Part shown: piece after piece, positions 1-64,000 of the stretch
Layout of the letters: the number at the start of each line of letters is the position of its first letter
Numbering within the stretch: the first letter of the stretch is position 1
Program-made: the position numbers and the translations under genes
Source of the DNA: Heterodera schachtii
Taxonomy: Eukaryota; Nematoda; Chromadorea; Rhabditida; Heteroderidae
NCBI GenBank assembly: GCA_023374025.1
Contig: SIJG01000003.1
Coordinates: forward strand, 3,613,154-3,677,153
Direction of reading: 5' to 3'
Length of the DNA stretch: 64,000 bases
Notes under the pieces: generated by a model
What the model was told of the DNA's origin: nothing
The model's database searches: none
The model's input: only the letters and a program-made list of their open reading frames with translations

Positions 1-317
1 TCTTAATAATGTTAAATCTTTTCAATTTATTTTATATTTATTTTTAATTAATTACTTTCATCAGGGAATTGTTGGAAAAAAGTAGGGACCAATAAATAAA
101 AAGAGACAAGATAATTTTAAACGTTTTCTGTCAATAAAATATAATTAATATTATTTTTATCGGACGTGATTCCTCTAATTTCTTCTGTTAAAAATGTTTT
201 TCTATCTTTATATTTTGATCGCGAAAATTACAATTAAAAAATATTATTAATGACTTGGTATCAATTATAATTGATAAATATTGGGTTACAAAATATAAAC
301 TGACATAAAGACGATGA

Positions 318-602
318 TTGACACTGGCGAAAAATACAAAATTTTATCATTTGGCTATGGTTTGGACCTTCACTCATAAATGCTGATATGAATTTACAAC
401 ATTCAAAAAATTGAGCAAAATAATAAAATCGAAGCAAATAACTTAACAAGAAAAATTGCCACAAGATCTTTTTTTAAAAGATTTAAACTTCAGCCTATAA
501 ATAAAAGATATGATAGAAAATTATTATTAATTGCAGTTTTTTTAAAAATAAAAATTATTTTATGCTGCCCATCGATGCCATTTTAAACTTCGCCAGTGTC
601 AA
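318..602. repeat. Inverted repeat pair, 14 bp
   Basis: TTGACACTGGCGAA at 318-331 and its exact complement at 589-602. The spacing and orientation fit a small inverted-repeat element, but no target duplication was found. Confidence 0.45.
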
Positions 603-951
603 AAGAGCCACATTTGCGGAAAGTCCAAAACCAGCCTCTGCATTTTGCATATCGTAGAGATAGTTGTTTGGAAATTCGATCCTTATGACATACCTTGGCG
701 ATGTCGAAAAGCGGGGTTAATTGAAACAGAGTTAAAAAGTGCATTTTTAAGTATAAAAAAGAAAATAATTTATTGTTTTGCCATTTTAAAAAATGGACAC
801 TTTGAGAATTATTGAAGTAATTTGTTTTCATAAATACCATCTGGAATTTATTTTAAATGCAAAAATATGTTTATTTACATATTTTAACTAAAATTCTCAC
901 TTTCCCAATGAATCAATCATATAGAATAAATTAATGAATTAGGCGATCAAT

Positions 952-1123
952 TTTTTGGCTCACTGAAGGGTTACAGATTTTTTCAAAAAAATTTTTGATA
1001 AAGCGTTTAAACAGCTAATTAAAGAAATAAATTTGTCGTAAGTTCACTTTTTATTTGCTAAAATATTCCACGAACAAACAGCTGGGTAAATTCGTTTTTG
1101 GCTCACTGAAGGGTTACAGATTT
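952..1123. repeat. 29-bp direct repeat pair
   Basis: Identical 29-base copies at 952-980 and 1095-1123 contain GGCTCACTGAAGGGTTACAG. They are 143 bp apart. No function was recognised. Confidence 0.6.
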
Positions 1124-2022
1124 CTTTTCGATTGTTAATTTACATGCCGAGATGATCCAATTAATACCTATTTTGTCGCAATTTCATGCGTTTTAATTCA
1201 GTGAAAATTTAATTTCAAAATGTATTTAGCAATTTCAGTTCCGGGTCTATAACTTAATTCTTCAGGAATTGTTGCTGCAAAAAAATTCTTACAGATTCTT
1301 CCATTACTGACAGAGAGGGATGAATACGCTCCCCCAGTCGTTTACCCCGCCCGGGTAAGTCCCCCCCCCCCCCGTATCTTTTTACCAGAAAAATAACTTT
1401 TTATTAATTTTAAAAAATCAAAATTTTTTAAAAGAAAATTTCAAAAAAAAATTCAAATTTTTCAATTGATTTTACAAATTTTCTGCTGAGTTACTGTTGT
1501 TTTTGTAAAAATTTTCCAAAAATCGCTAAAAAATTTTCAAGAACTTTTTCAAGATTTTCTTATAATAAAATTTCTATGATTTTTTGAAAATGTTTACGAA
1601 CTGCTCCCGACCGAGAGACGTCAATTTATAAATATTTTGTCTGGTTTTGGCTCTGCTGGACTACATGAACGGTATTTTCCAACAGCTGCTGCTGACAATG
1701 AGATGGCTAAATGGAAAGCATTTTAATAAAAAAATAAAAAAAAGTAATATTTAAAAAAAAATATTTAGCAGTTGTTGTCAGCAGCGGGTGTCATGTGTCA
1801 TTTGCGTGAAAAATCCATGCTTAAAGCATTTTTCAATGCTTATTTTTTTACATTTATGTATGTGTCATCCAACTTCCAACATTGATCATTCTCAAACAAA
1901 ACAAGCACAACAATTGTCCTCGTCCTCGTCGTCGTACACACGGCAACAGTTTTTTGAAAGCGGAGGTGGGAGGGGGGGGGGCAAAGCTTCTGACAATTGG
2001 AATTCCACCAAAAATTCCTTTC

Positions 2023-2460
2023 CTTTCTCTCTCTCTCTCTCCGTTTTTTCCTCCCTCTTTTTTTCTATGGCTCTTTCCACGCAATTATTTTCTGTACATC
2101 TGCTTTATGTGCTATTTTTCCTTTCTTTAAGCGTCTGATCCGCTCATATTTTTCAATGAAAACACTATCTTATCTCTCTCGGTCTCTCTCACTCACTCGC
2201 TGTCTCTCTCTCGCTCCCTCTCTCTCTCACTTCCCTTTTCTTACCTCTCTCTTTCCTCTTTCACCTTCTTTTTCTTTTTCTCCTTTTCCTCTTCCTGTTT
2301 TTTCTCTCTTCTCTATCTGTTCCCTCCCCCATCTCGTTACTTTGTTTCTCACTTACTTACTTTCTTCTCTCGTTTCTCTGTTCCCTTACTCATTATTTTT
2401 TCCTCCTTTTCTCTCTCTTCCCATCTCTCTCTCTCTTCCTCTCTCTCTCTCTTCACTCTT
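2023..2460. repeat. CT-rich microsatellite tract
   Basis: Interrupted CT and CTCTCTTT runs on the plus strand. The long open frame across it (Ser/Leu/Phe only) is an artefact of this composition. A short GC palindrome (CGGCGCCGGGGGCGGCGCCG) follows at about 2485-2504. Confidence 0.8.
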
Positions 2461-3730
2461 TCATTTTCGTCTTTCCGTCTCCTCCGGCGCCGGGGGCGGC
2501 GCCGGCTGTCACTTTGTGTCAATTTGCACCCTCTTCACAATATTTTACTTTTCGTTTCTTATCGCTTCCCCCATCGTTAATCTTTCGTTCCAAATTAGTT
2601 TCCCGTTTTTTGCCATTTAATCTTTCGCTCGCCGCGGGCAAATAAATAAATAATTTTTAGGGAAAGAGGGCAGGGGGGGGGATTAAATGATCTTTGGTTT
2701 AAAGGTTTAAAAAGGATTTAAAAATAAAAAAAATATGCAAAGAAATTTCAATATTGTAACATTAACACAAAATTATTTAATAAAAAGAAATAAAATAATA
2801 ATGTCGTAATGTTTTAATTAATTTATTAGTGTATTTCACTGAATTTTTATTAATAATTCTTTTTAAATTTCAAATTATTTATGATTTATTAAATAACTAA
2901 AATTTGCAACATTTAATATTCATTATTTTTTTCTTTTTCTTTTTTTTGTAATAAATTATATTGTAAATATTTGCATTGCAAATGTATGGAAATTCTCGGA
3001 GCCGATGATTTAATTTTGTAAAATTTTCTTTGTGTGCGGAAATTAAATTGATGACTTTCCTGCTGTAATATGGAAATAATATAATATGTACATATTTTGT
3101 AGAACTAAAATCATTTTAATCATTTTTTATTTTATTTCCCTTTTTACTTTTTTAATTCGAATTATTCAGACTCGACCCTCCAATAATTCACCTATTAGAA
3201 ATTTAAAAAAAAATTTCTTATTATATTTTATAGCTCTAACTTTGCTCTATTTACTCACCTTTTCTTTGTTTTTGTATCTATTTTCATTTTCCTTAAATTT
3301 GCCATCAAAAATACCTACCCGAAAATGGCTTGCCATTTTTAATTTATAAATTCTATCTCCTTAAATATTTTTCCATTGGGATTGATCTCTTACCTGATAA
3401 ATAGCAAAATTATTTTCGATAATAATGGCGAATTTTCAAATCATGATTATGTTTTGTTCAACTTAAAAAAAATAAAATCTCGAACGTATTTTCGGGGGAC
3501 AGAACTTAGTTGACACCCTAAGTACATATACTCATTAACTCATTCCTCTTTTTTAATTTAAATAATTATTAATTTAAAAAATTCTTTTCTATTTAATTTC
3601 AGCAAAAACATAAATCCAAAATTGCAAAAACATAATTTTCGCATAAATATGCACTCTCCCGCCGATGTTAAGTAATATGTTTTTAAAATTAGATTTCATC
3701 ACCATAATTATCAACTCAATTAACCATCAC

Positions 3731-4381
3731 TAGGGTTCGAAGTTGTATGCACTAATAAATGCCAAATATGCGCATAAAATATGCACTAAAAATCCCTCAA
3801 ATAACCTAAAAACCAGAAAAATGCCCAAATATGCACTAAAATATGCCTTAAAAACTGTCAAAAAATGGCTTTTAACACTCAAAAAAAAATACCAAAAATT
3901 GTGTATAAATTAAGAAATGACATTGAAAACACCAAAACAAGGGCTAATGAGCATTTTTTTAGACAATTTCAAAAATATTGAAGTTCCAAATTTTTAATTT
4001 TTTATTATATGCTAAACAAAATTACGTTTTTTATATAAATAAATTTTTTTCCAAAATTTGTTACAAAAAGTTAAAAAATTTTCGGTTTTTAAGCGTGTAT
4101 TTTTAAAAAAATTCCCAAAAAGTCGATCCTTAGGGGTGTATTTTTCGCTTTTTTCGCATTTTTCTTGTGAAAATTTCCAAAAAATGACCAAAATATGCTC
4201 TAAAAACACAAAAATGGCAAAATATGCATTTATTCTTGAAAACCCCCAAAATATGCTTTTATATGCACTAAAAACCTTCACCAAATCAAAAAATTTTAAC
4301 GTAGAAATGCTATTTTTGAGCCCCTTTCTTCATAGCATATGCGCAGAAAAAATATGCAAAATCATACAACTTCGAACCCTA
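3731..4381. mobile_element. Non-autonomous hAT-like element
   Basis: 8-bp direct repeats ACCATCAC (3723-3730, 4382-4389) flank ends TAGGGTTCGAAGTTGTATG and CATACAACTTCGAACCCTA, a perfect 19-bp inverted pair. The interior repeats AAATATGCA / TGCACTAAAA many times in both halves, resembling subterminal transposase-binding motifs. The 120-codon open frame across it has no recognisable transposase feature. Confidence 0.85.
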
Positions 4382-6193
4382 ACCATCACTGTCATCCATT
4401 TTTTATCATTAATTATCTGATAATTACCAAATAAACGTTAACTGATAAAATAAAATAAAATAAAATAATAATTTGCCATTATCTTACAAAAAACTCTCTT
4501 TATTTTAATTTAATTACTCTTTTTTTGATTTTATTAATTTTTTTTTCCAATTTTGTTTACAATAATTGGGAAATAAAATTGGCCTACAAATTATTAATTA
4601 AATTGTACATTTTTCCCTCTTGACATGATTAAATGCCCACATTTTCCAAGAATTTTCTCACGCACTTAGGCAATTTGTACTAAATGCCGTCTATACACAT
4701 TTTTTTTTTGTATCTGTAATTGCTCTAAATGATGTAGAAAAATTGAAGTTCTCATATTAAACAAAATTTATCTTTCTCATTCAATTTTCTTCTTTAATTT
4801 GTCAATTTTTACGTTTAATTAAATTTTGGCGGTCATATAAATATTTAATAAAACTCCCATTTTAATTTAATTATCCTTCAATTTAGTTAATGTACTTTTA
4901 AAATCTTTTTTTTTTTTTGTGTGTGTTAATTGCATTTTACGTTCTTCAAATTTGGTCACTTTGATAATTTATTTATTTTGATCAAATTATTTGTTTCGAG
5001 ACGGCGCCGACACTCGCAAAGCAAATGAATGTGACTTAACTCAATCAGGCAATTGTTTTTATTTGGTTTTCTTAATCAAATTTGCCCAATTTGTGAAGAT
5101 ATATTTATCTTTTATTTCTACTATTCTCATTTTTTTATCTAAAAGTATGTCAATTTTTTAGGAGAATTTAATGGCAACTCTTTTCAAGTCTCAATTAATG
5201 AAACTATTTTCGTAATGTCCTTACTCTTAATGATTTGGCACTGTTTTGCTGTTAATAGTTTAGCTTCTTACTATAGGTAAATTGTCGGATTTTCAAAATC
5301 CTGTTCCATGCTGATTTGTGAGCCAAATTTTTACTAAATCTTTCGAATTTGAGCCAAAATTCTTATTAAATCTGTTCGTTCAAAAATTAGCCAAAATTTT
5401 TCAACTTTTTTTTTAAATTGGTGGTAGAATTCAATCAAAACTGTTATATTAATTATTTTCTTCTTTGAAATTTACAATAAAATATTCCAACATTACAACA
5501 AAGCTTTGCACATTTATTTCGAGTTAATTCAATTGACCTTCGATTTTTGTTTTTGTTTTTTGCAATTTTTTCTGTTTTTTTTGCACATTTTTTTTTGCAT
5601 TTGTACAACTTCGTAAATTTTCATCTTTTTGGTCCCAACAAATAAATTAGGTCCGCTTCGACGAATTCCCCCCCCCCCCCATTTGTCCCAATTGAATTCA
5701 TTTCCCCCCCTCATTTTTTCCGCTGTCCATTTCGTTTTGGTCCATCCAATTTCCTCCATCTGTTAATTTATTTTTTTGTTTTTTATTGAAAACGACTAAT
5801 TCATTTAACACTACATAATTGTTTTTCTTTAAAATAATTTCCAATTAAATGCTCATTTTTATTGCGAAATTTCTCATTAATTAATTAATTTTATTTTCCA
5901 TTATTTTTTTGGGAAAATAAAACAGTTGCCCATTCATAAATGGTATTTATAAATAAACAAATATCAATTCCATGACTTAACTCTCGAAATATTGCATTTA
6001 TTAGTCATAAATGCACACATAAATTAATGTAAATTTAATTTTGATATGACTAATTTACATGTACAAAACTTGAGGTTTTTCATACTTTTTTCTTCCCAAA
6101 TTTGACATTTATTGTTTAGTTTTAATATGAATGTCAATGAGCGTAATTGCTAATGGCTTTTTGCCATTTATTTCTTTATCTGATTCATTACTA

Positions 6194-6322
6194 GGTACTT
6201 GTGGGTTTTGGGCCTACACCACAAAACTTGATTCCTTTTGTGCAAATTCCTTTTTCATGAGACTGTAAAAGACGCAGTTTTTTTTTTAATTTTGTGATGT
6301 AGGCCCAAAACCCACAAGTACC
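6194..6322. mobile_element. 129-bp hAT-type MITE
   Basis: 8-bp direct repeats CATTACTA (6186-6193, 6323-6330) flank an inverted pair of about 24 bp starting GGTACTTGTGGGTTTTGGGC. The interior is only about 80 bp and non-coding. Near-perfect arms suggest recent insertion. Confidence 0.85.
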
Positions 6323-6444
6323 CATTACTAAACTCCGTCTCCCCCCCCCCCCCCCGCCCCTCTCTGTTTACTTTTTTTTTTATCTTATCTCTCTTCTGTC
6401 ACCTTTTTTCCATCGTATCTCCAATCTCTTTCATTTTTTATCTA

Positions 6445-6810
<366 letters not shown>

Positions 6811-9800
6811 TCGTAATTAATTATTTATTACATTTTTTTTCATTATTTTCCCCCTCTTCTTTTTCTGTGCTTTTCCTTTTTGTCCATCCATGGTTCATTA
6901 TCTTTTTTCCTCAATAAATTTACGATTTCCCTTCTCCAACAGAAGCAGGCTTTTCCTTTTTGCTCCTCCTCACCCTTTTCTCGCTTAATTATTTTGATGA
7001 ATCGCCCCTTTTACTCCGCGGGTGCTTTTAATTGGCTCCCTCCCTCTCGCCTTTGTCGGGTTGCCACGCCGCCACCCTCATTAACACAACTTAATCAACC
7101 CATCCAATTTTGATTTGTTATTAATTATTATAAGCCTCTAGCAAAAAAAAAAAAAAGAAAGAAAAAAAAATTGTTTTTTTAGGAGGATGGAAAATGGAAA
7201 ATGCGAATAGATAAAAAAACGGCGGTGGCGCTACACAGCACAATTAACACTTAATTATTCATTGTGCCGCCACACCCAATTCAATGTTCTTTTTTGGGTA
7301 CTTATATAGCTTCAGTTATGTCAAACTTGTACTTTTATCCATCATTCCATGAATGAATTGGGTAATTAATTTGTGCATTTTTAATGTTTTTATATAAAAA
7401 AATTTTTAACCTTTTTTAAAAGTAATAAATTCGGAATATCTTCATCTACAAGTATATTTTTATAATAAAAATTTTATTTTTCCATTATCTCTAATTTCTC
7501 ATAAAACTATTTTAATTAGTAAATTATAATTTTTTAACAATTTATGCAGCACAAACCTAACATTATTTCCTGATTTTTTTTCAATTTCAGGTTTTTCTTT
7601 AAATTATTGTTAATGGCGTTTAAATTTTCAGAGAAATTTTCGCTCTTTTTTTTTGTTCCGCACGAACATAAACAATTTTTTAAAGTGCAGCAGAACATTC
7701 AAAATGGACGCATAATTGCTTTTTGTTGTCCAAATGTGCTCTTTTCTGCTGCTTACTTTCTCCCCCCGGGGGGGGGGGGCACAAAAAATGGGGACGAAAA
7801 TTGGCCAAGCTATGCCACCACAGCTGCTTGGAGAATGATGAGGAGAGGATGATGATGATGGCACGCATTTGCCCGCTTCTCTTACGCCCGCTTTCCCGTG
7901 GCCTTCGGACTCAAATTTTATTTTTTATTTTGTGCCCGCGACAGCGAAAACGGCGACGGGGCGGGGGGGGGGCATTATTAGGGGGGAGGCACTAATATTG
8001 GCCCACATTTTATGCACGAATTATTCTGCTGTACTTTAATACCACCCATCCCATTCATTCACTCAATTATTTGGGCGCCAGACGGCTTTATTTTGACGAG
8101 TTTTTGTTTGCCAAGGAAATTGCGTAACTTTAATCGACATTCATTTGATTATAATAATCGCTTTTGCGTAAAATTAGTCGGTTTCCATACTTTTAATTAA
8201 TAGAAAGGATGACATTTCATATTAAATAACCTTGCCAGAAATATACTGAACATTTTCATATATTTCAACCTAAGAATAACATTCAAATATTTATTATTAA
8301 ATAATGACTAGGAAGCAAAATAAAAATTGTCGGGTTTTTACTATGACAATTTAATTATTAAAATTTCCTTTAAAAAAATTTAATTCGTGCTTAATTATGT
8401 TTTATTTTCAATTTAAATCTTTTATTTTTAATGTTTTAATTTATGTTCCCCAATTATTTCCCATTTTGTTTTTATTATTTTCCATTTCGACCAGCGCACC
8501 ACCATTCATTTGCGCACCTGGAAAATGAAAATTTTATTGACAAATTTCATTTATATTCCCCGCCTTGCCCCATTTGGACCGGTTTAATACTTTTAATTTA
8601 CACATACACACAGTTTAATTGTCGTGCGTTCGTCGCCCCTCCCGCCGTCCGCCGCCCGCCCTTCACCTTAATTACTTACTAATTGAGCAATTAATGTCCC
8701 TTCACTCCCATTACCGTCCGCCCCCGTCTGTCACTTTTTTTTTCTTACTATCATTTTGTGGTGTAAAATTTAATGCGATCGCTGATTGATCAACGTTCCT
8801 CTTGGTCAATTAGCAACCAGCAGTCAGGTGGGCCGGGAACGCAATTACGACGATTTTTAGAGAATTTGTTATTTCCCCTTGGCAAAAATACCGAATATAA
8901 AAAATAAGAAATAAATTTAATTTATAATTGGCTTCTCTCTAATTTGAAGGGAATAATTTTTTGTCGAAATTTTTGAGCAATTTCGTTTATTTACAAGCAG
9001 AATGTAGTTTCATGAATTTATCATCATTTGTGGTGTTTGAAGAAGTTAAAGAGGGTTTTTTGAAAGTAAGGAGTTGAGTTTTTTTTTTATGTTTTAACGG
9101 ATTTTTTGATAAAATTCCTCAAAATCAGCTAAAATCCTCTAGAAAAGTCTGAATAGAATTCAAATTTTCCCAGCCTAAGCAACATTAGCCCTTTCTCTGT
9201 AAGACCAAGGTTCCATTGTCTTGAAAAAATGTTTCTATTAAAAACGAAAATATTGAAATTTGAAATTGCCGTCGTTTATTTTTTAAATTATTCGAAATTT
9301 TTTAATTTTTCGTCGCCAATGCATAAGAAGGGAGATGGAATTGTTACTCCTCTCCCCATCCAATGTAATTAATTTTAATGCCATCACGGCAAACAATAAA
9401 CAAAATTCATATTCTTTGAAAAGGATAAGAAAATGGTGGACAATTCGCCAACAATTTGCCATTGATTGCCAATTTAAATTTATTTACAATTTTTCGTCCC
9501 CAATTAAATTACTTCTCCCATAAACAACCGGTTCTCGTGCGCTCTCGAATGTGCTGCTTTGATGTTCTCGACAATTTTGTCTCTAATTTTTTTTGCCACT
9601 AACCGCCGCGCCACACATTTCTTTCACAATAAAAACATGTGTTGTGTTGTCCTCCCCTTTTCATTGACTTTCTGCCGCTTTCAAATTGTTCCACCATTTA
9701 AATGTACCGCCATTGTTTTTAAATTTCGAAATTTGTTCAAATTTTAATTTCTTTTTAAAGGTGAAGGGGGCGGGGACTTTGGCAATGTTCGCTTTAATTA

Positions 9801-12800
9801 TGTAATAAATATTTTAAATGAATTTCAATAACGGCGCTTGAGATTTAAGCTTTAGGCTATCTTAGATATTGGAAAACCAAAAAATCTTTAAAATCTTTTC
9901 GCTATTAAATTATTTAATTATTTTTTGAATAGTTCAGCCGATCGAGAATCTCCCAAGAATCTCCCAATTAGGTGTATAGGCACAAAGCTTCCGTTTTTGC
10001 CCACGCCCTTTAACAATAATTAAATTTTTTTTTCTCAATCCGACATTACTAATGAAAATATTTTGTTTTTCATTATTCAGACCTATTTTATTAAATTTTC
10101 ATGTTAGGGAAATTCTCTTTTCCTTTTTGGTCGTTAATTGTTTTTGTTTGTCCTCTCATTGACTGCGCTAATTACTACATTTGTTTTAAAATTACAAAAA
10201 GTAAAAATAAATTGTAAAATAAACCCTTTAGTTATAATTTTATTGCATTTTTAATTACTTATTTTTTTATTACAATTTTCTTTTTAATTTTCTTATCATT
10301 TTTTTTATTAATAGAATTTGGTTTACATATTCCTTCCTTTAAATTTTATTATAAATGATTAATTTATATTCTCCCGGAATTCTCTCTGAATAAATTTGTT
10401 CAGCATTTTTGTTATCATTTTTCTTTTTGAAAAAATTCTCATCAGTTCATCATCTCGAACAATCTGTGGTTAATTTATTATCTTTTAATATAAAAATAAT
10501 TTTATTTTTTGTTAACACAAAAAATATTAACATTTCTTTGAAATTCTTTTTTCTTTTTTTTGCTATTTTAAAATAAATGTATATTCAAGTTTTCTTCTGC
10601 TCATGACTCATGGCGTCATTTTTAAAGAAAATTAATTATAAATTTCATGATATTTAAAATTCGCTCTTGCCCAAAAATTTCGAAACTTTTTTTTTCTTGT
10701 GAAATTTCGTTTTTTCCATTGTTTTTTAGCTCTCATGCGCATATTGTAATCATTCCTCGCTTTCTCGCTTTATCTGTCTGCTTAATTATAGGCCTATTAG
10801 CGTAGTTTTGTCCGATTTGTAGCACCAAATGTGCCATTTTTGTTAATGACTGCTCTCTTTTTCTCGGCCTCTAAAAAAAATAGGATTATTTTGCGTTTCA
10901 ATTCCCATCCATCCGACGGCCATATTCATTCATTCATTTTGTATTTATTGTTTTGCCCATGCATAATGCCACCAAAATGTAAAGTGCCAATTTTATAATG
11001 GCATTCCGTCCTCTTGTCGTCGTCGTCGGCCAACTAATTGAACCACGAATTATATAATATGCAAACACAATAATTAACAGTTTGCTTCGACTCATTATCA
11101 GCCAACTAATTTAGGAAATGTTTTATAATTATAATAATTAACAATTATTCATTTATTTTGTGCAAAATTCTTTTTTTAACCCTATATTTTATTTTTATCA
11201 GTAAATATATCATTTCTCTTAATTATCCAATTTGCATATTTCTTCATTCCTTAATTACTCTTTGTTTTTAATTATCTCTCATAATAATTGATTTTTTAAG
11301 GTAAATCTTCGCAAATATTTTTTGTTTACATTAAAGACATTAACAAATGTATAAACTTTTTTTTCTGTTTTCAAAGAAAAGCGATTCTCGGACAGATGCA
11401 AATTTTGTCACGGCATGCCCTTTTAGGGACCTTAATTTAGTCTCTTTGAGAACTAATTAAATTTCCAACTGATTAACACTTCCTATTTTTATCATACTGA
11501 AAAACTTCCTATTTTTATCGTTTTTAATGCAAATAATTTATCTTTCTTTATATAATTATTTAAATTACAAAAACAATCTGTGCTTAATTAATTCTGAAAA
11601 TTCAAACGGTTTTCTGACTCCAATTCATCTCTCTCTATATAAATTTATCAAATAAATGAACATTAAATAATGAAATTTTTTTGTTCTAACATTTTATTAA
11701 TTCAATTTTCATTTCAACAAACTTTTCTCAAATTTTTCACTTTTTCTTAAATTGAATTTAGTACTTTTTAATATCAATTTGCTTTTTGCTTTTAATAATA
11801 TTTCCCCAATTTATTTAATTTAATTAAATAAATGTTTTTTCTAATAATTTTTCTTTTTGATTTTTATAATTCATAATTATTTCCACATTCGCGCTGCTCC
11901 ACTGCGTTTGCTCATCAGCGGCAGCAGCAACAGCATAAAATCATTCTGCTGCGCTCATCAATCATTGTCCGTGTGATCAAATTTATTTTTCGCCGCTCAT
12001 TTCGCCGAATTGTAATTTTTGCGACATTTTTTCGCATCGTTTTCCCCTGAAAAAATCATTCTTCATAGAAACGAGTCCTTAGAGCAGCAGCAAAAAAAAA
12101 AGGCAAAATGTGCGCACGAGTGCAAACCAAACACAAAGATTAAACATCATGGGAACATTTCGCCAAAAAAATGCCAAAAAATAAATGCCAATGCCATTTT
12201 TAGACACAGTTTTTTCATTTTTTGAATCCAACACCTTAAGACGGCATATTAGCTTAATAAATTAAACGGAATCGAATTCCGTTAAACATCAGATCCGCCA
12301 GAGAACATTTTGCCAAGAAAAATTTCGAACGAAAAATAAAAATGTAAAATGCCCTTTTATCACTGACCTCCGTTCCTGCGCCCGCCGCTACTCAAAACTC
12401 ATTTTAGTAACAAAAAAAAATATGACGCAAAATTTCGCGCTCCAAACCCAAAAATAAAACATCATCGGCACTAACTGTGCACATTCCCGACAACCAAAAA
12501 AGTGCAAATGCCATCTTGGCACTTTTGTTCATCCCTTCAAATGCCAAATCTCGCCCCGCCTGTGTATGTGTTGTTACACCATGATATAAAATGAAAATGT
12601 TTGTTAATCCTCTCCCCCCCCCGCCATTCTCTCATTTCCGTCCGCTGCCTTTGCTTCTCTCTTTCTCTCTCTCTCCTCTTGACATTATTGTGCTTGGCAT
12701 AATGTCCGGTGCCACCATAAACCAAACATATTTGTTGTTAATCCCGACTCTCGACAAAAAAAAGGCTTTGGCAATCCCATAAGTTCTCGTGCTCTTTCAT

Positions 12801-13861
12801 GGTCATGGCTATCAGGCTTCGGCCTTTTTTTCGAGATTCGTAATATGTAATCCGAACTCAGAAACTCGGGCAAAAAGTCTGATTTTCGTGAATCTTATAT
12901 CCTTAAGAACGATTAATTGTGCTATTTAGTAACAATGGTTCATTTCAAAATAATATTATCAAATCTGTTTTACATCAATTATTTTTTGATTTATTATTTT
13001 TTAACAAAATTGAATTTTTTTTTTAATTTTTTTCTCCAAAAATGACTTTTAATCATATTTGATAGGCTTCACAAACAACTCATAATAAGATAAACAATAA
13101 TAATCGGCAGCTGCTTTGTGTTTTTTTCATCAAAAAAGTGTGCCGCCCTTTCTCTCTATTCATTAATTTAATTTTTTACTCCCCAAAAAACCCATTACGC
13201 CTCCCCACCCCCCCCCCTATTATTTGTTCATCCGCTTTTGCTTTTTCATCGTAATCCCTTTAAGATTTTATCCCGTCTCGCCTCTCCCCCCCCCCCCTAA
13301 TTTCCCCCGTTTTTCCATTCATTTTTTAATTCATTTTTCGTCCGTTCTCCGCCCGCTTTTTCATCGCTTTACGAACATTCACTAATGAACTGCTCTTCTG
13401 CTGAGGACAAATGATCAGCAGCAGTAAAGCAGCTGCAGAACACGCAATTACAAGCAGTGTTTTGCGCGCTTTGCTCCCTTTTAATTGGTTAATTACTTAA
13501 TAAATGGTTCTCTCCGGTTTTAATTACTATACATTAATTAATTAGATACAAAAATGACCCATTTTTTGTTGTTTTTTCTCTCCCACCGTTTTGTGTACCG
13601 CCGCCAGTAATAAATGCGTGTGAATTATTACTATGGTAAATTGAAATTTTACCTGCTCCTGTTATTATATAGTTGACACGGAGCACTCTCAAATGATTTA
13701 GTCAAGTTTATTTAATTAAAGACAAAAAAATTTTCAACTAATTGGACAATTTAATTGTGGGAAATTTTTTATGGGAAATTATTTTATTTATTTAGTAATT
13801 AAGTATGATTTTTATGCGAGGTAATCAAACATAATTTAAGTAAGCCCCACAATAATCAGGT

Positions 13862-14026
13862 GAGCCCGGCGGGATCGGGATCCCGCCGGAGTTTTCACGG
13901 GATCCCGACCCGGTTTTTGAAGAAAGAGCCGGGATCGGGATCCCGGCAAAATTCCGGTAACACTATTCCGTCCTGCTTATGCCAAGCCCAGATCCCGATC
14001 CCGACTTTTTTTAAAATTCCTGGCTC
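13862..14026. mobile_element. GC-rich mariner-like MITE, GGGATCGGGATCCCG type
   Basis: It starts GAGCCCGGCGGGATCGGGAT and ends TTTTAAAATTCCTGGCTC followed by TA. It contains several GGGATC/GATCCC blocks that pair with each other. Size and ends match 47591-47760. The expected left TA reads GT. Confidence 0.6.
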
Positions 14027-15872
14027 TAATCATTACCCTCATTCCATTTTTGGGGGTACCTGATCTCGAATCTCACACCTATTTGACCAATTTCTAATCC
14101 CTAACCCGAACTCGAACAAAAGTCGAAAATTCGAATTTTTCGGTTTATCATTTTTTTTTAATTCAATTTACGTTTGAAGTCGGAAATAGTCAAAAGAGTA
14201 GGGACCCCAAAACCCATGAATTATTTTTCAAAATCAACTGGGCTAATTTTTTTGCAACAATTGTTTTGCAATTCTTTTTTTTCTTTTTTCGAAGATTACC
14301 CTCATTTTTCAATTTACTGTTTGAATTATTTTTTTTAATATTTAAATTCAAAATTCTTATTTTTCAATAAAATAAATAAATCCCACCCAAAAATGTAATA
14401 ATACAACTAATCACCACCACTAATCATGGCAACCTCGCCTCGCCTTCCATTGCATTTTTCCCCGTCACACATTTCCCTCCCCGCCGATTGCTTGGCGAGT
14501 GTTAAGCACCCACCACCAACCACAAGGTCAAATCGTCATCAAATGTGTATTATTTATTTATTTATTCGTTAGTTTCCATTTGACTGTTTGTTCTATGGAA
14601 ATTTTATGTTTTGTGTTTCAGTACGGCAACAAATTCTTTTTCATTAAATTTAAATTTGTAGCCAAAATTATCTTTTGAAAATTTAAAAAAAATTATTTTT
14701 AGCCAAACTAATTTTTCGTTTCTTTTTTGTTTGTCTTTCCATTTTTAATTTATTTCCAAAAAGGGGTCCTAGGGCGTTTCCTAAATCCACCAGCAGCAAG
14801 GGGGGGCGGTAAAAATGAAAAAATTAATAATCCACTGTATTTATCAACCAAATTAAACATTACATCAGAATATTCTCTAATAATTTGGTTACAAAAAATT
14901 TGTATTTTAAAAAAATGAAAAAAAATTATTTATTTAACGTTATTTAATTTGGTTTGAGATTTCTTTTAAGTTTTATTTCAGTTTTGTTTCAAATTTAATG
15001 ACTTTATCAGCTTTTTAGAGAATATATAACAATATGTATAATATATTTAATTTGTTTATTTTCGACCAAAAACATAATGATAATTTTATGAATTTGGTTT
15101 ACCATAATTATATCAAGCATTTTAAATTTCAAATGCTTTTTTTTTTGTCTTTTTTAAATCCGAATTTATCAGCTTTTGCCAGCTCTCCTCCCACTCCCAA
15201 AATTTATGTCATCAAATTATGACAAAATTAGAGTTTTACAAATATATTTATTTTAAAATCGAATTGCGTCGGCGGTGAAACAAATTCATCTGCTGCTTTC
15301 CCTCCACCTCTTTCTTCTCTCTCATTACCTCAACCAACAAAAAGCCGCCCCCGCCTTCAGATGCTTCATCTTCTGCTCTGATGGTCGCTCATTTTGTGTG
15401 CAATTTTAGGTCGTATTTATTTTTTTTCTCATTTTTCAGAATTCCCCCTCATTTATTTGTATTTGACGGAATGCCACAATGTTTTTGGCGAAAATAAAAA
15501 ATGTAAGCGGAAAAAATATAAGAGAACAAAGAAAGTGAGGGGCATAACAAATTATGTGTTTCGGCTACTTCTAATAGCGTTAAATTAGAACGTCATAATT
15601 GTCACTTTTGAAAGAAATAATCTTTTTAATGGTTTAAAAAAAGAAAATTTGGCCACCTAATAATTAAATTTCTATTCAATAAAATTTTACCATTTTATTC
15701 AATAAATATTAACAGAATAAAACGGAACAATTTTAAATGGAATTATTAAAAGCAAATGGCCGATAATTATTTTATTCTAAAGCGTTCCTAATAAAATTTA
15801 GCAGCATTTAAATTCAATGGAATGTATTAATGTATATTAATTATTTTAGCTGGCACACCTGTTGCTGATGAA

Positions 15873-16208
15873 TAGGGACCGGCTTTTGAAGCATTCCTTA
15901 ATTTTTGCTAACTTTGGGCGAGATAAGAAGCATTGAAAAACGCATTTCTAAACTGTTTGGGGCTTTTTTACCTTATTTGAAATTGGTTTTATTTTATCTG
16001 TTATTTAAAAAGAAAATTTCGGCATTTTTATTTGATTCTCATCAAAAAAAGACAACAAAATGCGAAAATTTTATATTTATTTCTCGGCTTTAGTACTTAA
16101 TTCGATATTTTTACGCTTATTTCATGCTTAATTAAATTAAGGAGTTTTTGTTGCTTAATTAAGTGCTTAATTATCTCTCTTTTTTTTTGTTTAAAAGTCC
16201 GATCCCTA
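15873..16208. mobile_element. Non-autonomous hAT-like element
   Basis: Flanks CTGATGAA (15865-15872) and CCGATGAA (16209-16216) differ at one of eight bases. Ends are TAGGGACCGGCTTTTGAA and TTTAAAAGTCCGATCCCTA, inverted with mismatches. The right half repeats GCTTAATTA/GTACTTAATT. The 62-codon open frame inside shows nothing recognisable. Confidence 0.7.
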
Positions 16209-16216
16209 CCGATGAA

Positions 16217-19200
16217 TGCCAAATGATAATTAAATGACAACCTTTTCACATAATCACTAATTTTTGCCAAATGTTGTGTTACTATTTAAGACCCTAATGG
16301 CCCTAATTTATGAAATGTTCCCTTCAAAATAATATTTTCCATTGCAATTTTTCCATTATATTAATTTTTTCGTGCGATTACATAAATTTTAATTTGGTTA
16401 TTAAATTTAATAAATCATTTTATGATTCAAACTACGAACCAAAAATTTGTAGTTTCTTTTCTTTTCCCATCGTCATTTTCCATTTTTAAGAATTGAGCAA
16501 ATAAATGAACGCACCACAGAGAATTTTAATTGACCTTGAAAATTGTAATTAATATATAGAGAGAATCATTTGATTTGGCTGGGGGTGAGGGAGGGCACCA
16601 CCGCCACTCTCTGCCTGAGAGGCGGCTAATTAGGTAATTAATTTGAAGACCAAAAATTTAAATGACCGATAGACTGCTGATTACTGTAAATGATAATAAA
16701 ATATGGGATTCTGTACTGCAATAGGCTTCGCTGGTTTTTCTTAATGTTTTAGAAATAAATTTTTTGCCTTTTTGAAGCTTTTGCAAATTGTATAATTTTT
16801 TGTAATACATATTAGTCTCCCCCTTAATTCAAGGAAAATATGAATTATTCATGCTTTATCATTAACCGTAAGAGAATAAAAATCCTAAGATGCAACGCAA
16901 TTTAAGTAGTTAAAGAGACCGGTCTTTAACTACTCATTTATTTATTTATTTTTTTAAAATGCCAAAAATTATTGCGAAATAATTTGTCGGCAGCCCTCAA
17001 AATGTCGAGACAGCGACGAGTGTTTGCTGAACAAATCCTCCTCCACTTTTTTTTTTGTTTATTCTAAGTGAATTTTTGATGATTTGCCCCCCCCCCCCCA
17101 CAAAAAAAATCCATTTTTATGGCCAAGCATTTTTCGGACCCCTCCCCCCGTGGCTTCGCATTTTTATTTGCTAAAGAATAAAAAAGCGAAAAAATTCTTT
17201 TTGTTTTATTTTATTTACGTCGAATTTTTTTCGAGAGAGTGAAATTTTGCATTGGCTGAGCAAACAAAGCGAAAATTCAATGGACAAAGGGGCAAAATGA
17301 GCTGTGCAAATTTCGTTTGTTTGAAAAAAAATTTTTGTTTGGAAAATGTCATTTTATAATGACAATTATTTCATTTCCAAATGTCAGTTCATTTGCACTT
17401 TCTGTGTTTAAAAAGCTTGAACAAATGAAAAAAAAGCAAAATTTTAACTCATAAAATTATTGGATTTAATTTTTCATTTTCAAACCAATTTAAAATTTGT
17501 GAAAATAAAATGGAACATTTTTTATTATAATCTACAAATTTTTGCAATTAATTAAAACTCATATTATTTCCTCTCTTTTAATCATTTTGCTACATTTTTG
17601 TACCTATTTCAAAATATTACGATTATCAAAAAATGTGCACATGAAAATTTATTTCATCCAATGATAAGGCCCTCCGCCGTTTTTCTGCTGATAATTTTTA
17701 TTGCATTTTTGTGTCATTCTTTGGTTGGTTCTTCATTTTTTAATTTTATTTTTATTATTTTTTTTACATTTTTTGCGATTTTTAATTGTTTAAAAATGTC
17801 ATAAGATATTTTACAAAGGCAGAATGGTAGTTACCTTTTAAACAAACAAATTAACTAATTAATTAGTTAATTATGTTTTTGTTATAATAAAAATCATTCC
17901 AAATTTTTTAATTAATATTTTTTCTTATTTCCCTTAACATATTTTCAACTTTCACCCCCACCCCTTACTTATGCCTAAGCTTTTTTTCATCAACATTTAA
18001 TGTTAATTATAAAAATCCGTCCGTTTAATCAAAAAATATTTATTTGCATAATCGGCTCTTCTCTAATGATGATGATGATGATAATTCTGTTGTTTTGTGT
18101 GGTGTTTCGAATGTCATTATAACATTCATTCATTTTGCTTAATCTGTCTCTCCGCATCATTTTTCGTTTTTCTCCCCCGGGGGCTTTTATTTAATTTATT
18201 CAAATTTCCGTGCCCATTAAAAAAGAAAGTGCCCATCGCGTGATTTGCATAGTAAACAACATTATTCTTCTCTTTTTTTTTGCTATGTTCTCCAAAACGC
18301 CACACCTTCACATTTATAGAAAAACCCAAATGCTTTTGCAAAAGCATCGAAAATTGATAAGAATGGCAAAAAAAATATAGGAACATTTTTATCACAAAAT
18401 TTTCCTGTGCTTTTCCACCAACCCTAACAATAAAATGCTAATGGTCTATTATGCATCATTAATTTGTTTTTATATTTTAATTATTTTATTCCTAAATACC
18501 TTATTATTTGTTTTTTACTTTTCAAAAAAGAATATCATTTTAAAATAATCGAATTTTAAATATATTTTTAATTAAACCTTAAAATTTTTGGCTATTTTTA
18601 AAAAGATAAGCAATTAAAATCAATTTTTTTCATAAATATTTTCTTTTAATTTTATTTTAATTGTTTTAAAATAATCACACATTTTAAATCCATTTTTTAA
18701 AATAAAAACGTTAAAATGTTTGGTTTCTGTTTAAAAAATGAATAAATTTAAATCATATTTTTAAATTTTTTTTAGGTATTTTGGTCTTTTAAACCTCCAA
18801 AAATATTTTTAATATCTTCTTATTTCAAACAATATTCCTAATTCATTTTTTTACTTTTAAATATGTTTATTCTTTTTTATGCAATTTTACAACTAACGCG
18901 TCAAACATTCGAATTTTTAATTATTTCTCACATTTTTAATGTCCTTTTAGATTATCGTAATTATAAGTGTATTAATCCCCACTACAAATTGTTTATTGCG
19001 AATTAGTTTTTTTAATCCCCCTCCCCTAAAATTTAATCCCTTCCTCAAGGAAATCTTTCCAAAAAGTCTGTCCGGCGTTTTTAATGACTTTTTTTAAATT
19101 CATTTCTCTTTAATAAGAAGCAATTTGTTCACATCGTTTCTCATTTTCACATAATCCTCTCCCCATAAATATATGTGCAAAATGTCCAACCAAAATAATA

Positions 19201-22200
19201 TTAAATCCCCAAAAAAAGTTGTGGTAAATAATCCAACGGTCGGGAATGGTGATTAATCACTCTCGAGAATTTCGCGCACTGGGATTAATGGGGGGAAAAG
19301 GGGGAAGCATGGGGATTAATGCCTTCCGGGCAAGACAATTAACGGATTGGTGACGCTTTAAGCATCGGTCGGGGCGGGGGGGGGGGGGGGAGGCGACGGC
19401 ACCACCATAGCCGCTTAACATGCACTCTCTCCATTTTCACAAAACAACAAAAATATTCTAAGGGTGGCATTTGGCGCGACTAAATCCGCCGGTGTGCCTG
19501 CTTAATCATCAATTTCAAAAAAATTTTAATCCGACGACCGTACACTTTTGACGCCGGATTTTGAGTACCAAATCCCCACCTGATTGACAGCATTTTTTAA
19601 ATTTTTTGTTGCGATATGACTTAATGAAATGATGCTGTTTCAAGACAGGATATATTATTCTCGCCATAAACTGCTCTTATTTTCCAATTTGCGAAATATT
19701 TAAATCCCTCCCATCGTCAAAATTATCATCGGATTTTTGAGTAAGTATTTCAATTGTTTGTTTGTTTTTTGCCTAATAAGCGTCAAATTTCGTAAATATA
19801 TTTTTATTTAAGAATTTTTTCCTTTTTATCTTTTTTCCAATAAAATCCCGTTCCTTTTTCAGTTAAAAAGAAAAAATTAATTAATTAATTGTCCCTCCCA
19901 AATTCGAAAGTGGTGTCAAAAGGCATTATTATCCAATTAACTGGTGATGCCTCAGTCAATGAATGATAATGGCCCATTAACAAAAAGTGTCTCATCACAA
20001 ATTCACTGTTTAATATGCGAGTGAATGACTCTTCTTCTCCTCATCTTCCATCTCTTTCTCACTCAAATTTATTTGTACGGCCGAAAATTATTTTTGGGCC
20101 CTCCCTGCCACCTTCTCTCTCTCCCATTAATCTCCGGCGGAGACCATTTATTTGTGTGGGCAATTTGCGTCGAGAATCTCGAAAATATTTAAAAAAGTAA
20201 ATTTGAGGGCGCAGTACGAAGGGGAAAAAATTACACCCATTCGCCGGGGGCATTTTTGCAGTTTTGCCAAAATTAATTTTGTTGTAAGGACTTTTTTAAA
20301 CTTAGCCGACTCCGCGCAGATCTCAAGATACATTTTTCTGTCCTGCTGTACAATAATACATTCTTTTTGAATGGACTGGTCACAACGGGAAATTCAGTCC
20401 CATGTCGCCTTAATGAGGTACAAATTTTGTTTTGGAATTAGCCGCTTTTCCAATTCCAATTTCTCTCCGCTCAATTTTTTTTGAGTCCGGCACTCATATG
20501 GACGAAATAACTTCTTAATACTAAAATTTCCTACTTTTTGTTTAATAAAAATTAATTTTTTGGTTAGAAAATTGACGCTCCTTTGGTTGAATAGCGTCCA
20601 AATCAGTCCAGCAGGCTGTACATTTATTAAAGTTAAAATCATTAAATTCTTTAATTACACTTCATTCACTTCCATTGCTCTCCCCCCCCCCTCGTCCATT
20701 TGCACGTATTATTATTACGCAATGGACGAGAGAAAGAGAAAAAAAGAGTCAAACATTGAAATTTCTATTTTCTACCTTAAATTTTCACTGCTGTAAGATT
20801 AAAAGAAGGTGGGTAGAGAAGGGGGAGGATTTTTGGGCAAAATACGGAGGATGATGGGAATGGATGGGAAGAGATGGGAAGGAAGGGATACCTTCCGTCC
20901 TCGTCGTCGTTAGGGTGTAAAATTCATTCAGAAATTTTTGAAAATCCGGTTCATCATCAATTCATGGTCACGTCAGCCCATCATGCCCAATTCCTCCCCC
21001 CCACCGCCCCCCTCCCACACAAAACAGCCCAAACTATACAAAAATGATGATCACATCTCAAAATTTCAATCTCACGGAATCTGCACCACCACCACCACCA
21101 TCATTATCATCATCATCAGCACAATTGCACGCCCCGGGGGAGGGACAAAGTGTAATATAATGTTTAAAAATTTTGTAGCGAAAATGGCCGATATTTAAGA
21201 GGTGGGAGGGAGTAATACGACGACGACAACGGCGACGTAAAAAGGAGATTTTTGTGTGTTTGGTGTAACATTTTCGCCATCATATCAATTATTATCATCA
21301 TCTTCATAATCATAATCCTCATTAGCAGCATCATTAGGCGTTGGCATGGTCATGCCTATTAGCAGCGTCATGGTGGGCATGCTAATTAGGCTTGCCGACA
21401 ACAAAAGGCACCGACCGACCATTGATGAGCTCAAGCAATGGCACGACTTTTATTATATGTGCACAATTTTTTGACCTTTCCGGATGGGTGGACAGAAAAA
21501 CTATTTTTGGTGGGCACAAAAATATTTTTTGTTTACGATACACTTATGGTTGTGGTAATAATAATAAAGTACTGGTACAAAACGGTCCGTACTTTTACTA
21601 ATTAGCCAAAAAAATTTCTTTTCTTTTTCTTGGAAAAATGGTGGGAAAATTTGAGAGGAGCATATTTTGTCGAGAATTGGTTATTAGAATTTATTTTTTC
21701 CAGATTGCGTTTCATCTTTTTTTCTAATTTTCTTATAATTTTCCACTTTTCATTTATAATAAAAATTTAATTAATTCTATTTTATTTTCTAATTTTTTCT
21801 TTTGCTTAAAAATGTATTGTTTTATTTTATCTTTTTTATTTTTGAATATATGAAATTAAAAACTTTTTTTTCTTTTAAAAATTTATGCCATATTTATTGG
21901 AACACATACCATTAAATACCTCCCTTTGAATTGGAAACAGGGACGGGCGAAACTTGGGCTTTGGCTTCGAAAACTTCGGGTTTTTAAGCCCCAATCTTTG
22001 AGCTTCGGTGTCGGGTAAATTCCACAAAGCTTCGTGAAAAATACATTCCCTAAAGATCGAATGTGAAAAACATATCCTAATTATGGGCTCAAGAACTAAA
22101 AATTATCCTTTTTTCTAATTCTAAAGTTTCGAAAAAATTTTGCTTAAATTTTATTAACAAATCACAACTAAATTTCAAACATTTCACCGGCGGCGCCGGT

Positions 22201-25149
22201 ATTTCCGGAACCCTATTTTTCCCTAGGAATTTTTAAAAAAAAAGCCGCCGCAAAAAAAAAAAAAATTAATAACAATTGGTTGAAATTGGTTAAATATATT
22301 TAATTTGTTATCCAAATAACACAAAATTAGCAATTTTTGTTAATTCTTTCAAGAAAAATGGCCTAAATTTCAAAGGCATTGAAAATAGAAAAACAATGGA
22401 TTCTCAATGGTTTTATAAAATATTCCTGGGACACAGTAATTGCTTCCTTTATTTTTGTAATTTTCTTTTATTTTTTTCATTTTTATTGTTTTTTTTTAAT
22501 TTTGGCACAATCTTTTGGTCTCTCTCCTCCCACAAATTAATTCTCTCCCATAAATTACTTCGCTAAATTTGCTCACTGTCAGCACAGCATGACCTTCCCA
22601 AAATTGTGCGCATTACACCGTAAATATTCGCCATAGAAATTAATTTTCTTACACAACAACACCCGAAAATGAAATAATAAAATGAATGAAATTTATTAAT
22701 GAATGAAGAATGTACTTGACTGAACAAAAAATGTAATTTTTAAAATAAATGCCAAATTTAAACCCTTAAGGGCTTCTTATTTTGTTGGAAATTAATTCTC
22801 ATAAATTTTTTGTTGGGAATAACCCAATCCGTTAATTAAAATCATTTGTTATAATTAAAACAAGTAAATGGCTGGAAACATCTTTCTAATATTTTTCCAC
22901 AATTAATTCTGTACAATTTACTGAGATAATTTTTAAAAATATAAATCACCCAAAGATTTATTTTATTCCTTCTGACCGAGAACGGAAAATTCTCACCCTG
23001 ACAAAAAGAAATTAATTAACTAATGATAATTAATGTGCTCCGCATAGAATTGACAGGCGCGCCAAATTAATCAAATTGTGACAGCCGATCAAAACATCAC
23101 TAAAAATAATGGGGAAAATATTTGTTTGCGTTGGTTGATCCAATGTCATCACATTTTGTGTGATGGAGCTGACCTTCAGTTTGAAATTTTTTGCTAAATT
23201 TACGAAATTCTCAATCACAGAAAATAATTTTATAAAAGCATTAATTTTGCGGGGGTCAACCGATGACAATTTTAAAAATTAAAAAAAACATTTTATATTT
23301 ATCATTTCCAAACTTTTGACGTAATAGAGATAAAATAAATTATTAAATTTATCATAGTAATTTTAAAAAAAAAGAAATTTCGTAATGCCATATTTGAAAA
23401 AAAAAACAATTAATTAATGTCACTTTCGCGTTTTAACAACCTTTAATAACGTTTTTATTCCCTTCTGACGTCAAGTGCACATTTCTTTCCCACCAATTGG
23501 CCATAAAATCTGTTTTTATGAAAGGTAAATTTACCGATTTGGCCATTCTAATTAAAATTAAAGTATTATTTTTTCCATTTTTCATTTTTGGCCCTAAATT
23601 CCTCTCCATTTCATTGGTCCCATGACTAAAATTATTATTTTTTGTTTTCTTTTTCGGTTGAACCGAGCACAATTCTTTATCATTCACAGAACGAGATATG
23701 ATCATTATTAAAATAATTTTATAAAAAATTAGTTTTATTATCACTTTTTTAAAATTGCCTTTATAATTACGCAAAAATCAGATAAAAGTGAATTTTAGTT
23801 TCTTAACTAACTAATAATATTTAATTGTTTTTTTTGAATAAAATAACACATTAATTCGGTAATTCTCCCGTAGATAAAATCGGATTAATTAATCAAAAAC
23901 TTCACTCATGATCAAAATTTATTGCCTATTTATTTGTTTTTTTTTTTGTTTTTGTAGAAAACATTTTTAAAAAAGACTAAATTTTATTCCAAATTTTTTG
24001 TTATTTTTAAAATTTCAAAAAAATAAATAAAATTAAAAAAACAAATTCGTTTAATTCCCCTAAATATATATTTTTCTTTTGTTTTTGAATAAAACAAAAA
24101 TAGATGATTTGATCATTGGTCTTTCTGCACATGCCAAATGCATCAGAATTGGTCACATGTGCAAAAATGTGATACATCTGTGCCGATTAACTGCGGCTTA
24201 TTCAGCACTCAAGCACAGTTTAACTTAAATCCATGCCAAACACTTTGGCTTAATTACCTTCCCCCAGTTATCTAAATTGTTTTTCAATAAAATAATTAAA
24301 ATAATTTTTGAGGCTTAAAAAATAGATTATGCCACCCGAGTTCTATTTGGCAACAACACCATACACAAAACTGGCTTAATAGGTTGTTGATATTTTCAAC
24401 GCGGAGTTCGTTGATGAAGCCACCGGCACATAAATCCCCCTTTTAATCCCCCGCCCGTTGTCCTTTCTTATGACAGACATCGGCACATCCCCGGTGCCGG
24501 GCGCTATGTAAAATTGTTTCAAAAAACGGCAAATCGCCTAAGGCGCCACTGAAGTACGCAAATTGATGACCTTTTATACCCTCAAAAATCCCTTGCTAAT
24601 CCTTTTTATGGCACGGAAAATGCCGCCGACAACTTTTGTTTATCCAAATAGAAATATTTGTTATCCTTTGCCAATTTTAATTCCAGAAATTTTTATTTTT
24701 AGGAAAATCCCTTTAAATTCCCAGCGGAATTTCGAGATTTTTCTTTTTTTAGTTCCGCAATTTTATTTGAAAGTCAAATCACCATGGAAATTAGCAAACA
24801 TTGAGCTTTTTTGTCATAAAATTTTGTATATGAATTTAAAAGTACCATTTCTTATGCTTCTCATCTGTTTGTATTCGTCTCGTTTTTCCGAATGGGTAAT
24901 TCCATCGGCGTTAAAAATATTTCTATTTTATTATCTTTTTTTAATTTCCATTTAATTGAATTTTATTTAATTTATAAAATTCTTTTTTTTTCATTTAGAA
25001 ATCAATGGTGGTTGAATGATTCGTAGCAGAGGAACTATTTAATTGCTTTTAAATTATTAATTATTTTTCGTCACCAATTAATTAATTAATTAATTCTCCG
25101 CCAACTTTTTTTTTTTGCTTTCATCGACACTTTTTGTGTCATTTGGCTG
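16217..25149. other. Intergenic, upstream of gene 1, no gene seen
   Basis: AT-rich spacer with a C run (17087-17099), a G run (19376-19390), ATG-type triplet repeats near 18067 and CAT/CACC repeats near 21080. A 130-codon open frame at 24563-24955 is hydrophobic with AT-driven composition and no splice support. The 5' UTR of gene 1 probably lies within the last few hundred bases. Confidence 0.5.
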
Positions 25150-25254
25150 ATGGAAATGCCCTCCTCCATTGAGGCAATTCAAGCAATTCTTCAAAATGCA
25201 ATGCAGGCCGGCATTCCGCCGGACCAAATGCGCCACCTTATTCACCAAATGCAG
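25150..25254 (+). CDS. Gene 1 first coding exon
   Basis: It starts ATGGAAATGCCC and encodes 35 residues with a helical, non-repetitive composition (SSIEAIQAILQNAMQAG, then PPDQMRHLIHQMQ). It ends CAG before donor GTGCGG in phase 0, which matches the phase-0 acceptor at 27079. Unlike most of the protein it is not low complexity, so it may be an N-terminal interaction helix. The choice of start rests on the first ATG of this open stretch; a second ATG lies two codons later. Confidence 0.7.
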
Positions 25255-28200
25255 GTGCGGCTTAAATTAAAATTTTTGAATCGTGGGAATTTTTTTCAAT
25301 TTAATTAATTTGCCTTTCTGTAATTTTAGGTTTCTCAGAATTTTGGCTTTAATTGAAATTTCCACGCTTTTACTCGGAATTAATTACCACGGCTTTTAAT
25401 AATGTTAACCAATTAATCATACAAACACCTGCTGCTGCCAGTGGGTGCTGCTGTTTGTGATGTATTTGTTCATCGTGAGATTTTGGGGCAGCTGAAATTT
25501 GGCATTTGCGCAGATTTGATTACCATTATAAAAAACTTATTAGCCAACATTTTTTATTTAATTTAATAAAATAAAAAATAATAATAAAGAAAAATTTTTT
25601 ATTTAAGGACTAAAAACTAAATTACAAACAAAATTGAAAATATTTATTGTAGTCTCCAGACCCAAAACACACAAAACTGAAGTTTTCTTAGGTGCTGAAA
25701 ATGATAGAAAAAAAAACAAAAAAAGTCTATAGCAAAGCGTGTAAACTAATTATTGAACCGGTTCAAAATCTGAAGAAATTGGAAATGGCTTGGTTTTAAG
25801 GGTTTAATTTGCATATTGCGCTATTAACCAGCGCACACTCGACTACAGTAGGTGGGGCGAGACTCCGGGCTCCGGAACAAGTCCGCGCGTGATCCGCAGG
25901 ATAAGCTCATCAAGAGCTTTTGAATGATACCAAATATATCTGGGTTCAAGCTTTTTAAAAAAGTTATAAGTGCCACAAATTTCTCCATTTTTTAAGTTTA
26001 GAACCGGTCAAAATAAGGTTTGAACGCTTTGCCGCATTTTTTTTTTTTGGGTTTTCTATAGTTTCAGCACCTAAGAAAACCTATAAAATTTATTACTGAA
26101 AGGAAAATTATGGTAAAAAATCATTTCTCAACAACAATTTGTTATTAAATTTTTTTAAGAGATAAATTGCACAATTTTTAATTCACTTAATCTTTCTAAA
26201 AAAATTTTGTAAAATTTATTTATTTTTTTAAAAAATGTTTGGAAATGATTTCTTTTATCTTTATAATTCCAAACATTCGAAATAATTAAATAATTTCATA
26301 TATACATTTTTTGTCAAAATTTTGAGTTCCATATTCCAATAATTCCTTTATCATCAAATTTGCCCCCCCCCCCGTCTTCCAACTTCCCAACGTTCCCATT
26401 ATTTTTCCGCATTTATCAAACAAATCCCTTTTTTTTCAGTTTTTCATTTCAATTCCCATTCACATAGATATTATAATATATAATATACATTTAATTAAAA
26501 ATGTAATTTTATTATAATAAAAGCGATTTTTTGAAAAGCCATACAAAAGCATTGCCAATCCCATCAATCGAAAAGAAATTAAATTTTTTTTTTTAATAAA
26601 TATTTTTGCCACGGGGAAAGTCATTTGTTTGCACAGCTTTAAGCACTTTCATACACATACATACCATATACATTGTGTAATTATACATACAAAAGAGAAA
26701 AAGAAAATTGTTTTAATTTTGGAATGTTTGCGGTTGGCAAAATTGGGGCTGAGCATCAGCAGATGTTAATGGTGGGGTGGGGGCAAAGGAAGGCAAAATG
26801 CCAATGTTTGTTCAGCTGCTGCCACTGCTGGGCAAATATTGTAAAAACTAAAAAAAAAAAAATCTAAAATCCAACATTAATAATAATATTAATAAAATAA
26901 TAATAATAAAATTATCGACTGGCCAACTCATCCCCCCCCCCCGCACAAAATGATGATGCCGCTTTATCTCCGAAAAGATTTTTACTCCCAATCAATTAGT
27001 GCCATCATCACTATGATGATGATGATGAAAATCCAAATCTCATGACACATCATTATAATATTCAAAGCTTGCTTGTCAGGTTAACAACACGACAAATAAT
27101 AACACGGCCACCAGCATCAACGGCAGCAGTACGTCTTCCTCCTCCGCCTCGGCATCGTCCAACGCCACGGCGGCCAGCGCCGCCAACATGAACCACCACC
27201 ATCACCAGCACCATCAACAAGCAGCAGCGGGCGCAACCGCAGGGTCGGCTGGCATGGCGGGCGGCGCCGCTGGCACAGTGCCACAGCATCACCACCAACA
27301 GCAGCAGCACCACCACCACCTACTGGCTGCCGCGGCCACCTCACTGTTGGCCGTCGCCTCGGGTGCCTCGTCAACGGCAGCGACACCGACCGCAGCGACG
27401 TCCACAGCGGCGGCCGCGACCGGCGCGGGCGTTGCGCCAGGCGTTGGCACGACGTCGTCCGCGTCGGCAGCTGCAACAGCGGCGGCAGGTGTTATGGCAG
27501 CTGCTGGGTTTCAGGTGAGCAAACAAACCCACACACACAAATGGGACGGTGGGCGGGCAGAAGGCAATGAAAATGCCCTCCCCCCTGGCGATGAAGCGGC
27601 TGTCAATTTGATGACTGACAAATTGGGGTGGTGGTGGCACCAAGCAATTAGCATTAAATATCACGACGATGATGAATTACACACACACATTGGCTGGCCC
27701 TCCTCCCAATTTGGAATGTGAGTGTAAACAGTTGGTGGCTGTAATCTTTATTCAGCAATTCTTTCCCCCTATTCTCGATAATTTATTTTCCTTTTATCTT
27801 TCCCATTATCTTCCCAATTATATTTTCTATTTTTCTTCCATACTCTCTCTATCTCTACCCTCTCTCTCTCCACCTCACTCTCTCTCTGATTTCACGTCTC
27901 TCGTGTTCACACGATCTCTCGTTGTCAAATCACTTTTGAAAATTTTTTCTTATTCTCTCTCTCGTCCTATAAATATTTTTCGTTCATTTTTTATGCTTAA
28001 TCTTTTTGTCTTTCTTTCGCTCTCTTCCATCCTCACGCTATTTCAGCATTCACCGCGTCACTCTTCCCACTCTCTTATGAACCCGTGTTCTTTTCTGGAT
28101 TTTAAAGGGTCGCGTGCCGAATGTACAGTTATGCAAACAAAGGCGCAAGATTTTATTCTGCCATTCAAACATATCTATAGCCTCCTTTCTGCTGAGCATT

Positions 28201-31200
28201 GAGAATGCCTTTACACTAAATTTGGCCACAGAATTCGGCAAACAAAAAATTTACATAGATTTAAAAAAATAAAAATTTTATCTCAATAATTACTATTTTA
28301 TGTTTTCTCTCAAGTCCTCAAAATTTGCCATCTTAAGCAACCGCGAACAAATCGTTTTATTTTTAATTTGCTTCTGGCGGCAATTATTGCTCCACAACTG
28401 GCATTTTTTACCGATAGAATTTTATTTTTTGCATTTAAAATATAAAGTTACCCTTTATTTTTAAATTTTCATTTTAAATTTATTTTATTTTCGTATAATT
28501 TTAGGTTTTTTATTTAATTTATTTTTTTGCCTACAAATTGTGCGTACACAATTTGTTGCATGTCCCGCTTCTTTTGGCAACCCAATAATGGGTCGGCTGC
28601 GCCCAATGGGCTTAATCCGGGGGCCCAACCATTTACCGCTGTTGCCATTGCTGCGGGCAATTTACCATCCCAGGCGGCACTGAACAGTGTGAGCAGAGCA
28701 ACAACCATCAAGCATTTCTAAATATGGGCCCATAAAATGTTTAATCTCCCTTTCGAGTGATAGCAATTAATTAATGGGATTAATTGGTCGCCGTAATATG
28801 TATCTGATTTATGATAATTGAATTTATTTATTCTTTTTACCGAGACCGAAAATTTCTCATTTCAAAATCGAGGGTTAAGTGATTTTTCCTTGAACTGTTT
28901 CCGACGGAGAATTTTGGTTTTATCGGGAACGAGAAATTTCTCGTCTCAAAATCAAAGCTTAAATGAAATTTTGATCGCGGTAGAATTTGACCTTTTTCAG
29001 TGCGAAAACCTCGGTATTTGAGAGTAAAGACGCAAAACCGGCAAAAAATAAATAAAAATAATGAAAGATGTTGATAGCCGCCTCCCCTCCCCAAACTCAA
29101 TAATGGCTATGGCTAATTAGCAGTCTTTTGCGCTCAACACAGAGTGCCATTCTTTTAATATTTTTGCCACGATTTTGACCGTTTAAAATTGCAGCAACAT
29201 CTCGCCAGCTTGCAACAGCAACAGCAACTGCTCGCCGTCTCCTCCCAGCAGCACCACCACCCGGCTGCGGCGGTGGCGCACCATCACCACCACCAGTTGC
29301 AGCAACAGCAACATCCAAACGTAGTCAGTGTTGCCGCGTTGCAGGCGGCACACGCTGCAGCAGCCATGGGCGGCACGCAACAGCCGGGCAGTGCCGGGGC
29401 GCAGCAGCTCCAATTAGGTAAAACAGCGGCGCGGGAAATAATGAATGCCAAAATCATAATGTGCTTATGTCGTGTGGAATTAACTATCCGTTACTTTTGA
29501 GTTATTAAGTTACAAATTTCGCTAAAATTTTCCCCGAGGAACGATATCGACATTAGTGGTAATTATCAAAAAGATCCATTAAAGCTCATAATTGGTCATT
29601 AAATTTTGGCCTTCGGCGGGTGGTAATCCTAAATTGATTAAAATGCCGACTGATCAAATCCCGGTCAATCACTTTACATATTCCATGCCATTTGCGAAGT
29701 GCTTTTTTTACTGCTAACCAGAGAAATCACCCATAAACCATTCCAGCCAGCCTAATGGCAGCCCATCAGCAGCAGCAGCATCCGCATGCCGTTGGCGCAG
29801 GTGGCATTTCGGCAGCCGGACTGCTCCAGCAGCAGTTGCAGCAGCAACAACTGCAGCAGCAACAACAACAACAACAGCAGCAGCTACAAAATGCCACAAA
29901 CGCCGTCACTGCTGCCACACAGCAGCATCCGATGGCGGCCGCATTTGCAGCGCAAGCACAACTCACAGCTGCCGCGGTTGCTGCAGCTGAAGCTTCTCAA
30001 CAGCAGCAGCAACACAACGCCAGCAACAACAACAGTGGCAACGCCAACAACATTGGCTCCGGCGCTATGGCAACTGTGCACACAACACTGCCAACCGCAA
30101 CAATTGCTGGCATTCCGTCAGCGAACGCGTTGCAACAGCAGCAACAACAACACCAGCAACAAGCAGCCGCTGCAGCTGCGCAACACCAACAACAACAGCA
30201 GCAACAGTTGGTTGTGTCCAGTCACCAACAACAGCAGCAACAACAAAACAATGCTGTTGCAACACAGCAACAACCTCCAGTCCAAGCTGTACAACCACTT
30301 CAGCAGCAGCAGACCGCAATCCCATCGTTGGCGTGGCCAATTTTTTATGTGAGAGAAAATTAAATTTTTCATTGAGCCGTTCATCAGTACTTTTTGAAAA
30401 TTATGGTCCTTTTCAGTTTGTTTTATGGGTAGGGTGAGGATTTTTAGTGACGGAAAGTGTTTTAAGAATAAGAAAGCCTTTCAGTTAAAATCTTTGAAAT
30501 TTGGGATTTTTTAAAGTTATTTCACAATCCTATTAAAATTTAAACCCTTTTAGAATGAAGGTGGTCTTATTTTAAGGTTTTTTGTGTGAAATTCCAAAGC
30601 TTCTGTGAGGCTTGCAAATTGCCTCTTTGTAGTTTGATCGGATACTGATTAGTCTGATCACATTTCGAAGGATAGGAGTTGAATATTTATTAAGCTGATC
30701 TTGAGTCCCACTCTCGACTCGAGAAAAGCCGAATTTGTGGGTATAGCCAGCATATCGGGTCTCGGCTTTTTAGTCTCGGTCTAGAGTAGCACTAACCATC
30801 AATTATATATTTCGCAATGCAAATAAATCCCCATTAATGTTTAGCCGATCGTGAATATCCCCTACTTCGACATCCCCACTTATCAACGCGTCAATTTGGA
30901 CGCGTTGCCGAGCGCAATGCCAAACGGAATGGATTTGCCGTTGCGCGACATCAACACGCTGCGGTTCTTCTTCAATTTTGGCGTCCAACATGCACGTGCC
31001 ATCCTCCTCAAACAGCACATCAGGTGCATTTTGAAGAATTTCGGCATTTTGAACGATAGATTTCAATTATTTTTTACTATTTATTATCATCGCAAATATT
31101 AAAATATTTGATTTTTAAATTAAAAATATTTACAGTTCACAAAATCAGCCAACACAGCAACAGCAGCAACAGTTGGCACTTCTTCAGCAGCAACAAAATG

Positions 31201-34200
31201 CCACAGGCATTGGGCAACAAACGGGCGGTGGCCAAGAGTAACTTTTGGCACTTTTTGAAAAAAAAATAAAATTTAAATAAACCGAATAAAAATTTAATGA
31301 TATTTGGCATACAATTTCCATGCTGCCCATCATTTAAATTGTTATTGTTTTTCCTTTTTGGAAGGCTCACCAATGAACAGCTTCAAATGCAACAGAAACT
31401 GATGGCTGCTCAACAACCAATGATGAAGTGGGTTTATTTATGTATATTAAATGCAAAATTATTTGTCTTTATGAAAAAATTTAAATAAAATATAAGTAAA
31501 AAATATAAATATAATTAAAAAGAAAATTTCAAAAAATAAAAATTGAAATATTTTCAAAATGCTTAAGGAAATTATAAAGCATGAGAGAATAAATTTAATA
31601 AATAAGCGATTAATTTCACTTTGTGCTTTGGACATAGGCTAGTGGTTTTTTTAAATCACTTTTTGGGCTAGAATGACTCCATTTCTTTGTGGAATTTCTC
31701 ACTGTTTTTGTCTGTTGATCATTACTTAAACCTATTGTATTCTCACGGGATGGGCACATCCATTGCCCCCCCCCCCCCCTCTTCACCACATGCGACCTTT
31801 TTGGCATTTTTGCAAATCGTCGTGTGCCATTTGCAGCGTGGGAACACCAACGGCGACAGTCGGGGACAATAACAACAACAATAGCAATACAAATGTCACT
31901 GTTGGCACAACTGATGGACAAACGGGCACAATTAGCAGCAATCAGCAAAATGTGGTGGTGAACACAGCCACCGCAACCCCAACGAGTTGCGTTGTTAGTG
32001 GCACGGCACAAAACATTGTTGTTGCTGCTGCGCAACAGCAACAAATGCCAACTTTTAATGCCGGTACAAACTCATCGACTGAGTGCAATGGCAATGTTCG
32101 ATAATTTGGCTTTTTAGCACAATGATGCTTTAGACCATTAATTGTGAAATTTCGCCTCCCAATTCTCCGGGCTTTGGGAATTGTCGATCTTTTCAAGTCA
32201 AACCTATTGAATTCGGGTGTAATTTATTTTGAAAAATTTGAGAAAATCGTGAAAATTTTCAAAATGTTTCCCGGCAATGTAACCAATCAATTTCTGTTTT
32301 CATTCTCGAACATTGCCAAAAGCATAGAAAAACCATTAGGCAATTATTCTGCCGGATTTGTACCGCTGTAAACAATTAGGAAGTGGTGGTGGTGTTGGCG
32401 CTGCTGGTCCCACATTCATTGGTCAAAATGCCATTGTTGGTGGCGCTTTTCGTCCCGTTTTTGCCACCGGTGGCACTGCCGGTGGTGCCGGCAATTGCAT
32501 TTTGTTGAGCCATCAGCAAGCGATGATGATGATGGGCATGGGCGGTGTTGGTGGTGTACCGCCGGCGGGTGGCGGGAGTGGATTGGTGGCCATAATTCCA
32601 CCTGGGGCAATGATGAACATGATGACGTCACCGGCTGGCACCAACAATCAATTAGGCGGTGGCATAAGTTCAGTCGGCACCGGCTCATTAATGAGTTCGG
32701 CACCATCTGCTGCTACGTCCACCTCAATGCCGATGATGTTGGCAATGCAAAGCAGCGGAATGCCAATGACGTCATTGGCAGGTTGTGCCGTCGTGGAAAA
32801 AATTCATTTCAAAATTAATTTAAATTATTTTAAATTAAATTAAAAAATGTCTGACAAATTGTGCCACCACAGGACAACAACTCCAACAGCAGCAAAATAG
32901 ACAACAAAATAGTGCGGGAAATGAAGAAGAATTGGTGGAAAAGAAAAATGTTAGAAAAATCACTGGAAGAAATAGCACAGCAAACAAAGAGAGTGGTAGT
33001 GGAGGAAAAGGAGAGGGAAATAGTGTGGGAAATGCACAACAGAAGGGAAAAAGACAAAATGAATTTGGAGGAGGATCAGCAGCAAATGGGAATAACAGCA
33101 GTAATATTGGCAATGGCAACAATGAAATTAACACTAATAGTAATAATAGCGGTGGTGGCGGCTGGGGAATTGTTGGAGAAGACGAAGGCGAACCGCCACC
33201 ACCACAAACGCCGCAGCAATTAGAGATAATTAGCAATAACAGCAGCGGTGGGAGGTGTGCCGAAAAGAGAAAAAATAAAAAAAAAAACTATTTTAAAAAA
33301 TCAAAAATTATTTAAATATTGTAGATCCGAAATCTCGTCACAAAAAAATTCATTATAAAATAAATAAAAATTTAAAGGAATTTTCTAGAAAAATAAATTT
33401 GGACAATTTAAAAACACAAATCACTAAGATTTTTCCATTTTTACCAAATTATTTAATTACAGCAGATCCAAAATCTCGTCTCAAAAATTCAGTAAAATAA
33501 ATTAAATTGAATTTAAATTAAAGGAATTTCTCAGGAAAAATAAATTTACAAAAGAAAAAAAAAACAAATCATTAAATTTTTTACATTTTTCCCATGTTCT
33601 GAATAAATCGTTGAGTCCTAAAATTAGTATAATAATTGTTTTAACAATTTTTTAATAATAATTAATTCAGGGCACAAAATGATGCGCTCGCAATTGCTTC
33701 GCAATTGGAAAAATCGGCCTCCGCTGGTGCCACCGGCGGCGCAACGGCCCAACAATTGCTGCAACAAGTCGGACTTGGCGGAGCCGGAGCACAAAATGCG
33801 TTGCAAATGAATCAATTGGTGAGTGGGATACACTCAGCCGGGATTGAAAGGGTCGGCTTAATCTCGAGCTTTTTGAGAGTCGAGAGAGACGGGAATGGGA
33901 TTTTCTGTCATTGACTCTCAAGGAACAGTGCTCGGTTCTTTCGTCTCGAAAATTTCGTTCTCAAACGACCATTTCTTAATTAAAATCAAATTGTGTATTA
34001 TGATAATATATTGTATATTAAATAGAGATCGAATATGGGTCGGATCTGCATACGGATTTTTACGGGCCAGTAACCCGTACTCTTTTCGAGCGATACGGAT
34101 TTTACGGGCTTTTATTAGCCCGTAAGTCCGTATCCATATTGATACCCATCCCCCCCTTATTTGTATTTTCGAAAAACTTTCGTTCTCTAATATTAATTTG

Positions 34201-35520
34201 CCTAATTTATTGCTTAGGCTGCAATGATGAATGCATCAACCCAACATCAGCAGCAACAGAAATGCGCACTTGCAATTGGCACGGTTGTAGCCGGGGGCGA
34301 TGTTTCGGCTGAAAATGGCACTGGACAAGGCGCCATTGGTTGGTTGGCATTTTTCCCCGGGCTATTTTTCTTTTTGTATCATTTGTTCAAAAATGTGGGA
34401 TATGAAAATTACGGTAGTTTTACGGTATCATGCTATAAAGCAAAAAATGTGGGATATGAAAATTACGGTAGTTTTACGGGGTACACCCCAAAACGTCGCC
34501 GCCGAAACGTCGCCGCCGTAACGTCGCCGCCGAAACGTCGCCGGACAAAACGTCGCCAGCCCGAAACGTCGCCGGGACATAATGTCGCCGCAAAAAAAAA
34601 ATAAAAAATTTTCAAAATTTCAAAAAAAACAAAAAGTTTTTAGCTTTTTGAAAATCTAAGTTTAAAAAAAAAAAAAACTAAATTTGCTGAATTTCCGGGG
34701 AAAAAAGCAAAAAACTTGAAAATTTTTTAAAAATTTTCATGAATTTTCTTGATAAAAAATTTTTTTTGAATTTTTCTAGAATTTTTTTCGTATTAAGCTA
34801 GCTAACTAAATTTTTGACAATTTTTCTAAGTTTTTTTCTAAAATTTAAAAAAAAAATTTTGCGGCGACGTTATTTCCCGGCGACGTTTCGGACCGGCGAC
34901 GTTTTGTCCGGCGACGTTTCGGCGGCGACGTTACGGCGGCGACGTTTCGGCGGCGACGTTTTTTCCTGGTCCGAGTTTTACGGTATCTGCTAAAAGCATT
35001 TTTTTTTGTTCAGTTGCGGCCCAATTGCGACAACAGCAGCAACAAGCACAACAACAACAGCAACATCAGCAAAATGCGCAACTGACATCGAATACAATGC
35101 AACAGTTGTTGCTGCAACAGCACCAACAGAATTTGGCTGCTGCGCTGGCCCAACAACAACAGCAGCAACAAGTACAACAACAACACAATGCCAACGAGGT
35201 GGAAAAAAAATATGGCATTTAAAATATCAATATGGGAAAATTTTAAAACCATTTGGTGGCAGAGCATTGAGTTCATACAAAAAACAAAAAAACAGGGGGG
35301 GGGGGGGGGGGGAGGTCGTAGCGAAGAGGAAAAGAGCGTTTCTGAAAAGTGGTTAATTTCTTAACAAAATTATTTAAAAATTCTTAAAATTTCTCCTCGG
35401 CACTGCCGGACCCCCCACCCCCCCCTGCCTGTTCCTCAAAAATTTTTTTTTTTGAAAAAAGCGTTTTCTTTTTGTTCAGCTCTTGCGCCAACATCAGCAA
35501 CAGTTGCTGCAGCAACAATT

Positions 35521-35551
<31 letters not shown>

Positions 35552-38500
35552 ATTGCCAATTCAAATGCCGCAAGCAATGCCAACACCAACGGCACGTCAA
35601 TGTCTGGTACGCCGACCACAAACTCGACCCCGAACCATGTTGTACAAAACGGGGGAAATGGCGGGGCTGGTGCCATCAACGGAACAACTTCAAACACTGG
35701 CGGAAATGGGGGAAGCAACAATAACATTAACGGCAATGGCACAGCAAGTAATAATGCACAAGGTTGGCACGAAGATGCCAAAAGAGCGGGAAAAGCATGG
35801 CATTCCATCCCTAAGAAATTTGTTTTTTCCATGTTTTTTAGGTTAAGGGTTTCAGAGCAGAATAAATTGCGATACTGTATCCTGGCTACTGTAATGTGTT
35901 GACTGCAATTCTCCCCCCCCCCCTTCGCCTAGCCCAAAAATACCAGGGACATATTTATGTTAATTCTTTTAATTAATTAAGAATAAAATTTGAATTTTAT
36001 TTTATTATGATTCACTTCTACAGGAGGGTACTGTATTTGCGAATTTTTGTAGATGAGCGTTTTCGTGGCTCCGCCAACAGTACGCCGCAGTCCAACGGTG
36101 GCACAAATGGAGGCCGTGGCAGTGTCAACGAGCATCAGTTGGCCAATTCGGCATCCCCGAAATCATCAACTGCCGTGCCGGTGGACCCCGCACCACGGAA
36201 ACAGTCCCATGCTTCCATCGTGAATTCTATGAATGTAAAAGAAAAATTATTCCTTAAATTAATTTTTTAATTACCCATTCCTAAATTCTCAATTATTTTT
36301 TTAAGTAAACTGATAATTAATAATACATCATTGTCTTTTTTGACAGGTTGAATACGGCGAAATGAAGCAGCGTGTGATGGCCGCAATGCGCTCGCCGGAC
36401 CCAATGAATGATGAGCTGCAGAAACGGATGGTCGAAATAGTCGCCAACATTAACACGGTGTCCATGGCGGCAACCGCAGCAGTGGGCGGAGGAGGGGGAG
36501 ATGGTGAGAAAAGCGGCAAAAGCAATCAATAAAACCAAGCCCTAGGCAGAAAAAATTTCGCAGGGGAGGCAGAATCCGAAGCCTTATGTTGCTCTTGGGC
36601 AAAAAATTTTTCTCCGGTGTTTTTTTAAAATTTCAGCGCCGAAGAGCAAAAAACAGGGATTTGTAGCCGTTTTTGCGCCAAAAAGGGCTATTTTTGCCAT
36701 TTTGGGGTCAGATTTCAAAATATAAGGTAAAATGGGGTCCGACAGTGCCGAGGCGCCGCCGGCAATCTTTTTTGAACTTTTAATGCATTTTATTAAGAAA
36801 TTTGATTAAAATTTTTTAAAAATTGCCACTTTTTCCTGGAGAAATTTTTGCTTTTTATTTACGGGGGGGGGGGGAGGGAATCCTCCCTTTCTCTCCCCCC
36901 CTGGCTACGGGCCTGAATAAAATATTAAATGGAAAATCAAATAATCAAGAAAATTTTAAGCTAAGCTAAATTTTCTTTTTTTAAGTGTATCTCATTTTGG
37001 AATTTAAGGATTTAAGTGCTTAAAATTTCTATATAAATATTTAAAATCATTATTAAAACTCATAAAATTTTGGTTAATTTTATTAAATCTTCGTAATTAT
37101 ATTTAATTAAAATAAAAAATAAAACTTTATTTTTGCTTTAATTTATTAAACATTAGTAATTATATTTATTTAAAATTTAAAAAAATATATTTTTGCTAAT
37201 TTAAATAATTTTCATAAGTTTGGCATAACTTTTTTAAGCCTTTAAGAAGCATGTTTTAATGTTTATAGGCAACGATAGTTGTGGTGGTGGTGGTGGTGGT
37301 GGAGGCGGTTTGATTCTTATGAATGCTTCAGGGCCCGGCGGCGGTTGCGCGGGCGCCCAAATAACGCCAACTCCGGCGCTGATTCACCAACAGCACTATC
37401 ACCAGTTGCTGCAACAACAGTTGTTACAGCAACAGCTTCAATTCCAGCAACAACAGCAGAACAATGCTTCTGCTCTTGGCAACAACAACAACAACAACAA
37501 CAATATTTTGGTGAGTGTCGCTGCCACGCCGCAATTAATGCACATTAATTGGCACTAATTAGCTCGATACAAAAAAATGTCACACTCATTAACGGCACAA
37601 TAAAAATAGCGAATTACCATAAATTTTGGTCTTGTCCCAGCAGTTTCCTGGATTTCTAAAACTTTTTTGATACTCGGTACCAAACTACTTTAATTTTTTT
37701 AGCATCGGCCGTTGGCCAACGGCACTGCAGCCTTTCAAGCAGTACAGCAACTTCATTCCCCTGCACCGCAACAGAACCATCAGCAATTGGTCCAGTTCTC
37801 CACCGCGAATACCAACAACAACAGTAACGGCAACAACAACAATGTTGCTGCCGAACTGCTCCAAATACCAGTCACAACCGTAAACGGCGGGGAGTGCAAT
37901 GGCAATGTCAACGGGGCCGAAACGGTGCCAACATTGTTGACTGCTACTGAAATGCACTACACGGAGACATTCAGCCGGAACAACAGCAACAGCAGCATTG
38001 CCGAGCTGAACCAACAACAGCAACAACAACAGCAGCAGCAGCAACGGTTGCAATTACAGCAGCAACAACAACAGCAGCAACGTGCGAGAAGTGCAGCGCA
38101 ACTGCAACAACAACTACAGCTGCAGCAGCAGGCAACAGAGTTTGAAGTTGGCATTGGACTGAACCAGCGGCGCAAGAGCGGCGTGTACATGCTGGGAAGT
38201 GAGTTGTGCTGCTGTTTCTTATATTGATATAATATTTTGGACCACTGATTTGTGATTTGCTAGTCTTGCTTGAAATAAATTTCAATTATTAACAATTTTT
38301 AGGCCTTTAAAATTTTTATTTCTTTTTAAATTTACATTGAATATGAAATAATTAGGCAGGGACTGTTCCCAGAGGGGAGATGTTACGTCGTACCCCCCCC
38401 CCCCCCTCCCCAAGACCCCCTGAATTTTGAATGGAAAAATCGTTTTTTTTTGTTGTTGAAAATTTCCGAATTTCTTATTAGCACCTCCTCGAAAGTTCTC

Positions 38501-41500
38501 ATTCACCCAAATTTCCATAAAAATTGATAAATTCTTTTCTAAAAAACCTAAATTAGCATTGAAAAAACGCCGCAAAAAGTGGCGCGTATTCACCTTCAAT
38601 ATGCTAATTTGTCAATAAGCAAAACCAACCACAAATCACTAAAAATTTGCTTTTTAAATCGCTATTGATCAGTAGTGATCATTGTTTTTCCTCCTTGTTC
38701 AGACATGAACGGCAAGGAGCAACAGGACATCAAACCCGCACTGAACGGCGGTGTTTTAGTTGGTGCTGCTGGTGGTAGTGGTGGTGGCGGTGGTGCTGCT
38801 GTTGCGGGTACTGCTTGCCCTCCTCCCGTTGCTGCTGCTGCACCAAATGCGGCGGCATTCTCCGCCTCAAACAGTGCTACCGCGACCGTTGCCGCAACCA
38901 ACACACCGATGTCGACCAGCGTGATGATGAACTTCATGAACAACATGTTGACTACGGCCAAGTCCACATTGCAGGGCCAAGGCGTAGCTGTGTTCTACGA
39001 CCAAAACGGACTTCCGGTAGAAAAAAAATCGGCATTACCATAGCCATGCGCTTTTATTTTTAATAACCGATTGATTAGAAAATTAAAAATAAATTAATAA
39101 AAAAAGGTTTTATTTCTTTGTATCACGGTAGCTATAAGTGCTCTCAAACCGTAAGATTTTTAAAAGCCAGAAAATTTTAAATTGTTCTCCAATCTGATAA
39201 TTTTTTTTAAATGTAGAAAAATCTTTGGTCAAAAATATTCAACATTTCTTCTTTTTTATTGTAAAACTTTTTTTTATTTGAATGTTTTTCTGACGGATTT
39301 ATAAAATGCGCATGGGTGGCGTATTTATAAACTCATTAGCATCTCTCTGATTTGTGGGTAAAGTAGTCCCGGCCTCGACCTTTGTTCTAGTTTCCAAATC
39401 CAACCCTGAGAACACTCAACAAATTACATCGAAGCTCATCAATTAAAATAGAATCAGAAATTTTTTTCAAGTAATTTGAAACTAATTAACTGTAATTGTA
39501 ATTCGATTGGTTCAGATTGATTATTCTTCGCGCCCAATCGATCCAATTTTCCGCAAGGCGCGCAGTGAGGTGACATCGGTCAGCAGCAGTCATTTGCCCA
39601 GTGGCACACAGACATTGGCACAAGGTGTGTTAGAATATTTAAAAAGAACGTTATTTTGTGGCATTTGCCATTTTGACTATATTTCGTCATATTTTATGCT
39701 TCGGCACAATATTTTTCATAATGAGCGGCCAGAATACTCTCGGTGTCTGACTCTCTTTTTAACGCATTAGCCTTTATCCCTTTAGCCCAAACTTAAGCTT
39801 TTGAAATATCTTATATTAGTAGCATTTCTAATTAGGCTGTATATTTAACATCCGCCTTAAATGTCTTGCCCAATTAGCTTTTGTCACATAATTAGCTCTT
39901 TTTCGGTTTTTAGAATTTTCTTAAAGAATTCTAAGCATGGCATATTCCTATACCAGAGAAATCCCTATAAAAGCTCACCTTTTTAATTTAAAAATTTTAT
40001 TTTATTTCCTCCAAAACATTTTTAAAAATTATTATTTTTAATTTCCTTTTTCTTTAGCCAATAGTGCGTCCGCCGACGGCACACAACCCCAGTTGGTGTC
40101 CACCAATGCCAGCGGGGACCTGGGCTTCCTCAGTCGAACCTGTCTGATCGGCATTTCAAATGCTAGCGCCGGCGGTGGTGGTGGTGCAGACGCCCGTCGC
40201 GGATCAATCAGCGGCAACGGTTCCGTGACATTGGCGGCGTCCGCCGCGGCACAACCGCAACAATCAGCAGCAGCAGTTGCCGCGGTGCCGATGGCCAGCC
40301 TTTACCCGGGCAATTTGACGCCGCAACAATTACAACAGCAGTACCTGCAACTGCAACAGAAGCACCACCAGTTGCAGCAGTACCACCAGCAACAACAACA
40401 GCTGAAACATGAGGGTGCCGGCGGCGACGGCAGAGCCGGCTCAGCCGAAGCAGTTGCCACGATCACAGCGACGTCCATATCGTCGGCTGCGACTACGTCC
40501 GGCAACAATGCCGAAAGTGAGTGCCGATTATTAACCACACAAATCTAAATAAGAAATATATTATATAAGGGTCAAGGGCATGGCTAAAGGGGTGAGCTGA
40601 GGAGGGCTAAAGCCCTCCCGCCTCGCTACACCCCACCCCCCCCCCCCCGAAATCAAAAAATTCAGCGAGAACTAGGTTTAAAAAAAATAAAAGCAGAAAT
40701 AATATATTGTTTAAACAAACAAAGCATTAACATTTAATTGTAAATTACTATAAATAATCAAGAAACAGATCTCCCAATTTGGGATTTCAAAAAAAAAATA
40801 CACCCCTAAGAATCGAATTTTTGAATTCCCCCCCCCCTCCCCCCGAAGCCAAGGGTCTGAACAAAAGCCAGAAATTTTAACAGAATTATAATTCCAAAAA
40901 TTTGCGTGTAGACGATTCAATTCGAATGACACGCAAGCGCTTGTTGGACGCGACCGGCGGCTCACCGACGGCACGTGTTGCGCCCGACTCGGACATTGAA
41001 ATTGTGGAGGAAAGCGGCGGTGTGGCGGCGCACCGTCGGCCCACCATGCCAGCCGGAGCTGGCCAACAACACCTGCAGCAGCAGCAGCGCAATACGCCAA
41101 GCATTGTGGTCGAACTGGATCCAATGTGCCAACAGCAGGACGAGAGCCAAGGCGCCGCTGGTTGTGCCGAGAATCAGCGCCAGCAGAACACCGCAGCGGA
41201 ACCAAGGCAATAAAGCGTACAACACCCGCACCACATTCACCAGAAAATTGGCCATTTCCTTCCTTCCCCAAATCCCTGGAAAGAATAATTGGGTGATTAG
41301 CCGGGCAATTAGTTTAAGCCACTACTCCAGAAATATTGGGCCATTAGAGCCTCCTTCCACTTCCTTTGTTTGAATATTTATTTCATGATACCCGCATTTT
41401 TCTGAAATTCATCACTCAACACCAAAAAAAAGAACCTAAAAAGCTTAATTTCAGCAGTTCCTCCAACCAACAGCAACAAACAGCGCTTCATTTCGGCTCA

Positions 41501-41806
41501 TCACCATCCGCGCAGCAAGCCAATAATCAAAGTGAAAGCGGCGATATCACCGTGGCCGATGCTTGTGTCCAGCAGCAGCAGGATGATGCCGGTGCCAACA
41601 ATGAGAGCGGTGGTGCCGTAAATGCCGGTAATGACTCGCAACAACAGCCGCAGCAACCGCTGCTGGTGAAGTCGCCACCACAAGCCGATGATGACGCGAC
41701 GGCAGACCACGGAAGCGGCGGCAGCGGAGACGCTGACTTCGGCTCGCCCGATGCGAAACGGCTGCGAATCGCGTCCGCCTCCTCCGCGGAAGACGCGTCA
41801 TTCTAA
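25150..41806 (+). CDS. Gln/Ala/Asn-rich large protein, 23-exon model, unrecognised family
   Basis: Modelled exons: 25150-25254, 27080-27514, 29195-29417, 29747-30348, 30845-31023, 31136-31237, 31365-31427, 31837-32063, 32380-32781, 32873-33254, 33671-33818, 34218-34338, 35014-35198, 35480-35762, 36053-36234, 36347-36503, 37269-37510, 37703-38198, 38703-39016, 39516-39624, 40058-40516, 40912-41206, 41455-41806. All junctions are GT-AG except the last (GC-AG), phases agree at every junction, and the sum is 6063 nt (2020 aa plus stop), which strongly supports one gene. The protein is mostly low complexity: polyQ, polyH, polyA, polyG, polyN. Ordered islands are about residues 1-35, 445-512, 1214-1250 and 1600-1650. 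Basic motifs TRKR (about 1812) and KRLR near the C-terminus look like nuclear localisation signals. No signal peptide, membrane segment or known domain was recognised. Nuclear co-regulator or scaffold is inference. Further 5' exons cannot be excluded; an acceptor-like TTTAG at 24999 may be a 5' UTR or trans-splice acceptor. Confidence 0.8.
25682..26080. mobile_element. Foldback MITE in gene 1 intron 1
   Basis: The ends are perfect 19-bp inverted copies of GTTTTCTTAGGTGCTGAAA (25682-25700 and 26062-26080). Similarity continues inward through motifs such as GCAAAGCGT and GAACCGGTTC, so the element can form a long imperfect hairpin. No coding capacity and no clear target duplication were seen. 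It lies inside the 25255-27079 intron. Confidence 0.6.
27080..27514 (+). CDS. Gene 1 exon 2, Ser/Ala/His-rich
   Basis: The acceptor is CTTGTCAG and the donor CAG/GTGAGC; the exon has 145 codons in phase 0-0. It is GC-rich against AT-rich introns. The content is an Asn/Ser tract, then His-Gln runs, then long Ala-Thr-Gly tracts. Such His/Ala/Gln tracts are typical of disordered nuclear proteins. Confidence 0.75.
28560..28688 (+). CDS. Possible alternative first exon of gene 1
   Basis: An open frame from ATG 28560 encodes MSRFFWQPNNGSAAPNG and continues to a phase-0 donor (AGT/GTGAGC), which joins in frame to the exon at 29195. Composition and donor look real. There is no AG acceptor that could feed this frame: the only nearby acceptor (28504) leads to a stop at 28515 in this frame. 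It therefore fits an alternative transcription start, or a trans-spliced start, better than an internal exon. The 23-exon model closes in frame without it. Confidence 0.4.
28840..28980. repeat. Diverged tandem direct repeat
   Basis: The segments around 28840-28900 and 28925-28975 share AAATTTCTC, TCAAAATC and TTAAGTGA/TTAAATGA in the same order, about 87 bp apart. No function was recognised. Confidence 0.4.
29747..31023 (+). CDS. Gene 1 exons 5-6: polyQ tract followed by conserved-looking island
   Basis: Exon 5 (29747-30348) is a Gln/Ala/His tract ending in phase 0 after a hydrophobic stretch (SLAWPIFY). Exon 6 (30845-31023) continues with PIVNIPYFDIPTYQRVNLDA, then a Leu/Phe-rich segment (DINTLRFFFNFGVQHARAIL). 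Together these give about 65 residues of ordered, low-repeat sequence at about 445-512. It is the most likely folded or conserved core and the best query for finding orthologues. Confidence 0.7.
30349..30844 (+). other. Gene 1 intron with short hairpin
   Basis: This is a non-coding intron. Around 30710-30790 the motifs CTCGAGAAAAGCCGA and TCGGCTTTTTAGTCTCG face each other, giving a small hairpin. Similar words (TCGAGCTTTTTGAGAGTCGAG) occur in another intron near 33862, so it may be a dispersed repeat. Confidence 0.4.
33321..33545. repeat. Tandem direct duplication in gene 1 intron
   Basis: Two copies (about 33321-33410 and 33460-33545) share GATCCGAAATCTCGTC / GATCCAAAATCTCGTC, then AAAATTCA, AAGGAATTT and AAAAATAAATTT in the same order. 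Period is about 140 bp, within intron 33255-33670. Confidence 0.5.
34025..34150. mobile_element. Small foldback element, TACGG-rich arms
   Basis: The left half (GAATATGGGT, CATACGGATTTTTACGGG) is repeated inverted in the right half (CCCGTAAGTCCGTATCC, ATTGATACCCATC). The whole is about 125 bp and can fold into an imperfect hairpin. It lies in intron 33819-34217. No target duplication was identified. Confidence 0.5.
34391..34479. repeat. Direct repeat pair beside the foldback insertion
   Basis: Two copies of AATGTGGGATATGAAAATTA, each followed by CGGTAGTTTTACGG, begin at 34392 and 34446. The second copy is interrupted by the foldback element, and its continuation (GTATC) resumes after 34983. 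Confidence 0.75.
34479..34973. mobile_element. Foldback MULE-like element with tandem-repeat TIRs (AACGTCGCC type)
   Basis: It is flanked by 9-bp direct repeats AGTTTTACG (34470-34478 and 34974-34982). Both arms, about 110 bp each, are arrays of AACGTCGCC/GCCGAAACGTCGCC units and match each other nearly base for base in inverted orientation, including variant units (CCGTAACG, CCGGACAAAACG) in the same order. The core is AT-rich and non-coding. A target duplication of this length is typical of Mutator-like elements. Just upstream (34391-34430) an uninterrupted sequence with the same ACGGTAGTTTTACGGTATC shows what the empty site looked like. It sits in gene 1 intron 34339-35013. Confidence 0.8.
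36053..36503 (+). CDS. Gene 1 exons 16-17: Ser-rich linker and helical segment
   Basis: Exon 16 (36053-36234) encodes a Ser/Asn/Pro linker ending HASIVNSMN. Exon 17 (36347-36503) starts VEYGEMKQRVMAAM and continues with a charged helix (MNDELQKRMVEIVANINTV) before a Gly run. The helix has heptad-like spacing of hydrophobics, so a short coiled coil is plausible. Intron 36235-36346 is only 112 nt. Confidence 0.7.
36504..37268 (+). other. Gene 1 intron with GC hairpin repeat
   Basis: A copy of the dispersed GC-hairpin family is centred at 36745-36772 (GTGCCGAGGCGCCGCCGGC). It is followed by a 12-base G run (36863-36874) and GGCTACGGGCCTGA (about 36904), which resembles the right end of the CAGGCCCGTAACC elements. 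The rest is AT-rich and featureless. Confidence 0.5.
37703..38198 (+). repeat. Longest polyGln coding repeat of gene 1
   Basis: This exon contains near-pure CAA/CAG runs at about 38010-38140, separated by LQL and RARSAAQL. Mixed CAA and CAG codons argue against recent pure-triplet expansion. The same type of run occurs in the exons at 29195, 29747, 35014, 35480, 37269 and 40058. The exon ends with a more ordered stretch (GIGLNQRRKSGVYMLGS) before its GTGAGT donor. Confidence 0.75.
40912..41211 (+). CDS. Gene 1 penultimate exon with alternative stop
   Basis: The acceptor is GCGTGTAG. The exon encodes NDSIRMTRKRLLDATGG, then an acidic segment (DSDIEIVEE), then a Gln-rich tail. Reading on gives stop TAA at 41211-41213, overlapped by AATAAA at 41209-41214. 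A GC donor (AAG/GCAATA) at 41207 joins in phase 2 to the acceptor at 41454 and adds the final 117-residue exon. Two C-termini are therefore possible. TRKR is a candidate nuclear localisation signal. Confidence 0.6.
41209..41214 (+). terminator. Candidate poly(A) signal for short isoform of gene 1
   Basis: AATAAA overlaps the in-frame TAA of the unspliced penultimate exon and sits directly after the GC donor of the last intron. Splicing would remove it; use of it would give a shorter mRNA. Confidence 0.35.
41455..41806 (+). CDS. Gene 1 terminal exon
   Basis: The acceptor is TTAATTTCAG. The frame encodes a Ser/Gln/Asp/Glu-rich acidic tail ending in KRLRIASASSAEDASF and stop TAA. Acidic and Ser-rich tails with a basic KRLR motif are common in nuclear proteins. 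No AATAAA was seen in the few hundred bases after the stop. Confidence 0.7.
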
Positions 41807-42696
41807 CGCTTTGCAATGAACTGTTGTTATACGATATAAAACAAACAAAATGAGCTTCATCTTTTAGGAAGCAAATTCAAAGTGATGCGAATTTAAAATT
41901 GACATATTTTTGGTGTGATTTTGCATATATTTGTTATTGAAAGTGATCAATTTGTATGTATATGGTGGGATTTTGTTGGCCAATTTGTCCATTCGTCGAA
42001 AAAATTTTTGATCGAATTAATTAGTCAATCCTTGCAAAGCCTGTAATTCTCAAAACATGACGCCAAACATTAAAAAAAAATAGAATTTTATAATTAGGCC
42101 TCCAATTAACTTACTGTACACAAAATTTAAATATTGGCAAAAATTTGAGTAAAAATTGGCCAAATTTAAATCCTCACAAATTTCGTCATCAGCAGGGTAC
42201 ACACTCACATTCCTTCTCCTCCCACTCCCATTTAGCAGCAGAACAGCCCAATCCCAATGTTGTTGTTGTTCTTTCTCTCTCCTCGCTTTCAAATTGAGTG
42301 TAATTTGTCATCAATTTTTGTCATTCCTTTTTTATCGTTTAATTATTTAAAATTAATTTGATTGTCCATCGTTTAATTATTTTTATTTTATTTAATTAAA
42401 TTTCCTAACGAATTTTTCCTCTCTTAAAGAAACTTTTCCGGTTGTTACAATAGAAACAGCACTTTAATTATATATTTACATAATTTGTTGGTATTTTTAA
42501 ACAATTGTTTAATGTTTCATCACCTAAAATTTAGCTCATTTGTTTACATATTTTGTGTCAAATTTAAAAAAATATTTGTTTTCATTTTTCAACTCAAAAA
42601 CCTCTCCGCAACATCACATCATCATCATAAAAAAAGCAGTTTTATATTCGATAAAGTTGTGATAAATTTGGGATACTTCTTATAACGAAAATAAGC

Positions 42697-42717
42697 AAAA
42701 AAAAAAAAAAAAAAAAA
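42697..42717 (+). repeat. Poly(A) homopolymer, about 20 bases
   Basis: An uninterrupted A run after AAATAAGC, about 890 bp after the gene 1 stop. It could be a retroposon tail or simple-sequence expansion; no retroposon body was recognised upstream. Confidence 0.6.
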
Positions 42718-43600
42718 TTGTATTAAAATTGATAAAGGGAAAACTAATTTCTATTTCAAAGACCGAAGAATTAATTGATGTTTCAATATTATTTAAACGC
42801 TGAACAAGATGAATTTGAAATTTAGCGGTGCCATTGCTCTGTTTTATGTTCAAAGAATTAAAATTTAAAAAAATAAATAAATAATAATATAAGGAATATA
42901 ATAAATTTATCCTCCTATCATTTCTTTTCGTCTTTTTCTCTTTTTTCTTACTCTTACCTTTTTCTCTATTCATTTCTATTTCAGTTATCTCGTCAATTAC
43001 TTCTTTTTTCCTTTTTCTCTTTTTTCTCCTCTCTCACCTTACTCGTGTCTTACCTCTCTTTCTTTTATTCCTCTTACATTCACTTTTCTTTGAGTTTAAA
43101 AAAAGTTTGGGTCAATATTTGTTTATTCTAAATTTTTAATAAAATTAAATTAAATTAAAATAAAATCCAATAATAAAATGAAATTATAAAACACAACTTG
43201 AAATTTAATAAATTTCGGGTTTAGTTAATAGATTTCACGATTACCCCATTTTGCGTCACGGACATTTGCAACCCCAGTCAAATAGGACATTTGCGGCCCA
43301 AAATTAAATTAAATTTTCGTCATAATCCAAAATCGTAATTTTTTTTCGAACTTTCAAATTTGAAAATTGAGCAAAATACAGTTAGAAAAAGCTTCCAAAT
43401 TGAAAGTTTCCTAAGTTAAAAAAAATTTGAAATTCATCGATTTACGACCTCCAATTTTTAAACCATTAAAAAAAAATTTTTTGGGGGAAGCAATAAGCAA
43501 TTCGTAACTTTCAGCGCATTTGGAATCAGAAAATCAGATTTTTAACAATTTTTTACGGCGCATGTTTCCAAAAATTTTGGGAAATCGGCGAGGGGAGAGG

Positions 43601-43628
43601 GTCCGGCGGTGGCGATAGGCACCGCCGG
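43601..43628. repeat. GC-hairpin dispersed repeat, copy 1
   Basis: CCGGCGGTGGCGATAGGCAC followed by CGCCGG forms a self-complementary stem. It is preceded by TTTCCAAAAATTTTGGGAAA and followed by TTTTGTAATTTCG.. and a CACCAAAAAGGCCAATTTTC block, an order shared with the next copies. Confidence 0.6.
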
Positions 43629-43794
43629 AAAAATTTTTTGTAATTTCGTTCTGATTTGTTGAAAGATTTCCACCAAAAAGGCCAATTTTCGCAAATTAAA
43701 AGCCAAGCGATGACTATTTTGCCTTTAAAAATGCTTTTTTTTTTTTTTTGCGGCGCGTTTTTTCAAAAAAAAACTTTGGGAGATGGACAGGGGC

Positions 43795-43823
43795 GTCCGG
43801 CGGTGCCGATAGGCGCCGCCGGG
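43795..43823. repeat. GC-hairpin dispersed repeat, copy 2
   Basis: CCGGCGGTGCCGATAGGCGC plus CGCCGGG, followed by AAAAATTTTTAATTTTTAAT and GTTAACAGATTTTGTCC. Together with copy 1 it is a direct duplication with a period near 194 bp. Confidence 0.65.
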
Positions 43824-44039
43824 AAAAATTTTTAATTTTTAATGCGATTTGTTAACAGATTTTGTCCAAAAATGACCAAATTTTGCCTCAATCTTATATT
43901 TTCTTCGTAAAATAGTGATATTCTGACATAAAATTTCAAAATTATCTTGCTTTTTACATAAAAAAATACTTATTTTTAAATAATATTAAAAATAAAAAAC
44001 AATCGCTTCTAAATAATTTTTTTTAAATTGGTCCAAAAT

Positions 44040-44190
44040 TGCCGCGGAGTCCCAAATTCCGCGCATCGCGCATCGCGCAAAAAAAAAAACCGCGGCCGCG
44101 CATTTAATTTGCCGCGGCCGCGACCGTGGGTCGCGCAAAAAAAAAAATGCCGCGAATCGCACATCGCGGCGCGTCCCAGCCCTGCTTTGG
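44040..44190. repeat. CpG-rich palindromic island
   Basis: CGCGCATCGCGCATCGCGC, then CCGCGGCCGCG twice around a CATTTAATTTG centre, then CCGCGAATCGCACATCGCGG and GCGCGTCCCAGCCCTG. It is almost wholly GC in an AT-rich setting and self-complementary. The CCCAGCCCTG end resembles a hAT terminus, but no matching left end was found. Confidence 0.5.
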
Positions 44191-44413
44191 GTGTCGTCCA
44201 TAAATACCAAATTTAATTTATTTCAATTTTACATTATTAATTTTTTTATGTGTTTTACATAATTTTTTTCTATCCACATTACTTGCTGAAAATTTATGTG
44301 CCGATCCAAAAGTTTGTTTTATGTTTTTAAAGATTTTTTACTAGATAAAAATTTTATTATGGATGGATTCAATAAATTATTTAGTTTTTTTTTAAAATTA
44401 TATTGTCAGAAAT

Positions 44414-45155
44414 GGCGCGCCAACGATTCGTCAACTCAGCCAAATGTCAACGATTCGTCAACTTAACGATTCGTCAACTCGACGATTCGTCAACTCAGCC
44501 AAAATGCGACGATTCGTCAACTCAGTCAAAAAATTATTTCAAAAAGCAGTTTCCATAGCTTTTCATGGCGCTTAACAAAATCAATTATAACACTAATTAG
44601 ACTAATTTAGAACCAAGAATACATAAAATCACGACCCTTCTGAACAAAAATTTATTCAAAAACTTGCATAAAACTAATTTTAGTAAACAAAAATTCAAAA
44701 CAACAAAACGAATCAATATGGTGATCATCGCGAGATTTAGGAAAAATGTTGCTGTCGTCGTAATCAGCATGCAGCTCTCCGAACTGCTTTGGTGCTTTTC
44801 GTCGTTTGTTGTTCAATTGTTTACGAATAGATTTCACTGATTTGCTAAAACTGAGAAACGACATTGAAATTGATTAAATGTAAGAAGTGTCAACGAGTCG
44901 CATGTTAAAGCATTTAAATGTCAAAAACAAAATAAATTACATAGTGCATATTATTTTTTAAATTAATTTTATGCATTATAAATCGTTGCCAATTCGAATT
45001 CGGGTTCGAATCGCTTTAAATGGATGTTAAAATTATTTTACGCGCCATGAAAAGCTTCAGAAATTGCTTTTTGAAGTAAATTTTGGATGAGTTGACGAAT
45101 CGTCACATTTTGGGTGAGTTGACGAATCATTGAGTTGACGAATCGAGGGGAGGCG
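44414..45155. mobile_element. Foldback MULE-like element with tandem-repeat TIRs (ACGATTCGTCAACTC type)
   Basis: 9-bp direct repeats GTCAGAAAT (44405-44413, 45156-45164) flank it. The left arm has five copies of CGATTCGTCAACT(C/T) with spacers CAGCCAAATG; the right arm has three inverted copies (GAGTTGACGAATCG). A second inverted pair follows inward (AGCTTTTCATGGCGC / GCGCCATGAAAAGCT). The core holds a 70-codon minus-strand open frame. Confidence 0.85.
44652..44864 (-). CDS. Hypothetical 70-aa ORF carried inside the foldback element
   Basis: ATG at 44864 to stop at 44652 on the minus strand. It starts MSFLSFSKSVKSIRKQLNNK, then charged and Asp-rich (HADYDDSN, KSRDDHHID), then hydrophobic and aromatic at the end. 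It is the only open frame of note in the core. Composition is less AT-biased than nearby chance frames. It may be chance or a captured host fragment; no function is suggested. Confidence 0.25.
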   Translation of the reverse strand: MSFLSFSKSVKSIRKQLNNKRRKAPKQFGELHADYDDSNIFPKSRDDHHIDSFCCFEFLFTKISFMQVFE

Positions 45156-45471
45156 GTCAGAAATATTTAAAAATAATACAAAATAATTCCCCTCTTCAAG
45201 TAAAATCAGAGCTGCCAACTGAAAATTTTTAAATTCAGCATTTGGCCGATAAAAATCATCATTTGGGGTCAAAAATCAGCTTTTTAGAAAATTTTATTCC
45301 AAATAAAAATAAGCAATGGAAATGTTTTTTTGAGGCTTTTTCCAAAAAACTTTTTTGGGAACAGGAGTTGGAAAAAATTTTGAAAATTTGAGTGCATTTT
45401 GTTAACAGATTTTCACCAAAAATGACCAATTTTCGCGATTTTGAGATAATTTTAAAGGAAAAAATGTTTTT

Positions 45472-45502
45472 GGGGCCGGCGGTATCGATAGGCGCCGCCG
45501 GG
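45472..45502. repeat. GC-hairpin dispersed repeat, copy 3
   Basis: GGCCGGCGGTATCGATAGGC plus GCCGCCGGG then AAAAATTT. Preceded by GTTAACAGATTTTCACCAAA and AATGACCAATTTTCGC, i.e. the same family with block order rearranged. Confidence 0.6.
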
Positions 45503-46199
45503 AAAAATTTGAAAAAAAGGGGGTTGGTAGCATTTTAGATAAAATGGCCATTTTCCTAATGGAGACATCGGCGGCGTCGGCGAAATAACGATCAAAGGGG
45601 CTGGAGCCGTTCAGCATTGGTTGACCCGGAGGATACACCCCTTGCTGAAGGGACCTGAAGTGGCGGTAATGACCGCCAACAAACTGGCCGACACCAAAAT
45701 TCAACACGTGGTGGACTGCCTTGTTGTGAACATAATGATCTTTTAAAATGCCAAATTCTTATAAAATGATACGATTACATAATGAATAAATTTTGGTCAA
45801 AAAATTTTGGTTTATCCATTTTTGTTATTAGTTTGAAGAGTTTTCCAATTTCTTTTTTTTAATTCAAATTTTTTTTTCTTTTAAAATTATGGATTTTGAT
45901 TTTTTAAATTAAAAATCATATTTTCTTGCAAAAAATCGGCTTTTTTCATCCCGGTCGAAAACTATGACGATTTCTGCCGCAGTGTCGGTCTTGATGCCAA
46001 TTACCAGCACTTTCTTTATTCATTGCGGCCCCACAAAACTAGCACCATGTTTTAAGGTGCAAAAAATTTGTTATTTTGTTAAATTACGTTGGTAAAAAAC
46101 TCCGAATATCCTCACAATTTTATTTCATTTGATGCATGGGTATATGTATTTGAAATTGTTATTTAAATAATTAATTTCATATACCATTTTTCGAGCAGT

Positions 46200-46255
46200 T
46201 TGGAACAGCCACTTTGGCGCGGGTTTTTGGCGCGAGCTTTTTTGGCGCTGTTAAT
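46200..46255. repeat. Short array of TTTTGGCGC units
   Basis: CTTTGGCGCGGG, TTTTTGGCGCGAG and TTTTTTGGCGCTG follow each other. The spaced CpG-containing unit resembles the terminal arrays of the foldback elements, but no inverted partner was found. Confidence 0.4.
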
Positions 46256-46360
46256 TGCGCAAAAATTTAAAAAATTGTCAAAAAAAATTAATTATCTTTC
46301 ATTGTGCTTGACTATATGCTATTTTTTACAGCAATGGTGTAGAATTGTGGTACTATTCAC

Positions 46361-46857
46361 TAGGGCTGCAAAAAATATGGTTATAAATTCCCGAAATATG
46401 GGCATAAAATAAGGACCAAAAATCACAAAATATGGATATAAAATTGCAAAAATTTGACATAAATTTTCCAAAAAAATTGAGGGTATAATTTCTGAAAATT
46501 TCTTCAAATTCGCTAAATGTAAGTAAAACTTTCATAAATGGTTAAATATAGCATTAAAAATCATTTTAGAAGAAAAAAAACATGATATAGCTAAAATGAA
46601 AATTCTCTCCGCTTTTAGGGGGTCAAAAAGGCCAATTTAGCTGATGGAGGCCATTCAAATAGAGGTTTTTTGGAAAAATGCCGAAATATGGACATAATGC
46701 CAAAATATGGACAAATATGGGAATATGGACATAAATCGCGTGGATATAGAATGATGCATCCTAGAAGCTTCAAACCATGCTAAAAACATGTTTTTCGTGC
46801 GTTTCAGGCCCCCCACAGTCCAGAAAAATATGGATTTTCATATAATTTGAAGCCCTA
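46361..46857. mobile_element. hAT-like element rich in AATATGG motifs
   Basis: It starts TAGGGCTGCAAAAAATATGG and ends ATATAATTTGAAGCCCTA; flanks CTATTCAC and CAAATCAC match at six of eight positions. AAATATGG/ATATGGACATA recurs about ten times near both ends. A truncated relative of the right end is at about 56036-56184. Confidence 0.65.
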
Positions 46858-47046
46858 CAAATCACCTTTCATATGTTGTGATGAAGCTTCTGATTTCTAA
46901 TGCTTTCGCCTTGGCCCAATTCTCATCGGAATAAATATGTTTTACTTAAGAAATAAAACAACTTTAATGAACGAATTTAAATTACTCGCAAATGTCATTC
47001 TTCATTTCAGGATATTTTTTATTTGTTATTTTTTTTAATTTGCGAT

Positions 47047-47370
47047 AAAGCAGGGTTCGCACTCGTCCTTGGATGCCTAGGATGTCCTTGGATTAGGGCC
47101 TCGCTGATTAGAAAATTGAAAGAGTCCTTATTTCCAAGAATGTCCTTGAAAATCAGCACTCGAAAAAAATCAAAAGTTTACAATTTTTGTAAAATTTGAT
47201 CGCTTTTGGACAAAATTTGTTAACAAAATGATTCAATTTTTCCAAAAATTAAATTTTGGAAAAAATTCATTCTGGCGAAAATAAAATCACTTGAATTAAA
47301 GCTATCATTTTTTTCATTGAATATGATAAAATTTTGAAGTGTCCTTGAATTTAATGCAATTTTCCCCCGC
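47047..47370. repeat. Possible hAT-like left end with GTCCTTG motifs
   Basis: CAGGGTTCGCACTCGTCCTT begins a stretch with GTCCTTGGA/GTCCTTGAA/GAGTCCTTA repeated five times or so. The pattern (terminal CAGGG plus many copies of a short motif) resembles the TAGGG elements in this window, but no right end or target duplication was found. Confidence 0.35.
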
Positions 47371-47472
47371 CGGACCCCAAAAAGTTTTTTTCCTTAAAAA
47401 ATTGGCTAAAAATCGCAAAAATTTGTCATTTTTGGTGAAACTCTGCTAATAAATTGCATTTCGAAAAAATTT

Positions 47473-47503
47473 TCCCGGCGGCGCCTACCGGCACCGCCTG
47501 ATC
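47473..47503. repeat. GC-hairpin dispersed repeat, copy 4 (inverted)
   Basis: AAATTTTCCCGGCGGCGCCT plus ACCGGCACCGCC is the reverse orientation of copies 1-3, with GCAAAAATTTGTCATTTTTG and GGTGAAACTCTGCTAATAAA nearby on the same side as expected for the inverted form. Confidence 0.6.
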
Positions 47504-47590
47504 CGTTTTCTGGAAAAGAACGCGCCGTAGTTTCATCTTAAAAAAATTTTCCAAATGATGATTTTTGACCCCAAATGATGGTTTTTTTTA

Positions 47591-47760
47591 GAGCCCGGAA
47601 TTTTGAAAATTGCCGGGTCCGAGGCGGGATCCTGAGACCGGGAATTCCGTTTTTCGGGCCCTCTCGTTTTTCCGGGACTCCCGGTCCCGGTAGTTTGTCG
47701 AAAAAACGCTGCCAAGAGTCCTGGAAGTTTACCGGCGGGGCCCCGGTACCGTCCAGGCTC
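47591..47760. mobile_element. GC-rich mariner-like MITE, second copy
   Basis: TA (47589-47590, 47761-47762) flanks ends GAGCCCGGAATTTTG and CCGTCCAGGCTC. The interior is GC-rich with CCGGGACTCCCGGTCCCGG-like palindromes in otherwise AT-rich DNA. Same family as 13862-14026. Confidence 0.65.
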
Positions 47761-47762
47761 TA

Positions 47763-48937
47763 ATTCCTTTGACCAATTAGAAGTGTTTTTTACTGCTTGA
47801 TGCATTTACATTTTTAGCAATTTTTGTTTTACGAAGGGAATATAATTGATATATAAGTTAATATATACTACAAATTCGAGATAAAATTTGACTACTCAAT
47901 AGTTCAAAATATATTATATATAATTTAAATAATTCTTTTTGCTTTTGCCTTTTTGTGTCGCCAAAAAACGCCGTTCTCCATTTTTGAAATTTCAAATGAA
48001 ATGTTTTGTCTAACCCAGTTGTTCGTTCGACAAACAACATTACACAAATTGGTTTATTTATTTTGACAACCTTTGCCATTTTGGGGCGCATTTTTCGCCG
48101 CGACCCATTCAAAATCCAGGTTTATTTATTATTAATTGAATTACTCCGGCCCAAATATTCTTCAAAAATGTCACCAATTGTTTTCAAACATTAAATTCAT
48201 TTTGATTCAATAAGGCAACAAAATAAAATATTCATACTTCACTTTTTGAATAAAGTTTAATTGAGCAAAAAATAAATGGATTAAGCAAATAAAATTTTTA
48301 TTAACTCTTTTTAGGTAGCAAAACACATAAAGCTCAAAAAACTTCAATTTTATTAAATTTTTTTCAAATAAGGATAAATTTTTAAACCAAAAATTTTTTA
48401 TTAAGAAAATCAAATTTAATTTTTTGGGATTAATTTTTGAGAAAATTTTTCAAATTCTTATTGATGTATTTTCTGAAATTTTTTCGGGCCATTTCTTCGG
48501 GGTGTATTTTTCATTTTTAATGCATTTTTGTTAAGGATTTTTTCGAAAATCCTGAAATAGGCACATTAAGCACAAAAACCCCGAAATTCTTGCTTATCTA
48601 CACGTATTAAGTGCGCAAAAATTTTAGGCATTTGCCTAAATAAAGAAGCCCTACTGATCACTGATTGACTAGCCCTTTTCTGAACAGTAATATCCTCTCG
48701 ACCAATGATCTAGTGAATCCAAATGGAATGATTTGCTCTGGCTGATCAGAGTCCGGACAAACATTGATCAGTGTACATTTTATGCCAATCGAATTCCGTC
48801 AGAGCCCACCTAATTCTTAAACCAATTTTTACCAAGCCAACTGTCAAATCAGAGATAATTTGTTGAGCGCGTACTGCTTGAACTTGAACCCCTTCCCCGT
48901 TCATTGTCGAATAACTGTAATTGTTATAATTATAAAA
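47763..48937. other. Intergenic spacer before the secreted-protein gene
   Basis: AT-rich. AAATAAAGAAGCCCTA ending at about 48655 resembles the right terminus of the TAGGG hAT-like elements, without a partner. TGATCA words are frequent at 48655-48770. The promoter of the secreted-protein gene should lie here, but no motif is decisive. Confidence 0.4.
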
Positions 48938-51047
48938 ATGCTTTCTTCTTCCGCCTGCTGTACTCTGTTGGCCGCCCTCATTTCGGCGGCGTTTGTCTCC
49001 GTGGCAAATGCACAAAAGGTGAAGCAGTGCCTGTGCTCCAAAATTCAGCCCTGCACCCAAAAGTACATGAACACGTGGAAAACGTGCATGCGGCAGTGTA
49101 AGGTGAGCACCAACAAAACGATTCCCAAAAATGCCAGAAGTCGAAACACCGAGGCGAGGCCAAAGTGGCCAAGTTTGAATTCCGGGGCCAAAGTGTCAGA
49201 ATTTGTCCGTCCAATCGTTCTGAATTTTGTTCAGAGCCATCTGTCTGGCGTGGGCGGCAACGTGGACAGATTGGGCCACTGTTTGGACAGAAACTCGGCA
49301 CTGCTCCAATCGACGATTAAATGCACCCAATCGTATGGCCAAACGGCGTAAGTTTGGCTGTGGGTGAATGATTTGTGTATAAAAATAATCAAATTTTTTC
49401 CCATTTTCGATGTGCCAAATCGTCGGCAACAGCTAAGATGGTGCCCAAGCGATACCCGGAATCATTGGAAATTGCAACGATCAGTGAGATCAACCGGATG
49501 ATCAACAGCATGTAAGCCGGGGGAAGGGATGCAACTGATCAGATGGAAGGGCGGCATAGATCAAAAGGAGTGCTCAAAAAATGTAAGAGGGGCGAGCGAT
49601 CAAATTGATCAGATGAAGGGGCTCTGCATATACCAAACTAATTAAGGGTAATTATGATGAGACAAACAAATTCCATGCTGATAAAATTTTCTGATCCCGA
49701 AGAAATGGGATAAAATAAGATAATATCGTCATGATCCGGAAACAAGGGTAACAGGTTGATCACAAGTCGAGAATAATGCCACCATTTTAAATCCAATTAT
49801 TGCAGGGGCATCGAAGGCGCAATGAAAGATTTGATGGCGGTCGGCAAGAAAATGTTCGGCTGTACACGCAAATGCATGAGCAGCAAGGCGGGCAACTGCG
49901 AGAAGTCGCTCAGGTGGGGAACAACAATTTTCGTTTTGATTGTTCAGACCGACAAAGAAAAAAAACAAAAAAAGACGAGACTTTTCTAGAGCGAGACAGA
50001 AACAATAGCCTAAAATGTCGAACCGAAAATAGTCTCAGTGTGGGCGAACCGAAAATACCGTATTTTTCTCTAGTTATATGCCCGGCTTCATTAATCTACC
50101 CGTCTCCAATTATCTCCCCCTTTCTGAGTAGGTTGAAAAGTAATATACCCGGGCATATAATTAGTGAAAACACGGTAGGACCAGTGTCAAAAAAATAATT
50201 TAATTTAATTATTTTAGCAATTAATAATTTAAAAAATTTCAAAAAACAATATTATAAATTTTGTTAAACGTTTCTTCAATATTTTTTCTTCAAAGATTCT
50301 GCTCGAAATAAATGCTAGTTCCATTCCATTAATAAATGCAGAACAATGTGTGAATTGTAGCATTAGTGGAAAAAAAGAATAGAGATTTGGGCCTTAAGCA
50401 AGGGAAAATAAAAAAAACCTAGCAAAAATTAAAAAATTTGTTGTTTTTTTCTAAAAAATCTTCTAGAAAGCTTACTTGAAAATAAATTTGATGGGTTCAA
50501 GATTTTAAAACCAAAATTTCGTTTCAATGTGATTTGTTTTTTTTTATCGGAAATCATTGGCATTTTCATTTGCTTTGTCACTGGCATTCTTCTGTGTTCT
50601 GTTTTTCATTCAAAAAATGCCGCTTCAAATTTTGAATTGCCATGCCCAAAAACATTGCCTTTCTCCGCACATTCGTCGTTTTGTGCAGGTGCGGCTTGAA
50701 CTTACCGCCGGACAACGTGTTGGTCCAGCAGGTGAAGCGGTGCGCCATCAACAGCGGACTGAACACCGCCAACGCGAAAGCGATGTGCAAATGCGCGTCC
50801 GCCGCGGGCGTTAAGTGAGTGATAATTTTAATTATTTTTGTTTTGTCCTCGAAAAAAAGCAATTAAATTTGATTTTAAAATCTAATTAAGTTAATAATTT
50901 GGTTAAATATTGTAGGATATCACTGATCATCAACCCTGACCCAATAGTCATATTCATAACGCAATTAGTACTTATTGCCCAATTACAATTTTAATTCTTT
51001 CCAGAAATTTGACACCTGCCGTCTGCGCAAAGATCCGAGTCACCTAA
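48938..51047 (+). CDS. Secreted Cys-rich protein, six exons, unrecognised family
   Basis: Exons: 48938-49102, 49235-49347, 49434-49511, 49806-49913, 50689-50814, 51005-51047, totalling 633 nt (210 aa plus stop). The N-terminus is a clear signal peptide: hydrophobic CCTLLAALISAAFVSV, with cleavage likely after VANA. The mature part has many Cys, including CLCSKIQPC, CMRQC, GCTRKCMSS and AMCKCASAAG, so disulfide-bonded and secreted. Helical stretches between Cys suggest a small globular fold. I do not recognise the family; a nematode-specific secreted protein is inference. The junction from exon 2 to exon 3 is irregular: the canonical GT-AG sites give a phase that reads into TAA, and the frame is restored only if one C is skipped. 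AATAAA lies 161 nt after the stop. Confidence 0.75.
50058..50175. mobile_element. Tc1/mariner-type MITE
   Basis: A TA duplication (50056-50057, 50176-50177) flanks inverted ends CCGTATTTTTCTCTAG... and ...CTAATTATATGCCCGGG (complement of the right end). The inner part has GTCTCCAATTATC and GTAGGTTGAAAAGTAATA, shared with the 52095-52275 element, so they are one family. It lies in the intron before the 50689 exon. Confidence 0.75.
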
Positions 51048-51208
51048 ACTAAACATGATCCGACCAAAGAACAATCCTGACAATTTTTGTTTCCTTTTTG
51101 TGAGGGATTCATGTATTTAAAAATTTTTATTTAAATTTACATTGCATTCATTATTTTTTCCTGGGAAATAACTGTTAGTTTTTTTTTGTATATGTAATTA
51201 AAAAATTT

Positions 51209-51214
51209 AATAAA
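51209..51214 (+). terminator. Poly(A) signal of the secreted-protein gene
   Basis: AATAAA lies about 160 nt downstream of the TAA stop, in an AT-rich trailer, on the coding strand. Confidence 0.5.
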
Positions 51215-51888
51215 AGAATTCATTTATTCAAAAATAATTGGTTGAAATGTTTAAATTAATTAATTTTTGTATAATTAATAGGGATGTCAATTTTATGTAA
51301 ATACATATTTTTTCCTGGCTTCTCCATGCTATAAATAGTAGGAAAAACACTTTCTTTTCTGTGTTTGCATACAAAAATCGGGACTTTTATTTACATATTC
51401 GGGGTTTTTATACATATTTTACATATTTCGACGTTTAATACATATTTGGTACATGTTTTGGACTTTTTTCTAATATTTTTCATTTTTTTTTACATATTTT
51501 CAGGATTTTTATAGAAATTTTTAGAAATCCTCAAAAAAATCCAAAATTTCGGCAAATTTTTCGTACATATTTTCTTTTTTTTTTAATATTTTGAGAACTT
51601 TTTAAAATTTATAGAAATTTCTTGTGAAAAAATAACTAAATTTTTTTTTGAAAATGTACCCCTAAAAAATACCAAATATTAATTTTTAAAATACTAAATG
51701 ATGAAGCCTAATTAGGTTACATTTTGTGCATATCTTACCCTCTATAATGAATTTTTTTCCAAAAAATAACAATTTTAAAAATTTATTTACATATTTGGTA
51801 CATATTTTGGGTTTTTCTTACATATTTCGGGATTTTTTTTTACATATTTATGTACATATTTTGACCACTTTTTGTACATATTTTTGAC

Positions 51889-52771
51889 CGGTAGGGGTCA
51901 ACTGCGTCTGGCCAACTGCGTCTCGCCAACTGCGTCTCGCCAACTGCGTCTCGCCAACTGCGTCTCGCCAACTGCGTCTCGCCAACTGCGTCTAGGCAAC
52001 TGCGTCTTAGTAGTAAAAGGGCCAACTGCGTCTCAGTCAAAAAATCAATTAATACCCATAAAATATATTAAAAATTCAAAATGAAAAGCACTTATCGTAT
52101 ATGCTCTAATTATAGCCCAGTCTCTATTAATCGCGCAGTCTCCAATTATCCCCCAGTCTACGAGGTGTTTTGAAAAATAATCCCTCTATCATAATCCCCC
52201 AGTCTCTAATTATCCCTCAGTCTACGAGGAGGTTGAAAAATAATCCCCCATGGGCTATAATTAGAGCATATACGGTAAGCTTAGCCTTTATTACTTTATT
52301 GTTTTAGCGTCCAATTTGATATTAGAATTTTTTATACGAGTTGTCTGTGTATGAATTGCCTTTTTACGAATTATCATGACACCTTAGGTTTAACAAATCT
52401 AGTTAAAAATAATCAGGCAAAGAAACACTTCCTCTTAATTATTGGGGCGCCTAAACATGGACATACAAATAGCAAGGACTCATATAATGCCATAGAATGC
52501 GTAAACTATTTTTGGACGCGTAAAACGTGATCTGACGCGCATAAAACCGACAAGAACCGCCTTTATTTCTTCAATGTTTAATGCCAACGTGATTTTAAAT
52601 TGAATTTGAGGATTTGAAGCGCTACAACCAGGAAAAACAGCTTATAAAAATATTTTTAAAAAATTTTTCTAAGAAATTTTGAAATTAAATCAACTGAGAC
52701 GCAGTTGGCCCTTTTACTACTAAGACGCAGTTGGCCAGACGCAGTTGGCGAGACGCAGTTGGCCCGTTCCG
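51889..52771. mobile_element. Foldback MULE-like element with tandem-repeat TIRs (CCAACTGCGTCTCG type)
   Basis: 9-bp direct repeats ATTTTTGAC (51880-51888, 52772-52780) flank it. The left arm has eight or nine copies of a unit CCAACTGCGTCTCG with a variant GGCAACTGCGTCTTAGTAGT; the right arm has the inverted partner with the same variant spacer (TTTTACTACTAAGACGCAG) but fewer copies. Ends read CGGTAGGGGTCAACTGCG and, inverted, CGGAACGGGCCAACTGCG. No transposase frame. It sits inside the hAT-like element 51279-52787. Confidence 0.85.
52095..52275. mobile_element. Tc1/mariner-type MITE nested in the foldback element
   Basis: TA at 52093-52094 and 52276-52277 flank inverted ends TCGTATATGCTCTAATTATA and, inverted, CCGTATATGCTCTAATTATA. 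The interior carries two repeats of AGTCTCTAATTATCC / AGTCTACGAGG / GTTTTGAAAAATAATCC type, shared with the element at 50058-50175. Confidence 0.8.
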
Positions 52772-53463
52772 ATTTTTGACATCACTAATAATTAAATTGA
52801 AAAAATATGTGGCGTTCCATACGTCTCAAAAATTCAATTTTGGCTTGGGCCGCAAAATGTCGGTTTTTGGCTGAATTGCTAGATAAAGGGACAAAGGGCG
52901 GAGCTTCGAGTCCGTTGAGAGCAACATGAATATTTTTATTTATTTTTTGTCCAAAAAAAATCTAAAAATGACCATTTTTAAAATTATTTTGAAGATTTTT
53001 CCCAGCGGAATTGGACAATCTTGGTAAAGCTCATGATGAGGAGATCCCTTTTGTAAGCAAATCCTTTTAGGTTATGTTCGTAATTTTTTATCAATCGGTA
53101 TGCAAAATTTTTGTCAAATGTGTTGATAGAAAAAAGTTTTATTGAGAGAAGTAAATTCTGTATTTCTCTATTAACAGAGACAAAGAAATAGTAAGCCAAA
53201 AAGAGATGTTTTTTTTCTTCGCACTCTCTTTTTATTGGTTCATCTCTCGTTTTTTTTTGATCAAACGGATTATATAACACAGTCCCTATACTGAGCTTGA
53301 TCCTCTCTATCTTTTCTCACTCATTCAATCACCCTTCCCCTTTCTCTCTCTCCTTTGCTTCCTCTTTTTATCATTTTTTCCTCTATTCTTTATATCTCCG
53401 TTTTCTTTTTTCTCCATTTCTATATATTTTCGGTCTCCTTTTTTCTTTTTTGTGTTCTCTCTC

Positions 53464-53848
53464 ACTGTCTTTGGGACCCACCCGTTTCGGCGCTCACGTT
53501 TCGGCGCCAGCATGTTTTTCCACGATAGATTTTTTCTTTGGCATCCAAATCCAACAATCTTGGTATCATTCGAAAGCTCTTCACATGCTCTATTAACCTT
53601 ACCAAAAGCGAAAGGATTTTCAAGCCTGGAAAAAATTTTATTAAGAAAAAACTTCAAAAATTTCGACTTTTTGCAATTTTCATGTATAACTTTTTTTGTA
53701 ATTGTCTAATCGCGAAGCAATAGCTTAGAAAAAGCTTCTAAACACATTAAGCTTTCGAATGATACCAAGATTGTTGGATTTGGATGCCAAAGAAAAAAGC
53801 TATCGTGGAAAAACATGCTGGCGCCGAAACGTGAACGCCGAACTGTAG
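53464..53848. mobile_element. Foldback element with about 100-bp arms
   Basis: Direct repeats TTCTCTCTC (53455-53463, 53849-53857) flank it, but they lie in CT-rich DNA and so are weak evidence. The arms (about 53485-53580 and 53743-53842) are nearly identical inverted copies: CACGTTTCGGCGCCAGCATG, TTTTTCCACGATAG, TTTGGCATCCAAATCCAAC and GGTATCATTCGAAAGCT. The outer part repeats GTTTCGGCGC(T/C). GCGCCGAAACGTG resembles the units of 34479-34973. Confidence 0.7.
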
Positions 53849-54017
53849 TTCTCTCTCTTTCTCCCTGCCTTTTCTCTTTTTCACTTTTAGGGAAAATTTG
53901 AAATTCAGCAAAGAAAATGCCGAAAAATAAAGGTTCGATCGGTGAAAAGGCAATTTAAATCCATCAAAAATTTTCATAATTGTTGAGAAGAGCTAGGGAA
54001 TTGAAAAATCGCCCAAC

Positions 54018-55008
54018 CAGTCATGGTCATATGTTTACGACCACTTGTATTTTCGTAAAACTTTGGCAGATAAAGTGCTTTATTGATCATAGGCAAATTA
54101 TTCAGAACATTTTTTGTAGCATTTTTTATGGGCTTTTTAATGATACCATTCATGAACTATTGCTTAATTACCATAATAATTACAAAACTAAAGTCAACTT
54201 CACGCCCAATTTTGGTGGTCATATGTTTACGACCACTTTTTGTATCTCAATTTAAAGTGCACAGAAAAATTTTGAAAAAGTTCCCGCTAAGCTAACTTTT
54301 GTTGTTGATCAAAAAAGTCTTTTACACCAACTTGAGCAGATCACTCCTTCGTGGTGATTTTGGACACCGCAAAATGGCTTGAAATCGGGGAAATTCTCGA
54401 AAAAAATCCTAAGAGGTTGGGAAAATTTTTCCGGAAATTCTGAGTAGGCTCATTGGAAAGAGCACAAAATGCTCTACAATATGCAAAAGACCGCATGTCT
54501 CTACGTCTTATACCCGCTGATGTATGGGCACTTCAATTTCGGTGTCTACAAAAAGTACTGTATTTCTTAAGAAAATAGTTCATTTTACAGTAAAATCATC
54601 GACATCATAATTGAAGTGCCTATACCTCAACGGGTGTAAGTCGTAGACTCATAATTAAAAAGGCAAACCGGTAGAGAAGTTTGTGCTCTTTTAAATGGGC
54701 CTATTCAAAATTTCAAAAAAAATTTCCTAACCCTAGCATGAATTATTTCAGATTTTTCCAGGCTCTCAAATTTGAAATCCAAAAAGTGGTCGTAAACACA
54801 CGACCACCCGAAAATAGGGTATGATTGCTTATCTTCAATTCCATTCTTTTGTCAAACATCAGTTTGCCTAATGAATGGTATCATTCGAAAGCTCATAAAA
54901 AATGCTATAAAAATTGCCAAAACGTTTTGGTCTTTTGAAATCAGACGAACTTTTTATTGACCAAAATTTTAAGAAAAACAAGTGGTCGGAAACATATGAC
55001 CATGACTG
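54018..55008. mobile_element. 991-bp near-palindromic Tc1/mariner-like element
   Basis: Ends CAGTCATGGTCATATGTTTA and, inverted, CAGTCATGGTCATATGTTTC; TA follows the right end. The motif GGTCATATGTTTACGACCAC recurs at 54214. The whole length folds: pairs include GTAGCATTTTTTATGGGCTT / AGCATTTTTTATGAGCTT and GTCTCTACGTCTTATACCCG / its partner near 54635-54655. No transposase remains. The left TA is absent (AC). Confidence 0.7.
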
Positions 55009-55344
55009 TATCAGATTCTTTTAGGCAAAAAGGTTAACTATGTATAAAATCTTGCCCAATTTTATACATACATATCCCGTACCTACTTATTTTTCATGAC
55101 TTTTTTTACATTTTCGTGACTTTTTGGCGTTTTTTATGACTTAATAAATTCAAATTACTGACCCTTTTCCATATTTTTCTTTCTTGGCTTGGTTGGTTTT
55201 TCTTAATTTCTCAGTATTAGTCGTATGTAATATCGAATAAATAAAAGAGCATGATTATTAGCGCTTGGATTTGGCGAATTGAATTTATCTATGATTTTTC
55301 ATCAAATACTCGATTTTTTCAAAAATTTTTAGGCGCTAAAACCG

Positions 55345-55910
55345 TTGTTAACTTTACTGGTTCCATAAAAAAGGGCAAAAAAAGGTCGGTTTTTACAATT
55401 CTGAAAAGTACTAGGGGGTTATCAAGGGCGCTGAAAAAAAAACGACCTTTTTATGGGACCAGTAAAGTTAACGGCACTTATGTACTTTACAGACCATAAA
55501 AAATAAAAATTGTTTTTAAACTTTTCTAGGGGGTTTTAGTGGTCGCTTATTACGAATCTGACATCCATTTCGACCAATTTCGAATCCCGGACCCGAATTC
55601 GAACAAAAGGCGAAAATTTATTTTTCACCAAAATCAACCTTAGTTGTCTCAAAATCTATTCAAATGTTTGAAATGGGTATGAATCACTATTTTCTATTCC
55701 ATACAAGTATATTTGATTATTTTTAGTGCAATAAATGTGAATTTTGATGAAAAATAGTTTTCGGTTTATGTTCGAATTCAAGTCCGGAGTCCAAAATTGG
55801 TCGAAATGGATGTCAGATTCGTAATCAGCGACCACTAAACCCCCCTAGAAAAGTTTAAAAACAATTTTTATTTTTATGGTCTGTAAAGTACATAAGTACC
55901 AAGTTAACAA
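55345..55910. mobile_element. Composite foldback repeat
   Basis: Outer TTGTTAACTT (55345-55354) and AAGTTAACAA (55901-55910) face each other. Arms 55477-55612 and 55770-55897 match inverted: ACTTATGTACTTTACAGACC, TTTCTAGGGGGTTTTAGTGG, ACGAATCTGACATCCATTTC. An inner hairpin (55347-55371 / 55448-55472) has GTTAACTTTACTGG and its complement. Confidence 0.65.
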
Positions 55911-56035
55911 TTACCCGTAAAATCCATATTTTGAATGGTGTAAAACGCATAAGTTTTATTTCCTACATACATACCTATTCGACAATTCAGCATGCATATT
56001 GACACAGCACTATTACATGTTGCTTTAAACGCCTA

Positions 56036-56184
56036 TAAGAATATGGGTATAATGCCAAAATATGGATATAGAAATCCATCATAGAAGCTATAAACCAAGC
56101 TAAAAACATAGTTTTTCGTTCGTTTTAGCCTCCCACAGTCCATGAAAAAAAATTAAATGGATTTCCATATAATTGGAAGCCCTA
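56036..56184. mobile_element. Truncated relative of the 46361 hAT-like element
   Basis: TATAATGCCAAAATATGGAT, GAAGCT..AAACCA, CATAGTTTTTCGTTCGTTTT, CCCACAGTCCA and TGGAAGCCCTA follow the same order as 46692-46857. The left end is missing. It lies just upstream of the LARP1 start. Confidence 0.65.
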
Positions 56185-56329
56185 ATGATTATGTATTTGT
56201 TTCTTTTTATTTCCTTTTTAGGCTTGTTAATAATATTTGTTGTTGTTTTATGTTTATCTGAGAATTGTCAAGCTCAACTGAAACCAGTAAATTATTGTTA
56301 GGGAATTAAATCATTCAAAATCTTTAAAA

Positions 56330-59300
56330 ATGAGTGGAGCAGCGCCTAATAATGATGACGACCAGCAGCAGCAGAAGCACAATTTGGACACCAAAACAAC
56401 GACATCTCAGCAGGTGAGGAGGAGGACATTTCGTGCTTAAGCACCACCACCACCTTATTTATGGCTAACATCTGTTAGCCCAAGGGATAGGGTGGTGACA
56501 TGCTAAAACAATGGCTTTCAAAAAAACGCGAACTAGTCTTAAAGTCGGCTCCTCTGTTACAATTACGCGTCCTCCTCAATTTCTTGGTCCATAACTTTTT
56601 TCTTACTGGTTCACTGCCCAACATTCTTGGCATCAAACAAAACCTCGAAGTCTCGGGAATATTATGTATAACTAAATTATATAGCAATATACAAATCAAT
56701 TTGAATTTTCTATTTTTTCATTGAATTTTTTTCTTAATGCCACTATTTGCTCTGTTATTGCATATATAAATTTCCGAGACTTTAAGGTTTCGTTTGATAC
56801 CAAGAATGTATGATTTGGCCAATAACAAAAAAAGTTATGGCCCAAGAAACTGAGAATTGTCATTGAATGGACGCGTAAAACTGGAATAGAGCCGTGTTTT
56901 AAGCGCCACATTATTTGTGGCTGTAAAATCTGTTAGCCCCAGGGATAGGGTGGTGCCTGAAAACAATGGCAATTTAAAAAAAAAAACCGAAAATGGGTAG
57001 AAAATTCGATTATAAACATTAATTTTAGGAAAACGGCCAATTGTCACCAGCTTTGCACGAAACGGCGGCAGCAGTAAAAGGGCCGAGGGGTGGAGGGAAC
57101 CGAAAAGTGCCAAGGAACAACTGGAAGAAGGTCAACATTGACTTGGAGTACAACAACAGGTACTTGTCCGTTTTGAAGGCACACAATTGACTTATTTGTG
57201 GGCATAAAAGCCAATAATTTCCGCCAAAATTAGATTAAATGCATCGGGACGGACATTACGGGAAATAAAAATGGTAAAAGGGGCAGATCCTGTGTCCGTC
57301 TGGGGCCTATTTTCAATTTCCGTCATTTCATTAATTGACCGATTTGGCTTTTAACAGGGCCTATTTTTTTTCTCTTCAAAATCGACAAATTGAAACTTTG
57401 CCATTATTCAATACCCCTAAATGTCTTCTATTTGCATGCTAAAAATGAAAAAAAAAAAAAAAGTTATGGCCAGAAAAGTACAAAAAAAGGCAAACATTCA
57501 CGGCCATAACTTTTTTGCAACTGAATAAAATTTTTTGTTTTAGCATGAGAATAGAGTACATTTAAGGACATCGAATTTCAGGCACTACCCTATCCCTGGG
57601 GCTAAAAGATTTTACAGCCATAAGGTGGCACTTAAAATGGATCTCTTCCAGTTTACGCATCAAATTAATGACATCCTCAGTTTCTTGGGCCAAAAATATG
57701 ACCTACCTCACAATCAGATCAATGATATGACGGAAATTGAAATAGGTCCCACTGACCGACAATAAATTTATGCATATGGAGAGGGCGCAAAACAAATGGG
57801 ACAAATTGCTATCAGAAAAAAAAAACGGAAAGTACCCCTTCAACACGAGCAGGGAAATGCCGAGGCGGCGACAGTTCGCATGGCGTGGCGAAAGACGGGG
57901 CGGCGGCGGCGAAACGTACGGCGGACGGAGGGATCAGCCGAAAGAGCAGCAGAGGAAGGGAAGCGGAAGAGCGATGGAGGAAAGCAGTGCCAACAGGAAA
58001 GATGAAGCAGCGGAAAAGAGGAGGGACAGCAGAAACGAGGCGCCGCAAAAAGAGAGGGCGGAGGAAGCGGCGGAAGACGGCCAAGCGGAGGAAGGCACGG
58101 GAAGAGACGAAGCGGCGACGGCACGGAAAAGGACGACGACGACGGCACCGAGGACAAGCTGCGACACAAAGACGACGAAGAGCGGACCGAATGAGGACGG
58201 GACGGAGACGGGCACGGACCAACAGCAACAACAACAGTCCAGGGACTACTGGTAGGGGCAGAGGGGGACCGGGACACGGGGTAACCCTTCGGAATTGGTG
58301 TCTCGACGGAAAAAAAGAGCTAAAAATTTCTTGCATTTTTTTCTAGGCTAAAAATGAACTGGTCACGAATCCGAACTCGGATTTTGCAAAATAATTTCCT
58401 TAGGTAATTCTAAAACCGTAAAAAACCAATCCCGAAAGATTAACGGACGGCACGGCATTTTGGGGGGGGTTATATTCTGTCCTCATAATAAAAATTTTTC
58501 TTGCATTTTTTTCTAGGGTAAAAATGAACTGGTCACGAATCCGAACTCGGATTTTGCAAAATAATTTCCTTAGGTAATTCTAAAACCGTAAAAAATCAAT
58601 CCCGGAAGGATTAACGGACGGCACGGCATTTTGGGGGGAGGGGTGAATCTGAAATATGGTATGGGAGAAGGGGACACGGCATTTTAGGGGGGGGGGGTAT
58701 ATTCTGTCCTCAAAAATTTAATATACATTGTAATGAGAACATGTTTCGTAATTTTGACAATCCCCGCCTCTTATTCCTTCTGTTACTAAAAAAGGACGCG
58801 GAAAAGAATCTCTTCCCAGCAAAATTCGGTGATTCATAAAATTCACTGATTCATTTCTTTCATTATAGAAGAAATGAATGCCTTTCATCATTCATTCATT
58901 CGTAATTCTCTGAAAAAGAATCCCTGTTTTTATTCGCCTAATTCTTATTTTTGCTTTGTTTTATGTGTTACCAGGCCCGTCGTAACCTACTCACTTTTTC
59001 TTCATAAATTTGAATCAAACAATTTTCCCAAATTTTTTTCCCCAAAAATGGCCAAAATTAATTTCCCGTTTTTTTTTTCTACGGCGTCGAAAATTTAGGT
59101 AAATTATCGTTCAACATTTTTTGGGCGGAAGAGCAAAAAAAGCTCTTTGATTGCCCCACCCGAAAATGTTTTCTCTGGTTACGGGCTTGGTATTTACTGA
59201 TATTTCTTGCACTGTCAAAATGGTTTATTTGTCACTTAATAATGCCTCACTGTTCCCCCACTTCACTGTTTCAATGCTTTTTTGCAGTTTTCATTTCCTT

Positions 59301-62300
59301 CCAATTTAAAAAGGATCTCTCATCGCAATTCGTTTCCCATTCGCTGCCCTGGCCATCCAATGGGTTTTTCTCTCTCTAATTTTCTCTATTTCCTATTGTT
59401 TTTTCCATTTCTTTTTTTCTCTCTTCCCCGTGCTCTTTCGTCGTTTCTCTCTTTCGTCGTTTCTCTCTTTTCCGAGTGCCTCTGCCTTTCCACAATTCTT
59501 TCTTTCTTTCTGCACTGTTGTGTAATATTAATATATGTAAAATAACCTCAGCAGAGTCCCTCCCGCCCTCTTTTAGGGTCTGATCTGATGCTGATCAAAA
59601 TTCACTTTTTGTTAGTTAATTTTGCATTCTTTTTCCTCAGTTGGGGTGGCGGATGATTTTGATTTTGCTGCTGATCAAAGGGTGTTTTGTCGTGTGTCTG
59701 TATTGATATGGTATGATTTTTGATTTGCTGTTTTCACTCCCATCTCTTCAGCACCCGAGCGGTGCTCCCCCAATATAAATAATACATCAAAATTTTCAAT
59801 TTATTTTACACTCTTTTCTCTCTTTCCCTCTCATAAACTCGTCGGCATCGTGCTCTCTCTCTCTGTCTCTCTCACTCTCTCCCCCCAATTTTTCATTTTT
59901 TTCTCATTCCAACGTTACTCATTTCTCCCAACATTTACCACTCTCTGCCCACCCGTCGCTCTTTTTCTTTTCCTCCTTTCTTTTGCTTTTCTGTTTCTTT
60001 TCCCATTCCCCTTAACATTGACACTCTTCGCCCCCTCTCTTCCGTCTTCTCCTCTTTTTCGCGTGTGTATTCACAGTTTACTCTCCTCCAACAACCCTCT
60101 ACACATAATCCATGGTGCATTCTGTGCCGCTCCCCCTTCTCAATATTCGATGGTGCTGTTATGCCTTCCTACCAACACGCATTACCCCTTTAGAAAAGAC
60201 AATTAAAAACCCATTATTCAATGTTTAATCGATTTAAATAGAAAAAAAACAAGCGGCTAATGTCTTAAATAAAAAAATGCTGTTTTTATATAGGTACTTT
60301 GACGAAATGTCAAACGGATATTATTACCAACACTCGGGATCGCAAGGGTGGAAAAAGACGGGCTCGGACCAACAACAACAACAACCACAGCAGCAGCAGC
60401 AGCAACAACAACAGCCGAGGGAATACTGGTAAGGGCAGAGGGAGACGGGGACATGGCACGGCATTTTAAGGGGGGGGGGGTGAAATTTGAAACACGGCAT
60501 TTTAGAGGCGACGACTTGGTCATTGGGCCCCAGACCGATTTTTGGAGGTGTAAAATTTCGAAATTATTTTGTTTAGTTTCAAAACAGCTACAACAAAATC
60601 CTCGGAAAACCAGTTTTTGAAGTTTTTGGTCGTAACTTTTTTGAAACATAATGAATTTTTTCGGAATTGGAACGCAAATAGAGAACACTTATGGCTATTG
60701 GATGATATTTAAATCATTTGGTTCGGTCAATTAGGAAAGGAATTCGATCCCAAAAACCGGGCTAAAGTTTGCCTGGTTTGTTCACTGATAAAAATGATTC
60801 ATTCAAGTTCATTTATTTATTATTCATTTTTGGTGGATGGCTGGTATTTTGGTTTTTATCCCCCATTTTAAAAGTGTCATTGACTTTTCCTCTCACATTT
60901 TGCAGCGCTGGGCCACGGATGATGCGCGTGCCTTATTTGTCGGGCGGTGGCGGCGGAGGCATTGGCGGACCGAGACGTTCAACAGGCGGAGGCACAGATT
61001 ATTGGCACAAAAAAGGCGGCGGTAGTCAATCGGGCGGAGGACGCGACGACGACAGGGACAGACGCCCGGCCCGGGCGGCAGCAGTTATTACCACCAACAG
61101 AGAAACAGTGACCGATGGAAGCGGAATCAGCACCCAAACGCACCGCCGCCGCTGAGTGTTGCACAACGACGGGCCCGGGGTCCGTTGCCCGATTGGGACG
61201 AGGTGACTGGGACTTAGTCCGTTCATCAATCAATTCATTATGTATCGGAACACCTCATGTCAGGTGCAAGAAGTCGCGGAAGACAGCTTCGACTACATGG
61301 AAATAATGGAGAGCCAATATTCGTAAGAATGCATGTGTCATTGGGCAATGGTAGCGAATCGGTCCCTCCCTCATTCATTTTTTTGGCTAATCACATTCCG
61401 TAGGTTTTGAGGATGCTGTTCACGAATCTGAACTCGGACTTGCCCAATTCCGACCCCGGATCCGAACTCGAACAAAAAGTTGAAACTTTTTTTTTCCAAA
61501 ATATGCGTTAAAATAAATCAAATTCAGTTGCGCATTTTTCAATTAACAATTTAAGCACTGATTTGTTGTAAAGCTTTTAACCCATGGAAAAGCATCTTTA
61601 GAAAAAAAATCGATTTCTGTTCGGGTTCGGAATCGGGCAAATCGCAGTGCTGATTTGTAATCAGCTCCTTCTAGAACTGTTTTTGAGCCTAAAAAAAGTA
61701 AAAATTAGGGACCCAATTCTTTACCATTGTCTGTCATTTAAATTAATCCTAAAAAATGCCATCAAATTCAGTCAGTACTACGCCCTTTCCGCCGTTCCTC
61801 CCTTTGACCCGTCGCTGGGCGTCATTGCTTCAGCCGCCGCACATCCCTCGGCGGCACCCATCGTTCCGTCTGTTGCCGTCACCGCTGCGCATGCTGCCAA
61901 CGTGGTCAGCGCGTCGGCCGTTCCGCCCGCCTCCCTCCTGTCCCCCACCGGTCTCATCTCCTTCCCGCTGTCTGCTCCCACTGCGCTTTCCCCGGGCGCC
62001 GTCGTCGTGGCCACCACTGACCAATTTCCGCCAACTTCGGCCGCCGCTCAGTTCACTCCCGTCGTTCTGACCGCTCAATTTCCGTCCAATGCGTTGTTCG
62101 CCACGCGTCCGACGCCCAACGCCCCTTTCATCGACGAGCAGAAGCTGAAGGACTTAGTGCGCTCGCAAATGTTTGTGCATGCATCTAGCTAGCCCCAGGC
62201 CCGTAACCCAAAAATGGACTAGTGGAGTTTTTTTGAAAATCCAAATTCAAAATTGCTAAAACGGTCTGAACCGATGTATAAAAGCTCGAAATGGATAGGT

Positions 62301-64000
62301 AAAACACAATTAGGGGCGCACTTGCCCTTTTTCAAGCGGAAAAAGTGCCGGGAATGAAGTGTCCAAAGCCAACCGGAACCTCCCTCTTCGCATGCTCCTT
62401 TTTTGCGGAGTTTATATTTACAGTTGAAAATCCTACAAAAAAAGCTAAAATACTGAAGACTTTTATCTGTTAGGGGGGAATTACTTTTGCATAGAAAAAC
62501 ATTTAAACTTATGACCATTGCTTGCATGTCGTAATTGATCAATTAAAAAAATATTTATAGGCTTTTATTCGATTATATAATTGGTCGGTTGAGTCCCAAC
62601 TTGGTTTGGACAATTCAGTCACGACATTTTTCAGCCTGAATAAGGGCAAGCGCGCCCCCAATGCTATTTTTTCTATCCATTTCTAGCCTTTATACACCGA
62701 TTCAAATAATTTGCTAATCAAAATTTACCATGTTTTAACCCACATTGGTTACGGGCCTGAACCCAGCGCATTGTTGATCCATGCACATTAAAATGTTCTT
62801 TCCAGTGAGTACTACTTCTCCGCTGACAACCTCCAGAAGGACTTCTTCCTGCGCCGGAAAATGGACATCGACGGCTTTTTGCCGCTCGGTTTGGTTGCCA
62901 GCTTCCCGCGCGTTCGTTCACTGACGCTCGACCAGAATTTCATTGTCTCCAGTTTGTGTGACAGTGACAAAGTTGAGCTGAACGAGGACAACCAAAAGGT
63001 ACAGACAATTGACAGGGTTTTATCTGAAGAGGAGTTGGAGGGGGGGGGGGGGGCGGGGACGATGGTGAAAAACTTTTGGGTTGAATTTGATCGGGGACGG
63101 AACAAAATCTCGTCATCAGAATCTCGCCGTCCGAAATCGTAGACACAAAATCACGCCGCCGAATTTTAGAAAATTTTCAGGAAAACAATCTTAGAAAAAA
63201 TGTTTATAAAAAATTTCAATTCAACATAAAAATTCTGGAAAATTTTTCATCGCTTTTGTAATTTTGATGAATTACTAACAATAAGTTTTTTAGAAAAATC
63301 GCTGAAAATTTTTCAAGATTTTATTTCTTGAAATTTCTATTTGTAAATTAAAAAAAAATTTCGGAGGAGATTTTATATCAACTATATTTTGGGGTGCACT
63401 TATATGATCAACGACTTATTTAACTTGTTTTGAAGGTTCGACCCCGCATAAATCCGCAGCAATGGCCTCTCTTGGAGTCGGCGACGCACACCGAAGCGGA
63501 AAACTCTCCGACGACGGCGGCGAGCAGTGCAGCGGCGGTGGAAATTGCTGCTGCTGACAACGAGGAAATCGTAGAACAAAAAGAAGACCACCATGACAAA
63601 GAAGAGGAAGAAGCAGTGAATGGGGCGGAAGAGGAAAAAGAATTGGAACGACCGCAACAGCCAACGGAGGAACAACCGGAAAAACAGCGCCGGCAGCAAG
63701 AAACGCAGCCAAATTCGGCGTTGTCGGAAGAAGCGGAGGATAAAACCACAACAACAACAACAATGGCACGCGCATCAGAAGCAGCAGAAGAGGAACAGCA
63801 GAGATGCCAAAACGCGACGGCGACGGTGCTGGCTGTCGAGGAGGAGGCCACGGAAGTGCCAAAACAGCAGCAACAGCAAACACTGCTGGACCAGAAGAAG
63901 GGCAAGGGGGAGGACCAAGAAGAGGGGTGGAAGGAGGTGCGCACCAAGCGCAACAAACGCGGCGGCAACAACCGCAACTTCGCCAACTCGAGGCAGTCGA
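56330..64000 (+). CDS. larp-1: La-related protein 1 (LARP1), 5' part; continues past window
   Basis: Exons: 56330-56413, 57029-57159, 60294-60428, 60906-61202, 61264-61322, 61772-62170, 62806-62998, 63436-beyond 64000. LARP1 binds RNA, notably 5'-TOP mRNAs, and links translation and mRNA stability to TOR signalling in the cytoplasm. An early [11 protein letters not shown] segment resembles the conserved W-P-L-like N-terminal motif of the family. Exon 4 is Gly/Arg-rich (RGG-like) and ends PLPDWDE, then exon 5 reads [14 protein letters not shown]. The La motif spans about residues 357-441 with [39 protein letters not shown] and [11 protein letters not shown]. The last exon is an acidic linker ending in [12 protein letters not shown]. 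The C-terminal DM15 repeats are expected outside the window. One frame change within exon 4 is unexplained (see 61023-61082). Confidence 0.9.
56471..56957. mobile_element. Foldback element in LARP1 intron 1
   Basis: The left arm (about 56522-56700) and right arm (about 56735-56930) are inverted copies: ACGCGTCC, TTTCTTGG, CATAACTTTTTT, ACATTCTTGGCATCAAAC and AGTCTCGG appear in order on one side and reversed on the other. CTGTTAGCCC.AGGGATAGGG lies outside both, at 56471 and 56929, in the same orientation. The fold is long and imperfect; no coding capacity was seen. Confidence 0.65.
57290..57765. mobile_element. Large imperfect hairpin in LARP1 intron 2
   Basis: Outer arms GGGGCCTATTTTCAATTTCC with GTCAT (57303-57327) and its inverted partner ATGACGGAAATTGAAATAGG (about 57728-57747) enclose inner arms around 57410-57475 and 57505-57572 (GTTATGGCC, TTAGCATG, AAATGT). 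It overlaps the 57583-57700 repeat, so the region is composite. Confidence 0.5.
57583..57700. repeat. Inverted copy of the 56836-56957 arm
   Basis: CACTACCCTATCCCTGGGGC, TTTTACAGCCA, TCCAGTTTACGC and CAGTTTCTTGGGCC follow in the reverse order and orientation of 56836-56957. The two copies face each other across LARP1 exon 2. Confidence 0.7.
57850..58255 (+). CDS. Possible alternative or degenerate LARP1 exon (partial duplicate of exon 3)
   Basis: This GC-rich segment lies in an AT-rich intron and is open in several frames. The frame ending [12 protein letters not shown] matches the end of the real exon 3 (QQPREYW) and has the same phase-2 donor position (ACTG/GTAGGG versus ACTG/GTAAGG). Intron sequence after the donor is also similar (GGGCAGAGGG). 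An AG at 57851-57852 would give the right phase but lacks a pyrimidine tract. It may be a duplicated, mutually exclusive exon or a decayed copy. The product would be Arg/Lys/Glu-rich. Confidence 0.35.
58326..58640. repeat. Tandem duplication, about 170-bp period, in LARP1 intron
   Basis: The copies at 58326-58470 and 58496-58640 are nearly identical: TTGCATTTTTTTCTAGG, AACTGGTCACGAATCCGAAC, TTCCTTAGGTAATTCTAAAA and GGACGGCACGGCATTTTGGG in the same order. A third partial copy of the end (CACGGCATTTTAGGGG, TATATTCTGTCCTCA) lies at about 58674-58713, and CACGGCATTTTA words recur at 60457 and 60494. Confidence 0.85.
58974..59188. mobile_element. Short inverted-repeat element, CAGGCCCG type
   Basis: The left end CAGGCCCGTCGTAACC faces the right end GGTTACGGGCTTG. 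Flanks (TGTGTTAC and GTATTTAC) are only partly alike, so the 8-bp target duplication is uncertain. The same ends occur at 62196-62759. hAT-like is inference. Confidence 0.5.
59820..60080. repeat. CT-rich tract in LARP1 intron 2
   Basis: Interrupted CT/CTTT repeats upstream of exon 3; similar tracts lie at 53290-53470 and 59350-59520. A long pyrimidine stretch can act as a splicing-enhancing tract, but here it is more than 200 bp from the acceptor. Confidence 0.6.
61411..61668. repeat. Foldback repeat, TCTGAACTCGGA family
   Basis: CACGAATCTGAACTCGGACT, then TTGCCCAATTCCGA and GAACTCGAACA, faces TGTTCGGGTTCGGAATCGGG and GCTGATTTGTAATCAGC. Related words occur at 14052-14140 and 55545-55850 (AATTTCGAATCCCGGACCCG, GAATTCGAACAAAAG). 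It is in the LARP1 intron 61323-61771. Confidence 0.6.
62142..63480 (+). CDS. larp-1: La motif region of LARP1
   Basis: The domain is split over three exons: KLKDLVRSQ at the end of 61772-62170, then [20 protein letters not shown] in 62806-62998, then [15 protein letters not shown] at 63436. The codon for Ile is split across the first junction (AT/T), and the second junction is phase 0. The conserved Gln, Tyr, Tyr, Asp and Phe residues that bind RNA 3' ends or caps in La-module proteins are all present. Confidence 0.9.
62196..62759. mobile_element. Inverted-repeat element in LARP1 intron before the La-motif exon
   Basis: The left end is CAGGCCCGTAACC and the right end GGTTACGGGCCTG, perfect 13-bp inverted repeats, 26 bases after the exon 6 donor. 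The interior has facing copies of AAGCTCGAAATGGATAG / CTATCCATTTCTAGCCTT and GGGGCGCACTTGCCC / GGGCAAGCGCGCCCCC, so it is itself foldback. No clear target duplication. Confidence 0.65.

What the first reader, a model, noticed from the sequence alone, without database searches (positions are those of the whole stretch)
44414..52771. A diversified class of 9-bp-duplicating foldback elements with different terminal units
34479-34973, 44414-45155 and 51889-52771, plus probably 53464-53848, share one architecture: 9-bp target duplication, ends beginning (G/C)G, arms built from short CpG-containing units, AT-rich core. The units differ (AACGTCGCC, CGATTCGTCAACTC, CCAACTGCGTCTCG, GTTTCGGCGC), although CGTC recurs in three and GCCGAAACGT is shared by two. 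This suggests fast turnover of a terminal binding array, perhaps co-evolving with different transposases. It may be an undescribed superfamily-level pattern in this lineage.
Basis: inference. Interest (0 to 1): 0.9.

Follow-up and report, generated by a model that had tools for sequence, protein, structure and literature searches.

The report
Jumping genes with swappable end codes
Four foldback elements in this stretch, from what is probably a cyst nematode, have ends built of short tandem repeats that closely match the ends of Mutator-type transposase loci in the same genome; the repeat differs by as little as one letter between sister families yet is almost uniform inside each element, so it likely acts as a changeable address label that each transposase would recognise.

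Summary
Elements A (44414-45155), B (51889-52771) and C (34479-34973) have exact 9-bp target duplications and inverted arrays of different units; D (about 53473-53848) has the arrays but no duplication. All are multicopy. In the four groups 42 of 53 copies with both ends found have exact 8-10 bp duplications, against 2 of 730 cross-locus pairs, so '9 bp' is really 8-9. Of 30 MULE transposase loci fetched (of 95 matches), 21 carry an inverted pair of arrays and 28 at least one, with about 20 different units. Each window unit lies one substitution from the unit of a MULE locus. Units track the transposase (Mantel r 0.66, 0 of 9999 permutations). The architecture is not undescribed: Tm1 of Meloidogyne and Muta1 of Aedes have it, with FLYWCH-MULE transposases. 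What looks new is scale and turnover: sister families differ by one base fixed in nearly every counted unit of both arms, and one 250-bp MITE core occurs under five terminal types, including all four states of a two-position TTnGGCnC code. Recognition of the unit by the transposase is inferred, not shown.

The parts
44405..44413 (.). target-site duplication of A, left copy (GTCAGAAAT)
44414..44530 (+). A left arm: cap GGCGCGCC and tandem units CGATTCGTCAACTC
44531..45085 (+). A core, AT-rich; copies elsewhere carry longer interiors
45086..45155 (-). A right arm, inverted units, other cap (CGCCTCCCC read inward)
45156..45164 (.). target-site duplication of A, right copy
51880..51888 (.). target-site duplication of B, left copy (ATTTTTGAC)
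51889..52040 (+). B left arm: cap CGGTAGGGGT and tandem units CCAACTGCGTCTCG
52090..52278 (.). unrelated short repeat inside the core of B, found without B at about 20 other places
   Evidence: rows covering about query 202-390 alone; sequence
52688..52771 (-). B right arm, inverted units, cap CGGAACGGGC read inward
52772..52780 (.). target-site duplication of B, right copy
34470..34478 (.). target-site duplication of C, left copy (AGTTTTACG)
34479..34595 (+). C left arm: cap GGGTACACCCC and units AAACGTCGCCGCCG
34861..34973 (-). C right arm, inverted units, cap CGGACCAGG read inward
34974..34982 (.). target-site duplication of C, right copy
53473..53848 (+). D: non-autonomous copy with cap GGGACCCACC, units CGTTTCGGCGCTCA and a 250-bp core with inverted ends; right cap degraded, no target duplication found

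Best explanation
The four arrays are the arms of non-autonomous elements whose caps and units match, to within about one base per unit, those beside MULE (Mutator-type) transposase loci in the same genome, and each tandem unit is likely a binding site read by the transposase of its own lineage. Shown: asymmetric GG/CG caps, inverted arrays of 14-16 bp units, 8-9 bp target duplications, multicopy families, MULE loci with the same kind of ends, near-uniform units within an element, and one MITE core under several terminal types. [quoted passage not shown] Inferred: when the finger of a lineage shifts, array turnover (slippage, unequal exchange or conversion between arms) carries one substitution through the units, and only elements with the new unit keep moving. 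Inferred: a MITE core persists by acquiring the arms of whichever transposase is active, as a whole (cap plus units) or unit by unit.
For: MULE link: of 30 MULE loci (best 30 of 95 matches) 21 have an automatic inverted array pair, against 2 of 19 window pieces, which hold C and B themselves; 28 of 30 have a pair or at least one array, a looser test that 8 of 19 window pieces also pass. Pfam finds FLYWCH and MULE in one intact 504-aa frame (L059), and on separate frames of L070 and of L048. The predicted fold (mean pLDDT 89) is nearest to ISCth4 transposase, E 3.4e-7 but TM only 0.32-0.39. Duplications: 42 of 53 complete pairs, control 2 of 730; for MULE loci 11 of 20 with both array ends in hand, plus L071. 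Window units are each one substitution from a MULE-locus unit (0 of 300 shuffles each). Co-divergence: Mantel r 0.66, 0 of 9999, 21 families; on the transposase tree seven unit classes need 6 changes, the minimum, 0 of 200 shuffles. Uniformity, counting units with exact neighbours: A 99 TCAA and 0 TCTA in 8 loci, 66 TCTA and 0 TCAA in L071, L080, L081; B 278 to 0 in 17 loci, 0 to 7 in L070; C 124 to 1 in 16 loci, 0 to 7 in L063. D core: over 21 copies and three MULE loci 156 of 157 units match their element's majority, shuffle maximum 103. L101 shares 26 terminal letters, cap and unit, with MULE locus L074.
Against: No binding was or could be tested. Unit and transposase are linked in cis, so co-divergence would arise without recognition. 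Over 14 families the partial Mantel test does not single out FLYWCH (r 0.23, 138 of 4999; catalytic domain 0.19, 207 of 4999). In only 11 of 21 families does the nearest protein also carry the nearest unit, ties included; for L070, L071 and L072 it ranks 15th, 11th and 7th. For B and C the transposase link is one-sided: L070 and L063 show an array on one side only. For A no FLYWCH was found in the two L071 frames tested (weak profile match) and its MULE match has stops. L047 has no duplication. 9 of 30 MULE loci lack a detected pair; L046 and L050 lack any array. PMC3169594 notes that the Tm1 finger lacks its last histidine and may not bind DNA.
Confidence: 0.76

Rival explanations
1. The units are spacers: the transposase reads only the caps, and arrays grow and are homogenised by slippage and conversion, so unit identity is neutral and merely inherited.
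For: Caps are alike within lineages; arrays vary in length; co-divergence is expected from cis linkage alone.
Against: L069 and L074 share caps but differ in unit, so caps alone would not separate them. Units are near-uniform across both arms and across copies. D-core copies L043, L044 and L101 carry the cap and unit types of MULE loci L047 and L074. VANC of Arabidopsis MULEs binds such tandem motifs (PMC5735166, passages).
Confidence: 0.2
2. The arrays serve expression or silencing rather than transposition: a MULE-encoded or host protein binds them to keep the element active, as VANC does at VANDAL elements.
For: Tandem, rapidly diverging, family-specific motifs in MULEs are the VANC targets (PMC5735166, abstract and passages).
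Against: Here arrays sit at both ends, inverted, directly inside the caps, also in copies of about 400 bp. A second gene beside the transposase was not searched for.
Confidence: 0.08
3. The four window elements belong to unrelated superfamilies that converged on foldback ends.
For: Foldback ends occur with a P-type transposase in Galileo (PMC3573991, passages); A's MULE relative L071 is on a long branch.
Against: All four have their nearest unit, one base away, at a MULE locus; A, B and C have GG/CG caps and 9-bp duplications.
Confidence: 0.04

Closest known systems
Tm1 Mutator/Foldback elements of Meloidogyne (PMC3169594)
   Same: Asymmetric 7-bp caps, inverted tandem arrays of about 14-bp units, 8-10 (mostly 9) bp duplications, FLYWCH plus MULE transposase, MITE-like copies.
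   Different: One family with one unit there; here about 20 distinct units among 30 MULE loci, and one core under five terminal types. The Tm1 unit is not significantly close to any unit here (20 of 200 shuffles reach the best score).
Muta1 and other Aedes aegypti MULE families (PMC5225508)
   Same: 14 families, 8-9 bp duplications, 10 of 12 long-TIR families with 9-15 bp subterminal tandem repeats, FLYWCH in 13, Muta1 with a 504-aa transposase and active in yeast.
   Different: In the passages read: no comparison of units between sister families, no single-base concerted differences, no core shared between families.
VANDAL elements with VANC proteins in Arabidopsis (PMC5735166)
   Same: MULEs whose family-specific short motifs lie in tandem, change together and are said to co-evolve with a protein that binds them.
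   Different: VANC is an anti-silencing protein and the arrays are in internal non-coding regions; here the arrays are the transposon arms.
Galileo in Drosophila mojavensis (PMC3573991)
   Same: Foldback-like arms with tandem repeats, chimeric copies with arms of one subfamily and interior of another.
   Different: P-superfamily transposase, 7-bp duplications, tandem repeats of about 210 bp rather than short units.
Rehavkus
   Same: 9-bp duplications, arms of 26-400 bp, a minisatellite (PMC6446971, passages).
   Different: PHD finger in the transposase there; FLYWCH here.

Membership tests
MULE (Mutator-like) superfamily | MULE/DDE transposase | tested here: met
   PF10551 over cut-off at loci with these arrays; D225, D287 and E420 invariant or at least 90% conserved in 35 aligned sequences. 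Met for loci with like ends; the window copies themselves have no transposase.
MULE (Mutator-like) superfamily | 8-10 bp target duplications | tested here: met
   42 of 53 complete pairs
Tm1/Muta-type foldback MULE | terminal caps plus inverted arrays of short (about 9-17 bp) units | tested here: met
Tm1/Muta-type foldback MULE | N-terminal FLYWCH finger | tested here: inconclusive
   found at L059, L070, L048, L045; not found in the L071 frames tested, so open for family A
Tm1 itself | Motif C CGATTCAGTATCCGC | tested here: not met
   best similarity 0.45, reached by 20 of 200 shuffles
Phantom subclass | place in the Phantom clade of transposases | not tested
   no Phantom reference was put in the tree; the name is that of the Tm1 authors
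Rehavkus | PHD finger in the transposase | tested here: not met
   no PHD model among the matches of 10 frames of five loci
VANDAL | separate VANC gene bound to the arrays | not tested
   no such gene was searched for

The most novel reading that the evidence does not exclude
The unit is a combinatorial address: in one clade the two variable letters of TTnGGCnC occur in all four states, near-uniform within each element, and each state with its caps would mark a separate transposase lineage (MULE loci are in hand for two of the four). A MITE core moves from one transposase to another by changing this code, so transposon 'speciation' is caught as single-letter changes of a zinc-finger binding site swept through both arms.
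Probability: 0.35. Interest if true: 0.82.

Novelty: new variant of a known kind. Interest (0 to 1): 0.62.

Why it matters
How a transposase and its ends change specificity together, when many copies must change, is a long-standing question. This genome offers natural pairs, such as L069/L074 and L068/L073, 97% and 83% identical over the catalytic domain, with units one to three bases apart, and non-autonomous copies wearing different codes, so a change of specificity becomes directly testable with a zinc finger and short oligonucleotides. It also warns that repeat annotation by core or by arm alone would split or merge such families wrongly.

Tried and rejected
Rejected: C and D as near relatives because both hold GCCGAAACGT; inward-read units run in opposite directions. 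Rejected: strict 9-bp duplication as defining the class. Rejected: FLYWCH alone as the part that tracks the unit; the partial Mantel test cannot separate it from the catalytic domain. Rejected: Tm1 as the same family by unit. Led nowhere: a PDB sequence search with the 504-aa transposase (no match up to E 1); the search for a MULE locus with D-type TTTCGGCGC ends, and a check of A-type TCAA ends beside relatives of the L071 gene at C9 and C3 (not completed). Coordinates put A-type arms around relatives of the L071 gene, for example C9:2470680-2473760, but those letters were not read.
Full report
What is there. The window holds three elements with exact 9-bp target duplications and inverted arrays of short units, A, B and C, and a fourth, D, with arrays but no duplication. 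Their ends begin GG or CG, and the two ends of one element carry different caps (for A, GGCGCGCC and CGCCTCCCC; for B, CGGTAGGGG and CGGAACGGG; for C, GGGTACACCCC and CGGACCAGG). Arms are richer in GC than cores. C lies in a tandem duplication whose other copy shows the empty site.

Not chance. The genome searches report 228, 199, 95 and 93 matching stretches for A, B, C and D; only the 40 best candidates were scored each time. I examined 82 loci of the four groups, some transposase-bearing ones included. Both caps were found in 53, and exact 8-10 bp duplications in 42 of these: A 5 of 6, B 17 of 17, C 13 of 17, D 7 of 13. Flanks paired across loci match in 2 of 730 trials. Three pairs of loci share one duplication sequence and are probably copies of one insertion, the duplication of L014 is B cap sequence and doubtful, three loci are the window's own, and among several cap pairs in a locus one with a duplication was preferred.

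The transposases. A search with the MULE domain gave 95 matches, of which the best 30 were fetched with 1.5 kb on each side. By an automatic test 21 of 30 have tandem arrays of the same unit on both sides in opposite orientation; of 19 window pieces treated alike 2 have such a pair, and these hold C and B. By a looser test, a pair or one array, 28 of 30 pass, but so do 8 of 19 window pieces, some by low-complexity repeats. Eleven of 20 loci with both array ends in hand have exact duplications of 8-10 bp directly outside GG or CG caps, and L071 has one of 8 bp. L058, L059 and L060 keep an open 504-codon frame, in L059 with FLYWCH and MULE domains. The predicted structure is confident from about residue 40 on; the best match among solved structures is ISCth4 transposase, E 3.4e-7, with a low TM score of 0.32-0.39 (that ISCth4 is of the IS256 family is recalled). 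D225, D287 and E420 are invariant or nearly so in 35 aligned sequences; Muta1 has D214, D283, E419 (PMC5225508 passages).

Matching window to transposase. Each window unit is one substitution away from the unit of a MULE locus and further from the others: A from L071, B from L070, C from L063, D from L047; none of 300 shuffled versions of each reaches this. L071 is a 3.1-kb element with the two A caps and a MULE gene with stops. The B terminus CGGTAGGGGTCAACTGCGTC is present letter for letter beside the MULE gene in L070, but the other arm was not found. L063 and L066 have the C cap with one letter changed (GGTGCACCCC) and an array on one side each. L047 has D-type caps and arrays on both sides but no duplication.

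Turnover. Families differ by one or few letters that are fixed in nearly all counted units. Counting units with exact neighbours only: in 8 A loci 99 of 99 read TCAA, in L071, L080 and L081 66 of 66 read TCTA; in 17 of the 20 B loci held (L070 apart) 278 of 278 read CAACTGCGTCT, in L070 7 of 7 CAACTGCGTCC; in 16 of the 24 C loci held 124 of 125 read ACGTCGCC, in L063 7 of 7 ACGTCGTC. L069 and L074, whose MULE domains are 97% identical, have the same caps and units with GGGCGC and GGGCCC.

One core, several codes. Twenty-one copies of the 250-bp D core were compared, all that I held of the 40 that one search scored (2589 candidates). They come with five terminal types: TTTCGGCGC with GGGACCC/GGTCCAC caps (11 copies, two of them identical), TTTGGGCGC with the same cap group (2), GTTGGGCGC with CGGTCTACCTCAG/CGGAACCGCTCAG caps where these were in reach (6), GTTGGGCCC with a cap of MULE locus L074 (1), GTTCGGCCC (1). 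With MULE loci L047, L069 and L074 added, 156 of 157 units carry the majority state of their own element; shuffling units among elements gives at most 103. The only mixed copy, L043, keeps the other unit next to the core. On the core tree the five types need 5 changes, one above the minimum of 4; most forks are weak, and the only well-supported clade that is a whole type is the GTTGGGCGC group. So the terminal type has changed at least four times on this core. No MULE locus with TTTCGGCGC or GTTCGGCCC ends was found among the 30.

Units follow transposases. Over 21 families, unit similarity and catalytic-domain identity correlate with r 0.66, and none of 9999 permutations reaches it; with FLYWCH, over 16 families, r is 0.58, also 0 of 9999. 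The nearest protein carries the nearest unit in 11 of 21 families, ties included; L070, L071 and L072 depart most. Seven unit classes that I named fall on the transposase tree with 6 changes, the minimum, against 0 of 200 shuffles; near-copies are included and long branches, L071 and L072 above all, are insecure. FLYWCH does not clearly track units better than the catalytic domain once the other is held fixed (14 families). This is co-inheritance; it fits recognition but does not prove it.

What is known. Tm1 of root-knot nematodes has the same anatomy: asymmetric caps, about 14-bp tandem units, mostly 9-bp duplications, FLYWCH-MULE transposase, MITE-like copies (PMC3169594, parts 1-4 of 8 read). 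Aedes aegypti has 14 MULE families with 8-9 bp duplications, 10 of 12 long-TIR ones with 9-15 bp subterminal repeats, 13 with FLYWCH; Muta1 transposes in yeast (PMC5225508, passages). VANC proteins of Arabidopsis MULEs bind family-specific tandem motifs that change together (PMC5735166, abstract and passages). Galileo shows chimeras with arms of one subfamily and interior of another (PMC3573991, passages). Rehavkus is compared from passages of PMC6446971. In the listings I saw no title on such elements in cyst nematodes or on one MULE core under several terminal types; the passages seen of the Heterodera glycines genome paper speak of DNA transposons in general (PMC6367775). Only open-access papers were searched, and most were seen as listings alone.

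Host.

Verdict. A real and coherent pattern, of a described kind, with an unusually clear record of how the terminal sites of a transposon lineage change. Limits: no binding data, one-sided transposase links for B and C, no FLYWCH seen for A, 65 of 95 MULE matches not fetched, and no genome-wide count of unit types because the genome tool stopped answering.

Noticed in passing
window 52090-52278: A short repeat with its own inverted ends (GTATATGCTCTAATTATAGCCC) lies inside the core of B and occurs alone at about 20 other places in the genome.
   Followed up: no
L080 near 1535 and L081 near 1016 (C75, C160): An A element of the L071 type (TCTA units) is inserted in the right arm of a B element, with MULE fragments beside its array: nested foldback elements.
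   Followed up: partly
L055 1-927: One arm of a MULE locus has about 58 units (GGCAACTCATCCACA type), against about 6 in the other arm.
   Followed up: no
window 46213-46248: Two or three units TTTGGCGCGAGCGTT without a detected inverted partner; might be a decayed arm.
   Followed up: no
L059 and L060 (C129:220020-222350): Two copies of the element with the open 504-codon transposase frame stand head to tail, their ends a few bases apart; a third is at C9:177175.
   Followed up: no
window 34378-34480: The insertion site of C lies in a tandem duplication of host sequence, between glutamine-rich frames that look like exons.
   Followed up: no
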